From: Candidatus Cloacimonadota bacterium
Lineage (GTDB): Bacteria; Cloacimonadota; Cloacimonadia; Cloacimonadales; TCS61
NCBI GenBank assembly: GCA_021735645.1
Contig: JAIPGP010000012.1
Span: forward strand, 1 to 56,180
Length of the DNA stretch: 56,180 bases
Direction of reading: 5' to 3'
A model generated the notes under the pieces. It searched no databases. It worked only from the letters and a program-made list of their open reading frames with translations, and was not told the origin of the DNA. Numbering within the stretch: the stretch's first letter is position 1; every line of letters begins with the position of its first letter. Position numbers and translations under genes: made by a program. Positions 1-56,180 of the stretch are shown piece by piece.

Positions 1-694
1 AACTCCTACTCGAAATACGAAGTCCTGATTCAACTTCGTTCTTTTCATTCAATTCCTCTGCGCCCTCTGTGCCTCTGTGGTAAGCAATCTTCACATTACA
101 TTAGTTCGCGTTTGTTCGGTTTGTTCGCGGCTAAAATTCTTACATTACAATCAGTGAGAAGAAAATAAAGTTAGTCGATCTTATCCCAAACTCCTATCCA
201 GAGTACCGTTCATCTCAATAAAACAGGATTGACTTACCTGCCACACATTACATTCTTCCGTGTATTCAGCGTGTTCCGTGGTTAAATATCTTACATTACA
301 TTCCTTACTCAAAATCATCTTCCTTATTCAATTAAGCGCATCAAACCAGAGATATTTGAATAATATTCTTAAATAGAGCCACCCTTTCTTATCTTCGTGT
401 TTTCATGCTGTCGTGTTTTCTCATCCTCACATTTTCGCACTTTCGCACTTTCCCGGCTATTATAGATAAAAAAAAGTAAGGAGAGTAAGAAAAGAGTAAG
501 GTCATAACTCCCTGCAATAATATTAATTACAACAAAATCTTACTCTTTTGGCGTTTTTTTGAAGATTACCCCTATATTTAACTTAAAAAAAACAGCTCTC
601 TATAATAAAAATGATTACCATACAAATAACCATCCCCAACAACATTAAACGACTATTTACAACATTTTACCACTAATCATCACCCACTAACCAC
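1..694. other. Non-coding flank beyond the CRISPR trailer, with modular repeats
   Basis: I see no convincing gene here. The stretch holds low-complexity blocks with an 8-10 base rhythm (near 58-82, 109-126, 252-280 and 400-450). Several are followed by a short tail close to CTTACATTACATT (near 90-105, 138-150 and 290-302). The same tail and a similar block recur at 26.0-26.4 kb. The stretch 558-580 matches part of the spacer at 6454-6488 in 21 of 23 bases. The sequence becomes AT-rich and featureless just before the degenerate first repeat. Confidence 0.6.
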
Positions 695-3600
695 TAACCA
701 ACACCTTATAGGTCTGATTAAAAGCCCTGGGAACGAGGAGTTCCAGCTCCTCGACCAAGTTTCAATTCCTTAAAGGTCTGATTAAAAGTGGCATATAATA
801 CTTTGGAAAGAGCAGTTCAAAGGTTTTAATTCCTTAAAGGTCTGATTAAAAGCTTATTGATTTCCATCCCTCACTTGAGTGAGATCGTTTCAATTCCTTA
901 AAGGTCTGATTAAAAGTTTGAGTGAGAGAAAAATAAGTGATAAACAGTTTAGTTTCAATTCCTTAAAGGTCTGATTAAAAGTGCTGTCATGTGTAGCATC
1001 TCCAGGATCTGCGAAGTTTCAATTCCTTAAAGGTCTGATTAAAAGACGCTTGTATGACCATCACCACCATAATAATCCCTGTTTCAATTCCTTAAAGGTC
1101 TGATTAAAAGTCAAATCAGGAGATATCGCAATTCAACCAGATTAGTTTCAATTCCTTAAAGGTCTGATTAAAAGTGCAACTGTGTGCTCTAATGCACGGA
1201 ACAGTTCTTGTTTCAATTCCTTAAAGGTCTGATTAAAAGCAGGAATTAATGAATAAGGGTTGGGAGAAAAGCTAGTTTCAATTCCTTAAAGGTCTGATTA
1301 AAAGGGCACTGTATAGCACGCTCTGCGACCCGAATATTCTTGTTTCAATTCCTTAAAGGTCTGATTAAAAGTATACCTGGCTGTCTTCATCATAATCTAA
1401 TTTTATGAGTTTCAATTCCTTAAAGGTCTGATTAAAAGCTGGATTTCCGGCATTATTACCAAAGCTATAAACGTTTCAATTCCTTAAAGGTCTGATTAAA
1501 AGATAGATATCCCGCTGTTAACTGCAATATCCATCACTGTTTCAATTCCTTAAAGGTCTGATTAAAAGGGGGTGATGTTAAGATCGAGGGGATAGAAGAC
1601 CTGTTTCAATTCCTTAAAGGTCTGATTAAAAGTTTTAGTATCTAATTTACTCTTTATAAGCAATTAAGTTTCAATTCCTTAAAGGTCTGATTAAAAGCTT
1701 TCCGTTCATATCCCCATGGTATAGGCTATATTAGTTTCAATTCCTTAAAGGTCTGATTAAAAGAGAAATTCATAAGAAGAGGTGATAGTGGGATTTTAGT
1801 TTCAATTCCTTAAAGGTCTGATTAAAAGCTGCGAGACTTCCAAAGTGCGCTTGTGGGCAATCAGTTTCAATTCCTTAAAGGTCTGATTAAAAGATTGGCA
1901 AGAATGCAAAGGACAGCCCTACATTCAAGTTTCAATTCCTTAAAGGTCTGATTAAAAGGGTTCTGGATTTCCTGGCGTTTATAGTACCTTCTGGGTTTCA
2001 ATTCCTTAAAGGTCTGATTAAAAGACATGACCAAGATTAACCTGCTAAATGCTGATTTGTTTCAATTCCTTAAAGGTCTGATTAAAAGCCCAGTTCGGTA
2101 CATCAGTCGCCACTACCAGTATTGTTTCAATTCCTTAAAGGTCTGATTAAAAGATTTGCGGGATTTATTGAAAAGGGCTGGATGAAGAGTTTCAATTCCT
2201 TAAAGGTCTGATTAAAAGTATTTGAGCAGTTTGGAGACGGCGATATCGGATTCGTTTCAATTCCTTAAAGGTCTGATTAAAAGATCTAAACAACTAAGTA
2301 ATATAAAGTAAAAAGAAGTTTCAATTCCTTAAAGGTCTGATTAAAAGCATGTTGCTTTGTCTCTTCCTGCTTTTAATCTTCCGTTTCAATTCCTTAAAGG
2401 TCTGATTAAAAGACCTTACTCGGCTTGCCGGCTTCTTCGGGTGGGTGGGGTTTCAATTCCTTAAAGGTCTGATTAAAAGATGTTGCTTTGTCTCTTCCTG
2501 CTTTTAATCTTCCGTTTCAATTCCTTAAAGGTCTGATTAAAAGACACTTGTGTCTTTTTTTTTAGAACAATATTCCCCCGTTTCAATTCCTTAAAGGTCT
2601 GATTAAAAGTTCAGTTGAAATCTCACATTAAAGAGTTTTTCCGTTGTTTCAATTCCTTAAAGGTCTGATTAAAAGGTACTCCGGCAAGCCCGGAGCCGGC
2701 AAGACCGTACTGTTTCAATTCCTTAAAGGTCTGATTAAAAGATGAGCCACGACGAGCCCGGGCTTGCCGGTACTCGTTTCAATTCCTTAAAGGTCTGATT
2801 AAAAGGAAATGAACAGAGTGGAAGTGTTTGCCAGGTGTTGTTTCAATTCCTTAAAGGTCTGATTAAAAGTTATATAATGTACGGGCAGCAGCCAGTTCCC
2901 GCTCCTGTTTCAATTCCTTAAAGGTCTGATTAAAAGCCTTAGCGAGGCAGACCTTAGCGAGGCAAACCTTGTTTCAATTCCTTAAAGGTCTGATTAAAAG
3001 GATGACATCGTGTAAGGTATACATGGACTTTAAACGTTTCAATTCCTTAAAGGTCTGATTAAAAGCAAGACGCCTGTGAATTCTCTGGAATAGAAATGCC
3101 GTTTCAATTCCTTAAAGGTCTGATTAAAAGGGTCGTTAGGACAGAAATATACTAAAACATTTTATATGTTTCAATTCCTTAAAGGTCTGATTAAAAGAGG
3201 CAGAGGATAGGATTCACAGAATAGGACAGAAGTTTCAATTCCTTAAAGGTCTGATTAAAAGGAAGTATCTGTTTGACACCTATAACAAGATTGAAGAGTT
3301 TCAATTCCTTAAAGGTCTGATTAAAAGTATTATTTGTTGGGTATTTCATGTACTCTTCCCAGTTTCAATTCCTTAAAGGTCTGATTAAAAGCCAGAAGGC
3401 ATTAGAATACTATCAGGCACAAGCAGGTTTCAATTCCTTAAAGGTCTGATTAAAAGACACATTAGCTATAGTGAAATATACGCAGAATTTGTTTCAATTC
3501 CTTAAAGGTCTGATTAAAAGCAAAGCAGGGAAAATGTGTCAAGTTTTTTCTCGTGTTTCAATTCCTTAAAGGTCTGATTAAAAGGGATATCTGCAGAGTT

Positions 3601-6600
3601 ACATGACCGTGGGATTTGCAAGTTTCAATTCCTTAAAGGTCTGATTAAAAGGAATACAGGAAAATCCCATGTTTCCTCAAAACGGGTTTCAATTCCTTAA
3701 AGGTCTGATTAAAAGGGAGATTGGGGAGCTGAGCGAGAAGCCGGTTAAATTGTTTCAATTCCTTAAAGGTCTGATTAAAAGTCGTCAGAAATACCGGGAT
3801 AATGCAGTAAGAGGGAGTTTCAATTCCTTAAAGGTCTGATTAAAAGACTTTGTCTTTTCAACCTGGAAAGGAATCCAGGTTCGTTTCAATTCCTTAAAGG
3901 TCTGATTAAAAGAGTCTGCTGTTTTTTATGGTGTTGCTATGTCAAAATGTTTCAATTCCTTAAAGGTCTGATTAAAAGGGACCTTAGTAGCTGGCACCAC
4001 TGACGCACATTAGTTTCAATTCCTTAAAGGTCTGATTAAAAGTGGAACGTGCTGAAAGATCGTCAAACAGCACTTGGGTTTCAATTCCTTAAAGGTCTGA
4101 TTAAAAGGCGGTTATCTGTATCAGCTAACGTCTTTATTTCTTCGTTTCAATTCCTTAAAGGTCTGATTAAAAGTGGAGCTACTGCTGGTCAGTACACACC
4201 AGTAGCTGCGTTTCAATTCCTTAAAGGTCTGATTAAAAGGAAAATTATGCCTCTTGTAAAACCTACATTAACTGGGTTTCAATTCCTTAAAGGTCTGATT
4301 AAAAGCTTGTCACCTGCATCGATATCATCTAATGTGATAGGTTTCAATTCCTTAAAGGTCTGATTAAAAGTAGAAACTGCACCTTTATGGGTATGAAAAT
4401 TGCAAGTTTCAATTCCTTAAAGGTCTGATTAAAAGCAATACTAAGCAGCATTACACTGCTTGGTGAAGTGTTTCAATTCCTTAAAGGTCTGATTAAAAGT
4501 GTTACAAACATGATAAGAGTTGAATAGGTTATGAAGTTTCAATTCCTTAAAGGTCTGATTAAAAGTTCCGGCAGCGCTGGCAACCCAAATAAAATATTTC
4601 TGTTTCAATTCCTTAAAGGTCTGATTAAAAGACGGAATTGTAGGCATGTGTAGTGCTTATGGTTTGTTTCAATTCCTTAAAGGTCTGATTAAAAGAGATA
4701 TATATCCAGTTATCGCAAGATATGAAGATATGTTTCAATTCCTTAAAGGTCTGATTAAAAGAGACACACTGCACTTGATATGATTAAGGCAAGATAGTTT
4801 CAATTCCTTAAAGGTCTGATTAAAAGTGGATTGTCAACTGAATTATTATACTTTGTTACAATGTTTCAATTCCTTAAAGGTCTGATTAAAAGATCATTTA
4901 TAGGAACAAGCAATCTTTATTATGCTAGTTTCAATTCCTTAAAGGTCTGATTAAAAGCTTTCTTCTTCCATTGCTATAGCACTGAGGAAAAATGTTTCAA
5001 TTCCTTAAAGGTCTGATTAAAAGATAGATAAGTTTGAAGTCCATATTATAGAATTTTGAGTTTCAATTCCTTAAAGGTCTGATTAAAAGGAAGATAGTGA
5101 GAATATAATATTATCAAAATCTTCGTTTCAATTCCTTAAAGGTCTGATTAAAAGCCGACTAACTTAGCCATTAGGCCTCCTTTTTTATAGTTTCAATTCC
5201 TTAAAGGTCTGATTAAAAGTTAATTAACCCATCGGTAGTTATATCATACATAAGTTTCAACTCCTTAAAGGTCTGATTAAAAGTCATTAACTGCTGCCCA
5301 TCAGTTCAGAGATTTTCGTTTCAATTCCTTAAAGGTCTGATTAAAAGATGAACCTGTGTTATAACAGAGTGATATTCGAGTCCAGTTTCAATTCCTTAAA
5401 GGTCTGATTAAAAGTTATTTACAACCAGGCTTTCATTACCATACAGCGGTTTCAATTCCTTAAAGGTCTGATTAAAAGGGCATTATAAGATTGAGACGAA
5501 GCGCACTAACACGCGTTTCAATTCCTTAAAGGTCTGATTAAAAGACGTTTTATAATGAAATACCGGAGACGGCATAATCGGTTTCAATTCCTTAAAGGTC
5601 TGATTAAAAGAGCATTTATGCAGGCAGGCTTGGTTATAGATGGAAGTTTCAATTCCTTAAAGGTCTGATTAAAAGGTATTACCGGCATTGACAGAGAGCG
5701 TTCGGTCTTGTTTCAATTCCTTAAAGGTCTGATTAAAAGTATAATCATGTCTGTGTTTATGAAGACGAAGATGCGTTTCAATTCCTTAAAGGTCTGATTA
5801 AAAGCAGAGATCGTGCCGGAGGCAGCTACAGGATTTGAGTTTCAATTCCTTAAAGGTCTGATTAAAAGTAAATATAGGGGTAGTCGTCAAACCAGTCTAT
5901 GTGGTTTCAATTCCTTAAAGGTCTGATTAAAAGCATTAAATTCAATCATAAAACCTCCCAGTTTTAAGGTTTCAATTCCTTAAAGGTCTGATTAAAAGAA
6001 CCTCTTTTAGTTAGTTCTACCACCCAAAAATATGTTTCAATTCCTTAAAGGTCTGATTAAAAGTTTAACCTGTTCAGCTTTAATGGCTTTGTGACTAGTT
6101 TCAATTCCTTAAAGGTCTGATTAAAAGCTTGGCCAACCACTCCTTACGCTACTGACGCTCTATAGTTTCAATTCCTTAAAGGTCTGATTAAAAGGCTGTC
6201 ATACTTTTTTGGCAGCTCAAAGGGAAGCAGGTTTCAATTCCTTAAAGGTCTGATTAAAAGTTGCAGGAGGTGCAGGAGCAGCAGACGTATTGCGGTTTCA
6301 ATTCCTTAAAGGTCTGATTAAAAGGCTACCCTCACTTACTCAAGCGGCTCTTATACTGCGTTTCAATTCCTTAAAGGTCTGATTAAAAGCCGGAACTGTT
6401 CCACTGCCACCCCGAGTTTTGGGGTTTCAATTCCTTAAAGGTCTGATTAAAAGATAGACTGGTTTGACGACTACCCCTATATTTATATGTTTCAATTCCT
6501 TAAAGGTCTGATTAAAAGAAAATAACATCCTTGTCCCTGTTGTCTTTAAAGGCGTTTCAATTCCTTAAAGGTCTGATTAAAAGTCGCATTCGCTCAATTA

Positions 6601-6980
6601 TCCCACCCACCCACCAAAACTGTTTCAATTCCTTAAAGGTCTGATTAAAAGACTTGAGAGACTGTACTCAGTCTTATAAACTAATGTTTCAATTCCTTAA
6701 AGGTCTGATTAAAAGCGCATTCGCTCAATTATCCCACCCACCCACCAAAACTGTTTCAATTCCTTAAAGGTCTGATTAAAAGAAAATGCCTAAATCCTAC
6801 ACTCCTTTAATTACTATGTTTCAATTCCTTAAAGGTCTGATTAAAAGATTAATTTCACCGTTATCTCTATTCATCTTTATTTCCGTTTCAATTCCTTAAA
6901 GGTCTGATTAAAAGAGAAATGCCTAAATCCTACACTCCTTTAATTACTATGTTTCAATTCCTTAAAGGTCTGATTAAAAG
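695..6980 (-). CRISPR. Type I-B CRISPR array, 97 repeats and 96 spacers, transcribed on the minus strand
   Basis: A 30-bp repeat begins GTTTCAATTCC and ends GGTCTGATTAAAAG on the plus strand. It alternates with spacers of 34-38 bases; I counted 96 spacers by hand. Read on the minus strand the repeat ends in ATTGAAAC, the usual Cas6-generated 5' handle, so the crRNA precursor is made on the minus strand. The leftmost repeat (695-724) is degenerate except for its last 21 bases (20 of 21 match), as expected for the trailer end. The last repeat (6951-6980) abuts the leader and is perfect. Two internal repeats carry a single substitution (823-852 and 5254-5283). The newest spacers should be those near 6900. 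Three near-duplicate spacer pairs and one opposite-strand pair are described in the findings. The array follows cas2 directly, in the same orientation. Confidence 0.98.
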
Positions 6981-7180
6981 CCTCCACTTATATGAATAAA
7001 AATTAGCTTATACCGGGTATTTATGTCAACAAAAAATATTAATATTCAGCGTCGATGTATAATCATGCTAAAATTCCCCTTGAGCGACGATTCCCCTTTA
7101 TAAGCTTATTTGATAGTGAAAGCTGTCACATTTATCACATTATTCAAATCTAAAGAGCCTGTAAAAATCCTCAGCGACGA
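6981..7180 (-). promoter_or_regulatory. CRISPR leader between cas2 and the array
   Basis: This AT-rich 200-bp stretch lies between the cas2 stop and the first perfect repeat, at the leader-proximal end inferred from repeat orientation. The 9-base word AGCGWCGAT (plus-strand reading) occurs three times: 7048-7056, 7083-7091 and 7173-7181. The last copy overlaps the cas2 stop codon. Such recurring words in a leader may be binding sites for the integration machinery or a transcription factor, but that role is inferred. The array promoter should lie here and read leftward. I could not pick out one convincing -35/-10 pair. Confidence 0.75.
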
Positions 7181-7444
7181 TCAAATAAAATTATCAAGAG
7201 GATTAAATTCTTTTCCTAAAGTTTCACTTTTCAGCATCTTAGCCGAGTTTAACTTAAAGAAAAGCACCTGATCATAATCCTCATCAATAATTTCAAATAA
7301 TTCCATTTTCAATTTCTCCAACTGAGCTTTCGTAATATCACCCATAAACACAGAATTCTGTATCCAGGTGAGGTATTTTCTAAAAGTCTTCAAAACTTTG
7401 GCAACTCTTTTTTCTCCAATATCGTAAGCAGCTATCACGTGCAT
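7181..7444 (-). CDS. cas2: CRISPR-associated endoribonuclease-fold protein Cas2
   Basis: Cas2 is the small structural partner of Cas1 in the spacer integration complex. The 87-residue protein starts MHVIAAYDIGEKR, the typical first beta strand with the conserved Asp of the family. It continues with the WIQNSVFMGDI segment seen in many Cas2 proteins. I chose the ATG at 7444, two bases after the cas1 stop. A GTG at 7453 would overlap cas1 and add MVI; the family pattern favours the ATG, which has a GGTGAT ribosome site just upstream. The gene is last in the cas operon and is followed by the leader and array. Confidence 0.93.
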   Translation of the reverse strand: MHVIAAYDIGEKRVAKVLKTFRKYLTWIQNSVFMGDITKAQLEKLKMELFEIIDEDYDQVLFFKLNSAKMLKSETLGKEFNPLDNFI

Positions 7445-7446
7445 GA

Positions 7447-8439
7447 TCACCACCAGATCCTGAAAGCTTCATATTCCTGTTTTTCGATCAGAAATTTGAT
7501 CAGTTTATAGCATTCCAGCCGAATCAAATAGCGATATGAGATATGCCTTTTCAATTTGCGATGCATAATTGTCTGCTCAAGCTGGCTGTCAAATTCCCGC
7601 ATAAAAACCTTCCTGGCTTTATCTTTCATATAGCAGAAATTAAGGGTTTTATCGAAATCCTTTTCCGTTATCATATTCCTGTTCAGTACCCGAAAAATTA
7701 TGCGGTCAACTAATAAAGGTTTAAATATCTCCGAAATATCAAGAGCCAGCGAATATCTCCGGTAGCCGGGTTTATGCAGAAAAGAAATCGTAGGATTTAA
7801 CTGAGTTTTAAATATCTCACAAAGTGTGGTTGTATATAACACAGAATTTCCAAAGGAGATCAAAGTATTGATCATATTATCCGGTGGTCTTCGCTTTCTG
7901 CCACTGAATTCTATTTCCTGATCAATGATTATCGGAAAGGTTTCATAATAATTCTTTCGTAGATTTCCTTCATAACCCATGATCTCATCAATAGATTCTG
8001 CCCTGTCAAGTCCCTCCGCCAGATCAGATATAAGCGTGATATGATTCGATAAATCCTTGCCCCGATTAGTATAATATTTAAGATTCTTCAAAATATTATC
8101 AGTAGTAGCCTTCAAGGTCTCCCTTGCCAAACCCAAACCACTGCTCGGAACTGTAAATTTCTTTACCTGCTTCACCAGAACTTCTCCTGCCAGCAAGGAT
8201 TCCCGGGGAACAAAACTGCCACTATAATAACCGTAATAATTGAATACATGCAATAATATATCATGTTTATCCAGAAAACACAACAATTTTGTATTCAGAT
8301 CAGTTTCTCCAAATAAATAGATATTTCTCACTGTTTCAATGGGAATAACTTTCTTCTCGCCTTCCTCATTGATCAGAAAAAGGGTATTATCCTTCCTCTT
8401 CAACCTGCCATTAGAAAATATATAAAAATTCCGCTCCAT
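7447..8439 (-). CDS. cas1: CRISPR-associated endonuclease/integrase Cas1 (type I-B)
   Basis: Cas1 is the metal-dependent integrase that inserts new spacers at the leader-proximal repeat. At 330 residues it has the normal family length. The N-terminal beta domain (MERNFYIFSNGRLKRK) is followed by the helical catalytic domain. The metal-site residues are visible: Glu in MGYEGNLRKNYYE, His in SFLHKPGYRRYSLALD, and the acidic patch around LALDISEIFKPLLVDR. It starts eight bases after the cas4 stop with an AGGATG ribosome site, and cas2 follows directly. Cas4, Cas1 and Cas2 therefore form one adaptation module at the promoter-distal end of the operon. Confidence 0.95.
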   Translation of the reverse strand: MERNFYIFSNGRLKRKDNTLFLINEEGEKKVIPIETVRNIYLFGETDLNTKLLCFLDKHDILLHVFNYYGYYSGSFVPRESLLAGEVLVKQVKKFTVPSSGLGLARETLKATTDNILKNLKYYTNRGKDLSNHITLISDLAEGLDRAESIDEIMGYEGNLRKNYYETFPIIIDQEIEFSGRKRRPPDNMINTLISFGNSVLYTTTLCEIFKTQLNPTISFLHKPGYRRYSLALDISEIFKPLLVDRIIFRVLNRNMITEKDFDKTLNFCYMKDKARKVFMREFDSQLEQTIMHRKLKRHISYRYLIRLECYKLIKFLIEKQEYEAFRIWW

Positions 8440-8447
8440 AATTCATC

Positions 8448-8945
8448 CTATATATAGCATAGATCATAATAACTGCATTTCTGACAAATCCTGGCGTTTT
8501 TCACTCCAGGCACTTCCTCTCGCTGGATTATCTCTTTTATAGCATTGATAATCTCTTCAATTCGCTCTATATCTCCATTTTCCAGATCAATTCTGACTGT
8601 CTGCTTCAATTTTGGATAATTGATCATCCCATGTACATTCTCTATTCTCTGGCATTGCAGGTAATATAGATAATATTTCAATTGCCAGATATGTGCCTCT
8701 TCCACTGCCGGAGTTTTCTTCACCTCATGCACCACTCCGTCATTCCCAATAAAATCTATCTTGATCGGACCTATCTGTATTTCCTTCTTCTCCCGCTGAT
8801 AGCTTCCTTCATGGATAAGTTTCCCCAATTCCACCAATTCCGAAGTATGCTCCATATTGATCTGATGACTAAAAAGCCAAAGCTCTCTTTTGCATACAAA
8901 ATAATAATTTATTTGCGTTCCTGTTATTATTAATTCATTTAACAT
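8448..8945 (-). CDS. cas4: CRISPR-associated exonuclease Cas4
   Basis: Cas4 is a RecB-like, iron-sulfur nuclease that trims prespacers and helps select the PAM. The 165-residue protein shows an N-terminal cysteine in the YYFVCKRELWLF segment and a C-terminal cluster (ARICQKCSYYDLCYI), together the four cysteines expected to hold a 4Fe-4S cluster. The nuclease core has the Asp of KIDFIGND and the EVKK of VVHEVKKT. An early His in LIHEGSYQREK matches the family. The start has a GAGGT ribosome site. About 118 bases containing a hairpin separate it from cas3 upstream. Confidence 0.93.
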   Translation of the reverse strand: MLNELIITGTQINYYFVCKRELWLFSHQINMEHTSELVELGKLIHEGSYQREKKEIQIGPIKIDFIGNDGVVHEVKKTPAVEEAHIWQLKYYLYYLQCQRIENVHGMINYPKLKQTVRIDLENGDIERIEEIINAIKEIIQREEVPGVKNARICQKCSYYDLCYI

Positions 8946-9015
8946 AAAGACCTCAACTAAACAGCATTAAAACAATTTCTCTATAATATTCATACCTGAC
9001 TAACCTAACAGCCAT

Positions 9016-9037
9016 TAACCTAATCTCCATTAGGTTA
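9016..9037. other. Hairpin between cas3 and cas4
   Basis: A perfect 9-bp stem (9016-9024 with 9029-9037) with a CTCC loop lies in the 118-bp gap between cas3 and cas4. A partial third copy of the arm is at 9001-9009. It could attenuate readthrough from the interference genes into the adaptation genes, but there is no clear U-tract. A regulatory role is speculative. Confidence 0.4.
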
Positions 9038-9063
9038 GCTATTGATTGCAACATAATTTCTTT

Positions 9064-11412
9064 CTAACAGAAATTATCAATTAATTCTATATCACAGTAT
9101 TCCATTGTTAGTATTCCTACATTACTGTCATATTTACACTTTGCAACAAGTACATCTTCAATAAGAAATTTATCATTTCTATTCCTGACAACTCTCACTT
9201 TTTCTACTCTACTGCCTTCCTTATGATGTAATAAACTAAGATATGTGGATTGAGATAAACTGATTAAGAAACTTTCTGCTTCAATAATATTGCCAGCCTC
9301 CAGATATTCAGTATAATCCCTAAATAATTCAGCAGGCAATACTTTAACTCCAGTAAATATTTCATAAAAACTATCTTCACTTTCTTGATTAAAACAATAG
9401 GGTTGTAATGCTGAAAGTGAAGACCTGAATAATTCCAATATTTCTTTATATTCTTTTTCGTGCTCACTCAACCATTCTGGATATACTTTATCAATGTAGT
9501 CCTGTAATTTAGATTCCTTAATTGTATCTATTTTTCCTAATAATTCTAAAGTCCTTCTTGTGAATATTTCAGGATATATTTTCTTATCATACTTTGACCC
9601 TTCACTGCATATTATCACAGAAGCAGGATTCTCATTCATTCCTTTTCTGTTTATCCTGCCGAATCTCTGAAGTAAAGCGTCAATTGGCGCTGGTTCTGTT
9701 ATCATAAAATCATAATCGATATCAAGACTTACCTCTATTGCCTGAGTTCCGATCAGGATATCGGTAGATTGATCCAAAGCATCTTTCTCTCTATCCATCC
9801 TATCTTTACCTGTAAAACGGCTATGTAGTAAACTTATTTTCTTATAAGGAAATAATTCCTTGATTTTTTTATAACATTTCTGTGACCTAATCACTGTATT
9901 ACAGACTATGATTGTTCTCTTATCCGTAATATTATCCATCCATGTCTTATCAATTACCGTAAATATATCACCTTCCATAATTTCCACTTTATGTCTTTCT
10001 ATTTTTTCTAAGTACTCTGTTTCAGGTCGTATGGTTTTTAGGTTCATGATAACTTTCTCAATTTCTTTGTACATAAAGGATGGCAAAGTTGCGGTCATAA
10101 TAAAAACTTTACAATTAAATCTTTTCGTTAATATCTCCAGCATTATTATGATCTGAGCAAAAGTTTGTACATCGTAAGCATGGATTTCATCTAATATTAA
10201 ATATGAACCGCATAAATTGACAAAACCAATCTCATAACCTTTTACACCAAAAAAATACTTCAGTATCTGGAATGGCGTCAGTACTTTCAAAGGATGTACC
10301 ATCTTATGATATATTGCTGTAATATCCTGCAAATTACTTCCAATGTCTTCTTCATCTATTAGACTATAAACATACTGCTGTAATTTCCCATGCTGAATCC
10401 CCGCTTTTTTTGATTTCAGCGGATTATCAACTCCCTCCAGACTATATGCCAGCCTCTTATGCATCGCATTAATTGAGGCAGTATATGGTAAAATGTAATA
10501 TACTTTGCCTGCTTGTCTTTTGTGCTGATTTCGCAACCAGCCCAAAGCACTTTCAGTCTTTCCAGCTCCTGTTGGTGCCACTAATACTACATTCGATTCA
10601 GTTTCCCAGGATATTCTCTGATGCTTATAAGGCTCTGAAATTTTATCTATAAACTCGAAATCATTATTAGCCAAAACCGGAATTTCTTTGATTTTTGCTG
10701 ATCCATAATGATCACACATCTTCAGTGAACCCCAGAAAACCAACTCCTGATTATTCGCCATTATGTTTGTGTTCTCGTTTTTCCAACCCAAAACCATACT
10801 CTCCACTGGGTGGGGAATATCTTCATAGAGAATTTGTTTCATAGGAATTTTAATGCCATATAATTGCATTTTTCTAATAATAAAATTGATGAATTCTATT
10901 AGCAAATCTTTGTTAAAAAGTTTAAGATTTTGCCAATAATCTTCAGGATGATGACTTATATTTTCAAATTGCCAAAAAGTTAAATACTCATTTTTTATTT
11001 GTTCGCTGTTTTTATACTTTTCTAATAACTCCTGATAGGTTTTGTGATGTCCTAATATAGCTCTCTGTATCAGTTCTAATTGATTATCTTCAAGACAGAG
11101 TTTATAAGTAAAAGCTAATGAATATATCTCATGTCTTTGCTGTTCCCAATTATTCTTCGCTTTATTCAATAATTTCTGAAATTCTGGATGGATTTTCCCC
11201 ATATCATGAAACAAAATAGCGGTTTTCAATATCTGAAAATAATTGGCGATACCTGCAATACTTGAGATTTCAGGTATCGCCCTTTCGATCTGATCTGCAA
11301 TTACTAAGCAGTCATCTACATGCTCTTGTAAAGATGTCCCATCTGATTTTGCCAATATCATGAGTACTCTTAACAATTTTCTAAGACTATCAAATTTCCT
11401 GCCAATATACAT
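9064..11412 (-). CDS. cas3: CRISPR-associated nuclease/helicase Cas3 (HD plus DEAD helicase)
   Basis: Cas3 is recruited by Cascade to degrade the target DNA. The N-terminal HD nuclease has H31 (LQEHVDD), H69-D70 (ILFHDMGKIHPEF) and H122-H123 (ILGHHKT). The superfamily 2 helicase follows, with Walker A (APTGAGKTES, about residue 285), the DEIH box (ILDEIHAYD, about 405), TATLP, and motif VI (QRFGRINRKG). Its 782 residues fit a fused HD-helicase Cas3. The start used overlaps cas5 by 23 bases. An ATG at 11361 (MILAKSDG) would avoid the overlap and matches the usual N-terminus of the family, so the true protein may be 17 residues shorter. Confidence 0.95.
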   Translation of the reverse strand: MYIGRKFDSLRKLLRVLMILAKSDGTSLQEHVDDCLVIADQIERAIPEISSIAGIANYFQILKTAILFHDMGKIHPEFQKLLNKAKNNWEQQRHEIYSLAFTYKLCLEDNQLELIQRAILGHHKTYQELLEKYKNSEQIKNEYLTFWQFENISHHPEDYWQNLKLFNKDLLIEFINFIIRKMQLYGIKIPMKQILYEDIPHPVESMVLGWKNENTNIMANNQELVFWGSLKMCDHYGSAKIKEIPVLANNDFEFIDKISEPYKHQRISWETESNVVLVAPTGAGKTESALGWLRNQHKRQAGKVYYILPYTASINAMHKRLAYSLEGVDNPLKSKKAGIQHGKLQQYVYSLIDEEDIGSNLQDITAIYHKMVHPLKVLTPFQILKYFFGVKGYEIGFVNLCGSYLILDEIHAYDVQTFAQIIIMLEILTKRFNCKVFIMTATLPSFMYKEIEKVIMNLKTIRPETEYLEKIERHKVEIMEGDIFTVIDKTWMDNITDKRTIIVCNTVIRSQKCYKKIKELFPYKKISLLHSRFTGKDRMDREKDALDQSTDILIGTQAIEVSLDIDYDFMITEPAPIDALLQRFGRINRKGMNENPASVIICSEGSKYDKKIYPEIFTRRTLELLGKIDTIKESKLQDYIDKVYPEWLSEHEKEYKEILELFRSSLSALQPYCFNQESEDSFYEIFTGVKVLPAELFRDYTEYLEAGNIIEAESFLISLSQSTYLSLLHHKEGSRVEKVRVVRNRNDKFLIEDVLVAKCKYDSNVGILTMEYCDIELIDNFC

Positions 11413-12037
11413 CCCACGTCGTGTTTTTATCTATAGTATCAGTAAATCCCTTAGCATTAACAGCTACTCTGGATTGATAATCTATTATGTAATATGGTTG
11501 AGTATCAATATTTTTTCGCGGAATTTCATTACTAAAATCTACAGGTAATGCCTGCAATGGTGCAGCAACCTGATGTCTCTTAAATGGTATAAGAGTTCCT
11601 TTTACATTGGAAAGCTCTTCTTTTTCTACAATATCAAGCTCCATTATTGATTTAACAGATACCAAATCTCCTGATCTACCTAATAGCAATTGAAAAACCG
11701 GTCGGCTTAAATAACCAGAAATATCCTGAGAATCTGTATATAGATAAAGGTCAATATCGTGGAGAAATTCTCGCTTTATTACATTGGATTTTATATCTTT
11801 ATTCTTATCAGCCGGTTTCTGATAGATTGTCTCCAAATCTGTATTCTTAGAGCTGTAACGAAAAACATAACCGATTTTTTCTGTGCTTATATGAAATGCA
11901 TCACCTTTAGCGGCAGATATCAATCCCATTATCGTTGATAAGGGAGGAACGACTAATGTCGGCTGATAACCACTGATCATATTGGGATACCGAAAAGAGG
12001 ATGTCCATCCCGTTAAATTAATGCGATAGACTTTCAT
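11390..12037 (-). CDS. cas5: Cascade subunit Cas5 (type I-B, Cas5t-like)
   Basis: Cas5 is a RAMP-fold Cascade subunit that caps the 5' handle of the crRNA. The 215-residue protein begins MKVYRINLTGWTSSFRYP and then has VVPPLSTIMGLISAAKGD, the N-terminal pattern of Cas5 in Cst-type I-B systems. It starts four bases after the cas7 stop, with only a weak ribosome site, so translational coupling is likely. Its 3' end overlaps the longer version of cas3. Confidence 0.9.
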   Translation of the reverse strand: MKVYRINLTGWTSSFRYPNMISGYQPTLVVPPLSTIMGLISAAKGDAFHISTEKIGYVFRYSSKNTDLETIYQKPADKNKDIKSNVIKREFLHDIDLYLYTDSQDISGYLSRPVFQLLLGRSGDLVSVKSIMELDIVEKEELSNVKGTLIPFKRHQVAAPLQALPVDFSNEIPRKNIDTQPYYIIDYQSRVAVNAKGFTDTIDKNTTWDVYWQEI

Positions 12038-12041
12038 CTTA

Positions 12042-13088
12042 TTAATCCAAAGAAATTGTTTCTATAAATGAATCAATTATCTTGTTTACTGGACCAAATT
12101 CGATTCTTCCAGCTTCTGATAATTCCTGAAGCTGATCATCTAAATCATCCATGAATCCCTTTCTTTTTCCGATAAACACTTTTCCAGAAAATTGCTCTTG
12201 ATAATCCTCAATAACCTCGATAAGAGCATTTACTGAAAATACCGGTATTCCTTTCTCTTCTTTTGCTAAGTGTGAAAAGGGATGATTACCAGTTTTAAAC
12301 TCAGCCAGGACAATAAGCTTAGGTGTTACATCGGCCAGGTTTGTAGTCTGCTTTGCTCCTCCAGATAATGTCTTCAATGCAGACAAAGTTTCTTGAATTC
12401 GCTTCAATCGGAGTACTTTAGGTAATTCTACCAGTTTTATCGGATTCCCTTTTTTATCTTTGGCAATCGGATCATCTACAAGAATTGCTCCTTCTTCTAA
12501 ATACTTTTTTCGCATCTCTTCATTAATATTGACATATCCGGTTCTGTTTTGCTCCGAAAACCTCCCAACCATATCTAAATTCAAAGAAAACATCCCTTTC
12601 ATTACAGCACAATATTCATCAATTCCAAATGGAACAGCATCTCCATCCTGACGCGTCATTGATGCCCAATTCTGTACTATCGGATTATACGCAACTCCAA
12701 TTAAAGCAGAATTTTTTAAAGGCGATACCCTGGTTAAGGTTATATTTTCCTTTTTCACTTTTTTTGTCTTAAGATCTTCAACTTCTTTTGTGCCAGCTCT
12801 CATATATCCAAAAATATCATCATCAGGGTATTTCATAGGCTCCGCTTCTGTAAATGCTATCTTTTTTTCTCGGATAACTGGTGACATTACCCATTTGAAC
12901 TGATGAACTAATGTTTCCCTCCACCAATAACGCCACGCCTGACCGGATACATATGGATACTCCCTGTTATTCTTTCTAATTTTCTTTGTTACTACTCCAT
13001 TATCTAATTTTGATGATGGATCACTTCCGGCATTATTTAATGCCGCTACATCTACTTCAATTAACATAAATCCCTGTATTGTCTTCAT
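12042..13088 (-). CDS. cas7: Cascade backbone subunit Cas7 (Cst2/DevR family)
   Basis: Cas7 subunits polymerise along the crRNA spacer to form the Cascade backbone. The 348-residue protein starts MKTIQGFMLIEVDVAALNNA. It has the YPYVSGQAWRYWWRETL segment and the SPLKNSALIGVAY segment typical of the Cst2/DevR branch. A flexible insertion rich in Lys (about residues 105-117) follows the region where family members differ. It begins eight bases after cas8 with a strong AGGAGG site. Confidence 0.92.
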   Translation of the reverse strand: MKTIQGFMLIEVDVAALNNAGSDPSSKLDNGVVTKKIRKNNREYPYVSGQAWRYWWRETLVHQFKWVMSPVIREKKIAFTEAEPMKYPDDDIFGYMRAGTKEVEDLKTKKVKKENITLTRVSPLKNSALIGVAYNPIVQNWASMTRQDGDAVPFGIDEYCAVMKGMFSLNLDMVGRFSEQNRTGYVNINEEMRKKYLEEGAILVDDPIAKDKKGNPIKLVELPKVLRLKRIQETLSALKTLSGGAKQTTNLADVTPKLIVLAEFKTGNHPFSHLAKEEKGIPVFSVNALIEVIEDYQEQFSGKVFIGKRKGFMDDLDDQLQELSEAGRIEFGPVNKIIDSFIETISLD

Positions 13089-13096
13089 TCTTCCTC

Positions 13097-14467
13097 CTAT
13101 ATTCCTTCGTTTTCTTCTAATGGTTCATTTATTTGTTCCACATCATCTATATCGATTTTTATCCTTCCTGAATGAAGTTTCTCATACAGGAACACTAATA
13201 ATAAATCTCTTATTTCTCCCCAGTACTGCCCATCAGGAAATAAATAATTTACCCATTCGTCAAACGTTACTATCGTCCGCTCATTACCTGTCGTGTAGTT
13301 CTTTTTGATGATATTCAATATTGCTGTCCGTAACTGATAAGCTTTGGTTGCTCCTTCCAGTTTGACCATGTACTTCTTGAAATTATTTTCCTGCTGCATA
13401 ATTTCAAAAATTCTGCCTCCTACACTTTTAATCAATGAAATTTGTTCACTTGTCATTCCTTTAACCTCCTGAACATAATAAATAGCGATCCTGCTATCAA
13501 TTGTTTTTTCTTTTATTAGTTGTTTCTTGCTATACCTAACTAAACTCGGTAATATGCTCTTACCCTCTAAAAGTGAATTAAAAATACTGTTGGTATGGTT
13601 GCGATATTCATCTTCTTCAACAGGTTCTCCCTTTTTCTCCCACCTGTCCGTTTCATCATTCCATTTTGCTCCGCCAATATGATAATTTCTGTAAATAAAA
13701 TTATACCATTCCCTGGCTGATGTCTTTAAAACTAAATTTATGAACCTGAAAACAGGATTCGGTATTGTAGATATTTTACAATCTACAGAGGAACTGAAAT
13801 TAGTAAAGTGATACATGGTAATATGTTCAGACTCCAGTTTATAATCGCAGGCTGTTATCAATTCTGAAGCAAAATGGAATATGGCATTGCTGGCTCTGGT
13901 GAATTTTGATTTCAAGATCGTTTCTGAACTGCCCCGACTTATTCTATTCAGATTTTCCTGTACAGTTTTGTGCTTCCAGTACTCATTTCCTTCTTCAGTT
14001 ATTGTTTGCAATAAACAAAGATTGCCCATCTGCAAGACAGCGAATGGTAAGAAAAAGTATTTTTCTGCACATTCAGGACATATCATTATTCCAGATTCAT
14101 GAGAATGATGAAAATTCACAAAGGCTTTTGATCCCGCTAAACAAGTCTGATCCCTTCCTGCATCTGTAAGAAATGCCTCTTTACCACAAAATCTGCAATA
14201 TCCTTCATTATTACTACTATTTTTTATTTCTTTAAATTTGGATATTGTAGCCGTGACTTTCTCAGCTCCCTGTTTGGAATTATGAGTGATAGATGAATTT
14301 AAAAATATGGCATCAATTTTTGCTCTCCACTTTTCTACATAAATTTTTGCTGCCCATTCAATCAACTCATCAATGCTTTTTTCTGGAAACTGTTCTGAGA
14401 TATATTCCAGAGCCATTCCTCCTGCATCAATAAATGGGTCTCCAGTTCTTTGAAATATGTTTTCCAA
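13097..14467 (-). CDS. cas8b: Cascade large subunit Cas8 (Cst1, CXXC-CXXC family)
   Basis: The large subunit recognises the PAM and recruits Cas3. The 456-residue protein has a two-part zinc-ribbon signature: CRFCG near residue 92 and CPEC near residue 132. This defines the Cst1 'CXXC-CXXC' proteins, usually placed with subtype I-B. The start codon is TTG at 14465-14467, four bases after a perfect AAGGAGG site; the next in-frame Met is 17 codons downstream. The ribosome site sits immediately after the cas6-like fragment, and the same stop/ribosome-site/TTG arrangement is echoed after the intact cas6. This is a clue to how the DUF1016 gene entered the operon. Confidence 0.88.
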   Translation of the reverse strand: MENIFQRTGDPFIDAGGMALEYISEQFPEKSIDELIEWAAKIYVEKWRAKIDAIFLNSSITHNSKQGAEKVTATISKFKEIKNSSNNEGYCRFCGKEAFLTDAGRDQTCLAGSKAFVNFHHSHESGIMICPECAEKYFFLPFAVLQMGNLCLLQTITEEGNEYWKHKTVQENLNRISRGSSETILKSKFTRASNAIFHFASELITACDYKLESEHITMYHFTNFSSSVDCKISTIPNPVFRFINLVLKTSAREWYNFIYRNYHIGGAKWNDETDRWEKKGEPVEEDEYRNHTNSIFNSLLEGKSILPSLVRYSKKQLIKEKTIDSRIAIYYVQEVKGMTSEQISLIKSVGGRIFEIMQQENNFKKYMVKLEGATKAYQLRTAILNIIKKNYTTGNERTIVTFDEWVNYLFPDGQYWGEIRDLLLVFLYEKLHSGRIKIDIDDVEQINEPLEENEGI

Positions 14468-14476
14468 TTTTCCTCC

Positions 14477-14659
<183 letters not shown>

Positions 14660-14676
14660 CTAACATATAATTTCTC

Positions 14677-15738
14677 TTATAATACTTCGATCATCTTCTT
14701 TTCAGATATACGATTTTTAACATAAATCAGCGCATTGTGCAGTTTTTGTTCTATTAGTTCCTTGGGTGGAAGTTTCGTCCAAAACTCAGCAACCATAATA
14801 TTGTCTCTTTGCATATTCAAAAGTTCCACCTGTTCAGTACCGGCTTCTGTACATAAAATTAATCCAATGGGAGACTCTTCTCCTGGCTGCCTTTCGTATT
14901 TGTCCAGCCAGTTCAGATATAGTTCCATTTGTCCCTTAAACGCGGCTTTAAATCTATTGATCTTGAGTTCAACAGCTACCAGTCTATGCAACTTTCTATG
15001 ATAGAAAAGTAAATCAAGATAGAAATCCTCACCATCAATGATCATCCTTTTTTGTCTTTCCACAAAAGTAAAACCGTTTCCAAGTTCCAGAATAAACTGT
15101 TCCAATTCTTTAATAAGTGCTTTTTCAAGTTCATTTTCTAAGTAGTCATCATTGAGACCTAAGAAATCAAGAAAATATGGGTCTTTGAAACTACCTTTCA
15201 ATTTGCCATGATCGCTTAATTCAAGTTTATTGTCTGCAATTTCTGCACGTTCAAAGGCTTTTCGTTCTATCTGTTTTTGCAGTTCCCGTTTACTCCAGTG
15301 GTTCTCTATTATTTTATCAATATAGAATTTCCTTGCTTCGATGTTTCTCAAAGGCAGTAACACAATAAAATGAGTCCAACTCAATTGTGACACCAGTGGT
15401 GACAAAATCTCACAGTCAGAAAATTTTTCTGAAAACTGCATCATTCGACGAAGGTTTCTTACTTCAAAACTTTTCCCATAAAGCATAACTAATTGTTCCG
15501 CAATAGAAGCAACAACTTTCTTTCCATATTCAGCTCTTTTGTAACTGAGAATCTCTTCATTTATTCGTTTTCCTATATGCCAGTAAGTAAGAGTAAGAGC
15601 ACTATTAACAGCTACATTGGCTTGATTTCTGCCTTTTTCTATCAGAGCTTTTAAGTCTCTCAACAGTATTGAATTATTAAACTCAGTAATTATTCTGGTC
15701 ATGTTGTTATTTGACATAATTACATTTCCCGATAACAT
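14677..15738 (-). CDS. DUF1016/YhcG-type PDDEXK nuclease inside the cas operon
   Basis: The 353-residue protein has the two-domain YhcG layout. The N-terminal helical DUF1016_N region has ALTLTYWHIGKRINEEI, then LSWTHFIVLLPL. The C-terminal PDDEXK nuclease domain has FYLDLLFYHR, then LVAVELKI (the D...E-x-K core), then FKGQMELYLNWLDKYE. Family members are found alone or beside restriction systems; no role in CRISPR is established to my knowledge. It sits between cas6 and cas8 on the same strand, flanked on both sides by the cas6 3' end. The first ATG (15738) is used. A second at 15717 (MSNNN) with a GGGA site is an alternative, giving 346 residues. Confidence 0.88.
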   Translation of the reverse strand: MLSGNVIMSNNNMTRIITEFNNSILLRDLKALIEKGRNQANVAVNSALTLTYWHIGKRINEEILSYKRAEYGKKVVASIAEQLVMLYGKSFEVRNLRRMMQFSEKFSDCEILSPLVSQLSWTHFIVLLPLRNIEARKFYIDKIIENHWSKRELQKQIERKAFERAEIADNKLELSDHGKLKGSFKDPYFLDFLGLNDDYLENELEKALIKELEQFILELGNGFTFVERQKRMIIDGEDFYLDLLFYHRKLHRLVAVELKINRFKAAFKGQMELYLNWLDKYERQPGEESPIGLILCTEAGTEQVELLNMQRDNIMVAEFWTKLPPKELIEQKLHNALIYVKNRISEKKMIEVL

Positions 15739-15761
15739 TCAATAATAGCTTCCAATCCTTT

Positions 15762-15853
15762 CCTCCTTATACCTCTTTCACCATACCAAATCCGGCACTG
15801 TTCAATTCACCAAAACCGCAGTTATAGCCGATTTTTATCAGTTCTTTGTCTGC
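15762..15853 (-). repeat. 92-bp direct repeat: end of intact cas6, also at 14472-14563
   Basis: This is the 3' end of the intact cas6 plus its downstream AAGGAGG. It is repeated at 14472-14563 with about five differences, and the two copies flank the DUF1016 gene. The similarity runs on, with a 2-base indel, into the TTGGAA that begins cas8. Recombination between the copies would remove the nuclease gene and restore a simple cas6-cas8 junction. Confidence 0.9.
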
Positions 15854-16537
15854 TTTGATCTCAAATGGTGATTCCATCGCTTTTATCTTTAAGCCATCTT
15901 TGAAAATGATCAATTTACTGATCCTGCCCTGCTTCCGGACTATGTATCCGGCATCAAAACTGAACTCAAAAACTGTGTCACCACTGAATTCCTCTCCATG
16001 TATCTGCTGATACTTCCGCTGCAGATTATTCCTGATCGCCTCCACAAATTCTTCCCGCTCCTCCGGGATCATATAATCAAAATAATGCTTACCACTCTCC
16101 CCCGTCTTTGATACTGTGATCGGCGATAAACAACTGAATTTCATTTCTTTACTGAAATCCGGTTCTTTCGCAGTTTCTACATGGACGATATTGATTCTAT
16201 TTCTCTGCCTAAAATTTAATTCCAGAACCTGATCACTGAATATGCCTAAAACTACATGCTTAAAACTCTCCTCCACCTCCGTAGAAAAATATAATTCCAT
16301 TTCCTTTACATCCATAAATCCCGATCTTGTCTTTTTACAATTATTCATTAGCAATCTGGAAAAAGTAAATAATTTTAATTGCTTCCCCGTATTATCAAAT
16401 CCTTTGTCATGCAGAATGCTGCTGTATTCCAGAGATGATTTACTGATGATGGCATAAATAGCTGACTGTAACTGATATTGATAATTATAGGGTATAAATA
16501 TGCCTGTTTCACTCTCTAAATACAGTTTTAATCGCAT
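15767..16537 (-). CDS. cas6: CRISPR RNA-processing endoribonuclease Cas6
   Basis: Cas6 cuts the precursor transcript within each repeat to leave the 8-base ATTGAAAC handle. The 256-residue protein has the tandem ferredoxin-like RAMP layout: an N-terminal MRLKLYLESETGIFIPYNY and the C-terminal glycine-rich loop ([13 protein letters not shown]). A likely catalytic His is in the N-terminal half (for example HDKGFD or the later HVV), but I cannot assign it with certainty. It is the first gene of the cas operon, with a GGAGAAAG site upstream. Confidence 0.92.
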   Translation of the reverse strand: MRLKLYLESETGIFIPYNYQYQLQSAIYAIISKSSLEYSSILHDKGFDNTGKQLKLFTFSRLLMNNCKKTRSGFMDVKEMELYFSTEVEESFKHVVLGIFSDQVLELNFRQRNRINIVHVETAKEPDFSKEMKFSCLSPITVSKTGESGKHYFDYMIPEEREEFVEAIRNNLQRKYQQIHGEEFSGDTVFEFSFDAGYIVRKQGRISKLIIFKDGLKIKAMESPFEIKADKELIKIGYNCGFGELNSAGFGMVKEV

Positions 16538-16871
16538 ATCTCAGCTTTCTCCTTCCTAGTTTAAAATAAAATTTCCCAATAAATATTACCTGCTTAAAGT
16601 TGAATCTCTGCTTTTTTTTAAATCTTATCACCGATTGCCAGATTAACTGTCCTATTTGTGAAACTCCGAGTTATCAGTAAAATGCGTGGCAAAAAAACCC
16701 TGAGCTTGGGCAGATCACTGGCAATAAAGTTTACCGTGTTGAATAACAGTTTTAATACTTCAACTTTCAATGATGTTCTCCCTACTCATTTATTGATACA
16801 TGTCATACATAACATTTTCAAATTATCTGTCAAATTTTTTGCAATTTTATTTCATTACCCTACCAATAATC
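16538..16871. promoter_or_regulatory. Non-coding region upstream of the cas operon
   Basis: This AT-rich stretch lies between the 5' end of cas6 and the repeats at the 3' end of polA, both on the minus strand. It must hold the promoter for the cas operon unless transcription reads through from polA. I did not find one clear promoter. Nothing coding is visible. Confidence 0.4.
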
Positions 16872-17011
16872 TTCTCCCCTTCTCCCCTTCTCCCCTTCTC
16901 CCCTTCTCCCCTTCTCCCCCTCTCCCCTTCTCCTCCTCCAACCTTCAAACCTTCAAACCTTCAAACCTTCCAACCTTCAAACCTTCCAACCTTCAAACCT
17001 TCAAACCTTCC
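16872..17011. repeat. Two adjoining octanucleotide tandem repeats next to the polA 3' end
   Basis: About seven units of TTCTCCCC (16872-16929) run into about nine units of AAACCTTC or CAACCTTC (16939-17011). Both have an 8-base period although the unit sequences differ. The tract ends 10 bases from the polA stop codon. The plus strand is pyrimidine-rich, so a polA transcript reading through would be purine-rich. Apparent reading frames here are artefacts of the repeat. Confidence 0.9.
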
Positions 17012-17021
17012 TACTCACATC

Positions 17022-19721
17022 TTAATGGGCTTCAAACCAGTTTGCACCTACCCCAATCTCTACTTTCAATGGAACAATACCGGCAAACTCGTCTGGTATG
17101 GCAGATTCCATAACTTCACGAATCATTTTTTGGGCTTCTTCCAGCAGATCATCCCTGATTTCAAAAACCAGTTCATCATGTACCTGTATCAGCATTTTGA
17201 TTTCCGGTCTGTCCTTAAGCAGCAGATGAAGTTTGTTCATGGCAATTTTGATAATATCGGCAGCACTGCCCTGCACAGGCATATTCACTGCTATGCGTTG
17301 AGCTGCTTCCCGTAATTGCCTGTTACTGCTGTTCAAATCCGGTAATGCCAGTTTCCGTCCCAGAATAGTTGCCACATAACCTGTAGCAGCAGCTTTTTGC
17401 AGATGCTCATCAATAAAGTGACGCACTGTAGGGAAATTCAGGAAATAGTCATCAATGAATTTCTGGGCTTCCTGGCGGGAAACGGAGAGCTCATTGGAAA
17501 TGCGGTATGCACCCATACCATACAGTAATCCGAAATTGATCACCTTGGCATAACGTCGCTGATCCGCTGTTACCTCGGTTTCCGCAATTTTATAGATCAA
17601 ACTTGCCGTTTTTCGGTGAATATCCTTATCCTCCTGAAAAGTGCGAATTAGCGTATCATCGCGGGTAAGTATGGCAAATACACGTAATTCAATTTGTGAA
17701 TAATCAGCCGAGACAATACTCCAGCCTGGTTTTTTAGCACAAAATGCTTTGCGAACCTCTTTACCCAGTTCGGTGCGAATAGGAATATTTTGCAGGTTAG
17801 GGTTTGAGGAAGAAAGCCTGCCAGTGGAAGCAATGGTTTGATTGAAAGAAGAATGAATCCTGTTCGTACGGGCATTTACCAGAGCTGGTAAAGAATTTAT
17901 ATAGGTGCTTTGCAGCTTGTTAAGCATCCTGTAGTCTAAGATTAGACGGGCAATTTCGTGATCAGCAGCCAGTTTCTCCAGAACACTCTGATCCGTTGAA
18001 TACCCCGATTTTGTCTTTTTCACAGAGGGAATACCCAGTTTTTCAAAAAGTATCTTTGCCAGTTGCTGCGTAGAATTTAGATTAAATTGAATTTCGGAAA
18101 TCTTATATATTTCCTGAGTGATCCTGCCAATAGCCTCCTGCACCTGATTAGACAGCTTTTTCAGGAATTTCTGATCAAGATAAACTCCCTGCTCTTCCAT
18201 CTTTGCCAAAGTGAAAAGCAAAGGTATCTCAAGATTTTTATTCAGGTTTTCCAAACCGGAATCCTTGAGATTTTGTTGAAGACTATTATATAGCTTCCAG
18301 GTCATCCAGGCATCTTCAGCAGAATATCGGCAAGCTGTAGCAGTATCCACCAGATCAAAGGTTATCTGTTTGCTGCCCTTACCGATCAGGTCAGAGATCG
18401 GGATCATAGTATAATTAAAATATTTTTTAGCGCAGGTGTCCAGGCTGTGTCTTTCGGTAGGCTGCAGAAGATAATCTGCTATCATAGTATCAAAGACAGG
18501 ATTATCAAGCTCCCAGCCTGCCTGCTTTAACACCAGATAGTCGTATTTATAATTATGTGCTGCCAAAATCTTGCCTTTCAGAACTGCCTGCAATTTCTCC
18601 CGCACTACTTCTACATCAAGATTTGCCGCCATTTGATGAGCTAAGGGCAGATAATATGCCACATCATCTTCCCAGCAAAGCGAAATGCCCACCAATTCTG
18701 CCAGCAGCGGGTCCTTGGAAGTGGTTTCTGTATCTATTGCCAGGGCAGGAACAGCTTTGATATCCTCAAGTAGTGCTGTAAAACTGTCCATCTCGTCAAT
18801 CAGCAAAGCTGCAAAGGGGGCACTTTTTGTTTCCTCGCCCTCCAGCAGGCTAAAGATGTCCTGCTCCGGCGGCTGGATTTTAGTGATTATTCTGTGTAGC
18901 TCATATTTCTTTAATAATTCCAGAGTTTTAAATAATCCTGAATTGGAGAATTTCAAGTCTTTAAGCTCTGTTTTCAGCGGAAGATCACGTATTATGGTCG
19001 CCAGTTGACGCGATAAATAGGCATTAGCTTTGCTATCTATCAGTTTCTGACGCACACTCTTTGACTGCAGTTCATCAAGGTGTTCATAAATATTATCCAG
19101 ATCTCCGTAATCCTGCAAAAGCTTTGCTGCTCCCTTGGGACCTATCCCCTTCACCCCTGGAATATTATCAGCACTATCACCACAAATTGCCAGATAATCA
19201 ATAAACTGCTCAGGCGTTACTCCATACTTTTCTATCACTTTATCACGATTGATCACGATCTCTTTCTGGGGATCATAAAGCACAATATCATCATCTACTA
19301 TCTGAGCAAAATCCTTATCACCTGTCACGATCACTACTTCAAAATCATGCTTGAACCGCTCAGCAGCAGATACCAGGACGTCATCTGCCTCATAACCGGA
19401 TATACTCACTTCCTGTACCCCTGCTAACTGGAAAAATTCGCGTATCGGCTCAAACTGCTCAATCATTTCTGGTGGCGCGGGAGGACGGTTTATCTTGTAA
19501 TTGCTATCCATTTCATGCCGGAAAGTTTTCTCTTTCTGATCAAATGAGATCAGCAGATACTCAGGACTGTAGCGCTGGATAAAGGAAAGGAACATATTGA
19601 ATGTGCCAAACATAGCGCTTGTATTTATCCCTGTAGTAGTATAAAGCGGATTACGGATAAAGGCATAATATGCCCGATATATCAAAGCAGTACCATCAAT
19701 TAAAAAAAGTTTCTTCTTCAT
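17022..19721 (-). CDS. polA: DNA polymerase I
   Basis: This is a full-length repair and Okazaki-fragment polymerase of 899 residues. The N-terminal 5'-3' exonuclease has FLIDGTALIYRAYYAF, VTGDKDFAQIVD and CGDSADNIPGVKGIGPK. The 3'-5' exonuclease keeps AIDTETTS (DxE) and YSAEDAW, so proofreading is probably active. The polymerase domain has motif A (SADYSQIELR), motif B (RRYAKVINFGLLYGMG) and motif C (QVHDELVFE). I place the start at the ATG at 19721 (MKKKLFLIDG), which sits five bases after AAGGGAG; a GTG two codons earlier is too close to that site. The small ferredoxin gene lies 70 bp upstream on the same strand. Confidence 0.98.
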   Translation of the reverse strand: MKKKLFLIDGTALIYRAYYAFIRNPLYTTTGINTSAMFGTFNMFLSFIQRYSPEYLLISFDQKEKTFRHEMDSNYKINRPPAPPEMIEQFEPIREFFQLAGVQEVSISGYEADDVLVSAAERFKHDFEVVIVTGDKDFAQIVDDDIVLYDPQKEIVINRDKVIEKYGVTPEQFIDYLAICGDSADNIPGVKGIGPKGAAKLLQDYGDLDNIYEHLDELQSKSVRQKLIDSKANAYLSRQLATIIRDLPLKTELKDLKFSNSGLFKTLELLKKYELHRIITKIQPPEQDIFSLLEGEETKSAPFAALLIDEMDSFTALLEDIKAVPALAIDTETTSKDPLLAELVGISLCWEDDVAYYLPLAHQMAANLDVEVVREKLQAVLKGKILAAHNYKYDYLVLKQAGWELDNPVFDTMIADYLLQPTERHSLDTCAKKYFNYTMIPISDLIGKGSKQITFDLVDTATACRYSAEDAWMTWKLYNSLQQNLKDSGLENLNKNLEIPLLFTLAKMEEQGVYLDQKFLKKLSNQVQEAIGRITQEIYKISEIQFNLNSTQQLAKILFEKLGIPSVKKTKSGYSTDQSVLEKLAADHEIARLILDYRMLNKLQSTYINSLPALVNARTNRIHSSFNQTIASTGRLSSSNPNLQNIPIRTELGKEVRKAFCAKKPGWSIVSADYSQIELRVFAILTRDDTLIRTFQEDKDIHRKTASLIYKIAETEVTADQRRYAKVINFGLLYGMGAYRISNELSVSRQEAQKFIDDYFLNFPTVRHFIDEHLQKAAATGYVATILGRKLALPDLNSSNRQLREAAQRIAVNMPVQGSAADIIKIAMNKLHLLLKDRPEIKMLIQVHDELVFEIRDDLLEEAQKMIREVMESAIPDEFAGIVPLKVEIGVGANWFEAH

Positions 19722-19791
19722 TATCACTCCCTTACTATTGTGTCTCTAATTGTCTAAGAATTGATTTCTGTAAAGAAAAAAGCTTTTCTGA

Positions 19792-20001
19792 CTAAAGATT
19801 AGCTGGTGTATCTGCTCCTGCTGATTCCGGTATCTCAAAAAATGCCGGACAGAATTGAACACATTTATTACAATTCGTGCACTTCTGGTTATCTACCTCA
19901 GGCAGTTCCCCCGGAACATGCGTAACTGCCCCTGCCGGGCAGAAACTGATTACCAAACAATTATTTTCTTTAGTGCAATACTCCGCTTTTATCCCAATCA
20001 T
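19792..20001 (-). CDS. Small 4Fe-4S ferredoxin-like protein
   Basis: This 69-residue protein has one complete cluster motif, CTNCNKCVQFCP (CxxCxxCxxxCP), near residues 41-52. An incomplete first motif has three cysteines in YCTKENNCLVISFCPAGA. It therefore probably holds one normal 4Fe-4S cluster and a second that is altered or lost. The layout resembles short dicluster ferredoxins whose first motif has changed spacing. It is upstream of polA on the same strand, and no redox partner gene is nearby. Its electron donor and acceptor are unknown. Confidence 0.8.
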   Translation of the reverse strand: MIGIKAEYCTKENNCLVISFCPAGAVTHVPGELPEVDNQKCTNCNKCVQFCPAFFEIPESAGADTPANL

Positions 20002-20170
20002 CTCAGTCTCCTGAAGATATATTAGACCGGTAACTGTTATATTGTCAATGAATAATTAGTTTCTTGTTGTACCGTTCCTCCAGAAATACATATAACCTTA
20101 ATAATTAGAATGACTTGTTTATGAGATTTTTTTTCTTTACTCTCTATCCCACCCTTTAACTAATTTGCTC

Positions 20171-21244
20171 ATGTTAATATTAATATTATCTAGTGTAATT
20201 TTGCTCATATTATCCCTGAGGATAGGACAACTTTCACCTCTGGAAACTCAAATCGCTCAAATGCTGATAGTGGGTTTCTCTGGTTCAGTACCGGATTCTA
20301 ATCCGGCATTTCTGGAGTCCCTGAATAAATATAATCCCGGGGGTGTTGTTCTCTATAACCGTAATATATCTTCCCCAACCCAGTTACATAATCTCATCAG
20401 CTACCTGCAAGATCATTCTTCCACTCCGCTGTTTATCGCCACGGATCAGGAAGGTGGACAAGTAGCACGCCTTAATCCTCAAAACGGCTTCCCTGAAATT
20501 GCCAGTGCCCGGGCTATCGGAAACATCAACCGGATTTCAGAAACATCTCTCTGGGCGGAAACTATTGCCAGGAACCTGGCGGAACAGGGCATTAATCTCA
20601 ATCTTGCTCCGGTACTCGATCTTGACCTTGAGTTTTCATCTCCGGCAATTGGCAAATTCCACCGCAGCTTCTCACACCTGCCCCAGATTGTTACGGAGCA
20701 TGCTCGAATCTTCTGTCAGACAATGAACCGGTACAAGATTTATAACTGTCTGAAGCACTTTCCCGGTCATGGCTCTGCTACTACAGATACTCACAGCAGC
20801 ACTGCTGATGTCACTGCAAGCTGGAATCCTGCTGAACTGGAACCTTATCAAAAACTGATCAGCGAAAATGCCGCCGATATGATCATGGTGAGCCATGTTA
20901 TCAACCGGAATTATGACAAATTATATCCCGCCTCTCTCAGCTCTGCTATCATCTCAGACCTTTTACGCGACCGAATGGGCTGGCAGGGCATAGTGATTAC
21001 AGATGATCTGCAAATGAATGCTATCTCAAAGTACTATTCTCTGGCAGAGTCTCTGCGTCTGGCGATTCTCGCCGGTAATGACCTGCTTCTATTCGGTAAT
21101 ACCCGTTCTTCAAATCAGGTCACGATCAGTCAATTGCTGGGAATTATTAATCAACTTGTGCTTTCAGGTGAAATTCCCCAGTCACTTATTGAGCGTTCCA
21201 ATCAACGGATTAGGCAATTAAAAGCCAAATTTATTGACATTTAA
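20171..21244 (+). CDS. Glycoside hydrolase family 3, beta-N-acetylhexosaminidase (NagZ-like)
   Basis: Family members cleave terminal beta-linked N-acetylhexosamine, for example in cell-wall turnover. The 357-residue protein begins with a hydrophobic segment (residues 1-16), so it is probably exported or membrane-anchored, unlike cytoplasmic NagZ. The barrel shows FIATDQEGGQVARL, the NagZ hallmark KHFPGHGSATTDTHSS with its His, and the nucleophile Asp in VITDDLQMNAI. I start at the ATG at 20171; a TTG at 20165 would add two residues. No clear ribosome site is visible. Two ABC permease genes follow after 37 bases, suggesting release and uptake of an amino sugar, though that link is inferred. 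Confidence 0.87.
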   Translation: MLILILSSVILLILSLRIGQLSPLETQIAQMLIVGFSGSVPDSNPAFLESLNKYNPGGVVLYNRNISSPTQLHNLISYLQDHSSTPLFIATDQEGGQVARLNPQNGFPEIASARAIGNINRISETSLWAETIARNLAEQGINLNLAPVLDLDLEFSSPAIGKFHRSFSHLPQIVTEHARIFCQTMNRYKIYNCLKHFPGHGSATTDTHSSTADVTASWNPAELEPYQKLISENAADMIMVSHVINRNYDKLYPASLSSAIISDLLRDRMGWQGIVITDDLQMNAISKYYSLAESLRLAILAGNDLLLFGNTRSSNQVTISQLLGIINQLVLSGEIPQSLIERSNQRIRQLKAKFIDI

Positions 21245-21281
21245 GAAGCCTCTTCTGATTTTATCCAGTGAGTGAGGTAGA

Positions 21282-22217
21282 ATGGTAAAAAAGAAAATTG
21301 ACTTCGGTCCCTATTTATATTTACTCCCGGCACTGCTGATTGTAGTAGTGTTCCGGCTGGTGCCTATAGTTCTGTCCTTTTTAGTCAGCTTCTTTGAGTG
21401 GACTATTAATGGTGCCGGTGATTTTATAGGGTTTAATAATTATACCAAATTGCTTTCTGATCCCGGTTTCTGGCAATCCATGCTGAATACTTTTTATCTG
21501 GTAATCTTTGTTGTGCCTCTCAGCTTGATCCTTTCACTGGTTTTTGCCAATTTTCTGAATGGCATCACCAGATTGAGAGCTTTTTTCAGAACGGTTTATT
21601 ATATACCCACCGTGACCTCTATGGTAGCTGTATCAATTGTCTGGAAAATCATCTTTAACCAGCAGACCGGACTTATGAACTACCTCTTAGGTTTAATTGG
21701 CATAGACCCGCTCGGCTGGCTGGCAGAAAGCAGAGGCATCTTTCAACTTATGTTTGGCGATGGCGTTCCCGCCTGGGCTGGAGGTCCTTCCCTGGCTCTG
21801 TTCTCTATCATTATACTCACTATCTGGAAAGGTCTGGGATATAATACTATCATCTATCTGGCCGGTCTGCAGAATATACCAGAAACTTATTATGAAGCTG
21901 CATCCATCGATGGTGCCAGCAAATTTACCAGATTTTATAAAATCACTCTGCCCCTGGTTTCTCCTACTACTTTTTATGTGCTGATGATGACCACTATCAC
22001 CACATTTCAGGTGTTCTCTCAAATCTACCTGATGACTGGTCCTCCGGTTGGCGGTCCCCTGGGTACTACCAAAGTGATCGTATATTACCTCTTTGAGCAG
22101 GGGTTTGGTGAAAGCCAGAACCTCAGCTATGCCAGCGCTATTGCCCTGGTGGTTTTCTTTATTATTCTCGGACTTACCCTTTTCCAGAGAAAACTGGAAA
22201 AAAAAGTACATTACTAA
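21282..22217 (+). CDS. Sugar ABC transporter permease (MalF/UgpA type)
   Basis: This inner-membrane permease has 311 residues and about six membrane segments, starting with LYLLPALLIVVVFRLVPIVL. The cytoplasmic loop that contacts the ATPase is YYEAASIDGASKFTRFYKIT (EAA motif). It pairs with the next permease (nine bases apart) to form the channel of a carbohydrate importer. No substrate-binding protein or ATPase gene is in this cluster, so those are encoded elsewhere. The substrate is unknown; the GH3 enzyme just upstream makes an amino sugar plausible. Confidence 0.93.
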   Translation: MVKKKIDFGPYLYLLPALLIVVVFRLVPIVLSFLVSFFEWTINGAGDFIGFNNYTKLLSDPGFWQSMLNTFYLVIFVVPLSLILSLVFANFLNGITRLRAFFRTVYYIPTVTSMVAVSIVWKIIFNQQTGLMNYLLGLIGIDPLGWLAESRGIFQLMFGDGVPAWAGGPSLALFSIIILTIWKGLGYNTIIYLAGLQNIPETYYEAASIDGASKFTRFYKITLPLVSPTTFYVLMMTTITTFQVFSQIYLMTGPPVGGPLGTTKVIVYYLFEQGFGESQNLSYASAIALVVFFIILGLTLFQRKLEKKVHY

Positions 22218-22226
22218 GGAATTTGC

Positions 22227-23213
22227 ATGCACGAAAAGAAAATTGTCTCCTATATCATCCTCAGTCTTTGCGGTATATTTATGATCCTGCCTTTTGCCTG
22301 GATGCTTTCTACTTCCGTGAAATCTCAACTGGAAATTAATAAAGGCAATAACGGCTTTATTCCTTATGTAGAATCTGATTATCTCGAACTGGCTGGAGAA
22401 AGTGAATTGCTGCGCTGTAAAATCCTCAAACCGGCTCCCGGCGATAGTCTCTGGATAAATATCTTTGACGAAGAAGGTATAATTATTTCCTCATATCTTA
22501 AAGTACCCGCTTCAGCAGTTACTCATAAGAAAAGCATTAAATTTATCTTCTCTAATTTCGCCAATGCCTGGAAAAAAGTCCCCTTTGGCAGATATTTCCT
22601 CAATACTATCATCGTTAGCTGCACCTGTGTGTTTGGCGTGATTGTCACCGGCTGCCTGGCTGCCTACGCCTTCGCCAGAATGAAATTCGCCGGCAAAGAA
22701 CTGATTTTTTACCTCTTTATCTCCATGATGATGGTGCCCCAACCTGTATATATTATCCCGTCCTATATCCTTTTGCATAAATTGGGCTGGCTGAATACAT
22801 ATTACGCCCTGATCGTGCCCTGGCTGGCTAATATCTTCACCATCTTCCTGCTGAGACAACATTTTAAATCGCTGCCACAGGAACTTTTTGACGCTGCGTC
22901 CATTGATGGCTGCAGCAGATTCGGAGCGCTCTGGAGGATTGTGCTGCCTCTTTCAAAAGGTGTTATTGCCACCGCTTCCATTTTTGCCTTCATCGGCTCA
23001 TGGAACAGTTTCATGTGGCCACTTGTCATGATTGACAGCCCACAATTACGAGTCCTGCAGGTGGGACTTTCTTATTTCTCCGCAGAAGCAAGTTCGCAAA
23101 CTGCCCTCCTGATGGCTGCATCCACCTTCAGTATCCTGCCATTAGTTCTGCTGTTCCTCATCGCTCAAAAACAAATTATGGCATCTTTTGTCTCCAGCGG
23201 GCTTAAAGGATAA
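22227..23213 (+). CDS. Sugar ABC transporter permease (MalG/UgpE type) with an extra external domain
   Basis: This is the second permease of the importer, 328 residues. The core is normal, with the EAA loop FDAASIDGCSRFGALWRIVL and a C-terminal membrane segment. Between the first membrane segment (about 10-30) and the second (about 122-142) lies a longer stretch than usual. It is about 60-70 residues with mixed beta-like character (LELAGESELLRCK and DSLWINIFDEEG) in place of the short MalG loop. The insert should face the periplasm and might contact the binding protein or the GH3 enzyme; that is inference. Confidence 0.9.
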   Translation: MHEKKIVSYIILSLCGIFMILPFAWMLSTSVKSQLEINKGNNGFIPYVESDYLELAGESELLRCKILKPAPGDSLWINIFDEEGIIISSYLKVPASAVTHKKSIKFIFSNFANAWKKVPFGRYFLNTIIVSCTCVFGVIVTGCLAAYAFARMKFAGKELIFYLFISMMMVPQPVYIIPSYILLHKLGWLNTYYALIVPWLANIFTIFLLRQHFKSLPQELFDAASIDGCSRFGALWRIVLPLSKGVIATASIFAFIGSWNSFMWPLVMIDSPQLRVLQVGLSYFSAEASSQTALLMAASTFSILPLVLLFLIAQKQIMASFVSSGLKG

Positions 23214-23220
23214 TTTTTAC

Positions 23221-23250
23221 TTGACGCTATAGACTACCCTGAGATATATA
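23221..23250 (+). promoter_or_regulatory. Candidate sigma-70-type promoter
   Basis: TTGACG (23221-23226) and TATATA (23245-23250) are 18 bases apart, immediately after the permease stop and upstream of the gene at 23278. The spacing and both boxes fit a housekeeping promoter. Confidence 0.5.
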
Positions 23251-23277
23251 TTCGTAATTAAATGGTGGATTGTAAAA

Positions 23278-23682
23278 ATGTTAAATAGAAATATTATACG
23301 GCTTATTGCTTCTCTGAGCATTTTGCTCCTGGCGTCAGCGGCGTTTTGCCATGATCCCAGTGATATGAGTATTAAATATTCGGCTATCAGCGGTAATCTC
23401 GCGATTACGGTTTACCACAAAGTGAATTCCACTTCTATTCATTTTATCGACCGTCTGGAAGTATATCTGAACAGACAAGGCATGGAACTGGAAGACAGGC
23501 TTATTATCAGCCAGCAATTCTTCAGTCAGCCTATTCGTAATGAACAGCGGGCACACTTTCTTCTAAGAGACCTTAATCCCGGTGATGAACTGAAAATTAT
23601 TGCCTATTGCAACCTCTTTGGGCAAATTGAAAAAACTTTGATCATCTCCGATAAAAACTGGCAGGAAGACTCCGAACCATAA
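23278..23682 (+). CDS. Secreted protein of unknown function
   Basis: I do not recognise this family. The 134-residue protein has a clear signal peptide (MLNRNIIRLIASLSILLL, cleavage likely after SAAFC or nearby). The mature part alternates beta-like stretches: LAITVYHKVNS, LEVYLNRQG, HFLLRDLNPGDELKIIAYCNL. That pattern and the ending (GDELKIIAYCNLFGQ) suggest one immunoglobulin-like beta-sandwich domain, perhaps binding something in the periplasm. The cysteine near the signal end is not in a good lipobox. A candidate promoter at 23221 suggests separate transcription from the permeases. Confidence 0.7.
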   Translation: MLNRNIIRLIASLSILLLASAAFCHDPSDMSIKYSAISGNLAITVYHKVNSTSIHFIDRLEVYLNRQGMELEDRLIISQQFFSQPIRNEQRAHFLLRDLNPGDELKIIAYCNLFGQIEKTLIISDKNWQEDSEP

Positions 23683-23864
23683 AACAACGTCTCCCGTCTC
23701 ACTTCTCCCGATTCCCATCTCCCGTCTCACGTCTCCCGATTCCCGTCTCACCCTATTATGTACACCACTGTAAAAATATCAAACTGTCAACTTCGTTTAC
23801 TTGTGTATAATATTGGGTCAGGGGATAAAAAAGTCGGACCTGCCTGAGGGAGGTAGGCAGGTCC
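23683..23864. repeat. Pyrimidine-rich imperfect repeat and a 10-bp hairpin between convergent genes
   Basis: From 23688 to 23752 short words such as CCCGTCTCAC and CTCCCGATTC recur several times. A hairpin with 10-bp perfect arms lies at 23836-23845 and 23855-23864, with a 9-base loop. It lies between two genes that point toward each other, so it may end transcription. Its sequence also looks like a dispersed intergenic repeat. Confidence 0.6.
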
Positions 23865-23959
23865 TTGGGTGTATGAGGAGGGATTTTTTATTTAATAAAC
23901 CGGAATAAAACGCCATTGCTGGTCGCTGTTACCGGTAAATTCTTTGCCATTACTCTTTC

Positions 23960-24226
23960 TCATGCTGCCATCTGATAATAACGCACAGTATAAGAAGTAT
24001 TTAGCTTACGTAACTGCAATCTCTCTATCTGATTATTGGACAGATCAAGATTATAAGTCCCGCAGTCAGTACAATTTAGATAGTAAGAAGTGTCACTCAA
24101 AAGCTCAGAACAATCTTTGATTGCTGCAGCTTTGTCAGCATTTCTCCGGCTTTCTTGCGGGGCTACCGCTGCCAGAAAAAAAGTGAGCAGTATCACTGTC
24201 ACAACTGTTAACACTTTCCTTTCCAT
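23960..24226 (-). CDS. Small secreted protein of unknown function
   Basis: This is an 88-residue protein with a signal peptide (MERKVLTVVTVILLTFFLAA). The mature part contains three cysteines in a short span (DCSELL, then NCTDCGTYNL), followed by a leucine-rich-looking segment (LDLSNNQIERLQLRKL). That LDLSNNQI phrase looks like one leucine-rich-repeat unit, but one unit is too little to assign a fold. The start at 24226 is chosen because AAGGAG lies seven bases upstream; a frame start seven codons earlier lacks this. I cannot assign a function. Confidence 0.6.
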   Translation of the reverse strand: MERKVLTVVTVILLTFFLAAVAPQESRRNADKAAAIKDCSELLSDTSYYLNCTDCGTYNLDLSNNQIERLQLRKLNTSYTVRYYQMAA

Positions 24227-24504
24227 ACTATCTCCTTCAAATACCACTAAAGCATTTAATGTTCCACTTATATGTCTAAGAATATCCTTTATCTCTATTT
24301 CAGAAAGAATATAATGTTTATCAGGAATAATACAACCTTTTTTTTCTACTTTACCCTTTTATTTTTCAGGTTTTTTAGCAAATTATTGACAGCACTGTTT
24401 CATTAGCAATATTTCTCTTCTGTAATTGTAACTCTATATACTGCCGAAAAGAGAACTTGACATAAGATTTATTCCCTAAAGATTGTATAAAAATAGGAGA
24501 ATTT

Positions 24505-25731
24505 ATGAAAAAATATATCCTGGCTGATTTCCATATTCACTCCCATTTCTCTATGGCTACCAGTAAAAACCTCTCACCGGAGCATCTGGACTTCTGGGCA
24601 AGACGCAAAGGTATTAATATTATTGGCTCTGGTGACATCTCTCACCCGGGCTGGCTGGCAGAACTTAAACAAAAACTGCGGGAAACCGAGCCGGGGCTTT
24701 ACCAGTTAAAACCTGCTCTGCGACTGCCTGTGGAAGATGCTTTCCAGGATTCTGAAGTACGATTTATTCTCACTGGTGAAATCAGCTCTATCTATAAACA
24801 CAAAGGCAAAACCCGTAAAATCCACAATATCTTTTTCCTGCCGGATTTTCAAACTGCCGCCAGATTCCAGGCAAATCTGGAAAAACGACAGGTTAATATC
24901 CGCTCTGATGGAAGACCCATCTGCGGGCTCAGTGCTCATGACCTGCTGGAACTCGCTTTAAACACAGATGACCGCATCTTTTGTGTCCCCGCTCATATCT
25001 GGACGCCCTGGTTCTCGCTCTTCGGAGCAAAATCCGGCTATGATGCCATAGAAGAATGCTTTGAAGACCTCACACCCAGGATTACTACCCTGGAAACCGG
25101 GCTTTCTGCCGATGTTCCTATGATCAGGCTTATCTCGGTTCTGGATAAATATTCCCTGATCTCCTCCTCAGATGCCCACAGTCCCGGTAAATTAGGCAGA
25201 AATGCGACACTCCTCGCTGCCGAATATAACTGGCAGAGTATTATCAACGCCATGAAAACAGGTGATACACAAACTATCGATATGTATCCTCAAGCCGGTA
25301 AATATCACTATGACGGACACAGGAAATGCCAGATATGCTGGCACCCACGGGAAACCAGTCAACACGCCGGTATCTGCCCCATCTGCGGAAAACCTGTAAC
25401 TATTGGAGTGCTTAACCGCGTCTATCAACTGGCAGACCGCTCCGAAATCCCACCGGATCTCACTAAAAACTGGCAATTTATCATGCCCCTGCCCGAAATC
25501 ATCAGCCGCATCACCGGCGTTGGCGAAAAAAGCAAAAAAGTTATTACCCGCTATGATCTTACTCTGGCAAAAGGTCTCTCCGAAATGCAAATCCTGCTCA
25601 ATGATCCCACCGATACAGAAAACCTGATATGTGACCCCGATATCACCGGATTCCTCCAGCGATTCCACTCCGGATCACTTAAACTAAACCCTGGCTACGA
25701 CGGAGAATACGGCAATATCCACCTGCTCTAG
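24505..25731 (+). CDS. Endonuclease Q-like PHP-domain protein
   Basis: The family (TIGR00375, endonuclease Q) cuts 5' of deaminated or abasic bases in DNA; it is best known from Thermococcales and some bacteria. The 408-residue protein begins with a PHP motif (ADFHIHSHFSMATSK), then GSGDISHPGW. Later metal-site segments include FCVPAHIWTPWFSLFG and SSSDAHSPGKLGRNA. A zinc finger follows (CQICWHPRE, then CPICGKPV), and the C-terminus has a helix-hairpin-helix-like ITGVGEKSKK. All the parts of EndoQ are present in order. A GGAGAATTT site precedes the ATG. It is transcribed alone, apparently. Confidence 0.85.
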   Translation: MKKYILADFHIHSHFSMATSKNLSPEHLDFWARRKGINIIGSGDISHPGWLAELKQKLRETEPGLYQLKPALRLPVEDAFQDSEVRFILTGEISSIYKHKGKTRKIHNIFFLPDFQTAARFQANLEKRQVNIRSDGRPICGLSAHDLLELALNTDDRIFCVPAHIWTPWFSLFGAKSGYDAIEECFEDLTPRITTLETGLSADVPMIRLISVLDKYSLISSSDAHSPGKLGRNATLLAAEYNWQSIINAMKTGDTQTIDMYPQAGKYHYDGHRKCQICWHPRETSQHAGICPICGKPVTIGVLNRVYQLADRSEIPPDLTKNWQFIMPLPEIISRITGVGEKSKKVITRYDLTLAKGLSEMQILLNDPTDTENLICDPDITGFLQRFHSGSLKLNPGYDGEYGNIHLL

Positions 25732-26020
25732 AACCGCTACAACTCCTGGCTTACTCCCCCTGCTTAATTCTTAGCCTCGCGATGTTGTAATGGATTTTGC
25801 CAGATAATTTCAGTAGTTGTCCTGTGGACAGAGCAAACTTTGAGGACTTAGCTGACATGGGTAGAGTGTTGCTTCGTCCTGCTTACATCGTAAATGTTAT
25901 TTATTTGTAGCAAATCATCACCACACAAAAATACTTTACCCAACCAAGTCAGAAGTTATGAACGATACTCCGGACAAGACTTCGACAATTTCTACCTGTT
26001 AGTGTTTGATCGCAGCTAAT
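25732..26020. other. Non-coding region with copies of a dispersed repeat module
   Basis: No gene is seen. The stretch 25935-25978, read on the minus strand, matches 36267-36309: both follow the pattern CTTGTCC, GAGTA, CGTTCA, CTGACTT, TGGGTAA. This places the same repeat in two intergenic regions 10 kb apart in opposite orientation. Confidence 0.6.
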
Positions 26021-26400
26021 CTTACATTACATTCTGGTGTAAGTTGTAAATTCTATCTCACCGGATACGGATCGACACATTAACACGGTTTATGCACTCC
26101 ATATCTCGTTCCGAGTACGGTTCTCCCGATACATCGGGATGGCCTGGTTGCGTTCTTCACGTTACTTTTTTCCGTGTGGTCAGTGACGTCCGTGGTTAAA
26201 AAATCTTACATTGCATTCTGGTGTAAGTTGTAAATTCTATCTCACCGGATACGGATCGACACATTAACACGGTTTATGCACTCCATATCTCGTTCCGAGT
26301 ACGGTTCTCTCGATACATCGGGATGGCTTGGTTGCGTTCTTCACGTTACTTTTTTCCGTGTGGTCAGTGACGTCCGTGGTTAAAAAATCTTACATTGCAT
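26021..26400. repeat. 184-bp tandem duplication in non-coding DNA
   Basis: Units 26021-26204 and 26205-26388 are nearly identical, and a third unit begins at 26389. Each unit starts CTTACATTRCATTCTGG. It contains CCGAGTACGGTTCTC followed by the small palindrome around GATACATCGGGA. It ends in a CCGTGTGGTCAGTG block and a TTAAAAAATC tail. The parts recur elsewhere in the window (236-305 and 36175-36206). The unit has no reading frame and no obvious transposon ends. Confidence 0.9.
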
Positions 26401-26467
26401 TATCTGCGACTATCCGCCCAATCCGTCTAATCCGTGTTCCACATTTTCTTATCATATCACTAAGTAT

Positions 26468-26498
26468 TTGACAAAAATACCGCTATTCCAAGTATAAG
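26468..26498 (+). promoter_or_regulatory. Candidate promoter of the beta-helix protein gene
   Basis: TTGACA (26468-26473) and TATAAG (26493-26498) are 19 bases apart. They lie 24 bases before the start codon, just after the tandem repeat region. The spacing is slightly long. Confidence 0.45.
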
Positions 26499-26521
26499 CT
26501 AAAAGCAAATTTGGAGGAATA

Positions 26522-28285
26522 ATGCAGCGATACCTGGTTTTATTTATTTTATTGATTTCTATAGGGCTTTCAGCTACGATACTGAATGTCCCCCAGAACT
26601 ATCACTACATCTCACTGGCAATAATTGCAGCTACAGACGGTGACACTGTCCTGGTTCAACCTGGAACTTATAACGGGATTATCAACTTTGATGGCAAGGC
26701 TATCACGCTTGCTTCCACTTATATTTTCACCAATAATGAAGCTGACATCCATCACACTATTCTGGGTGGCAATTATTCTGATGCCTCTCTGATCTCTTTT
26801 ATTAACGGTGAAGGTGAAGGAAGTATATTAACGGGATTCACGATCACTAATGCCGGTGCACCGGCTCAGGGTGGCGCTGTATTTTGTGATGGCACTTCCC
26901 CCACTCTGCTGAATCTTCGCTTCTCCGACAATCAGGCAACCAGCGGGGGAGCAATTTTCACCAATGAAGCCAACCCTACCATAGAAAATTGTGAATTCAT
27001 CAATAATAGCTCAACAGAGTTCGGCGGTGCTATCTATCTGGAAGCCAGCGAAATGACCATGAATAACTGCCGGCTGCAGAATAACAATTCTGATGGTGCT
27101 GGTACTTTAGGTAGAGGTGGAGCGGTGTTTGTTTCATATTCCACCGTTGATCTCACAAACTGTAATTTTTATGAAAATACAGCTAACGTCCATGCCGGTG
27201 CCGTATATCTCAGTTACGCTTCAGCAAACATTCTCAAATGTCAGTTCGTGGGCAATACCGCTGGCGGTAATGTGGGTGCGGTTTATTCTTATAAATCTAC
27301 CCATCTGGAAGTGATAAATTGTCTTTTTTATAACAACTCAGGCACAAATGCCGGCTCATTGCGTTTCTATACTGATGTGGCACCAACTGATGTCCCGATT
27401 GTGCTCAATACCATCTGCTATGGTAATACACCCTGCGAAATTTTCTTTGCCTCTGATAACCTCTCACATGAATTGATTATCGCCTACAGCGATCTGCAAG
27501 GTGGCGAAGATGCAATTGTGACAAACAATGTGGCAGAAATCGTCTGGCTGGAAGGAAATATTGATGCAGACCCAATGTACGTAGCCCCCGAATATGATCA
27601 TTTCTTTCTTCAACCCGAATCTCCCTGTATAGATGCTGCCCAGGCGGTCTTTGAGTATGAGGGCATTACTTATATTGACACAGATTCTTATCTGGGTGAT
27701 AATCTGGATATGGGACCCTGTGAAACTGATGTAGATAATCCGGCAATTCTTGCCATGTTTGAGGCTGATATTATGGAAGGAGATGCTCCGCTAACGGTAA
27801 ATTTCACTGATCTGTCTCTGGGAGAACCCACCTCCTGGGAATGGTACTCAAATGGAGATATTATTCCTTTCAGTCAGGAACAAAACCCCCAGTGGATATT
27901 TGAAGAACCGGGTACTTATTCCATCCGTCTTGTAGCTTATAATGATGAACAAACAGATTGGATAAATGAAATAGATCTGATCCAGGTTAATGTGCCATCT
28001 GCTGCCGATGAAGACTTACCTCCGGCAAATATTGCCTTATCTGTCTATCCAAACCCCTTCAATCCCAGCACTACGCTTGATTTCTCCCTCTCAGAATCTG
28101 AAAACGTAACTTTAGCAGCATATAACCTCAAAGGTGAAAAAATTGACCTGATCTTCAATGACATCCTTCCCGCTGGAAACCATAAACTCACCTGGGAACC
28201 CCAAAGCCTCCCTTCAGGTATATATTTTATCCGCTTAATTCACAACCACCAGAGCACTACCAGCAAAGCCATCCTTCTGAAATAA
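26522..28285 (+). CDS. Secreted right-handed beta-helix protein with PKD domain and type IX sorting signal
   Basis: This is a 587-residue exported protein. The signal peptide is MQRYLVLFILLISIGLSA. Residues of about 20-380 are a parallel beta-helix built of repeats ending in N or G turns (GGAVFCDGTSPTL, GGAIFTNEANPTIENC, GGAIYLEASEMTMNNC and so on), like polymorphic outer-membrane proteins and pectate-lyase-like folds. A PKD-type beta-sandwich follows (APLTVNFTDLSLGEPTSWEW). The C-terminus is a sorting domain with YPNPFNPSTTL and GIYFIRLI, used for type IX-like export and surface attachment. No catalytic residues are evident, so adhesion or polysaccharide binding is more likely than catalysis. 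Confidence 0.88.
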   Translation: MQRYLVLFILLISIGLSATILNVPQNYHYISLAIIAATDGDTVLVQPGTYNGIINFDGKAITLASTYIFTNNEADIHHTILGGNYSDASLISFINGEGEGSILTGFTITNAGAPAQGGAVFCDGTSPTLLNLRFSDNQATSGGAIFTNEANPTIENCEFINNSSTEFGGAIYLEASEMTMNNCRLQNNNSDGAGTLGRGGAVFVSYSTVDLTNCNFYENTANVHAGAVYLSYASANILKCQFVGNTAGGNVGAVYSYKSTHLEVINCLFYNNSGTNAGSLRFYTDVAPTDVPIVLNTICYGNTPCEIFFASDNLSHELIIAYSDLQGGEDAIVTNNVAEIVWLEGNIDADPMYVAPEYDHFFLQPESPCIDAAQAVFEYEGITYIDTDSYLGDNLDMGPCETDVDNPAILAMFEADIMEGDAPLTVNFTDLSLGEPTSWEWYSNGDIIPFSQEQNPQWIFEEPGTYSIRLVAYNDEQTDWINEIDLIQVNVPSAADEDLPPANIALSVYPNPFNPSTTLDFSLSESENVTLAAYNLKGEKIDLIFNDILPAGNHKLTWEPQSLPSGIYFIRLIHNHQSTTSKAILLK

Positions 28286-28320
28286 CTCAAATTTATCATT
28301 CTAAAATATAAAAAATAAAA

Positions 28321-28345
28321 ACCCCTGGCACGCCAGGGGTTTTCG
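28321..28345. terminator. Rho-independent terminator between convergent genes
   Basis: Arms ACCCCTGG (28321-28328) and CCAGGGGT (28333-28340) with a CACG loop are followed by TTTTCGCTTTT, and preceded by A-rich sequence. It can therefore work for the plus-strand beta-helix gene and for the minus-strand DUF4276 gene. Confidence 0.88.
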
Positions 28346-28370
28346 CTTTTCATACAAGTCAAATTATCAA

Positions 28371-28925
28371 TCATCTGCATAAATTCCTTACTCCAATTAC
28401 AAATATATTGAAACTATGAGATTTATTCCCTGACACACGCAACAATGAACCTAATAGTCTGGAACCGGAAACTTTTTGATAAAGCCCATTGGTCAATTTC
28501 TTAAGTTCAATATCAGGATTGCCTAAGGTATCAGGATTTCTGAATTTTTTCTTGTTTTGCTGACGGGCTAATTTATCAATCTCATAAGCAGAACCAACAG
28601 ACGCCAAGTCACCCAGATACCAACTTTCTAACTCCCGGCAGGCAATCCTAATTACACATTCTGGTTTTTCAACTCGCTGACAAATTTCAGATAGCTTCTC
28701 CTTGATGGCTTTGCAATCACCACTGTCCTGGTCACGCAGAATCACAAATAATGTATCTCTTCTTTGCCACAATTTTAGTTTGCGGGGAAGTTGTCTTTCC
28801 ATGTCCTGCTTTCCTTCAAAAGTTATGTAGATATACTCATAACTTTGAGGGAAAAATCTTGGAATGAATTTTTCCAGGAAAGCTCTGGCAGATTCTTCCT
28901 CCAAAAAGAAAACTACACAACTCAT
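28371..28925 (-). CDS. DUF4276 family protein (TOPRIM-like), partner of an adjacent ATPase
   Basis: This 184-residue protein has the DUF4276 signature: an acidic N-terminal motif (FFLEEESARAFLEKF), VILRDQDSGDCKAIKEKL, then ACRELESWYLGDLA. The spacing of E...D-x-D resembles a TOPRIM nuclease fold, as in the effectors of PARIS (AriB) and AbiL (RloB). Its start overlaps the ATPase stop by four bases (ATGA), so the two are translationally coupled. By analogy it would be the nuclease or toxin and the ATPase the sensor; this is inference, not known for this exact pair. C-terminal Arg/Ser-rich sequence (KVSGSRLLGSLLRVSGNKSHS) may bind nucleic acid. Confidence 0.8.
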   Translation of the reverse strand: MSCVVFFLEEESARAFLEKFIPRFFPQSYEYIYITFEGKQDMERQLPRKLKLWQRRDTLFVILRDQDSGDCKAIKEKLSEICQRVEKPECVIRIACRELESWYLGDLASVGSAYEIDKLARQQNKKKFRNPDTLGNPDIELKKLTNGLYQKVSGSRLLGSLLRVSGNKSHSFNIFVIGVRNLCR

Positions 28926-30112
28926 TTGGGATTAACTCTACCCAGAAAACCCTGTTTCCATAAATATCCCATTTTATCACCATCTAACATGTAAGCAGAA
29001 ATTTGTTCGTCATCCGAAGCTCTCTTTATTTCCGTAAATCCATCTCTTTTTTCCAGCCAGAATACTTCTTCAAGCTCCATGGCATTTAAAAAATCTGGCG
29101 AATGAGTGGAAACAAAAACCTGATCACCATGACGAGAATATAGCCTGAATTCTTCTGCCAGCTCAGTTAATAGATGTGGATATAATTGATTTTCCGGTTC
29201 CTCTACACATAATAATGGATGAGGATGAGGATCAAATAACATTACCAGATAAGCAAACATCTTAATAGTCCCGTCAGAAACATATTTATCAATGAAGGGG
29301 TCTTTAAATGATCCATCCTGAAATTTTAGTAACAATCTTCCATCAACTGTTGTTTCAGGCTCGATTGAACTTATACCCGGAACCCGCTCCTGCATTTTTT
29401 TTATTATTTTCTGGAAAATATCCTTGTGATTTAGAAAAAGATTATGTGCAACTAATTGTAAATTGTCACCACTTACTGATAAGTGCTCATCATATCCCAC
29501 AGCATCTTTTGTCCCACGAGCTTTGTTTATATGAAAATCAGAAAGATGCCAGTTCTCAATAAGATTCCGAAAAGCATTTGCCGCCTTAAATTTCTGAAAT
29601 TGCCCTAATCCTTTGATTGCTAATATATCGTTGGCTTCCAGTTCGCGATATTCCTTTGTAAGTTCTTCGTTCTCTTTTGTAAAATCTTCTTCGTTTGTTA
29701 TCGCATAACCCTTCCCCGCTTTATAATCCAAAAAATGATAAGGCGATCCATGAGCTCCCCGTTTATACCGTAATATCTCTCGATTCACAATTATGCTTTT
29801 ATCTATTTCTGCTATTTCAAGATAGTATGTTACCAATCGCTCTACACCTGTTATATTTAACCGAAATTTTATCTCAATTATTATCGTTTCACCCCTATGC
29901 TCCCTGGACACCAATTCCTGAAAACCGCCCCTGCTTTGAACTGCTTTATTCACATTATAAGTCAGGCAGTGTTTTAAAAATCCAAAGACATCAAAAAGTG
30001 TTGATTTACCTGTCCCATTTGCTCCTACAAATACTGCCATAGCCGGTATCCTTGATATTTTCAGCTTTTTATAACATTTATAATTCTGAAGTCTGATTTC
30101 TTCTATTCGCAT
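28922..30112 (-). CDS. AAA ATPase of the ABC/OLD-like type, sensor partner of DUF4276
   Basis: This 396-residue SMC/RecF-like ATPase has Walker A VGANGTGKSTLFD (about residues 28-40), the signature-like KMFAYLVMLFDPHPHPLLC region, Walker B LLCVEEPENQLYP, and the His switch of FVSTHSPDFLNA. The long helical middle part (residues 120-240) would form the coiled-coil arm. It lacks the C-terminal TOPRIM domain of OLD proteins; instead that function is on the separate DUF4276 gene that overlaps it. A strong GGAGGT site precedes the ATG. A perfect 27-bp palindrome lies about 200 bp upstream. Confidence 0.85.
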   Translation of the reverse strand: MRIEEIRLQNYKCYKKLKISRIPAMAVFVGANGTGKSTLFDVFGFLKHCLTYNVNKAVQSRGGFQELVSREHRGETIIIEIKFRLNITGVERLVTYYLEIAEIDKSIIVNREILRYKRGAHGSPYHFLDYKAGKGYAITNEEDFTKENEELTKEYRELEANDILAIKGLGQFQKFKAANAFRNLIENWHLSDFHINKARGTKDAVGYDEHLSVSGDNLQLVAHNLFLNHKDIFQKIIKKMQERVPGISSIEPETTVDGRLLLKFQDGSFKDPFIDKYVSDGTIKMFAYLVMLFDPHPHPLLCVEEPENQLYPHLLTELAEEFRLYSRHGDQVFVSTHSPDFLNAMELEEVFWLEKRDGFTEIKRASDDEQISAYMLDGDKMGYLWKQGFLGRVNPK

Positions 30113-30317
30113 TCTACCTCCGAGTTTTATACTCAGTTAATATATGCTACAAAAGCCCCTCTTACAACTTTTTTGTAAAGCATTTTCCTCATATTATTAT
30201 AATTACCGATCCGCGTTCCTAAAGAATTGATAATAATAATATCTATTCCCAATATATTCCATCTTTTCTTCTCAGTGCAAGGTCTGTAAAAAAATACCCA
30301 ATAACTATCGAGTGAGT
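30113..30317 (-). promoter_or_regulatory. Region just upstream of the ATPase/DUF4276 operon
   Basis: This AT-rich stretch, between the ATPase start and the palindrome, should carry the operon promoter. A weak 67-codon frame (30133-30336, minus) starts inside the palindrome arm; I do not consider it real. Confidence 0.35.
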
Positions 30318-30385
30318 ATCCAGTATCACAACTCAACCCAATCTAACATAAAAATGTCAGATTGGGTTGAGTTGTGATACTGGAT
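30318..30385. repeat. Perfect 27-bp inverted repeat with a 14-base spacer
   Basis: Arms 30318-30344 and 30359-30385 are exact reverse complements of each other, separated by 14 bases. This is much longer than a usual terminator stem. On the plus strand it is followed by TTTCCTCTTT, a poor U-tract. It lies about 206 bp upstream of the ATPase/DUF4276 pair and could be a cruciform, a long RNA hairpin (possible precursor of a small RNA), or the footprint of an excised element. Confidence 0.95.
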
Positions 30386-30739
30386 TTCCTCTTTATGCTG
30401 AAGGGGTATAATTATTGATCAAAGCTGATAGGCGAAATATTGTGAATATGGGGGGGGTATAATTCTAATCTACGGTGATCACTCTATCGCGGGAAGGCAG
30501 GTAATCACAGGTTCTGCTACTGAGTGAATCAGTAAACGATAGACCAGAGGCAAAACACAAACAGTTCCTGCCAGAAAACCAAAACTACTCTGCTGCTCCT
30601 GCCAGTATTTCCGTTCCGCAATCACTATACAGGCAAAATATAAAATCTAATTCAGTAATATCTTGCCTAACTCCTGAATTAAAATTACCATTTGTACTTT
30701 TCAGTGTCAAGAAATGTTAAAATTTTCGGAAAGTCAGGT
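30386..30739. other. Non-coding stretch between the palindrome and the arcC stop
   Basis: I see no gene. Two G-runs each followed by TATAATT occur 48 bases apart (30402-30412 and 30450-30464). The part 30470-30560 is richer in GC and has several short self-complementary words. I cannot name an RNA family. Confidence 0.35.
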
Positions 30740-31681
30740 TTATTTTGTTATATGTGTTCCCGTATTGCCAATAACAGCCTCAAACAAGTTTTCCGGTGAG
30801 GTGATTATCACTTCACTTCCGCCGTTTTCGAGGAACTTCATTGAAGCTTCTATCTTGGGCATCATGCTGCCTTTGGCAAATTCTTCATTATCCAGATATT
30901 GCCGGCACTGCTCCATAGTCAGCGAGTTCAGCCATTGCGGAGAATCAGATTTAAAATTAATAGCAACTTTTTCCACGCCAGTAGAAATGATAAACAGGTC
31001 AGCCTTGATCTCGGAAGCCAGTAATGAAGAAGCAAAGTCCTTATCGATAACGGCACTGATACCCTGCAGGGCTCCCTCTTCTCTGATAACCGGAATACCG
31101 CCGCCACCCACGGCAATCACCAGATCACCAGCATTGATCAGAGTTTTTATAATAGTCTGTTCGATAATTTCCAAAGGTTTTGGCGATGCCACTACGCGAC
31201 GAAAGCCTCTGCCAGCATCTTCTACCACAACCCAGCCATGTTCATCAATACGATGCTGCAATTCTTCCAGGCTGGCATAAAATGGACCTATTGGCTTGGT
31301 GGGATGCTCAAAAGCAGGGTCTGCATGGTCAACCAGCACCTGCGTAACGATTGTAGCCACATCCTGCTGATGATCCTCACGGGCAAACACGTTCTGTGCC
31401 ACCTGCTGGATCATATAACCCATCCCGCCCTGACTGAATGCTCCGCAATAATGCAAGGGCAGTGCAGGCACTTGATGTTTCCCGGCTTCTGACTGGATGA
31501 GAATATTGCCCACCTGGGGACCATTACCGTGCGTGATCACTACGTTATAACCAAGCTGAATGATTTTATAGATATTTTCTACGGTAGAACTAACAGCTTC
31601 AAACTGTTCTTCCACAGAGCCTCTTTGACCAGGCTTGATCAGGGAATTTCCACCAATAGCAATCACCGCTACTTTACTCAT
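30740..31681 (-). CDS. arcC: Carbamate kinase
   Basis: It interconverts carbamoyl phosphate and ADP with carbamate and ATP, usually the ATP-yielding last step of the arginine deiminase pathway. The 313-residue protein has the typical amino-acid-kinase start IAIGGNSLIKPGQRG, VVITHGNGPQVGN, and the family signature near GRGFRRVVASPKP. Later segments are AVGGGGIPVIRE and DKDFASSLLA. The length matches ArcC. It is alone on the minus strand; the deiminase and transferase genes are not in the window, so it may be used in other nitrogen metabolism. Confidence 0.95.
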   Translation of the reverse strand: MSKVAVIAIGGNSLIKPGQRGSVEEQFEAVSSTVENIYKIIQLGYNVVITHGNGPQVGNILIQSEAGKHQVPALPLHYCGAFSQGGMGYMIQQVAQNVFAREDHQQDVATIVTQVLVDHADPAFEHPTKPIGPFYASLEELQHRIDEHGWVVVEDAGRGFRRVVASPKPLEIIEQTIIKTLINAGDLVIAVGGGGIPVIREEGALQGISAVIDKDFASSLLASEIKADLFIISTGVEKVAINFKSDSPQWLNSLTMEQCRQYLDNEEFAKGSMMPKIEASMKFLENGGSEVIITSPENLFEAVIGNTGTHITK

Positions 31682-31907
31682 ATTTTAACTCCGAAACTAT
31701 ATATTTTTTTCCGAATTTCCTTTTTAGGGGAAAGACGCCTTTTATCGAGGTCAGGTTTAGTGTCAAATTATTTCCTGCCTGAATGTTTTTCAAAACCTTA
31801 ATGATATATAAGGATTAGAAGAAGATAGTAGTATTCGACAGTAAAATGAGAAGTATTAGAGAAAAAACTTAACAGAAAAGAGAGGTGGTTATAAATCTGT
31901 CGATAAT

Positions 31908-34172
31908 ATGAAAAGCATAAAAATATTCATGATAGTATGTGGAATTCTGGCATTCTGGCAGTTTTCGCTGCAGGCAGATTCTCCTGAGCTGAAATTAAAG
32001 ATCGCTGCCGCCACAGGTAGAGAGAAGGTAGACCTGCTGCTGGAACTTGCTAAGCAGGAAATGAATTCTGATCTGGCAGGCAGTTGGGCAAGTGATAGTC
32101 TGGCACTGAAACTGGCTCGTGAGTCACGTTATGAGGCAGGCGAACGTAATGCTTTGATAATAGCCGGCAGGATCGAGCAGATGAAGCAGGACTACTGGAG
32201 CGCGATAGAATATTTTGAGAAAGCTGCGGAAATGCTGAAAAACGGACAGGATGAATTAGAGCGGGGCGTGATCAGTAATAATATTGCTCGAGCATATTCC
32301 AAGCTGGGCTGGACTGATAAAGCAAAAATCAAACTGGCAGAAACTGAGCAGATATTTTTGAAGCTTGCCCCAAGCAATGAAGTGATACATGAACTGGCTT
32401 TGACCTATCTCAACTGGGGCACAATGGATCTGGAACTGGGTAATTATGAGATAGCCTTATCACATTTGTTAAGTGGTATGCAGGAAGCGGAAAAGCTGGA
32501 AGAGCCGCTACTGGAAGCGGAGCTGAAAGGGAGTATCGGCAGAGTATATCAATCGCTGCTGAATCCTGCTCTTTCGCTGGAATATTACCGTCAAGCACTG
32601 GAAGAGCTTAAAATATTAAATAATAACAGCGAAATGGCAGTTGTCTATGGCAATATGGGAACACTGTATTCCGAGCTGGAAGATTATGACAAAGCATTGG
32701 AATATTATGAACAATCTATGGCAAGCTATCAGCTATCTGGTAATAATCTGGGTGTAGCATCAGTACTTATGAATATAGGCAATTTATTTTATTATCAGGG
32801 CAATTATGAGCAAACCCTGGATTATTACGGTCAGGCTGAAGATATATTAGAGGAAATCGGAGCAACTGTCTATCAGGCATATCTAATGAACAATGTGGGT
32901 ATGATCTATGTGGAAATGGGTGAATATACAGCAGCAGCGGAGGAATTTGCACAGGCGAAGAAGATAGCCCTGGCTGTGGAATCACTGGAACTGGAAGCAG
33001 AAATATATGCTTCTTATGGAAAACTTTATAAGAAGCAGGAATTATTTGATAAAGCTCTTTCCTATAATGAAAAAGAATCTGAACTGCGGGACAGTATATT
33101 TGCTGAGACAACTGCCCGGCAGATAGCAGAAATGCAAACGAAGTATGATACTGAGCGTAAAGAACGGGAAAATATCTTATTGCGAAAAGATAATAAGATC
33201 AAGGAACTGGAGATAGGCAGGAAGGAACTGCAGCGTAACTCATTATTAGTCATTTCGGGACTGGTGGTCATGCTGGTGATCTTTGTTTATCACCGCTACC
33301 GTAACAAGAAGAAATCTGCAGAAGTGCTTTCTGCTAAGAATGAATTGATCACGCAGCAAAAGGAAGAATTAAGCGAAACTCTGGACGTATTGCGCAAGAC
33401 GCAGAAGAAATTAGTGGAATCAGAGAAAATGGCCTCGCTGGGAAGTCTGGTGACAGGAGTTGCCCATGAAATAAACACGCCAGTGGGTATCATTATCACG
33501 GCTATCACGAATCTAAGCGACCGGCTGGGTGCTTTATTAGAAAAGTATCAGTCAAATAAAATGAAGAAAAGCGATCTGGATAATTTTTTGGGATTTACTC
33601 AGAAAACCAGCAGCCTGATTTTGAGTAATTCGCAAAGAACTGGTGAGTTGGTGAAGAGCTTCAAAAAAGTGAGTGTGGATCAATCTACCGAAACGAAAAG
33701 ACAATTTAAAATACATAACTATATAAAAGATGTGTTGATGAGCCTGGAACCAAAATTTAAAGGGCTTGATCTGGAAATTGTGATAGATTGCGATGAATAT
33801 CTGGTCTGGAACTCCTATCCTGGGATTTTTGCCCAGATCATTACTAATCTGGTGATCAATTCTATTGTCCACGGTTTCGCAGAGCAAAAAACCGGGAAAA
33901 TAGAATTTAGTATTAAGCGGGTTGACAATTTACTGAGTTTTATCTATCGTGATAGCGGAAAAGGGATGAAAGCGGAAGTGATCCAGCATATATTTGATCC
34001 GTTCTATACTACTAATAAAAGGACAGGAACGGGTTTGGGAATGCATATCATCTATAATCTGATCACTCAGAAACTGGGTGGTAATATAGAAGTGCTAAGT
34101 GAGCCGGAAGCTGGAGCAGAATTCAGGATGGAATTTCCCTTTACAGAAGGAGGCTTAAGTGAACTCGAATGA
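31908..34172 (+). CDS. Membrane sensor histidine kinase with N-terminal TPR repeats
   Basis: This 754-residue kinase has an N-terminal signal or membrane segment (IFMIVCGILAFWQFSLQA). A series of TPR repeats (about residues 60-400; for example GNMGTLYSELEDYDKALEYYEQSM) lies outside the inner membrane. A membrane segment at about 444-466 (LLVISGLVVMLVIFVYH) and a coiled coil follow. The phospho-acceptor H520 is in GVAHEINTPVGI. The ATPase domain has the N box (IITNLVINSIVHGF), DSGKGM and GTGLGMHII. The periplasmic TPR part probably senses a protein or peptide. The next gene, a receiver-kinase, overlaps by 14 bases, so they act together. Confidence 0.92.
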   Translation: MKSIKIFMIVCGILAFWQFSLQADSPELKLKIAAATGREKVDLLLELAKQEMNSDLAGSWASDSLALKLARESRYEAGERNALIIAGRIEQMKQDYWSAIEYFEKAAEMLKNGQDELERGVISNNIARAYSKLGWTDKAKIKLAETEQIFLKLAPSNEVIHELALTYLNWGTMDLELGNYEIALSHLLSGMQEAEKLEEPLLEAELKGSIGRVYQSLLNPALSLEYYRQALEELKILNNNSEMAVVYGNMGTLYSELEDYDKALEYYEQSMASYQLSGNNLGVASVLMNIGNLFYYQGNYEQTLDYYGQAEDILEEIGATVYQAYLMNNVGMIYVEMGEYTAAAEEFAQAKKIALAVESLELEAEIYASYGKLYKKQELFDKALSYNEKESELRDSIFAETTARQIAEMQTKYDTERKERENILLRKDNKIKELEIGRKELQRNSLLVISGLVVMLVIFVYHRYRNKKKSAEVLSAKNELITQQKEELSETLDVLRKTQKKLVESEKMASLGSLVTGVAHEINTPVGIIITAITNLSDRLGALLEKYQSNKMKKSDLDNFLGFTQKTSSLILSNSQRTGELVKSFKKVSVDQSTETKRQFKIHNYIKDVLMSLEPKFKGLDLEIVIDCDEYLVWNSYPGIFAQIITNLVINSIVHGFAEQKTGKIEFSIKRVDNLLSFIYRDSGKGMKAEVIQHIFDPFYTTNKRTGTGLGMHIIYNLITQKLGGNIEVLSEPEAGAEFRMEFPFTEGGLSELE

Positions 34173-35475
34173 AAAAGAGTTTGATTATAAAGAAGAAACT
34201 GATAATGATGAATTATTGTTCATGGCTGAAGAAGCAGAGGAAGTTGCGGAGCAGCCGCAGGAGAAAAATATTTCCTGGGATAGTGCCGGAGATATTGAAG
34301 CTGGCAGTAACTGGAAAATTCTGGTAGTAGATGATGAGGAAGATATTCATACAGTTACGCATTTAACGCTGGATGATTTTAAATTTAGTGGGAAACCGGT
34401 GCGGATACTGGATGCCTATTCGGCTGCAGAGGCTTATAAGATACTCAGCGAAGAGCCGGGAATCGCTATCATGCTTTTAGACGTGGTGATGGAAACCACT
34501 ACTGCAGGGCTGGAACTTGTTCAGCAGATACGGGAGGAATTGAATAATCATTTTGTGAGGATAATCCTGCGAACCGGGCAGCCGGGTTATGCCCCGGAGC
34601 GGGAAGTGGTGACTAATTACGATATTAATGATTATAAATCGAAAACGGAACTGACTGCTGATAAGATATTCACGCTGGTTTCTTCAGGACTTCGAGCCTA
34701 TAAATCGCTTTTGAGCCTGGAATCATACCGCCGGGATTTGCAGAAAAAGGTGGAAGCAGCGGTGGAGTCTATCCGCGAAAAGGACCATATCATTATCCGG
34801 CAATCCCGCCAGACCGCTATCAGTGAATTAATAGCTAATCTTTCGCACCAGTGGCGACAGCCATTAAATACCGTGATGGCACTTATCCAGGACATTGAAT
34901 TTAGTGGGCAATCGGCAGAACTGAGCATGGAGTACCTGGAGCAGCAAAGCAGTAAAGCAATGGGAATTATTCAAGAGATGAGCGAGACAATTGATGATCT
35001 GCGTTATTTTTTTGAACCGGTAGAGGAGTTTGATGAATTTGAGATAGGCGAAGTGGTAAACCGCTGTGTGAAACTGCTGGAGCCAGCCTTGCAGGAAGAA
35101 AAAGTCCGTCTGGAGATTACTGGAAATCTGCAAATCAAAGCAAAAGGCTACCGTAATGACTATGCTCAGGTGATATTGCAGATAATCAATAATAGTCGTG
35201 ATGCCCTGCAGGAGAGCAAAACTGCCGATAAATGGGTGAAAATCAATATAAATGCGAATGATGAAGGTTCTCTAGTGGAGATCAGGGATAATGGTGGAGG
35301 AATTGCCATTGACGCAATAGACCACGTTTTTGAGCCGTATTTCACGACCAGATTTAAAAGCCCGGGTAAAGGTTTGAGCCTTTATATGTGCCAGATAGTG
35401 ATTGAAAAAAATATGGGGGGCAGCCTGAGTGCCGGAAATATTGAAAATGGGGCAATGTTTACTATTAGAGTATAA
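34159..35475 (+). CDS. Cytoplasmic hybrid protein: receiver domain followed by histidine kinase
   Basis: This 438-residue protein begins with an acidic linker, then a receiver domain (ILVVDDEEDIHTV; phospho-acceptor D108 in IMLLDVVME; Lys in DYKSKTELT). A coiled coil and a kinase core follow, with H230 in ANLSHQWRQPLNT, and the ATPase boxes IINNSRDAL, IRDNGGGI and PGKGLSLYM. There is no membrane segment. The start is GTG, six bases after AGGAGG, overlapping the end of the TPR kinase. The order suggests that the TPR kinase passes phosphate to this receiver. No DNA-binding output is visible, so the final response regulator is elsewhere. Confidence 0.9.
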   Translation: MNSNEKEFDYKEETDNDELLFMAEEAEEVAEQPQEKNISWDSAGDIEAGSNWKILVVDDEEDIHTVTHLTLDDFKFSGKPVRILDAYSAAEAYKILSEEPGIAIMLLDVVMETTTAGLELVQQIREELNNHFVRIILRTGQPGYAPEREVVTNYDINDYKSKTELTADKIFTLVSSGLRAYKSLLSLESYRRDLQKKVEAAVESIREKDHIIIRQSRQTAISELIANLSHQWRQPLNTVMALIQDIEFSGQSAELSMEYLEQQSSKAMGIIQEMSETIDDLRYFFEPVEEFDEFEIGEVVNRCVKLLEPALQEEKVRLEITGNLQIKAKGYRNDYAQVILQIINNSRDALQESKTADKWVKININANDEGSLVEIRDNGGGIAIDAIDHVFEPYFTTRFKSPGKGLSLYMCQIVIEKNMGGSLSAGNIENGAMFTIRV

Positions 35476-35487
35476 CAGGAGGTAAAA

Positions 35488-36147
35488 ATGCAGAACTGCA
35501 AATTAAGTATCGCAGAAGAATTCTTGTTATTATCCTTAGATGATGAAAAGGGAGTAGTTTGCAATCAGCCTTTTATGGGGCTCGAATTTGGTTTGGCAGG
35601 AGCAGTATTGATGGAGCTGGCATTAATGGGCAGGCTGCGTGTTGATGAGAAGAAGCTGGAAGTGCTTGCTGATTCGGCTACTGGAAACCAGATCTTTGAT
35701 GATGCTCTGGCTATGATAAGCAGTCAGCAGGCTGTTGAAGATGCTAAGTACTGGGTCTGGAAACTGGGAATACATATTCAGGAGATCAAAGAATATTTTA
35801 TCAGTCATTTAATCGAACTGGGGATTCTGGAGAAGAAGGAACAAAATATTTTGTGGATATACCGCAGGAAATGCTATCCCATGTTAGATGACAAGGTAGA
35901 GCGGGAAGATAAAGAACGGATACGGAAAATTGTGCTGGATGGAGTAGAACCAGAACCCCGCGATATTATCCTGATCAGCCTGATGCACTCCTGCAATCTT
36001 ACCAGCGAAATATTCAGCCGGGAGGAACAGGATAATTATTGCCAGAGGATTGAAAGTATTGCCCAAATGAACCTGATCGGTAAAGCCGTATATGAAGCAA
36101 TTTACGAGATCATCCAGAAAATGAGTGTCCAGCAGGTGTATTACTAA
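35488..36147 (+). CDS. GPP34 family protein
   Basis: The GPP34 (GOLPH3) family, PF05719, is known in eukaryotes for binding phosphoinositides on Golgi membranes. Bacterial members have no settled function. The 219-residue protein shows the family pattern: LSIAEEFLLLSLDDEKG, LEFGLAGAVLMELALMGRL, LIELGILEKKEQ, and EPRDIILISLMHSCNLT. The rest is helical. It starts 12 bases after the hybrid kinase with a perfect AGGAGG site, so it is the third gene of that operon, and membrane-lipid binding linked to the signalling pair is a reasonable guess. Confidence 0.88.
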   Translation: MQNCKLSIAEEFLLLSLDDEKGVVCNQPFMGLEFGLAGAVLMELALMGRLRVDEKKLEVLADSATGNQIFDDALAMISSQQAVEDAKYWVWKLGIHIQEIKEYFISHLIELGILEKKEQNILWIYRRKCYPMLDDKVEREDKERIRKIVLDGVEPEPRDIILISLMHSCNLTSEIFSREEQDNYCQRIESIAQMNLIGKAVYEAIYEIIQKMSVQQVYY

Positions 36148-36174
36148 AGTATATTAAAATATTGAAGACTAAGT

Positions 36175-36309
36175 CATCCCGATACATCGGGAGAACTGTA
36201 CTCAGGGCAGGAGTTTTGAGTGACTTTGACGTGCTATAAATCAGGTGGTAAAGGCCGTACAGAAGACTTGTCCCGAGTACGGTTCAAAACTCCTGACTTA
36301 GCTGGGTAA
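36175..36309. repeat. Copies of dispersed intergenic repeat modules
   Basis: 36175-36206 read on the minus strand matches the module at 26112-26142 (and its tandem copy at 26295-26326), including the small palindrome around GATACATCGGGA. 36267-36309 matches the reverse complement of 25935-25978. Within this stretch two related words (a GTACTC word and a GGAGTTTTGA word) appear in opposite orders on the two strands. The region lies between the GPP34 gene and the GH57 gene. Confidence 0.75.
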
Positions 36310-36381
36310 TTAAAAAAAAGCAGCAGCAGGCAAGCCAAGACTTCTGACTTGACTGGGTAAAATAAAAGATGTAAGAGGTAA

Positions 36382-39297
36382 ATGATGATAAAGAAAGTTG
36401 TTTTTTTAACAGTATTATTGCTGGTGGTGATATCACTGGTGGCAGATCCGCAGATATATATTGCCTTTTTATGGCATATGCACCAGCCTATCTATTATCC
36501 TGGTGAAAATGCCATCGAAACAGATAATGCCGGGCACTATAGTTATTCTATAGAAGATATTCATAACCAGCGCTGGGGTCCCTATACCACCTGGCCCTCA
36601 GATGCAGTGTGGATGGGGGTGAATGCCGGATTTGAACACTTTGGTTCTCAGGTGAGTTTTACCGGCTCTCTCATTGAAAACCTTAATACCCTGCAGGCAA
36701 ACGGAAACTGGAATTTTTCCAACTGGCAAGCTGGCTGGAACGGAATAGCGGGAGAAAGCACAAGCTTAGGGAATCCACGTCTTGATCTGGTATCAATCGG
36801 CTATTTTCATCCCTTGCTGGGCTTGATAGATTATCGTGATATGCGAACGCAAATTGCTATGCACCGGGATATAATCAATAATACTTTTAATGTGGACAGT
36901 TATTCCCGAGGGATGTTTCCACCTGAATCTGCTTTTTCCGAGCGGATGATCCCTGCCCTGGTGGATGAAAGTATTGAATGGGTACTTATAGATAATATCC
37001 ATTTTGAAAGAGTTACGGAAAATTATCCTTATACAACCGGCAGCAATTTATATGAACCTAATCAGGCAGATGTGCTGGAAGATGATCCGGGAGACTGGCT
37101 GCAATTGAATGGACTTTGGGCAGGTTCGGAAATATCATTGCAGTGGGCACATCAGCCGCACTGGGTGAAATATATTGATCCTGAAACCGGAGATGAAAGC
37201 CAGATCATAGGAGTGCCAGCCTCACGCTATCTGGGAAATGAAGATGGCAGAGGCGGCTTTGGTGCTTTGCAGTATGATGCCGTGATGAGCCAGTTTGAAC
37301 CATATAACACTGATGATGATCATCCGATCCTGATCGTGCTGCACCATGATGGTGATAATTATGGCGGAGGAGCAAATTCATATTATAATAATAATTTTGC
37401 TCAGTTCGTTGACTGGCTGGGCAGTAATGAAGACCGGTTTATCTGCACTACTATTCAGGATTATCTGGATATGTTTCCTCCGGCAGCAAATGATGTGGTG
37501 CATGTGGAACCGGGAAGCTGGAGCGGAGCCGATAATGGCGACCCGGAATTTAAGAAATGGAATGGCGATCCCTATAATGGCTACAGCCCGGACCGCAACA
37601 GCTGGGGCGTAATCACAGCAGCCAAGAATATCGTATTTTCTGCCTTAGATAATAATCCTGCTGCTCAACAGGTGCAGGATGCTTATCGAATGCTGCTAAC
37701 TGGAGAAACGAGCTGTTACTGGTATTGGGACGGTTCGCAAAACGGCATCTGGGACAGCCATCCAGCCAGGGCAGCCAATCAGGCAGTTACAGCAGCTTTA
37801 CCCTATGTGAACGGCTATACTGATATAACGGCACCGGTGATCTATCTACCTCAGAGAGAGGCATATAATCCTGGTGGTACGGAATGGAATGTAGCTATGA
37901 GCCCAGACCTTAGTATCTGGACTTATGCTTATGACCACAGCGGATTAGCGGAAATAATGCTGAAATACCGGCTGGATAATGATGGCATCAATAGCGATAT
38001 GAGCAGCGATAATGAGCTTTATGCGGGTGGAACTGAAGTAGGAAACTGGATAGATATTCCTATGACTGGCAGTGAAGAACCTTCGGAAACAGACCCGCAG
38101 CCTTTGTATAAAGCCTGGTATTATGAAGCAGAAATCACTGGCTTAAATGAAGTTCTTTTAGATTATTATGTGGAAGCCACTGATAATGAGGGCAATGTGC
38201 AGAAAAGTGTGATCCAGCATGTCTGGATCGGTGACGACACCGGTGGAGGGCAGGGTGGATATGGTGATGTGAGCTGGCTGCCGGTGAGTCCGGCTATAGA
38301 GGATTCTATCATTATCACTGTAGCAGATACAAATATGGGTGCAGCTTTGCATTGGGGAGTGAATGGCTTCAATCTGCCGGCAGAAGTTTATTGGGCAGAC
38401 AGCACAGAATTATACAATAATATTGGTCCCGCAGTGGAAACACCAATGCAGGGACCTGATGCCGAAGGCAATCTTACTCTGGTTCTAGGTCCCTTTGATT
38501 CTCCCGTTCAGCAGGTGAATGAGCTTAATTTTGTAATCCACTATTATGACGGTTCCTGGGATAATAATAATGGCGCAGATTATACTATTTCTTTGTCAGG
38601 GGGAAGTGGTGGCAGTTTTGTGATCGATGGACAATTAGATGCCGGTGTGGACTTGCTGGCAGCTAATGAAGAACTGGAATTATATGCCTCTTTCTCAGAC
38701 ACGGAACTTTATGTAGCTGCAACTTCTGCGACTGAAATGGGAGAAGACATCTTTATCTTGATATCTGCTGAACCAGGTGCTATGGTTTCAGCTCCCTGGG
38801 CAAAAAGCGGGCAGGTAGCGGATTGGGACGTATTTCTGGCAGGCGAGAGCAGCAATGGCTGGAATGGCTGGTTTGATCAGTCAGCCAGCTCACAATGTGC
38901 TCAGGGCGCCGTATTGGAAGGCGTGATCAATCTCAGTCAATGGAATGGTTCCCCAAGCCTATACATCTGCGTAGCTGGCTATCAAACGCAGGATGGCGGG
39001 ATTTTGCTGGAGCAGGCTCCAATCGGAAACGGCAATGCAAATATTGAAACCGAGGAATACATGTTTTATGAACCTGCAGAAGCTCCATTTTATGGCGATA
39101 TAGATGGTAATGGCATTGTGGAAAGCTATGATGCTGCTCTGGTTCTGCAGTATTATGTAGGTATAAATACAGATTGGGAAGCCTGGCAGCATATAGCTGC
39201 TGATGTAGATGGAAATAGTCTGGTGGAAGCTTATGATGCTTCCCTGATCCTGCGCTATGGTTTAGAGATGATCGACCATTTTCCAGTTGAGGAATAA
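36382..39297 (+). CDS. Secreted glycoside hydrolase family 57 protein with C-terminal dockerin
   Basis: GH57 enzymes act on alpha-glucans such as starch or glycogen. The 971-residue protein has a signal peptide (KKVVFLTVLLLVVISLVA) and the GH57 start IAFLWHMHQPIYYP (H32, H34). The likely nucleophile is E182 in PPESAFSERM. The likely acid/base is in the segment LHHDGDNYGGG (D323 or D325). Beta-sandwich modules follow (about 480-850). The C-terminus is a dockerin-like pair of calcium loops, DIDGNGIVESYDAALVL and DVDGNSLVEAYDASLIL. No cohesin is in the window, so its docking partner is unknown. It is followed after two bases by a small AbrB/MraZ-like gene. Confidence 0.88.
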   Translation: MMIKKVVFLTVLLLVVISLVADPQIYIAFLWHMHQPIYYPGENAIETDNAGHYSYSIEDIHNQRWGPYTTWPSDAVWMGVNAGFEHFGSQVSFTGSLIENLNTLQANGNWNFSNWQAGWNGIAGESTSLGNPRLDLVSIGYFHPLLGLIDYRDMRTQIAMHRDIINNTFNVDSYSRGMFPPESAFSERMIPALVDESIEWVLIDNIHFERVTENYPYTTGSNLYEPNQADVLEDDPGDWLQLNGLWAGSEISLQWAHQPHWVKYIDPETGDESQIIGVPASRYLGNEDGRGGFGALQYDAVMSQFEPYNTDDDHPILIVLHHDGDNYGGGANSYYNNNFAQFVDWLGSNEDRFICTTIQDYLDMFPPAANDVVHVEPGSWSGADNGDPEFKKWNGDPYNGYSPDRNSWGVITAAKNIVFSALDNNPAAQQVQDAYRMLLTGETSCYWYWDGSQNGIWDSHPARAANQAVTAALPYVNGYTDITAPVIYLPQREAYNPGGTEWNVAMSPDLSIWTYAYDHSGLAEIMLKYRLDNDGINSDMSSDNELYAGGTEVGNWIDIPMTGSEEPSETDPQPLYKAWYYEAEITGLNEVLLDYYVEATDNEGNVQKSVIQHVWIGDDTGGGQGGYGDVSWLPVSPAIEDSIIITVADTNMGAALHWGVNGFNLPAEVYWADSTELYNNIGPAVETPMQGPDAEGNLTLVLGPFDSPVQQVNELNFVIHYYDGSWDNNNGADYTISLSGGSGGSFVIDGQLDAGVDLLAANEELELYASFSDTELYVAATSATEMGEDIFILISAEPGAMVSAPWAKSGQVADWDVFLAGESSNGWNGWFDQSASSQCAQGAVLEGVINLSQWNGSPSLYICVAGYQTQDGGILLEQAPIGNGNANIETEEYMFYEPAEAPFYGDIDGNGIVESYDAALVLQYYVGINTDWEAWQHIAADVDGNSLVEAYDASLILRYGLEMIDHFPVEE

Positions 39298-39299
39298 TT

Positions 39300-39734
39300 A
39301 TGGATTTACTGGAATATCCCTCCTGCAAATTATACAAGAATGGACGCTTCCGCCTGCCAAACAAGGTGCGGAAACATTTTGAGAAACTGCGGGTAAAGCA
39401 GGTTGTGTTGCTGGCTGACAGTCAGAACAAAATCAGAATTATTCCAGTCAGCAAATGGGAAAGAATGAAATTAGCTGAAAAAGATAAACTGCCGGTTCAA
39501 TATCCCATCAGAGCACAAGCATTAGCGGGTACATTTCTGGTTCTACATCCGGTATTAAAGCAGTATTTGAGCAATACAGAAAATCTGTTCTTTCAATTTG
39601 TTAAAGCAGACGAACCAAACTTCAATGAAACTGACAAACCAATCTGGAATGAAACCGGCTACCTGATCTGGAATGAAGCTGACTATGAGACCGAGAATAT
39701 GATAAAAATAGAAGAGATGCTGAGACCGTTTTAG
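39300..39734 (+). CDS. Small protein with an AbrB/MraZ-like N-terminal domain
   Basis: I do not recognise the exact family. Residues 1-60 (LYKNGRFRLPNKVRKHFE, then VVLLADSQNKIRIIPVSKWE) resemble the swapped-hairpin AbrB/SpoVT and MraZ fold, a DNA-binding domain. The C-terminal part has a repeated acidic-aromatic motif (FNETDKP, WNETGY, WNEADY). Its ATG is two bases after the GH57 stop, with a GAGGAATAATT site, so it is co-transcribed with it. It could be a transcription regulator of this locus. The RADAR genes start 317 bp downstream, a separate unit. Confidence 0.55.
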   Translation: MDLLEYPSCKLYKNGRFRLPNKVRKHFEKLRVKQVVLLADSQNKIRIIPVSKWERMKLAEKDKLPVQYPIRAQALAGTFLVLHPVLKQYLSNTENLFFQFVKADEPNFNETDKPIWNETGYLIWNEADYETENMIKIEEMLRPF

Positions 39735-40051
39735 GTTTACACTGCACTCCCAAGCTTTTTAACCGCTCTGTAAGCAGTTCAGGGCAGATTATTTAGTTTA
39801 TATTCTGTGAATAGGGATTAAAATATAATTACTATTCTTTTTCCACTTGACAGATATTTATTTGATATTCTTTTTTTACTTAGTTTATTTTGTATGACTT
39901 AGAAATAAATTCCTTTTTGATCTTGCAGATGGGTGCCTTTGTCGCTGCTAAGTAAATTTACAAAATATTTTCTTTGGGAACTCAGTATTGTTTTTTGCCC
40001 ATGATTAATAAATATAAGAATGAATAAAAAATAGATTATGAGGAGAAAAAG
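39735..40051 (+). promoter_or_regulatory. AT-rich region upstream of the RADAR genes
   Basis: No gene is seen. A TTGACA (39847-39852) may be a -35 box, but the -10 is unclear. A GAGGAG ribosome site sits just before the rdrA ATG. The stretch from about 39820 to 40040 is AT-rich, as expected for a promoter region. Confidence 0.4.
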
Positions 40052-42901
40052 ATGAAGTATAAGATTAAAATTGAGGATGTTAATCGGCATAAAATCAGGG
40101 TTGAAACTGCTAAAGAGTTTACCAGTTCCTACTTTTCAAGTATTTATCGAAGAGCTGCTATTTCAATCAAGGAAATAGTTAACTGGACTAATTCAGATAA
40201 CACCAATGAAACTAACTGTTTTAACACAAATCAGGATATTAATATAAATAAAGCATATAGTAATTGTGATAACTACCAGGAGCCGGTAAATAATATCATC
40301 GTTTTCAGTGGTGATAGAGGAAGTGGAAAATCCTCTGCCTTAGCCTCTTTCGTTCAAGAGCTTAGATGTAAAAGATCCCGGTTTATAGAAAAAGAAGATG
40401 AGCAAATTAAAGACCTCTACGAATTGTTAAAATGCAAATCTTTTCATGTGATGGATACCATAGACCCCAGTCATTTCACGCCAGATCAGAATATACTCTA
40501 TGTGATAATTTCCACGATTTTCCATGAATTCACCGAAAAAATAGATGCTAATCCTGGCAGAAACAAACAAATTGATAAAATATTAGATAAGTTTGATTCC
40601 ACCTTTAAAGCAATCCAGAATATTGACTTGAAACACTCCGGCGAAGTTCTCTTTGAAAGCATTGAAAGACTGGACGAATTGGGTGACAGCCTTAAATTGA
40701 AAGGTACTATCCATGATCTGATACAGCTTTACTTGAATTTCCTTAACGACAATGATTCTAATAATAATAGCCAGAAGAATTCAAAATGCAAATATGACTT
40801 TTTCGTAATACCTATTGATGATCTCGATATGAACGTTGATCACGCCTTTGAAATGCTGGAACAAATCAGAAAATTCCTTATTCAGGATAATATTATCATC
40901 CTTATGGCTGCCAATATTAACCAGCTCCACCTGGAAATTGAAGAGCACTACTATGATTACTTTGAAAGACGCATCAATACAAGATACGAAAGAAACATCC
41001 GCGAAATTGACGTCAAAAAAATGGCTTCAGGATATATGAGCAAAATAATTCCTCCTTCCCGCCGTCTGGAAATTCCTCACCTCTACCTGGATTTTGATGA
41101 AATACAACTAGAGATACTTAAAGATAATAAAGAAAAGTTTGCCTCACCTAACTCAAATCTCAGTCCTGGAGGTAGCGGTAGTAATAATGGAAATAACACC
41201 AATAGACCTGAGTCATTACAACAGAAAATTTTGCGGATCATCTGGGAAAGAACCGGGCTTATCTTTATCCCTGAAGATAATCAACTGCATCCTATCATCC
41301 CTTCAAACCTTCGTGCCCTGCACCAGTTAGTTTTCCTTTTAGTATCTATGAAAGATACTAAATTGCCAACAATAAAATCTGCGAATAATCAAGAATCGTT
41401 GACCACTAAAAAAGAAAGAACCCATACAGCCTATCAGGATGACATTAATAATGGAAAAACACTTATAGAAAATTTCTATAAATTCAAAGAATACGTGATG
41501 ACCTACTGGATACCTTTCCATCTGGCTTCCAAGCAGCAAGCTATATTTGAGAATCTACCTACTGATTTAAATAGAATTAATAAATATCTGCTGCAAAGCA
41601 TCAATGCTGTTGGAAATCATTTTAAAGAAAAAATAGTGATTAAAGAAGTAGAACTTGAAGACAGATTCCCTGATGATAAAATGAAAAGTAAAGAAAAAGA
41701 AATTCATGAATATTTATTCACATTAGAAGATTGCTACATAAAAAACAAGGATGAAGTAAATTGCAATGATATTATAAATAGTAAATCAAATTTAAAGAAT
41801 AAACTTGAGAAACTTTACTGGATTAGACGTTCATTATCGATAAAGCCTTACAAGATTAGCCCCGTTGATAGAGATATATATACGATGGTAAGTGTTAATG
41901 ACCCTCACTTCTTCGATGCTAATAAGATTTCTGATCCTTTTAACTATACCTCTAATAATTCTATGGGAGATATATTACTTCTGATAAATAAATATGAAGT
42001 CTATTTTGAATCTCAGGAAGCTTTGTCATTTATCTCAGCAGTTAAAATCTATTATTCCATGCTTTTGTTTGAATCAATGTTCATAAAAAGTAAACTGGAA
42101 CCCCCTAAAAAGGAAAATAATAAGATTGATTTAAGTGAATTCAATCTGGAAAATAAAGTAATGCCAATTCAATTGCTGATAGGTGGTACTACATACTTCG
42201 CACATTCTGCGGATTTAGTTCAAACAACAATACCGACCAAGAAGTTAGAAGATAATGAACATCAATTCTATTTCTCTGTTGATTATACTAAATTTGAAAA
42301 CATTGAAGGAAACGGTGTAATCCCATATTTCTTTCTGTATTATGGAAGAAGAAGACCAGCTCGTCCTTATCCCAGGCATATTTATGATACTACCTGGAAA
42401 TCCGGACAAAGTATGAAAGAAAAAGAAGACAGAGACAAAGCTCGATTTGATATTCTAAGTTTCCTGGTAAACACTATTAATCCCTATCGAACCTACAGAC
42501 GATTTGATAAAATAGAAGCTAAACCTGAATTTACTGAGGCTCTGATTAAATGGATAGAAAAAAATCAATTTATTGGATCCAAGGACAATAAAAAACTGTA
42601 TCCCATACCATTTCTTCCTTTATATTCTATAGATATCATGCTTAGACTGATCAATTATAGGTACATAGACTCCGAAGATCTCAATGACTCCGATAGCACC
42701 GGAGAATATGGTTTTAGAAAAGTTGTAAAAAAATATTATGATAGAATAGAAAGAAAAACAGTTGAATGGATACAACAAAACCAGGGAGATACAGCATCTA
42801 AATTAATCGATACAATCATCAAAGGTAATCCTATCGAAGAATCTTGGGAAACAGATGTATTTGACTTCTTAGACGATTTCTACCCTAAATCCGATTCTTA
42901 A
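40052..42901 (+). CDS. rdrA: RADAR system ATPase RdrA
   Basis: RADAR is a two-gene anti-phage system; RdrA is a large P-loop ATPase that assembles into rings and works with the deaminase RdrB. The 949-residue protein has Walker A GDRGSGKSS (87-95) and Walker B FVIPIDDLD (251-259), then a sensor-like MAANINQL (285-292). An unstructured Ser/Gly/Asn stretch is at about 366-386, and the large C-terminal part is helical. The ATPase core type, the size, and above all the adjacent deaminase gene identify it. Intact catalytic motifs suggest it is functional. It starts with a good GAGGAG site; the deaminase gene follows after 16 bases. Confidence 0.9.
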   Translation: MKYKIKIEDVNRHKIRVETAKEFTSSYFSSIYRRAAISIKEIVNWTNSDNTNETNCFNTNQDININKAYSNCDNYQEPVNNIIVFSGDRGSGKSSALASFVQELRCKRSRFIEKEDEQIKDLYELLKCKSFHVMDTIDPSHFTPDQNILYVIISTIFHEFTEKIDANPGRNKQIDKILDKFDSTFKAIQNIDLKHSGEVLFESIERLDELGDSLKLKGTIHDLIQLYLNFLNDNDSNNNSQKNSKCKYDFFVIPIDDLDMNVDHAFEMLEQIRKFLIQDNIIILMAANINQLHLEIEEHYYDYFERRINTRYERNIREIDVKKMASGYMSKIIPPSRRLEIPHLYLDFDEIQLEILKDNKEKFASPNSNLSPGGSGSNNGNNTNRPESLQQKILRIIWERTGLIFIPEDNQLHPIIPSNLRALHQLVFLLVSMKDTKLPTIKSANNQESLTTKKERTHTAYQDDINNGKTLIENFYKFKEYVMTYWIPFHLASKQQAIFENLPTDLNRINKYLLQSINAVGNHFKEKIVIKEVELEDRFPDDKMKSKEKEIHEYLFTLEDCYIKNKDEVNCNDIINSKSNLKNKLEKLYWIRRSLSIKPYKISPVDRDIYTMVSVNDPHFFDANKISDPFNYTSNNSMGDILLLINKYEVYFESQEALSFISAVKIYYSMLLFESMFIKSKLEPPKKENNKIDLSEFNLENKVMPIQLLIGGTTYFAHSADLVQTTIPTKKLEDNEHQFYFSVDYTKFENIEGNGVIPYFFLYYGRRRPARPYPRHIYDTTWKSGQSMKEKEDRDKARFDILSFLVNTINPYRTYRRFDKIEAKPEFTEALIKWIEKNQFIGSKDNKKLYPIPFLPLYSIDIMLRLINYRYIDSEDLNDSDSTGEYGFRKVVKKYYDRIERKTVEWIQQNQGDTASKLIDTIIKGNPIEESWETDVFDFLDDFYPKSDS

Positions 42902-42917
42902 TGTTTACATTCAGCGT

Positions 42918-45536
42918 ATGAAAAATCTGAACACTGAATTAGTATATCTGAACAGGCTGTTTTCATTAGAGCCGCAAAAGCTGCTTGATAAAATGTCATT
43001 ACCGCCTAAAAAGATACTCGACAAAGTACTTGCTGAAGTAGTTTACCAGTTAAAATACACCGGATTATCAAGTATAAATGAAGAATCAATCGTCTCCTGG
43101 ACAAGTTTGATCAAAGAGCAATACTTCAGCCACCCTGATGGCAAAGACATACAGTCTTTCTTGTTTTTCCCCATGAGATTTGCCTCAAAACTGCTGAAAT
43201 TCAGTGATGAAACACCCGTTTGCTGCACTGAAATGCTGGGATACTGGCATAAGATAACTGCTAATCTGGGTGAAGACCTTTTTACAACTGCCCTTCTAGC
43301 TGAGCGAACCTACAATTATCATTATAAACACATTGATTTTCAGTGGGAAAAAATCATTAAAAGCGATTTTCACAGCCTGAATAGTATGATGAAACGTAAA
43401 CATCTATCTGAAAATCACATGCACCTGAAAGGCTCATCTCCATATTTTGATTTGAACTGGCTTAGCCTGATGAACCACCCACAAAACCGGCGTGAAGAAT
43501 TCTTCAAATTCAGCAAATCAGCCTCACTTAAACCCGTAAGTATAGTCAATTTCTCCGATACAAACAATATTGAGCTATATACTCTGGTACGGGTAGCAGC
43601 CAGTTTGCGGCTGGCTCTCTTCAAGCTCTGTTGCTGCGAAGATTGTGAAAAATTTCATGAACTGAGTAAAATAATTAATGTAGTATTAAGAAATCCTAGT
43701 TTAATAAGTATATATTTCAGTCGATTTGCCAGTGAAATCTCGGTAGCCAGGCTGCATAGTAACTATCAGGAATTCGGCGAAAAAGTCGATTATGCCGTGA
43801 ATTTTGCTCTGAACACTGGTAAAGCCAGCTCAGCTCTTACCGGCGAACGTAAAATCTATTATGCCGCGTATCTCTATTTATTGAACAATGGTAAATATTC
43901 CCAGGAAGTTCAGAATTACTTCTTTCTCTACCTTTTGATCAGCCAGAGGATCAGCAATGAGTTCATCCAGTCAAACGAGCGTTATGGCTTCAAGAATTTT
44001 GAAAAGTATCAAAACCGTAAAACCGCCTTTATCCCCACTGGTAGTGTATATGATAAACTAATGATCAAAATGGCTATTGTGGATAATGTGAATGAAAACA
44101 AAATAGATAAACTGGAAGTCCGCTTTCATGGCGGGAATAGCCCAGAACTGCTTGCCGATGCTATCAAATGTATTGATAATTGCAGTTCAAAAGAACATGG
44201 GAGATATATTCCGGGTAAGAGAAAACAGAAACAGGATTTCAGTCATTTTTATGTGCTGCATTTCATCAAAAAACCATGTACATTCTGCAAACAGAAAATT
44301 GATCAAAAAACAATGATTAAATGGAGATTTAGATGCCGCCATTATGAGCTGCGGAAAAATGTTAAAACTGAGGCTATTGCCCTTAAATCTCTGCGCGAAA
44401 AAAGCATGATTACAGCTTCCAGAATCTTTGGTATAGATGCCGCCGCAAGCGAAGTAACCTGCCGACCAGAAGTCTTTGCTCAAGGTTTTAGATACTTGCG
44501 TAATCATAGGAAAATCAATAAGATTTCTATAATGAAAAGAAATAATGATGACCCTATCCCTAATCTAAAAGTTACATATCATGTAGGGGAAGATTTTTAC
44601 GATCTTCTGGATGGTTTGCGTGCCATTGATGAAGCTATCAGTTTCCTGCAACTGGGTTATGGCGACCGCATTGGACATGGAGTAGCCCTTGGCATTGATA
44701 TTAATGATTATTATGAGAAACGCAATCATGAAATAGCCTTACCAAAGCAGAATCTACTGGATAATATCGCCTGGATGCTGCACCAGATTAAAATCTGGAA
44801 TATCATATTGTCAAACACCTTCTATCAGAAGCTGAAAGACCTCTTTAACTCGCTATATCGAGCTATTTTCAATGATTCTCCTGATTGTCTTAAGTGTGAC
44901 TTAAACGAATATATCCAGGCAATGTCTCTTAGAGATGAAAACCCTGAAATGTTCTTCCCGCCCTTTAAAGATAAAGACAAAACCTGGCAAAAATTTAATA
45001 GTCTGAAATCTCATAACTGGAATAATTACTCATCCTCCAGAACTCTGGAATTTTATAAAAACATCACGCAGCATGTTTACGACCTGAATAGCAATTATCA
45101 CTACAATATCAGCGTAAAAAGTGAAGGTAATAAATATATGAATTTTAATATTGAAGCCGAATACATCGAAAGTCTGAAAATTATCCAGAAAAAAATGAGA
45201 CACAAAATAGAAATTTCCGGCATTGCCATAGAATCTAATCCGTCCTCAAATTACCTGATCGGCAATTTAGATGATCTTTCAAAACTGCCTTTATTCCAGC
45301 TCTTCCCTATTGACGAAAAGGAAGCCGGCTCAAATAGACTCAATGTGAGTGTTAATACCGATGATCAGGGAGTTTTCTATACTTCGCTCAATAAAGAATA
45401 TTCCCTTCTATCTTATGTGCAAAAACAAAAGAAAAATCCTGATGGCAGCCGCAAATATTCTGATGACGTTATCCTCCAATGGATAGAAAGACTGATAAAA
45501 AACGGCAATGACCAAAGCTTCTGGAAAAATACATAA
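42918..45536 (+). CDS. rdrB: RADAR system adenosine deaminase RdrB
   Basis: RdrB forms large shells and deaminates adenosine nucleotides (reported as RNA editing or ATP-to-ITP conversion) during phage infection, causing growth arrest. The 872-residue protein has a metal-dependent deaminase core: H167 and H169 (ENHMHLKGS), H555 and E558 (HVGEDFYDLLDGL), D583-H587 (GDRIGHG), and D815-D816 (NTDDQGVF). These cover the zinc ligands and catalytic Glu of adenosine deaminases. Large N-terminal and internal insertions, with a cysteine pair (CTFC near residue 454), give it the large RdrB size. No accessory gene (rdrC or rdrD, small membrane proteins in some loci) is visible on either side. Confidence 0.92.
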   Translation: MKNLNTELVYLNRLFSLEPQKLLDKMSLPPKKILDKVLAEVVYQLKYTGLSSINEESIVSWTSLIKEQYFSHPDGKDIQSFLFFPMRFASKLLKFSDETPVCCTEMLGYWHKITANLGEDLFTTALLAERTYNYHYKHIDFQWEKIIKSDFHSLNSMMKRKHLSENHMHLKGSSPYFDLNWLSLMNHPQNRREEFFKFSKSASLKPVSIVNFSDTNNIELYTLVRVAASLRLALFKLCCCEDCEKFHELSKIINVVLRNPSLISIYFSRFASEISVARLHSNYQEFGEKVDYAVNFALNTGKASSALTGERKIYYAAYLYLLNNGKYSQEVQNYFFLYLLISQRISNEFIQSNERYGFKNFEKYQNRKTAFIPTGSVYDKLMIKMAIVDNVNENKIDKLEVRFHGGNSPELLADAIKCIDNCSSKEHGRYIPGKRKQKQDFSHFYVLHFIKKPCTFCKQKIDQKTMIKWRFRCRHYELRKNVKTEAIALKSLREKSMITASRIFGIDAAASEVTCRPEVFAQGFRYLRNHRKINKISIMKRNNDDPIPNLKVTYHVGEDFYDLLDGLRAIDEAISFLQLGYGDRIGHGVALGIDINDYYEKRNHEIALPKQNLLDNIAWMLHQIKIWNIILSNTFYQKLKDLFNSLYRAIFNDSPDCLKCDLNEYIQAMSLRDENPEMFFPPFKDKDKTWQKFNSLKSHNWNNYSSSRTLEFYKNITQHVYDLNSNYHYNISVKSEGNKYMNFNIEAEYIESLKIIQKKMRHKIEISGIAIESNPSSNYLIGNLDDLSKLPLFQLFPIDEKEAGSNRLNVSVNTDDQGVFYTSLNKEYSLLSYVQKQKKNPDGSRKYSDDVILQWIERLIKNGNDQSFWKNT

Positions 45537-45839
45537 CCATATTTTCCCTTATTCTCCTCTTGATTTAATTGGCGATTATCAATTATAAGATTGCTATATG
45601 ATTACTACTTTATAGCTATTTCAATAATATTCAGTATTTTTGATATTGTCCTATATTTTGTGGGGAGAAATCGACTGAATAGTATCAAATAAGTGAGGCT
45701 GTGGAATAAATAATGCTTTATTTAAAGTAAGAGATTGAAGAAAAAGATTGCACATGAATGTGGTCTTGGAAAATATTGGTAAGGAATGGTGGAAGTTGTA
45801 AGCAGAAAAGAGAAATATCAATAAATGCAAGGGGAAAGT
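45537..45839. other. Non-coding region between rdrB and the C25 protein gene
   Basis: This AT-rich stretch has no gene or strong hairpin that I can see. It must contain the end of the RADAR transcript and the promoter of the large peptidase gene. An AAGGGGAAAGT site just before 45840 fixes the start of the next gene. Confidence 0.4.
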
Positions 45840-48800
45840 ATGAAAAGTTTTGGCTTAATTATTATGTTACTATTATTGAGTGCAAGTGTGTTGGCAAGCT
45901 GGGTAGAGGTAAGTGAAGAGAGTAGAAGTGAATTATTCAGCTGTGAACAGGGGACTCGGTCAGCGGCAGCAGTGTCATTTAATTTGGATGGATTTGAGCT
46001 GGAAGAGAAGGAGTATGGCGGGGAGAAGTATATGATGATCAGTCATGAGCAGAGTGGTAAACTGCTGGAGATTGGTTTGCCTGATCTGCCGATATTCACC
46101 AAAGCATTGATCATACCGGATGAAGGCAGCAGCCGGCTGGAAATTGTGAGTTATAAAGAGCAGATATATAAAAATTTCAAGGTGTATCCCCAGGAAGCAT
46201 TGCAGTATGAGCATGAGACTCCACGTGATAATTTTGCGCTAGATGCAGAATTTTATGAGAGCAAAGGAGTGTTTCCAGCGGAAATAGCCTGGGCAGGAGA
46301 GCCGGCAATTATGCGTGATCTGCGGTTACTGCCGATAACATTTTGTCCTTTTCAGTATGATGCCGGAAATATGACACTAACTGTTTACAGTGAAATAGAA
46401 GTAGAAGTGATCACCGAGGGAACAGGGGGAGTGAATGCGAAATACAGTGATCGTAAACGTTCCCGGGCATTTGAGGAAATGTATAAGTCTAATACTTTAA
46501 ATTATGAACTAATGGGATTGCGGGATGAGTATCAGGTGCCGACCATCTTATTTATCTGCAATAATGACACTTCGGTTTTGACTAATCTGGAGTATTTAGT
46601 GGAATGGAAGCGTCAGAAGGGATTTAATGTAGTGGTAGCGACAACTGCCCAGACGGGAACAACAAATACATCGATCAAGAATTACATTCAGGATGCTTAT
46701 GATAACTGGGAAAATCCGCCGGAATATGTGGATATTATAGGAGATGGAACTGGTAGTTATGCCATACCTACGTGGTTTACCACGGGAGGCTATTCCGGAG
46801 AGGGAGATCATCCATATTGCCAGTTGGAAGGAAATGACATACTGGGCGATTTGATCATGGGCAGGATGACCTTCAGTACAATAGGCATACTGCAGACAGT
46901 GATCAGTAAAGTACTCACTTATGAGAAAACTCCTTATATGGGTAATACAGCCTGGTATAATCGGGCTTTGATCACGGGAGACCCCACGAATTCGGGATAT
47001 TCCTGTGTTGCATTTGGTAAGGGTGTGAAGGAATTGATGCTTGATTTTGAGGGTAATTTCTGGGATGACAGTAATTTTGTGGAAGTGTATACTCCTTCTT
47101 TTGCCAGCCAGATGAATGCGGCAGTGAACCTGGGAGTCAGCTTTTTTGCCTACCGCGGCTTTGGCGGCACTTCAGGCTGGTATTCCGGGAATACTACAAA
47201 TGGCTATATGATGCCGTTTCTGGTGATGCCTACCTGTAATGCCAATGACTGGTACAGCGGGACAGGCAATGTGGAAGGATTTTATCTGATGGGCAGCACT
47301 ACCACACCGAGTGGAGGCATAGGAGCTATGGGTACAGCTACCTCGGGGACGCATACACCTTTTAATAATGCCATAGCAATAGGTGTATGGGGTGGTATTT
47401 TCCGGGATAATATTTATATTATGGGCGGAGCAGTGCTGCAGGGTAAATATTATCTGTGGCTGACTTTTCCTCAAGCTTCAGTTTCTAATTATGTAACCCA
47501 ATTTTCTCACTGGAATTCGCTGATGGGTGATGGAACTGTGGAATTATGGACGCGGCTGCCTCAGACGATGACAGTAGTTAATGCAAGTGAGATAGCGAGC
47601 GGACAAAATTATTATGAAGTGGCAGTTACAGATTCAATCGGGAATGCAGCAGAAGGTGCCTGGGTAACATTATATGGCGAAGATGAGGATTTTGTAGCAA
47701 CGGGTTATTGTGATTACAGTGGTAATGTAATACTGGATATTGCAGAAGCAGGTGAGGGTGAATATACCCTTACGGTGACTAAGCATGATCATATACCGGT
47801 GATAGAAACTGTGGAGATAGCAGAAGCTGAGCAGTATGTGGATGTGAATAATTTTACCATAGACGATGCTGGTGGCAATGGCAACGGAGTAGTCAATCCA
47901 GGTGAGAGCGTGGAAATTATGGTTACACTGGAGAATTTGGGCAGTGTGCTGGTAAGTGGAGTAAGTGCCGAGATTGAATGTCATAATGATCTGGTGACAG
48001 TAGTTAGTTCAGAAGTGAATTTTGGAGATATTAGTGCCGGGGGAACAGCGGCAGGAGCAAGCGGTTTTGAGCTGGAATTTGCGGCAAATCTGCAGGGTGG
48101 TGTAGAGATACTGGCAGAGCTTACAATCATAGATACGGATGATAATGAATGGGTTACCTGGCTGTATATCCCGATCGAAGGTGCTAGTTTATATGCCAGT
48201 GATTATAATATAGCAGGTGATGGCGTGATAGACCCGGGTGAAACGGAAAATATTTATTTTATACTGGAGAATAATGGCAATCTGGCTGCAGCAGGCATAG
48301 AAGGGCAATTGATCTGCAATAACCGGCGGATAACAATTGTAGACAGCCTGGGTATCTTTGGGATAATAAATCCTGGCGGCAGCGGCAGTAATGCGACTAA
48401 CCGGTTTACAGTGACAGCGAGTATGGCTGTATTGCCTGGATCATTTATACCTTTTATCATTCATTTAACTAATGCAGAAGGTTATGACAGCTTTGTGACG
48501 ATGAATGTATTGATAGGCGAAGCAGAGGAAAGCGATCCCTATGGACCCGATGGTTATGGCTATTGGGCATATGATGATGGTGACGAGGATTATGCCAAAT
48601 GCCCCGTATTTGACTGGGTGGAAATTGATCCGTTATATGATGGAGAGGGAACATCTGTGAGCTGGGCAAGTGGAGTACCACAACAGGGAGAAGGTGGTGG
48701 AACAGGTACTTATCAAAATATTGATCTGCCTGAAGATTTCAGTTTAGTATTTTATGGTGAAGAATACGATGAAATATGTATTTGCACTAATGGCTGGGTG

Positions 48801-50645
48801 GCACCAGGTCACCATGAAAGCGGAAATTTTATGAACTATCAGATACCGGGACCGCAGGGACCCAGTCCGATGATAGCAGTATTCTGGGATGATTTGAATA
48901 CTATCTCCGGTGATGTACTGAGTTATTATGATGAAGATTTGCATTATTACGTTGTAGAGTGGTCTCGCATAGAAAATGGAGATACTCATGTTGATGAGAC
49001 TTTTGAGGTGATACTTTATGATCCTCTCTATTATCCAACTACAACAGGCGATAGTGAGATCAAAATGCAGTATCTGGACGTGACAAATAATAATTATGGC
49101 TCTTATCCCAGCAATCATGGACAGTATTGCACAGTAGGAATAGAGAGCGGCGATTCGTTGACAGGATTGCAATACACTTATAATGATACTTACCCGGAAG
49201 CGTGCCAGAGTCTGGCAGACAGCAGAGCAATATTATTTACACCTCCACCCATCCCGCCAGATGGACCTTTTTTGAGCGTTAATAGTTTTCATGCCGTATC
49301 CGGGGATGATACTTATATCGAAGCAGGCGAGACGGCATTGATATCTTTGGTTTTAGAGAATCTGGGAGCAGAAACAGCTCATAATGTGGAAGCTGAAGTG
49401 ACTATTAACGATCCATATATCAGTGTGATAGATAATAGCGAATTGTTGGGAAATGTGGAAGCCGGAGCACTTGAGGAACTGGAGAATGGTTTTAGTATCG
49501 AGATTTCAGAGAATGTACCTGATTTTTATATATTCTATCTGGAAGTGATCATCAGTTGTGATGAAGATAGCTGGAACTGGATGCTGCCTTTCACTGCCTA
49601 TTGGGCAAATACCTTTGCTGTTGATGTGGACAGTGTTTATTATGAACTGGAGCCTCTGGGGACAGGAAGCTATGAATTCACTCTGAGCAATACCAGTGAT
49701 CTGCCAGTGGAATATTATATTCGGACGGATGAGACCACGCAGCCGGGAAGAGATGTCACGGGTTCTAATGTTACAATGAATACTGATTCCTTTACACCGG
49801 GCGAGACGGCTACCTGGACATTTACTGTGTTTAATGCAGGGGCAGATATTGAATGGGTTAGTGATGTCTGGTTAGAATTTCCCCTGGGTGTGGATGTGCT
49901 GGACGCTGAAAATGCCGTTGGCGGTACTGGTGGCAGTATGAACTGGGATGGAACAACCGGCAATGGAGCAGTAGTGAACTGGCATGGTTTAACGATTAAT
50001 GGGTGGGGTGTTTTGCGTAGTGGAGAATCAGCAGTATGGGAAGTGGACGTGCAATTGAGCACGGAATTTGCCGGAGATATGGTGATCGGCTGGCAGGTAG
50101 GTGGGGACGGTTATGGAGCAGACCCTCATATCGTGAGTGGAGAGCTAACTTTGCTTTATCCCTTGCGTTGGATAAATCTGGACACGTCGTCAGGAATTCT
50201 GGGTGGAGGAGAATCACAGGTTATCACGATCAATTTTGATGCTGGAGATATTGAAGAAGGAATGCATACAGGTGATATTGTGATCAGTTGCGACAGTTGG
50301 GATACCAAGCTCATCCATGTAGTATTGAATGTGGAAGATCAAGGCGGAGAAGAAGGTTCGCTGCCGGAAGTACTGGAATTATCAGGCAATTATCCTAATC
50401 CCTTTAATCCCGAGACGGAGATATTCTTCAGAATTCCTCAGGCTGAGAATATTAACCTGAAGATTTATAATCTGAAGGGACAATATGTGTGCACCCTGGC
50501 AGATGGTGAATATGCAGCAGGCAGTCACAGTGTCTTATGGAAGGGCAGAGATGCCGGGGGCAGGCAGGTGAGTAGCGGGATATATTTCTACCGTCTGGAA
50601 GCGGGTGGACAAGTATTAAGCAGCAAGATGGCATTGATTAAATAG
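45840..50645 (+). CDS. Very large secreted C25 (gingipain-like) family protein with type IX sorting domain
   Basis: This 1601-residue exported protein has a signal peptide (MKSFGLIIMLLLLSASVLA), an N-terminal propeptide region, and a C25 domain (about residues 210-540). Several beta-sandwich repeats follow (about 590-1500). The C-terminal sorting domain has YPNPFNPETEI and GIYFYRLEAGGQ. The catalytic Cys position is present (C466 in VMPTCNAND). Where gingipains have the catalytic His of a GHG motif, this protein reads AYRGFGG, with Phe at 441. It may therefore be a non-standard or inactive peptidase. The start is the ATG at 45840, not the frame start five codons earlier, because of the ribosome site. 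Confidence 0.88.
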   Translation: MKSFGLIIMLLLLSASVLASWVEVSEESRSELFSCEQGTRSAAAVSFNLDGFELEEKEYGGEKYMMISHEQSGKLLEIGLPDLPIFTKALIIPDEGSSRLEIVSYKEQIYKNFKVYPQEALQYEHETPRDNFALDAEFYESKGVFPAEIAWAGEPAIMRDLRLLPITFCPFQYDAGNMTLTVYSEIEVEVITEGTGGVNAKYSDRKRSRAFEEMYKSNTLNYELMGLRDEYQVPTILFICNNDTSVLTNLEYLVEWKRQKGFNVVVATTAQTGTTNTSIKNYIQDAYDNWENPPEYVDIIGDGTGSYAIPTWFTTGGYSGEGDHPYCQLEGNDILGDLIMGRMTFSTIGILQTVISKVLTYEKTPYMGNTAWYNRALITGDPTNSGYSCVAFGKGVKELMLDFEGNFWDDSNFVEVYTPSFASQMNAAVNLGVSFFAYRGFGGTSGWYSGNTTNGYMMPFLVMPTCNANDWYSGTGNVEGFYLMGSTTTPSGGIGAMGTATSGTHTPFNNAIAIGVWGGIFRDNIYIMGGAVLQGKYYLWLTFPQASVSNYVTQFSHWNSLMGDGTVELWTRLPQTMTVVNASEIASGQNYYEVAVTDSIGNAAEGAWVTLYGEDEDFVATGYCDYSGNVILDIAEAGEGEYTLTVTKHDHIPVIETVEIAEAEQYVDVNNFTIDDAGGNGNGVVNPGESVEIMVTLENLGSVLVSGVSAEIECHNDLVTVVSSEVNFGDISAGGTAAGASGFELEFAANLQGGVEILAELTIIDTDDNEWVTWLYIPIEGASLYASDYNIAGDGVIDPGETENIYFILENNGNLAAAGIEGQLICNNRRITIVDSLGIFGIINPGGSGSNATNRFTVTASMAVLPGSFIPFIIHLTNAEGYDSFVTMNVLIGEAEESDPYGPDGYGYWAYDDGDEDYAKCPVFDWVEIDPLYDGEGTSVSWASGVPQQGEGGGTGTYQNIDLPEDFSLVFYGEEYDEICICTNGWVAPGHHESGNFMNYQIPGPQGPSPMIAVFWDDLNTISGDVLSYYDEDLHYYVVEWSRIENGDTHVDETFEVILYDPLYYPTTTGDSEIKMQYLDVTNNNYGSYPSNHGQYCTVGIESGDSLTGLQYTYNDTYPEACQSLADSRAILFTPPPIPPDGPFLSVNSFHAVSGDDTYIEAGETALISLVLENLGAETAHNVEAEVTINDPYISVIDNSELLGNVEAGALEELENGFSIEISENVPDFYIFYLEVIISCDEDSWNWMLPFTAYWANTFAVDVDSVYYELEPLGTGSYEFTLSNTSDLPVEYYIRTDETTQPGRDVTGSNVTMNTDSFTPGETATWTFTVFNAGADIEWVSDVWLEFPLGVDVLDAENAVGGTGGSMNWDGTTGNGAVVNWHGLTINGWGVLRSGESAVWEVDVQLSTEFAGDMVIGWQVGGDGYGADPHIVSGELTLLYPLRWINLDTSSGILGGGESQVITINFDAGDIEEGMHTGDIVISCDSWDTKLIHVVLNVEDQGGEEGSLPEVLELSGNYPNPFNPETEIFFRIPQAENINLKIYNLKGQYVCTLADGEYAAGSHSVLWKGRDAGGRQVSSGIYFYRLEAGGQVLSSKMALIK

Positions 50646-50665
50646 TGATATAGTGAATAGTAATT

Positions 50666-50695
50666 AAAGGGCAGATAAATTTATCTGCCCTTTTT
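50666..50695. terminator. Bidirectional rho-independent terminator
   Basis: A perfect 14-bp palindrome (50666-50679 with 50680-50693) with A-rich and T-rich ends lies between the plus-strand C25 gene and the minus-strand ackA. The G/C part of each arm is GGGCAG. It should end transcription from both sides. Confidence 0.88.
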
Positions 50696-50713
50696 CAAAT
50701 ATGTGATTTTATA

Positions 50714-51919
50714 TTAGCTCAGCGAGTTCAGGAGCTTTTCTGTTTCCAGAGCGATCATTAGTTCTTCGTTAGTGGATATTTTTAGTACTTTCACCTTTGA
50801 ATCCGGCTGGTTAAGATCAAAGACCTCACTCCCATGACGATAATTTACATCATTATTGAATTTAATGCCCAGATATTCCATATCACGGCAGACCCAATCT
50901 CTGAGGTGGGGCATGTTTTCGCCTACTCCACCTGTGAACACCAGCACATCCAGACCATTCATGGCTGCTGTATAAGCACCTATATATTTCTTAATACGGT
51001 AGCAATATACTTCAAAGGCACGAATAGCATCTTCATTACCGTTATCAAGTCCTTCCTCGATAGGTCTCATGTCGCTATCTATTTCTGAGAGCCCCAGAAT
51101 ACCTGATTTTTTATTTAAAATATTATCCACTTCATCTATACTAAGTTTGAACTGACGTTGCAGGTAGAGTGGAATTGAAGGATCAAGGTCACCGCAGCGT
51201 GTGCCCATCACCAGTCCTTCCAGAGGAGTGAATCCCATGGAAGTATCGATGGATTTACCCTGATCGATAGCCGTGATAGAAGCTCCATTTCCCATATGAC
51301 AGGTGATGATCTTTAGTTCTTCAATCGGGACACCGAGGTGTTCAGCAGCTTTTTGAGCAACGAATTTATGGGATGTGCCATGAAAACCATAGCGCCTGAT
51401 CTTATGTTTTGTGTAATATTCATAAGGCAGAGGATAAAGATATGCTTTGGGAGGCATAGTCTGGTGAAAGGCAGTATCAAAAAGACCGCATTGAGGAGTA
51501 TCCGGCATCAGAGTCTTAGTCGCTTTCACGCCAGTGATATTAGCCGGGTTATGCAGCGGTGCAAGCGGAATGCAGTCTTCCATAACGCTGATCACATGAT
51601 CATCTATAACCACGGTGCCATTATAATGTTCGCCGGCATGCACCAGCCGGTGACCAATGGCATCGATTTCCGAGATGTCATTAATGCAGCCGTTTTGGGG
51701 GTCTTGCAGCGAATCAAGGATAAGTTGAATAGCTTCCTTGTGAGAAGGGAGATTTGTTTTTTGTTTTTTAACAGTAAATTTTTTACTTTTGTAGGTGAAA
51801 AGCGAACTGGATTCAGCAATTTTTTCGCAGATACCTTCAGCTAATACGAATTTTTCATCAAGATTGATAAACTGGTATTTGACTGAGGAACTGCCACAGT
51901 TTATAATGAGAACTTTCAT
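50714..51919 (-). CDS. ackA: Acetate kinase
   Basis: It makes ATP and acetate from acetyl phosphate, the energy-yielding end of fermentation. The 401-residue protein shows the family start VLIINCGSSSVKYQ, MPPKAYLYPLPYEYY, YGFHGTSHKFVA, and DTSMGFTPLEGLVMGTRCGD. It also has VFTGGVGENM. All catalytic segments are intact and the length is normal. An AGAGGT site precedes the ATG. No pta gene is nearby; ndk lies upstream after 54 bases, so transcription may be shared. Confidence 0.97.
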   Translation of the reverse strand: MKVLIINCGSSSVKYQFINLDEKFVLAEGICEKIAESSSLFTYKSKKFTVKKQKTNLPSHKEAIQLILDSLQDPQNGCINDISEIDAIGHRLVHAGEHYNGTVVIDDHVISVMEDCIPLAPLHNPANITGVKATKTLMPDTPQCGLFDTAFHQTMPPKAYLYPLPYEYYTKHKIRRYGFHGTSHKFVAQKAAEHLGVPIEELKIITCHMGNGASITAIDQGKSIDTSMGFTPLEGLVMGTRCGDLDPSIPLYLQRQFKLSIDEVDNILNKKSGILGLSEIDSDMRPIEEGLDNGNEDAIRAFEVYCYRIKKYIGAYTAAMNGLDVLVFTGGVGENMPHLRDWVCRDMEYLGIKFNNDVNYRHGSEVFDLNQPDSKVKVLKISTNEELMIALETEKLLNSLS

Positions 51920-51973
51920 TATACCTCTGGTAAAATATTGAATTCCGGCATAAAGCCGGTAAATAAAGAAAAG

Positions 51974-52378
51974 TTATATTTCTGGAAAAATAATTTTTAT
52001 TTCTCTAGTTGCTGATTTGGAGGAATCTGAAGCATGCACGGCATTAAGTCCTACAGATTCACCATAAAGATAGCGAATAGTGCCAGGATCAGCTTCCGCA
52101 GGGTTAGTTTTTCCTACAAGAGTTCTCAGGTCTTCGACAGCGTTATCTTTTTCTACCACAACACCAATAATGATGCCTGATTTCATGAACTTAACCAGGT
52201 TCTCATAAAAACCTTTACCATGATGTTCAGCATAGAAAATTTGAGCAAGTTCATCTGACATCTGAAAAGATTTCAGGTGGACAATCTGGAATCGGTTATC
52301 TTCGAGCATTTTTATAATAGCACCAATCAGGTTACGCTTAGTGGCATTTGGTTTTATCAGTAACAGAGAAACATCCAT
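51974..52378 (-). CDS. ndk: Nucleoside diphosphate kinase
   Basis: It transfers phosphate between nucleoside triphosphates and diphosphates by a phospho-His. The 134-residue protein starts VSLLLIKPNATKRN, has FYAEHHGKGFYENLV, and carries the active-site His in NAVHASDSSKSA. Residues for nucleotide binding (KPNA, RTLVGKTNPAEADPGTIR) are intact. It starts after AGGAGT. A terminator at 52402-52427 separates it from the unknown gene upstream. Confidence 0.97.
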   Translation of the reverse strand: MDVSLLLIKPNATKRNLIGAIIKMLEDNRFQIVHLKSFQMSDELAQIFYAEHHGKGFYENLVKFMKSGIIIGVVVEKDNAVEDLRTLVGKTNPAEADPGTIRYLYGESVGLNAVHASDSSKSATREIKIIFPEI

Positions 52379-52401
52379 TTACAACTCCTGTGTAGAATTA
52401 G

Positions 52402-52427
52402 AAAAAGCCCCTGTTTGTGGCAGGGGC
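52402..52427 (-). terminator. Rho-independent terminator of the gene at 52437
   Basis: Arms GCCCCTG (52407-52413) and CAGGGGC (52421-52427) with a 7-base loop are followed, on the minus strand, by TTTTTC. It sits 10 bases after the stop of the minus-strand gene at 52437-52754. Confidence 0.85.
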
Positions 52428-52436
52428 ATAAATAAA

Positions 52437-52754
52437 TTATACTTTTGATTCCAGAAAATCAAGAGTAGCTACTTTTATTGAGATATCCCGTTTCAGCATA
52501 GCACTCATTTTAAGTTTATGCTTCAGAATAGACAGCCAGGTTTCATAGATATTATTAGCATCCAGATCGTGACCGAGATAGCTTTTCAGCATATCAGCAT
52601 AAAAATCTTCACGGTCATGGTCAACGAGGATAATAACGTATTTAAATCCGTCAGCTACGATCTCATATTCTTTGTAGCGAACATCAATAACGGCAAATCC
52701 CTGCTTGAGGAGGACATCAAAATTGATGCTCATGTCATTAATTAATTTTTCCAT
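52437..52754 (-). CDS. Conserved-looking protein of unknown function
   Basis: I do not recognise this 105-residue protein. It is soluble, with no signal or membrane segment. It shows an alternating beta/alpha pattern: FAVIDVRYKEYEIVADGFK then YVIILVDHDREDFYADML, and a helical C-terminus rich in Lys. It is followed by a terminator and begins after a GGAGC site. The neighbours are gpsA upstream and ndk downstream, both housekeeping genes, but nothing ties it to them. Confidence 0.65.
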   Translation of the reverse strand: MEKLINDMSINFDVLLKQGFAVIDVRYKEYEIVADGFKYVIILVDHDREDFYADMLKSYLGHDLDANNIYETWLSILKHKLKMSAMLKRDISIKVATLDFLESKV

Positions 52755-52819
52755 AATTTCTGCTCCATTTTTAATGATTGAAAATTTTCAGGATAATATA
52801 AACTGGCAATACTTTTTTT

Positions 52820-53791
52820 TTAGGAAATGGAATTTAATGTATCAAGCAGTTCTTTTCTGATGTCTTCCACCCCGTCAAAAATTATTCTCGTGATGCAGGA
52901 TACCAGCGGGATAGAGAGATTGAACTGAGCCAGTTTACGAATAGTTTTTGCCATAGAAACACCTTCTACTTCCATACCGACTTTTTTTAGGGCTTCTTCC
53001 AGAGTAAAGCCTTGAGCAAGGTATTTACCAAAGGTGCGGTTACGGCTGTTTTCCGAGATACAGGTTGTGATAAGGTCGCCCATACCGGCGATGCCATATA
53101 CGGTTTGAGTGGGAACATTGAGGAATTTCATCACAGTCTCAAATTCCCAGAGACCGTAAGTGATAATAAGCCCGAAGACATTGGTTTTGAAGCCTAAGCC
53201 GTCAGAAATGCCTACAGCTATAGCAATCAGCCCTTTCATGGCAGCTGCCAGTTCGTTACCCACAACATCACGGGAAAATTCATATTTGAGAAGGTCATTA
53301 TCAAGGATGTCACGCAATTGCAGCAGCAGCGAAACATCATCAGAAGCCAGTATAGCTTTGGCTGGCAGACCTTCTGCCAGTTCACGGGCGATGGTGGGAC
53401 CGGAAAGATTGGCAAATTTCACCTCAGGCAGATGGCTGGATACAGTTTCGTAAGTAGTCCTGAGAGTCGAGTGCTCCACGCCTTTTGAGGCATTTACAAA
53501 GATGAATTTATGATAGCCATGGGTTTTGAATTCCAGAATAAGCTCTTCCATCTTACGGGAAGGAATTGCTACTACCACAATATCTTCCGGGTCAATGGGT
53601 GAAGCGAATTTGGCTTCCACAATCGTGCTGTCAGAGATTTTGAAATTGCTGAGCAAAGGGCTTTCTCGCTTTTCTCGAATGAACTGTGCTTCCGCTTCAT
53701 CGATCGTCCACAGATGAACGGTATTTTTTTTGGAGAAAAGCTTTGTGAGAACGGTGCCCCAATTACCTGAGCCAATCACAATGAGTTTCAC
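52820..53791 (-). CDS. gpsA: Glycerol-3-phosphate dehydrogenase [NAD(P)+]
   Basis: It reduces dihydroxyacetone phosphate to sn-glycerol 3-phosphate for phospholipid synthesis. The 323-residue protein has the Rossmann start LIVIGSGNWGTVL and the family segments VVVAIPSRKMEELI, NLSGPTIARELAEGLP, FSRDVVGNELAAAMKG, and GIAGMGDLITTC. The catalytic Lys is in AAAMKG. The start is GTG at 53789-53791, five bases after GGAGG; the nearby ATG is out of frame. A tRNA gene lies just upstream. Confidence 0.96.
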   Translation of the reverse strand: MKLIVIGSGNWGTVLTKLFSKKNTVHLWTIDEAEAQFIREKRESPLLSNFKISDSTIVEAKFASPIDPEDIVVVAIPSRKMEELILEFKTHGYHKFIFVNASKGVEHSTLRTTYETVSSHLPEVKFANLSGPTIARELAEGLPAKAILASDDVSLLLQLRDILDNDLLKYEFSRDVVGNELAAAMKGLIAIAVGISDGLGFKTNVFGLIITYGLWEFETVMKFLNVPTQTVYGIAGMGDLITTCISENSRNRTFGKYLAQGFTLEEALKKVGMEVEGVSMAKTIRKLAQFNLSIPLVSCITRIIFDGVEDIRKELLDTLNSIS

Positions 53792-53815
53792 ATAACCTCC
53801 GGTATCAAATGAAAA

Positions 53816-53892
<77 letters not shown>

Positions 53893-53938
53893 ACGTAAGG
53901 AATCAAAAATTTTCACCAGCCTAAACTGTCAATATTTT

Positions 53939-54973
53939 TTACAGCTCCTCCTGATCGTCAAAGAGGGAATATTGAGCAGACCGTATTTCTCTTTTCAGGT
54001 GTTTATATGCTTTAATAGTGGCGCGTCTGCCCTGCAGTGTGCGGTCCAGAAATCCCTGCTGGATTAGATATGGCTCATATATTTCTTCAATGGTGCCAGG
54101 GTCTTCATTAACGGCAACTGCCAGAGTTTTCAAACCTACTGGTCCACCGTTATAATTATCAATGATCGTCGCGAGAATTCGTTTATCCATTTCATCCAGA
54201 CCACTGTCATCTACATTAAGCATTTTGAGAGCTTTAGTAGCAATAATGTCTGTAATAATGCCATCCCCGCGTATTTGAGCATAATCACGCACACGTCTCA
54301 GCAGGCGGTTTGCCACCCGCGGCGTGCCACGGCTGCGGCTGCCGATTTCGATTACTCCCTGTTCATCGATCGGTATATCCATCAATTTAGCGGAGCGTTT
54401 TATGATTTTGAGAATGCTCTCCTGATCATAATAATCAAGCCGGAGAATAAGCCCGAATCTTGCCCGTAACGGAGCAGTAAGCAGACCTGCTCTGGTAGTT
54501 GCGCCAATCAAGGTGAAAGGCTCCAGATCGATTTTCAAAGTCCGGGCACTGGGTCCGCTATCTATAATGATCTCCATGCCAAAATCTTCGATAGCTGGAT
54601 ACATATATTCTTCCACCACATGATTAAGCCGGTGGATTTCATCGATAAAAAAGCAGTCGTGTCTTTGCAGATTAGTAAGGATACCGGCAAGGTCACCGGG
54701 TTTTTCCAGGACAGGACCAGAGGAAACCTTGATCTCGGCTTCCAGTTCATTGGCAATAATAAGCGAAAGCGTAGTTTTTCCCAGTCCGGGAGGTCCATAA
54801 AGCAGAACATGGTCAAGCGGTTCTTTTCTCAGTCTGGCAGCCTGGATAGAGATATCCAGAATCTCCTTGATCTGAGGCTGCCCGATAAAATCTTCCAAAC
54901 GCTTAGGTCGCAGGGCACGATCAAAATCACGTTCTTCATTCAACTGCTTGGGGTCTGTAACTCTCTGTAACAT
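53939..54973 (-). CDS. ruvB: Holliday junction branch migration ATPase RuvB
   Basis: RuvB is the hexameric motor that, with RuvA, moves Holliday junctions in recombination repair. The 344-residue protein has the hallmark start [18 protein letters not shown], Walker [13 protein letters not shown], Walker [11 protein letters not shown], and sensor [12 protein letters not shown]. The Arg finger is in [11 protein letters not shown] or nearby. The C-terminal winged helix has [22 protein letters not shown] choose the ATG at 54973 because AAGGGG lies four bases upstream; the frame is open for 18 further codons but that part looks non-coding. RuvA and RuvC are not in the window. Confidence 0.97.
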
Positions 54974-55040
54974 AAATCCCCTTTTCATATTTTTTGACAA
55001 AGTAGCAAGTAGTAAGAAATAGGGCAAGGAAATAATTAAG

Positions 55041-55075
55041 TCGTGAATCGTGAATCGTGAATCGTGAATCGTGAA
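55041..55075. repeat. Five perfect copies of a 7-base repeat
   Basis: The unit TCGTGAA is repeated five times without error (55041-55075), about 70 bp upstream of the chosen ruvB start. It can expand or shrink by slippage. Any effect on ruvB expression is inferred. Confidence 0.9.
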
Positions 55076-55370
55076 CTTGGCTGGTAGTGGACATTTAGGG
55101 GGTTATAGAAGTTAATAAATGTATATCAGGCAGATCAACAAAGCACAATCTCAAATATAAATGCAGGGACTTGCTTTGTTGTTCTGCCGGTAGAATTCTT
55201 ATTTTGCAGCATAGGTTTTCTCTTTTGATTTTTTTGATCATCACCATTCTGCCAGTTGCAAATTAATTTTCTCCTGCTACTTTGTATAAATAAACTCTTC
55301 TGGGCATTTCCCTGTTTTTTTGTTTTCATTGCGGGAATTTTAATGATAATTGACCAGTTAAGTAGGACTT

Positions 55371-55626
55371 GCACCGCTGGCGGTACTCCGAAAGTCCATC
55401 CTCCGCCTACTCCGTCACTAAAGTTAGGGAGCACTTTCAGAAGGCTATGGACGGTCTGCGAGGGGCGAGAACTACGACCAATCAACTAATCTATTCCAAA
55501 TTTCAACCTGAGAAATTTATCATGCTGGAATCTGCTGATAATGGTCGTCATCTGCGCCACTCGTAGACCGTGCCGTAGCCTTGTGCAGCGAAAGCGAAGG
55601 ATGGACTTGGGAATACCCAGCGGTGC
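55371..55626. repeat. Nested fold-back element of about 256 bp
   Basis: The ends are imperfect inverted repeats of 28-31 bases (55371-55401 and 55599-55626). Inside is a second inverted pair (55449-55479 and 55543-55574), and at the centre a short stem (AAATTTC and GAAATTT, near 55499-55519). All three stems are nested on one axis, so the whole element can fold into one long hairpin with internal bulges. It has no reading frame. It could be a degraded non-autonomous transposon or a structured RNA. Confidence 0.8.
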
Positions 55627-55790
55627 ACGTATGACTTAGCTGCAGAAATTGTTTTAATTTCGAGACTGTTCAATCTAAGTAATTGAACAGGCTTCTCCCT
55701 GTTTTATAAGAGTAATAAGATAGCTATATTATTTTTTATAAGACAATTATATCAATATAAAACTCCGAATAATTTGTATTCCCCAATCTC

Positions 55791-55979
55791 ATTAACGCCA
55801 GATTTTGATCTGGTGTTAATGATCGCAAAAAGAGAGCTAGTGGTTTCAACCACTTCATAATAATTAAGTGTGCTGCTATGATATTAATACACTGGATCTT
55901 ACTTAAATATATGGTGAAGTCACTGAAGTGACTATACTTCGTTTGTTTATCTTAACCACCAACTGAAGTTGGTGGTTAA
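55791..55979. repeat. Cluster of four short hairpins
   Basis: Stem-loops lie at 55791-55820 (13-bp arms with one G-T pair), 55839-55854 (6-bp), 55919-55932 (5-bp) and 55952-55979 (12-bp perfect). Three of the four have a TGAA loop (TTCA on the other strand). No gene is present. The set lies between the fold-back element and the IS630-like gene. Confidence 0.75.
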
Positions 55980-56111
55980 TGAGATTAGTGTTTGGCAGTA
56001 AATTCAGCGATGCTACATTCGCGATTAATTTCGGGGGGATACTACTGTCGCGTCAAGCTTGACATGACGTAAGGCGAAATTATAATTGTCTCATAAAAAA
56101 GTGAGGTGATT

Positions 56112-56180
56112 ATGATAAAGTATAAAGTTACATTAACAGAAGAAGAAAGAGAAGAGCTTAATACTATAGTTAATAAGGGA
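56112..56180 (+). CDS. N-terminus of an IS630-family transposase (cut by the window edge)
   Basis: Only the first 23 codons are in the window. They read MIKYKVTLTEEEREEL, followed by NTIVNKG. This matches the usual start of IS630 transposases (VtLt-x-EEr-x-L, then a helix-turn-helix). A GAGGTGA ribosome site lies eight bases upstream. A 12-bp palindrome (GTCAAGCTTGAC) occurs about 50 bp before the start. The left end of the element is probably in the region 56016-56100, but I cannot define its terminal repeat. Completeness cannot be judged. Confidence 0.6.
   Translation, partial: MIKYKVTLTEEEREELNTIVNKG

Follow-up and report, generated by a model that had tools for sequence, protein, structure and literature searches.

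A CRISPR-Cas locus in an uncultured Cloacimonadota genome

The window analysed here, a stretch of 56,180 nucleotides, belongs to a metagenome-assembled genome of an uncultured member of the Cloacimonadota that comprises 151 contigs. Positions 759–6980 hold a CRISPR array on the minus strand, with 96 copies of the repeat GTTTCAATTCCTTAAAGGTCTGATTAAAAG and 95 spacers of 34–38 nt, transcribed from the high-coordinate (leader) side. On the minus strand the repeat reads ...GGAATTGAAAC, and the cas operon lies past the high-coordinate end of the array. Since the repeat reads in this way on the strand of the cas genes, the leader is placed by its position at about 6981–7180 (minus strand), where it would separate cas2 from the newest repeat. 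The spacer at 6915–6950 is accordingly the newest. Spacers are counted from this side. The trailer end is marked by a decayed repeat at 695–724. No copy of the same repeat was found in 98 relatives, and hence there is no sister array for comparison.

The genes beyond the array follow one another on the minus strand in the order cas2, cas1, cas4, cas3, cas5b, cas7, cas8b1, a YhcG-family gene and cas6. The adaptation module adjoins the array and consists of cas2 (an open reading frame at 7181–7453; PF09827, E = 9.5e-23), cas1 of type I-B (7447–8439; TIGR03641, 443 bits, above the cut-off, and PF01867) and cas4 (8448–8945; PF01930, E = 2.6e-56, and TIGR00372). The cas1 gene is the only match to cas1 in this genome. 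A Cas3 nuclease-helicase with HD and helicase domains is encoded at 9064–11412 (TIGR01587 and TIGR01596, both above the cut-off). A Cas8b-type large subunit (cas8b1, Cst1, 13097–14467; TIGR01908) is accompanied by Cas7 (Cst2/DevR, 12042–13088; TIGR02585) and Cas5 (cas5b, 11390–12037; TIGR01895) of the I-B type, all three above the curated cut-offs, and cas6 (15767–16537; TIGR01877) also exceeds its cut-off. Judged by these profile matches, the system is a type I-B CRISPR-Cas system with a complete predicted set of cas genes.

Several other features of the locus were observed. The YhcG-family gene, a predicted PDDEXK nuclease, lies at 14677–15738 on the minus strand between cas8b1 and cas6; a tblastn search of related loci returned no match for it, and cas6 lies next to cas8 in the close relative L060. 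Between cas6 and a DNA polymerase I gene, 16871–17010 holds two small arrays of 8-bp repeats (CTTCTCCC and AACCTTCA), and the intergenic region at 26018–26401 contains 2.1 copies of a 184-bp unit with 98% identity. Within the array, which is otherwise AT-rich, the neighbouring spacers 65 and 66 (2676–2775) are GC-rich and have a 13-nt inverted similarity (CCGGCAAGCCCGG). Spacer 62 (2937–2970) is itself a 15-nt tandem repeat. The trailer end (695–758) holds, besides the decayed repeat, a 96th spacer (GGAACGAGGAGTTCCAGCTCCTCG), and contig C42 of this genome carries a similar sequence, with 6 mismatches in 34 positions.

Near-duplicate spacers with one common end

Three pairs of spacers are nearly identical, namely 1 and 3, 4 and 6, and 69 and 71, and each pair encloses one unrelated spacer. 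All of these spacers are on the minus strand. The newest pair consists of spacer 1 (A', 6915–6950, 36 nt, ending ...GGCATTTCT) and spacer 3 (A, 6783–6817, 35 nt, ending ...GGCATTTT), separated by spacer 2 (B, 6848–6884). Immediately behind it, spacer 4 (C', 6716–6752, 37 nt) and spacer 6 (C, 6584–6621, 38 nt) flank spacer 5 (D, 6652–6685). The third pair lies deep in the array, with spacer 69 (E', 2480–2513, 34 nt) and spacer 71 (E, 2348–2382, 35 nt) on either side of spacer 70 (F, 2413–2449). Starting at the leader side, the two members of a pair are identical for 34, 37 and 34 nt, respectively, and the far ends differ by 1 nt in length. Spacer 6 is spacer 4 with one additional A at the 3' end, and spacer 71 is spacer 69 with one additional 3' G. 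The pair 1/3 is less simple, as its 3' ends are TTTCT in spacer 1 and TTTT in spacer 3. Plain trimming of spacer 1 is expected to leave TTTC, so that a second variant of the source or a point change is needed. Either trimming combined with one transition or the deletion of one base close to the end would account for the difference.

An all-against-all comparison of the 95 spacers found no further same-strand pair with at least 12 nt in common. Spacers 8 (6454–6488) and 17 (5869–5903), both on the minus strand, form an inverted pair; the reverse complement of spacer 8 overlaps spacer 17 over 32 nt with an offset of 3 nt, which indicates a fourth site sampled twice, in opposite orientations. Part of the sequence shared by spacers 8 and 17 (ACCCCTATATTTA...) resembles a dispersed host repeat that is found at 558–580 and on other contigs, in some cases near contig ends. 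The original prediction had listed the three near-duplicate pairs, and on re-inspection and in the all-against-all search their coordinates, their common leader-side end and their single separators agreed exactly; the inverted pair was absent from its list.

Searches for the sources of these spacers returned nothing credible. Exact-core scans against IMG/VR covered the protospacers of A, C and E, the separators of two pairs, and spacers 8 and 17, and the whole array was compared with phages and plasmids. The weak matches in the protospacer scans cover repeats, low-complexity sequence or other arrays. In the host's own genome no spacer has a full match outside the array, the resemblance of spacers 8 and 17 to the dispersed repeat being partial.

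One-sided length differences in the surveyed arrays

The pattern was examined in a survey of 147 arrays with 8,153 spacers from 118 loci, from which repeats of the same array had been removed. The arrays came from named contigs and whole genomes, mostly of Cloacimonadota, Poribacteria, relatives of Brocadia, Nitrospirota, Clostridia and Thermoanaerobacteria. They adjoin a cas1 of the I-B type almost throughout, a few being next to cas1 of other subtypes. Pairs within an array that were separated by an edit distance of 1–4 were treated as near-identical and classed by the site of the difference. A terminal difference in length was found at the 3' (PAM-distal) end in 30 pairs and at the 5' end in none (two-sided sign test, about 2e-9; 9e-10 for 31:0). 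Length alone differed in 23 of the 30, and the remaining 7 carried one or two substitutions besides. There was no bias as to whether the older or the newer copy is the longer one (17 versus 12). The other near-duplicates comprised 7 pairs with one or two substitutions only, 4 of equal length with three substitutions, and 4 of other kinds, only one of which had a single internal indel, in a homopolymer within a duplicated block. One apparently 3'-fixed pair in array L243 was rejected as an exception, as its repeat, when read in the opposite orientation, ends GGAATTGAAA; the re-oriented pair is 5'-fixed.

The identity of the fixed end was approached through spacers that partly overlap, each of which supplies the flank of the other. 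Among overlapping same-strand spacers of the survey a CCN flank occurred at the 5' side in 7 of 19 cases and at the 3' side in 0 of 18 (Fisher p = 0.008). CCN is the PAM family shown for the type I-B system of C. difficile (PMC8406132). In published work on systems with Cas4, this enzyme cuts the prespacer at its PAM end, whereas the opposite end is trimmed by a nuclease that acts independently of sequence (PMC10504553; PMC6519985). The CCN on the 5' flank, taken with this end processing by Cas4, suggests that in these arrays the PAM lies at the fixed end and that trimming accounts for the variable one. The suggestion in the original prediction that the pairs share their PAM side thus gains support from the survey. 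For the present array, none of whose spacers had a credible protospacer match, a PAM at this end and a single source for A and A' are inferred.

According to the survey, arrays of this type generally show the one-sided signature, and their re-captured spacers lie close together. With a probability of roughly 0.85, each of the three pairs represents two separate captures of the same foreign DNA, made in bursts, with the order left to chance. Under this scheme the end away from the PAM would be set by nuclease trimming and by a ruler that leaves a tolerance of about 1 nt, and two captures of one site would have one end in common and differ at the other. During a burst several spacers would be taken from one invader or from close relatives, placing re-captures near each other in the array. 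Repeated capture of one prespacer with variable trimming of the far end, as first proposed from the three pairs, fits them and generalises: the presumed PAM-side end is common and the far end different in 3/3 pairs here and in the 30:0 asymmetry over 8,153 spacers.

The alternative that survives best, although it is very improbable, is that the contig merges the arrays of co-existing strains, each with a spacer from the same hot prespacer, and that the assembly itself created the A-B-A' order. The sequence does come from a metagenome-assembled genome in 151 contigs, and two of the three pairs are at the leader end, the part of an array that varies most between strains. However, the pair 69/71 is deep in the array, and several of the 30 length-variant re-captures are in assemblies that consist of single multi-megabase contigs (L188, L190, L199, L209, L213, L215 and L219). 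Moreover, differences of one base at the ends of spacers are not produced by de Bruijn errors. Even a merged assembly would leave the case for re-capture unaffected, because the population would in any event contain both A and A', the products of two captures.

A second alternative is that slippage or recombination copied units of the array and that single deletions and point mutations then altered the ends of the spacers. Duplication of units is certainly present in the survey, in which exact duplicates are common (126 pairs) and often in blocks (68 of the 126). Arrays L172 (spacers 18–28) and L181 (spacers 132–143 and 207–243), of the class Thermoanaerobacteria, contain repeated multi-unit block duplications, the exact-copy counterpart of the re-capture signature. 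SpacerPlacer, moreover, merges spacers that differ by one edit as mutated copies and classes most events as duplications, its counts for CRISPRCasdb being 695 duplications against 8 reacquisitions (PMC11472070). Yet duplication copies whole units, and A-B-A' would require the loss of the second B besides. Here the lengths differ in 3/3 pairs and the neighbours are not duplicated. In the survey all 30 length-variant pairs are isolated and none is in a duplicated block. Mutation would not confine changes in length to one end, yet they fall at the 3' end in 30 pairs, at the 5' end in none and internally in 1. Re-capture is preferred to mutated duplicates because mutation after duplication would not pick the same end every time. 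We therefore consider it extremely improbable that the pairs are altered copies, and the doubt that the original prediction cast on simple tandem duplication was well placed.

Spacing of the pairs and comparison with known systems

If the spacers were in random order, the probability that all three pairs stand at lag 2 would be 9e-6, and the near-duplicates are thus neither chance matches nor randomly scattered. Re-captures cluster at short lags, however, which makes random order an unsuitable null. Lags of 7 or less accounted for 12 of 30 pairs against 3.35 expected (p about 1.5e-5), in a set that includes a pair from L126 with a 5-nt difference and leaves out the re-oriented pair of L243; the final set has 11 such lags. 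Its 30 lags are 1, 1, 2, 2, 3, 3, 3, 4, 5, 5, 7, 9, 13, 14, 15, 15, 16, 17, 21, 28, 32, 33, 39, 51, 55, 71, 72, 73, 118 and 119. In array L101 four re-capture or overlap pairs are found inside spacers 101–123. The density of re-captures in the present array, 3 in 95 spacers, is high compared with 0.37% in the survey (Poisson p = 0.005). Given clustering, the probability that three short lags agree is about 0.02 (uniform on 1–7) to 0.04 (empirical), or 0.005 for lag 2 specifically, and in a block of A, A, B, C, C and D in random order 16 of the 180 orders place both pairs at lag 2.

It has been considered whether a mechanism of this lineage favours A-B-A', for instance by the rapid loss of adjacent duplicates or by the alternating integration of two linked prespacers. 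Lag 2 is common to all three pairs, of which two follow directly on each other at the leader end, and further length-variant cases of A-B-A' are found in a Cloacimonadota genome (L128, spacers 7/9) and in L182 (spacers 82/84). Against this, lags 1, 2 and 3 are represented by 2, 2 and 3 of the 30 survey pairs, with neither an excess at lag 2 nor a depletion at lag 1, and the conditional probability of about 0.02–0.04 applies to a pattern chosen post hoc. It is very improbable that a property of adaptation of this kind makes A-B-A' the preferred outcome of re-capture in this lineage, and such a mechanism is slightly less probable still as the explanation of the three pairs.

In the comparison with random order that the original prediction proposed, the A-B-A' spacing does exceed expectation, but the excess at lag 2 is much weaker once clustering is allowed for. 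Its suggestion that the order needs an explanation of its own is not supported by survey lags that range from 1 to 119 and include 2/30 at lag 2 and 2/30 for adjacent A and A'. No special mechanism is required for the lag-2 order, because the pattern was chosen post hoc. A burst that draws repeatedly on a small pool of prespacers would sometimes yield A-B-A', and the threefold recurrence is most likely a coincidence within bursts.

In a limited search of the literature outside subscription journals, no paper was found to report such a one-sided signature of length for standing arrays. A difference in length that is restricted to the PAM-distal end provides a simple test to distinguish re-acquisition from duplication in such arrays. 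This end-asymmetry test suggests that some of the events classed as duplications by SpacerPlacer are reacquisitions. Of the 171 near-identical pairs in the survey, counted up to an edit distance of 4 and with exact copies and block duplicates included, 30 show the re-capture signature, compared with the 8:695 ratio of SpacerPlacer, and current counts of re-acquisition for such arrays may therefore be too low. The clustering of re-captures at short lags also provides a means of recognising bursts of infection in natural arrays.

Among known systems, the hot protospacers seen in adaptation experiments with the type I-B system of C. difficile (PMC8406132) are similar in that one protospacer is taken up far more often than others. 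There, however, the effect was seen across a population of arrays and was dropped as possible amplification bias, whereas here it is seen within one array. Spacer duplication by replication misalignment, the class recognised by SpacerPlacer (PMC11472070), likewise produces near-identical spacers in one array, but its products are exact copies of entire units, frequently grouped in blocks; the present pairs change length at one end and their neighbours are single. The closest likeness is to re-acquisition in type I systems with processing of the PAM end directed by Cas4, which has in common with the present pairs a fixed end on the presumed PAM side, a non-PAM end that varies by 1–4 nt, repeated capture, and clustering in array time. 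The present case differs from it in that re-acquisition is deduced from a standing natural array rather than from a protospacer or an experiment, and in that three pairs have an equal lag.
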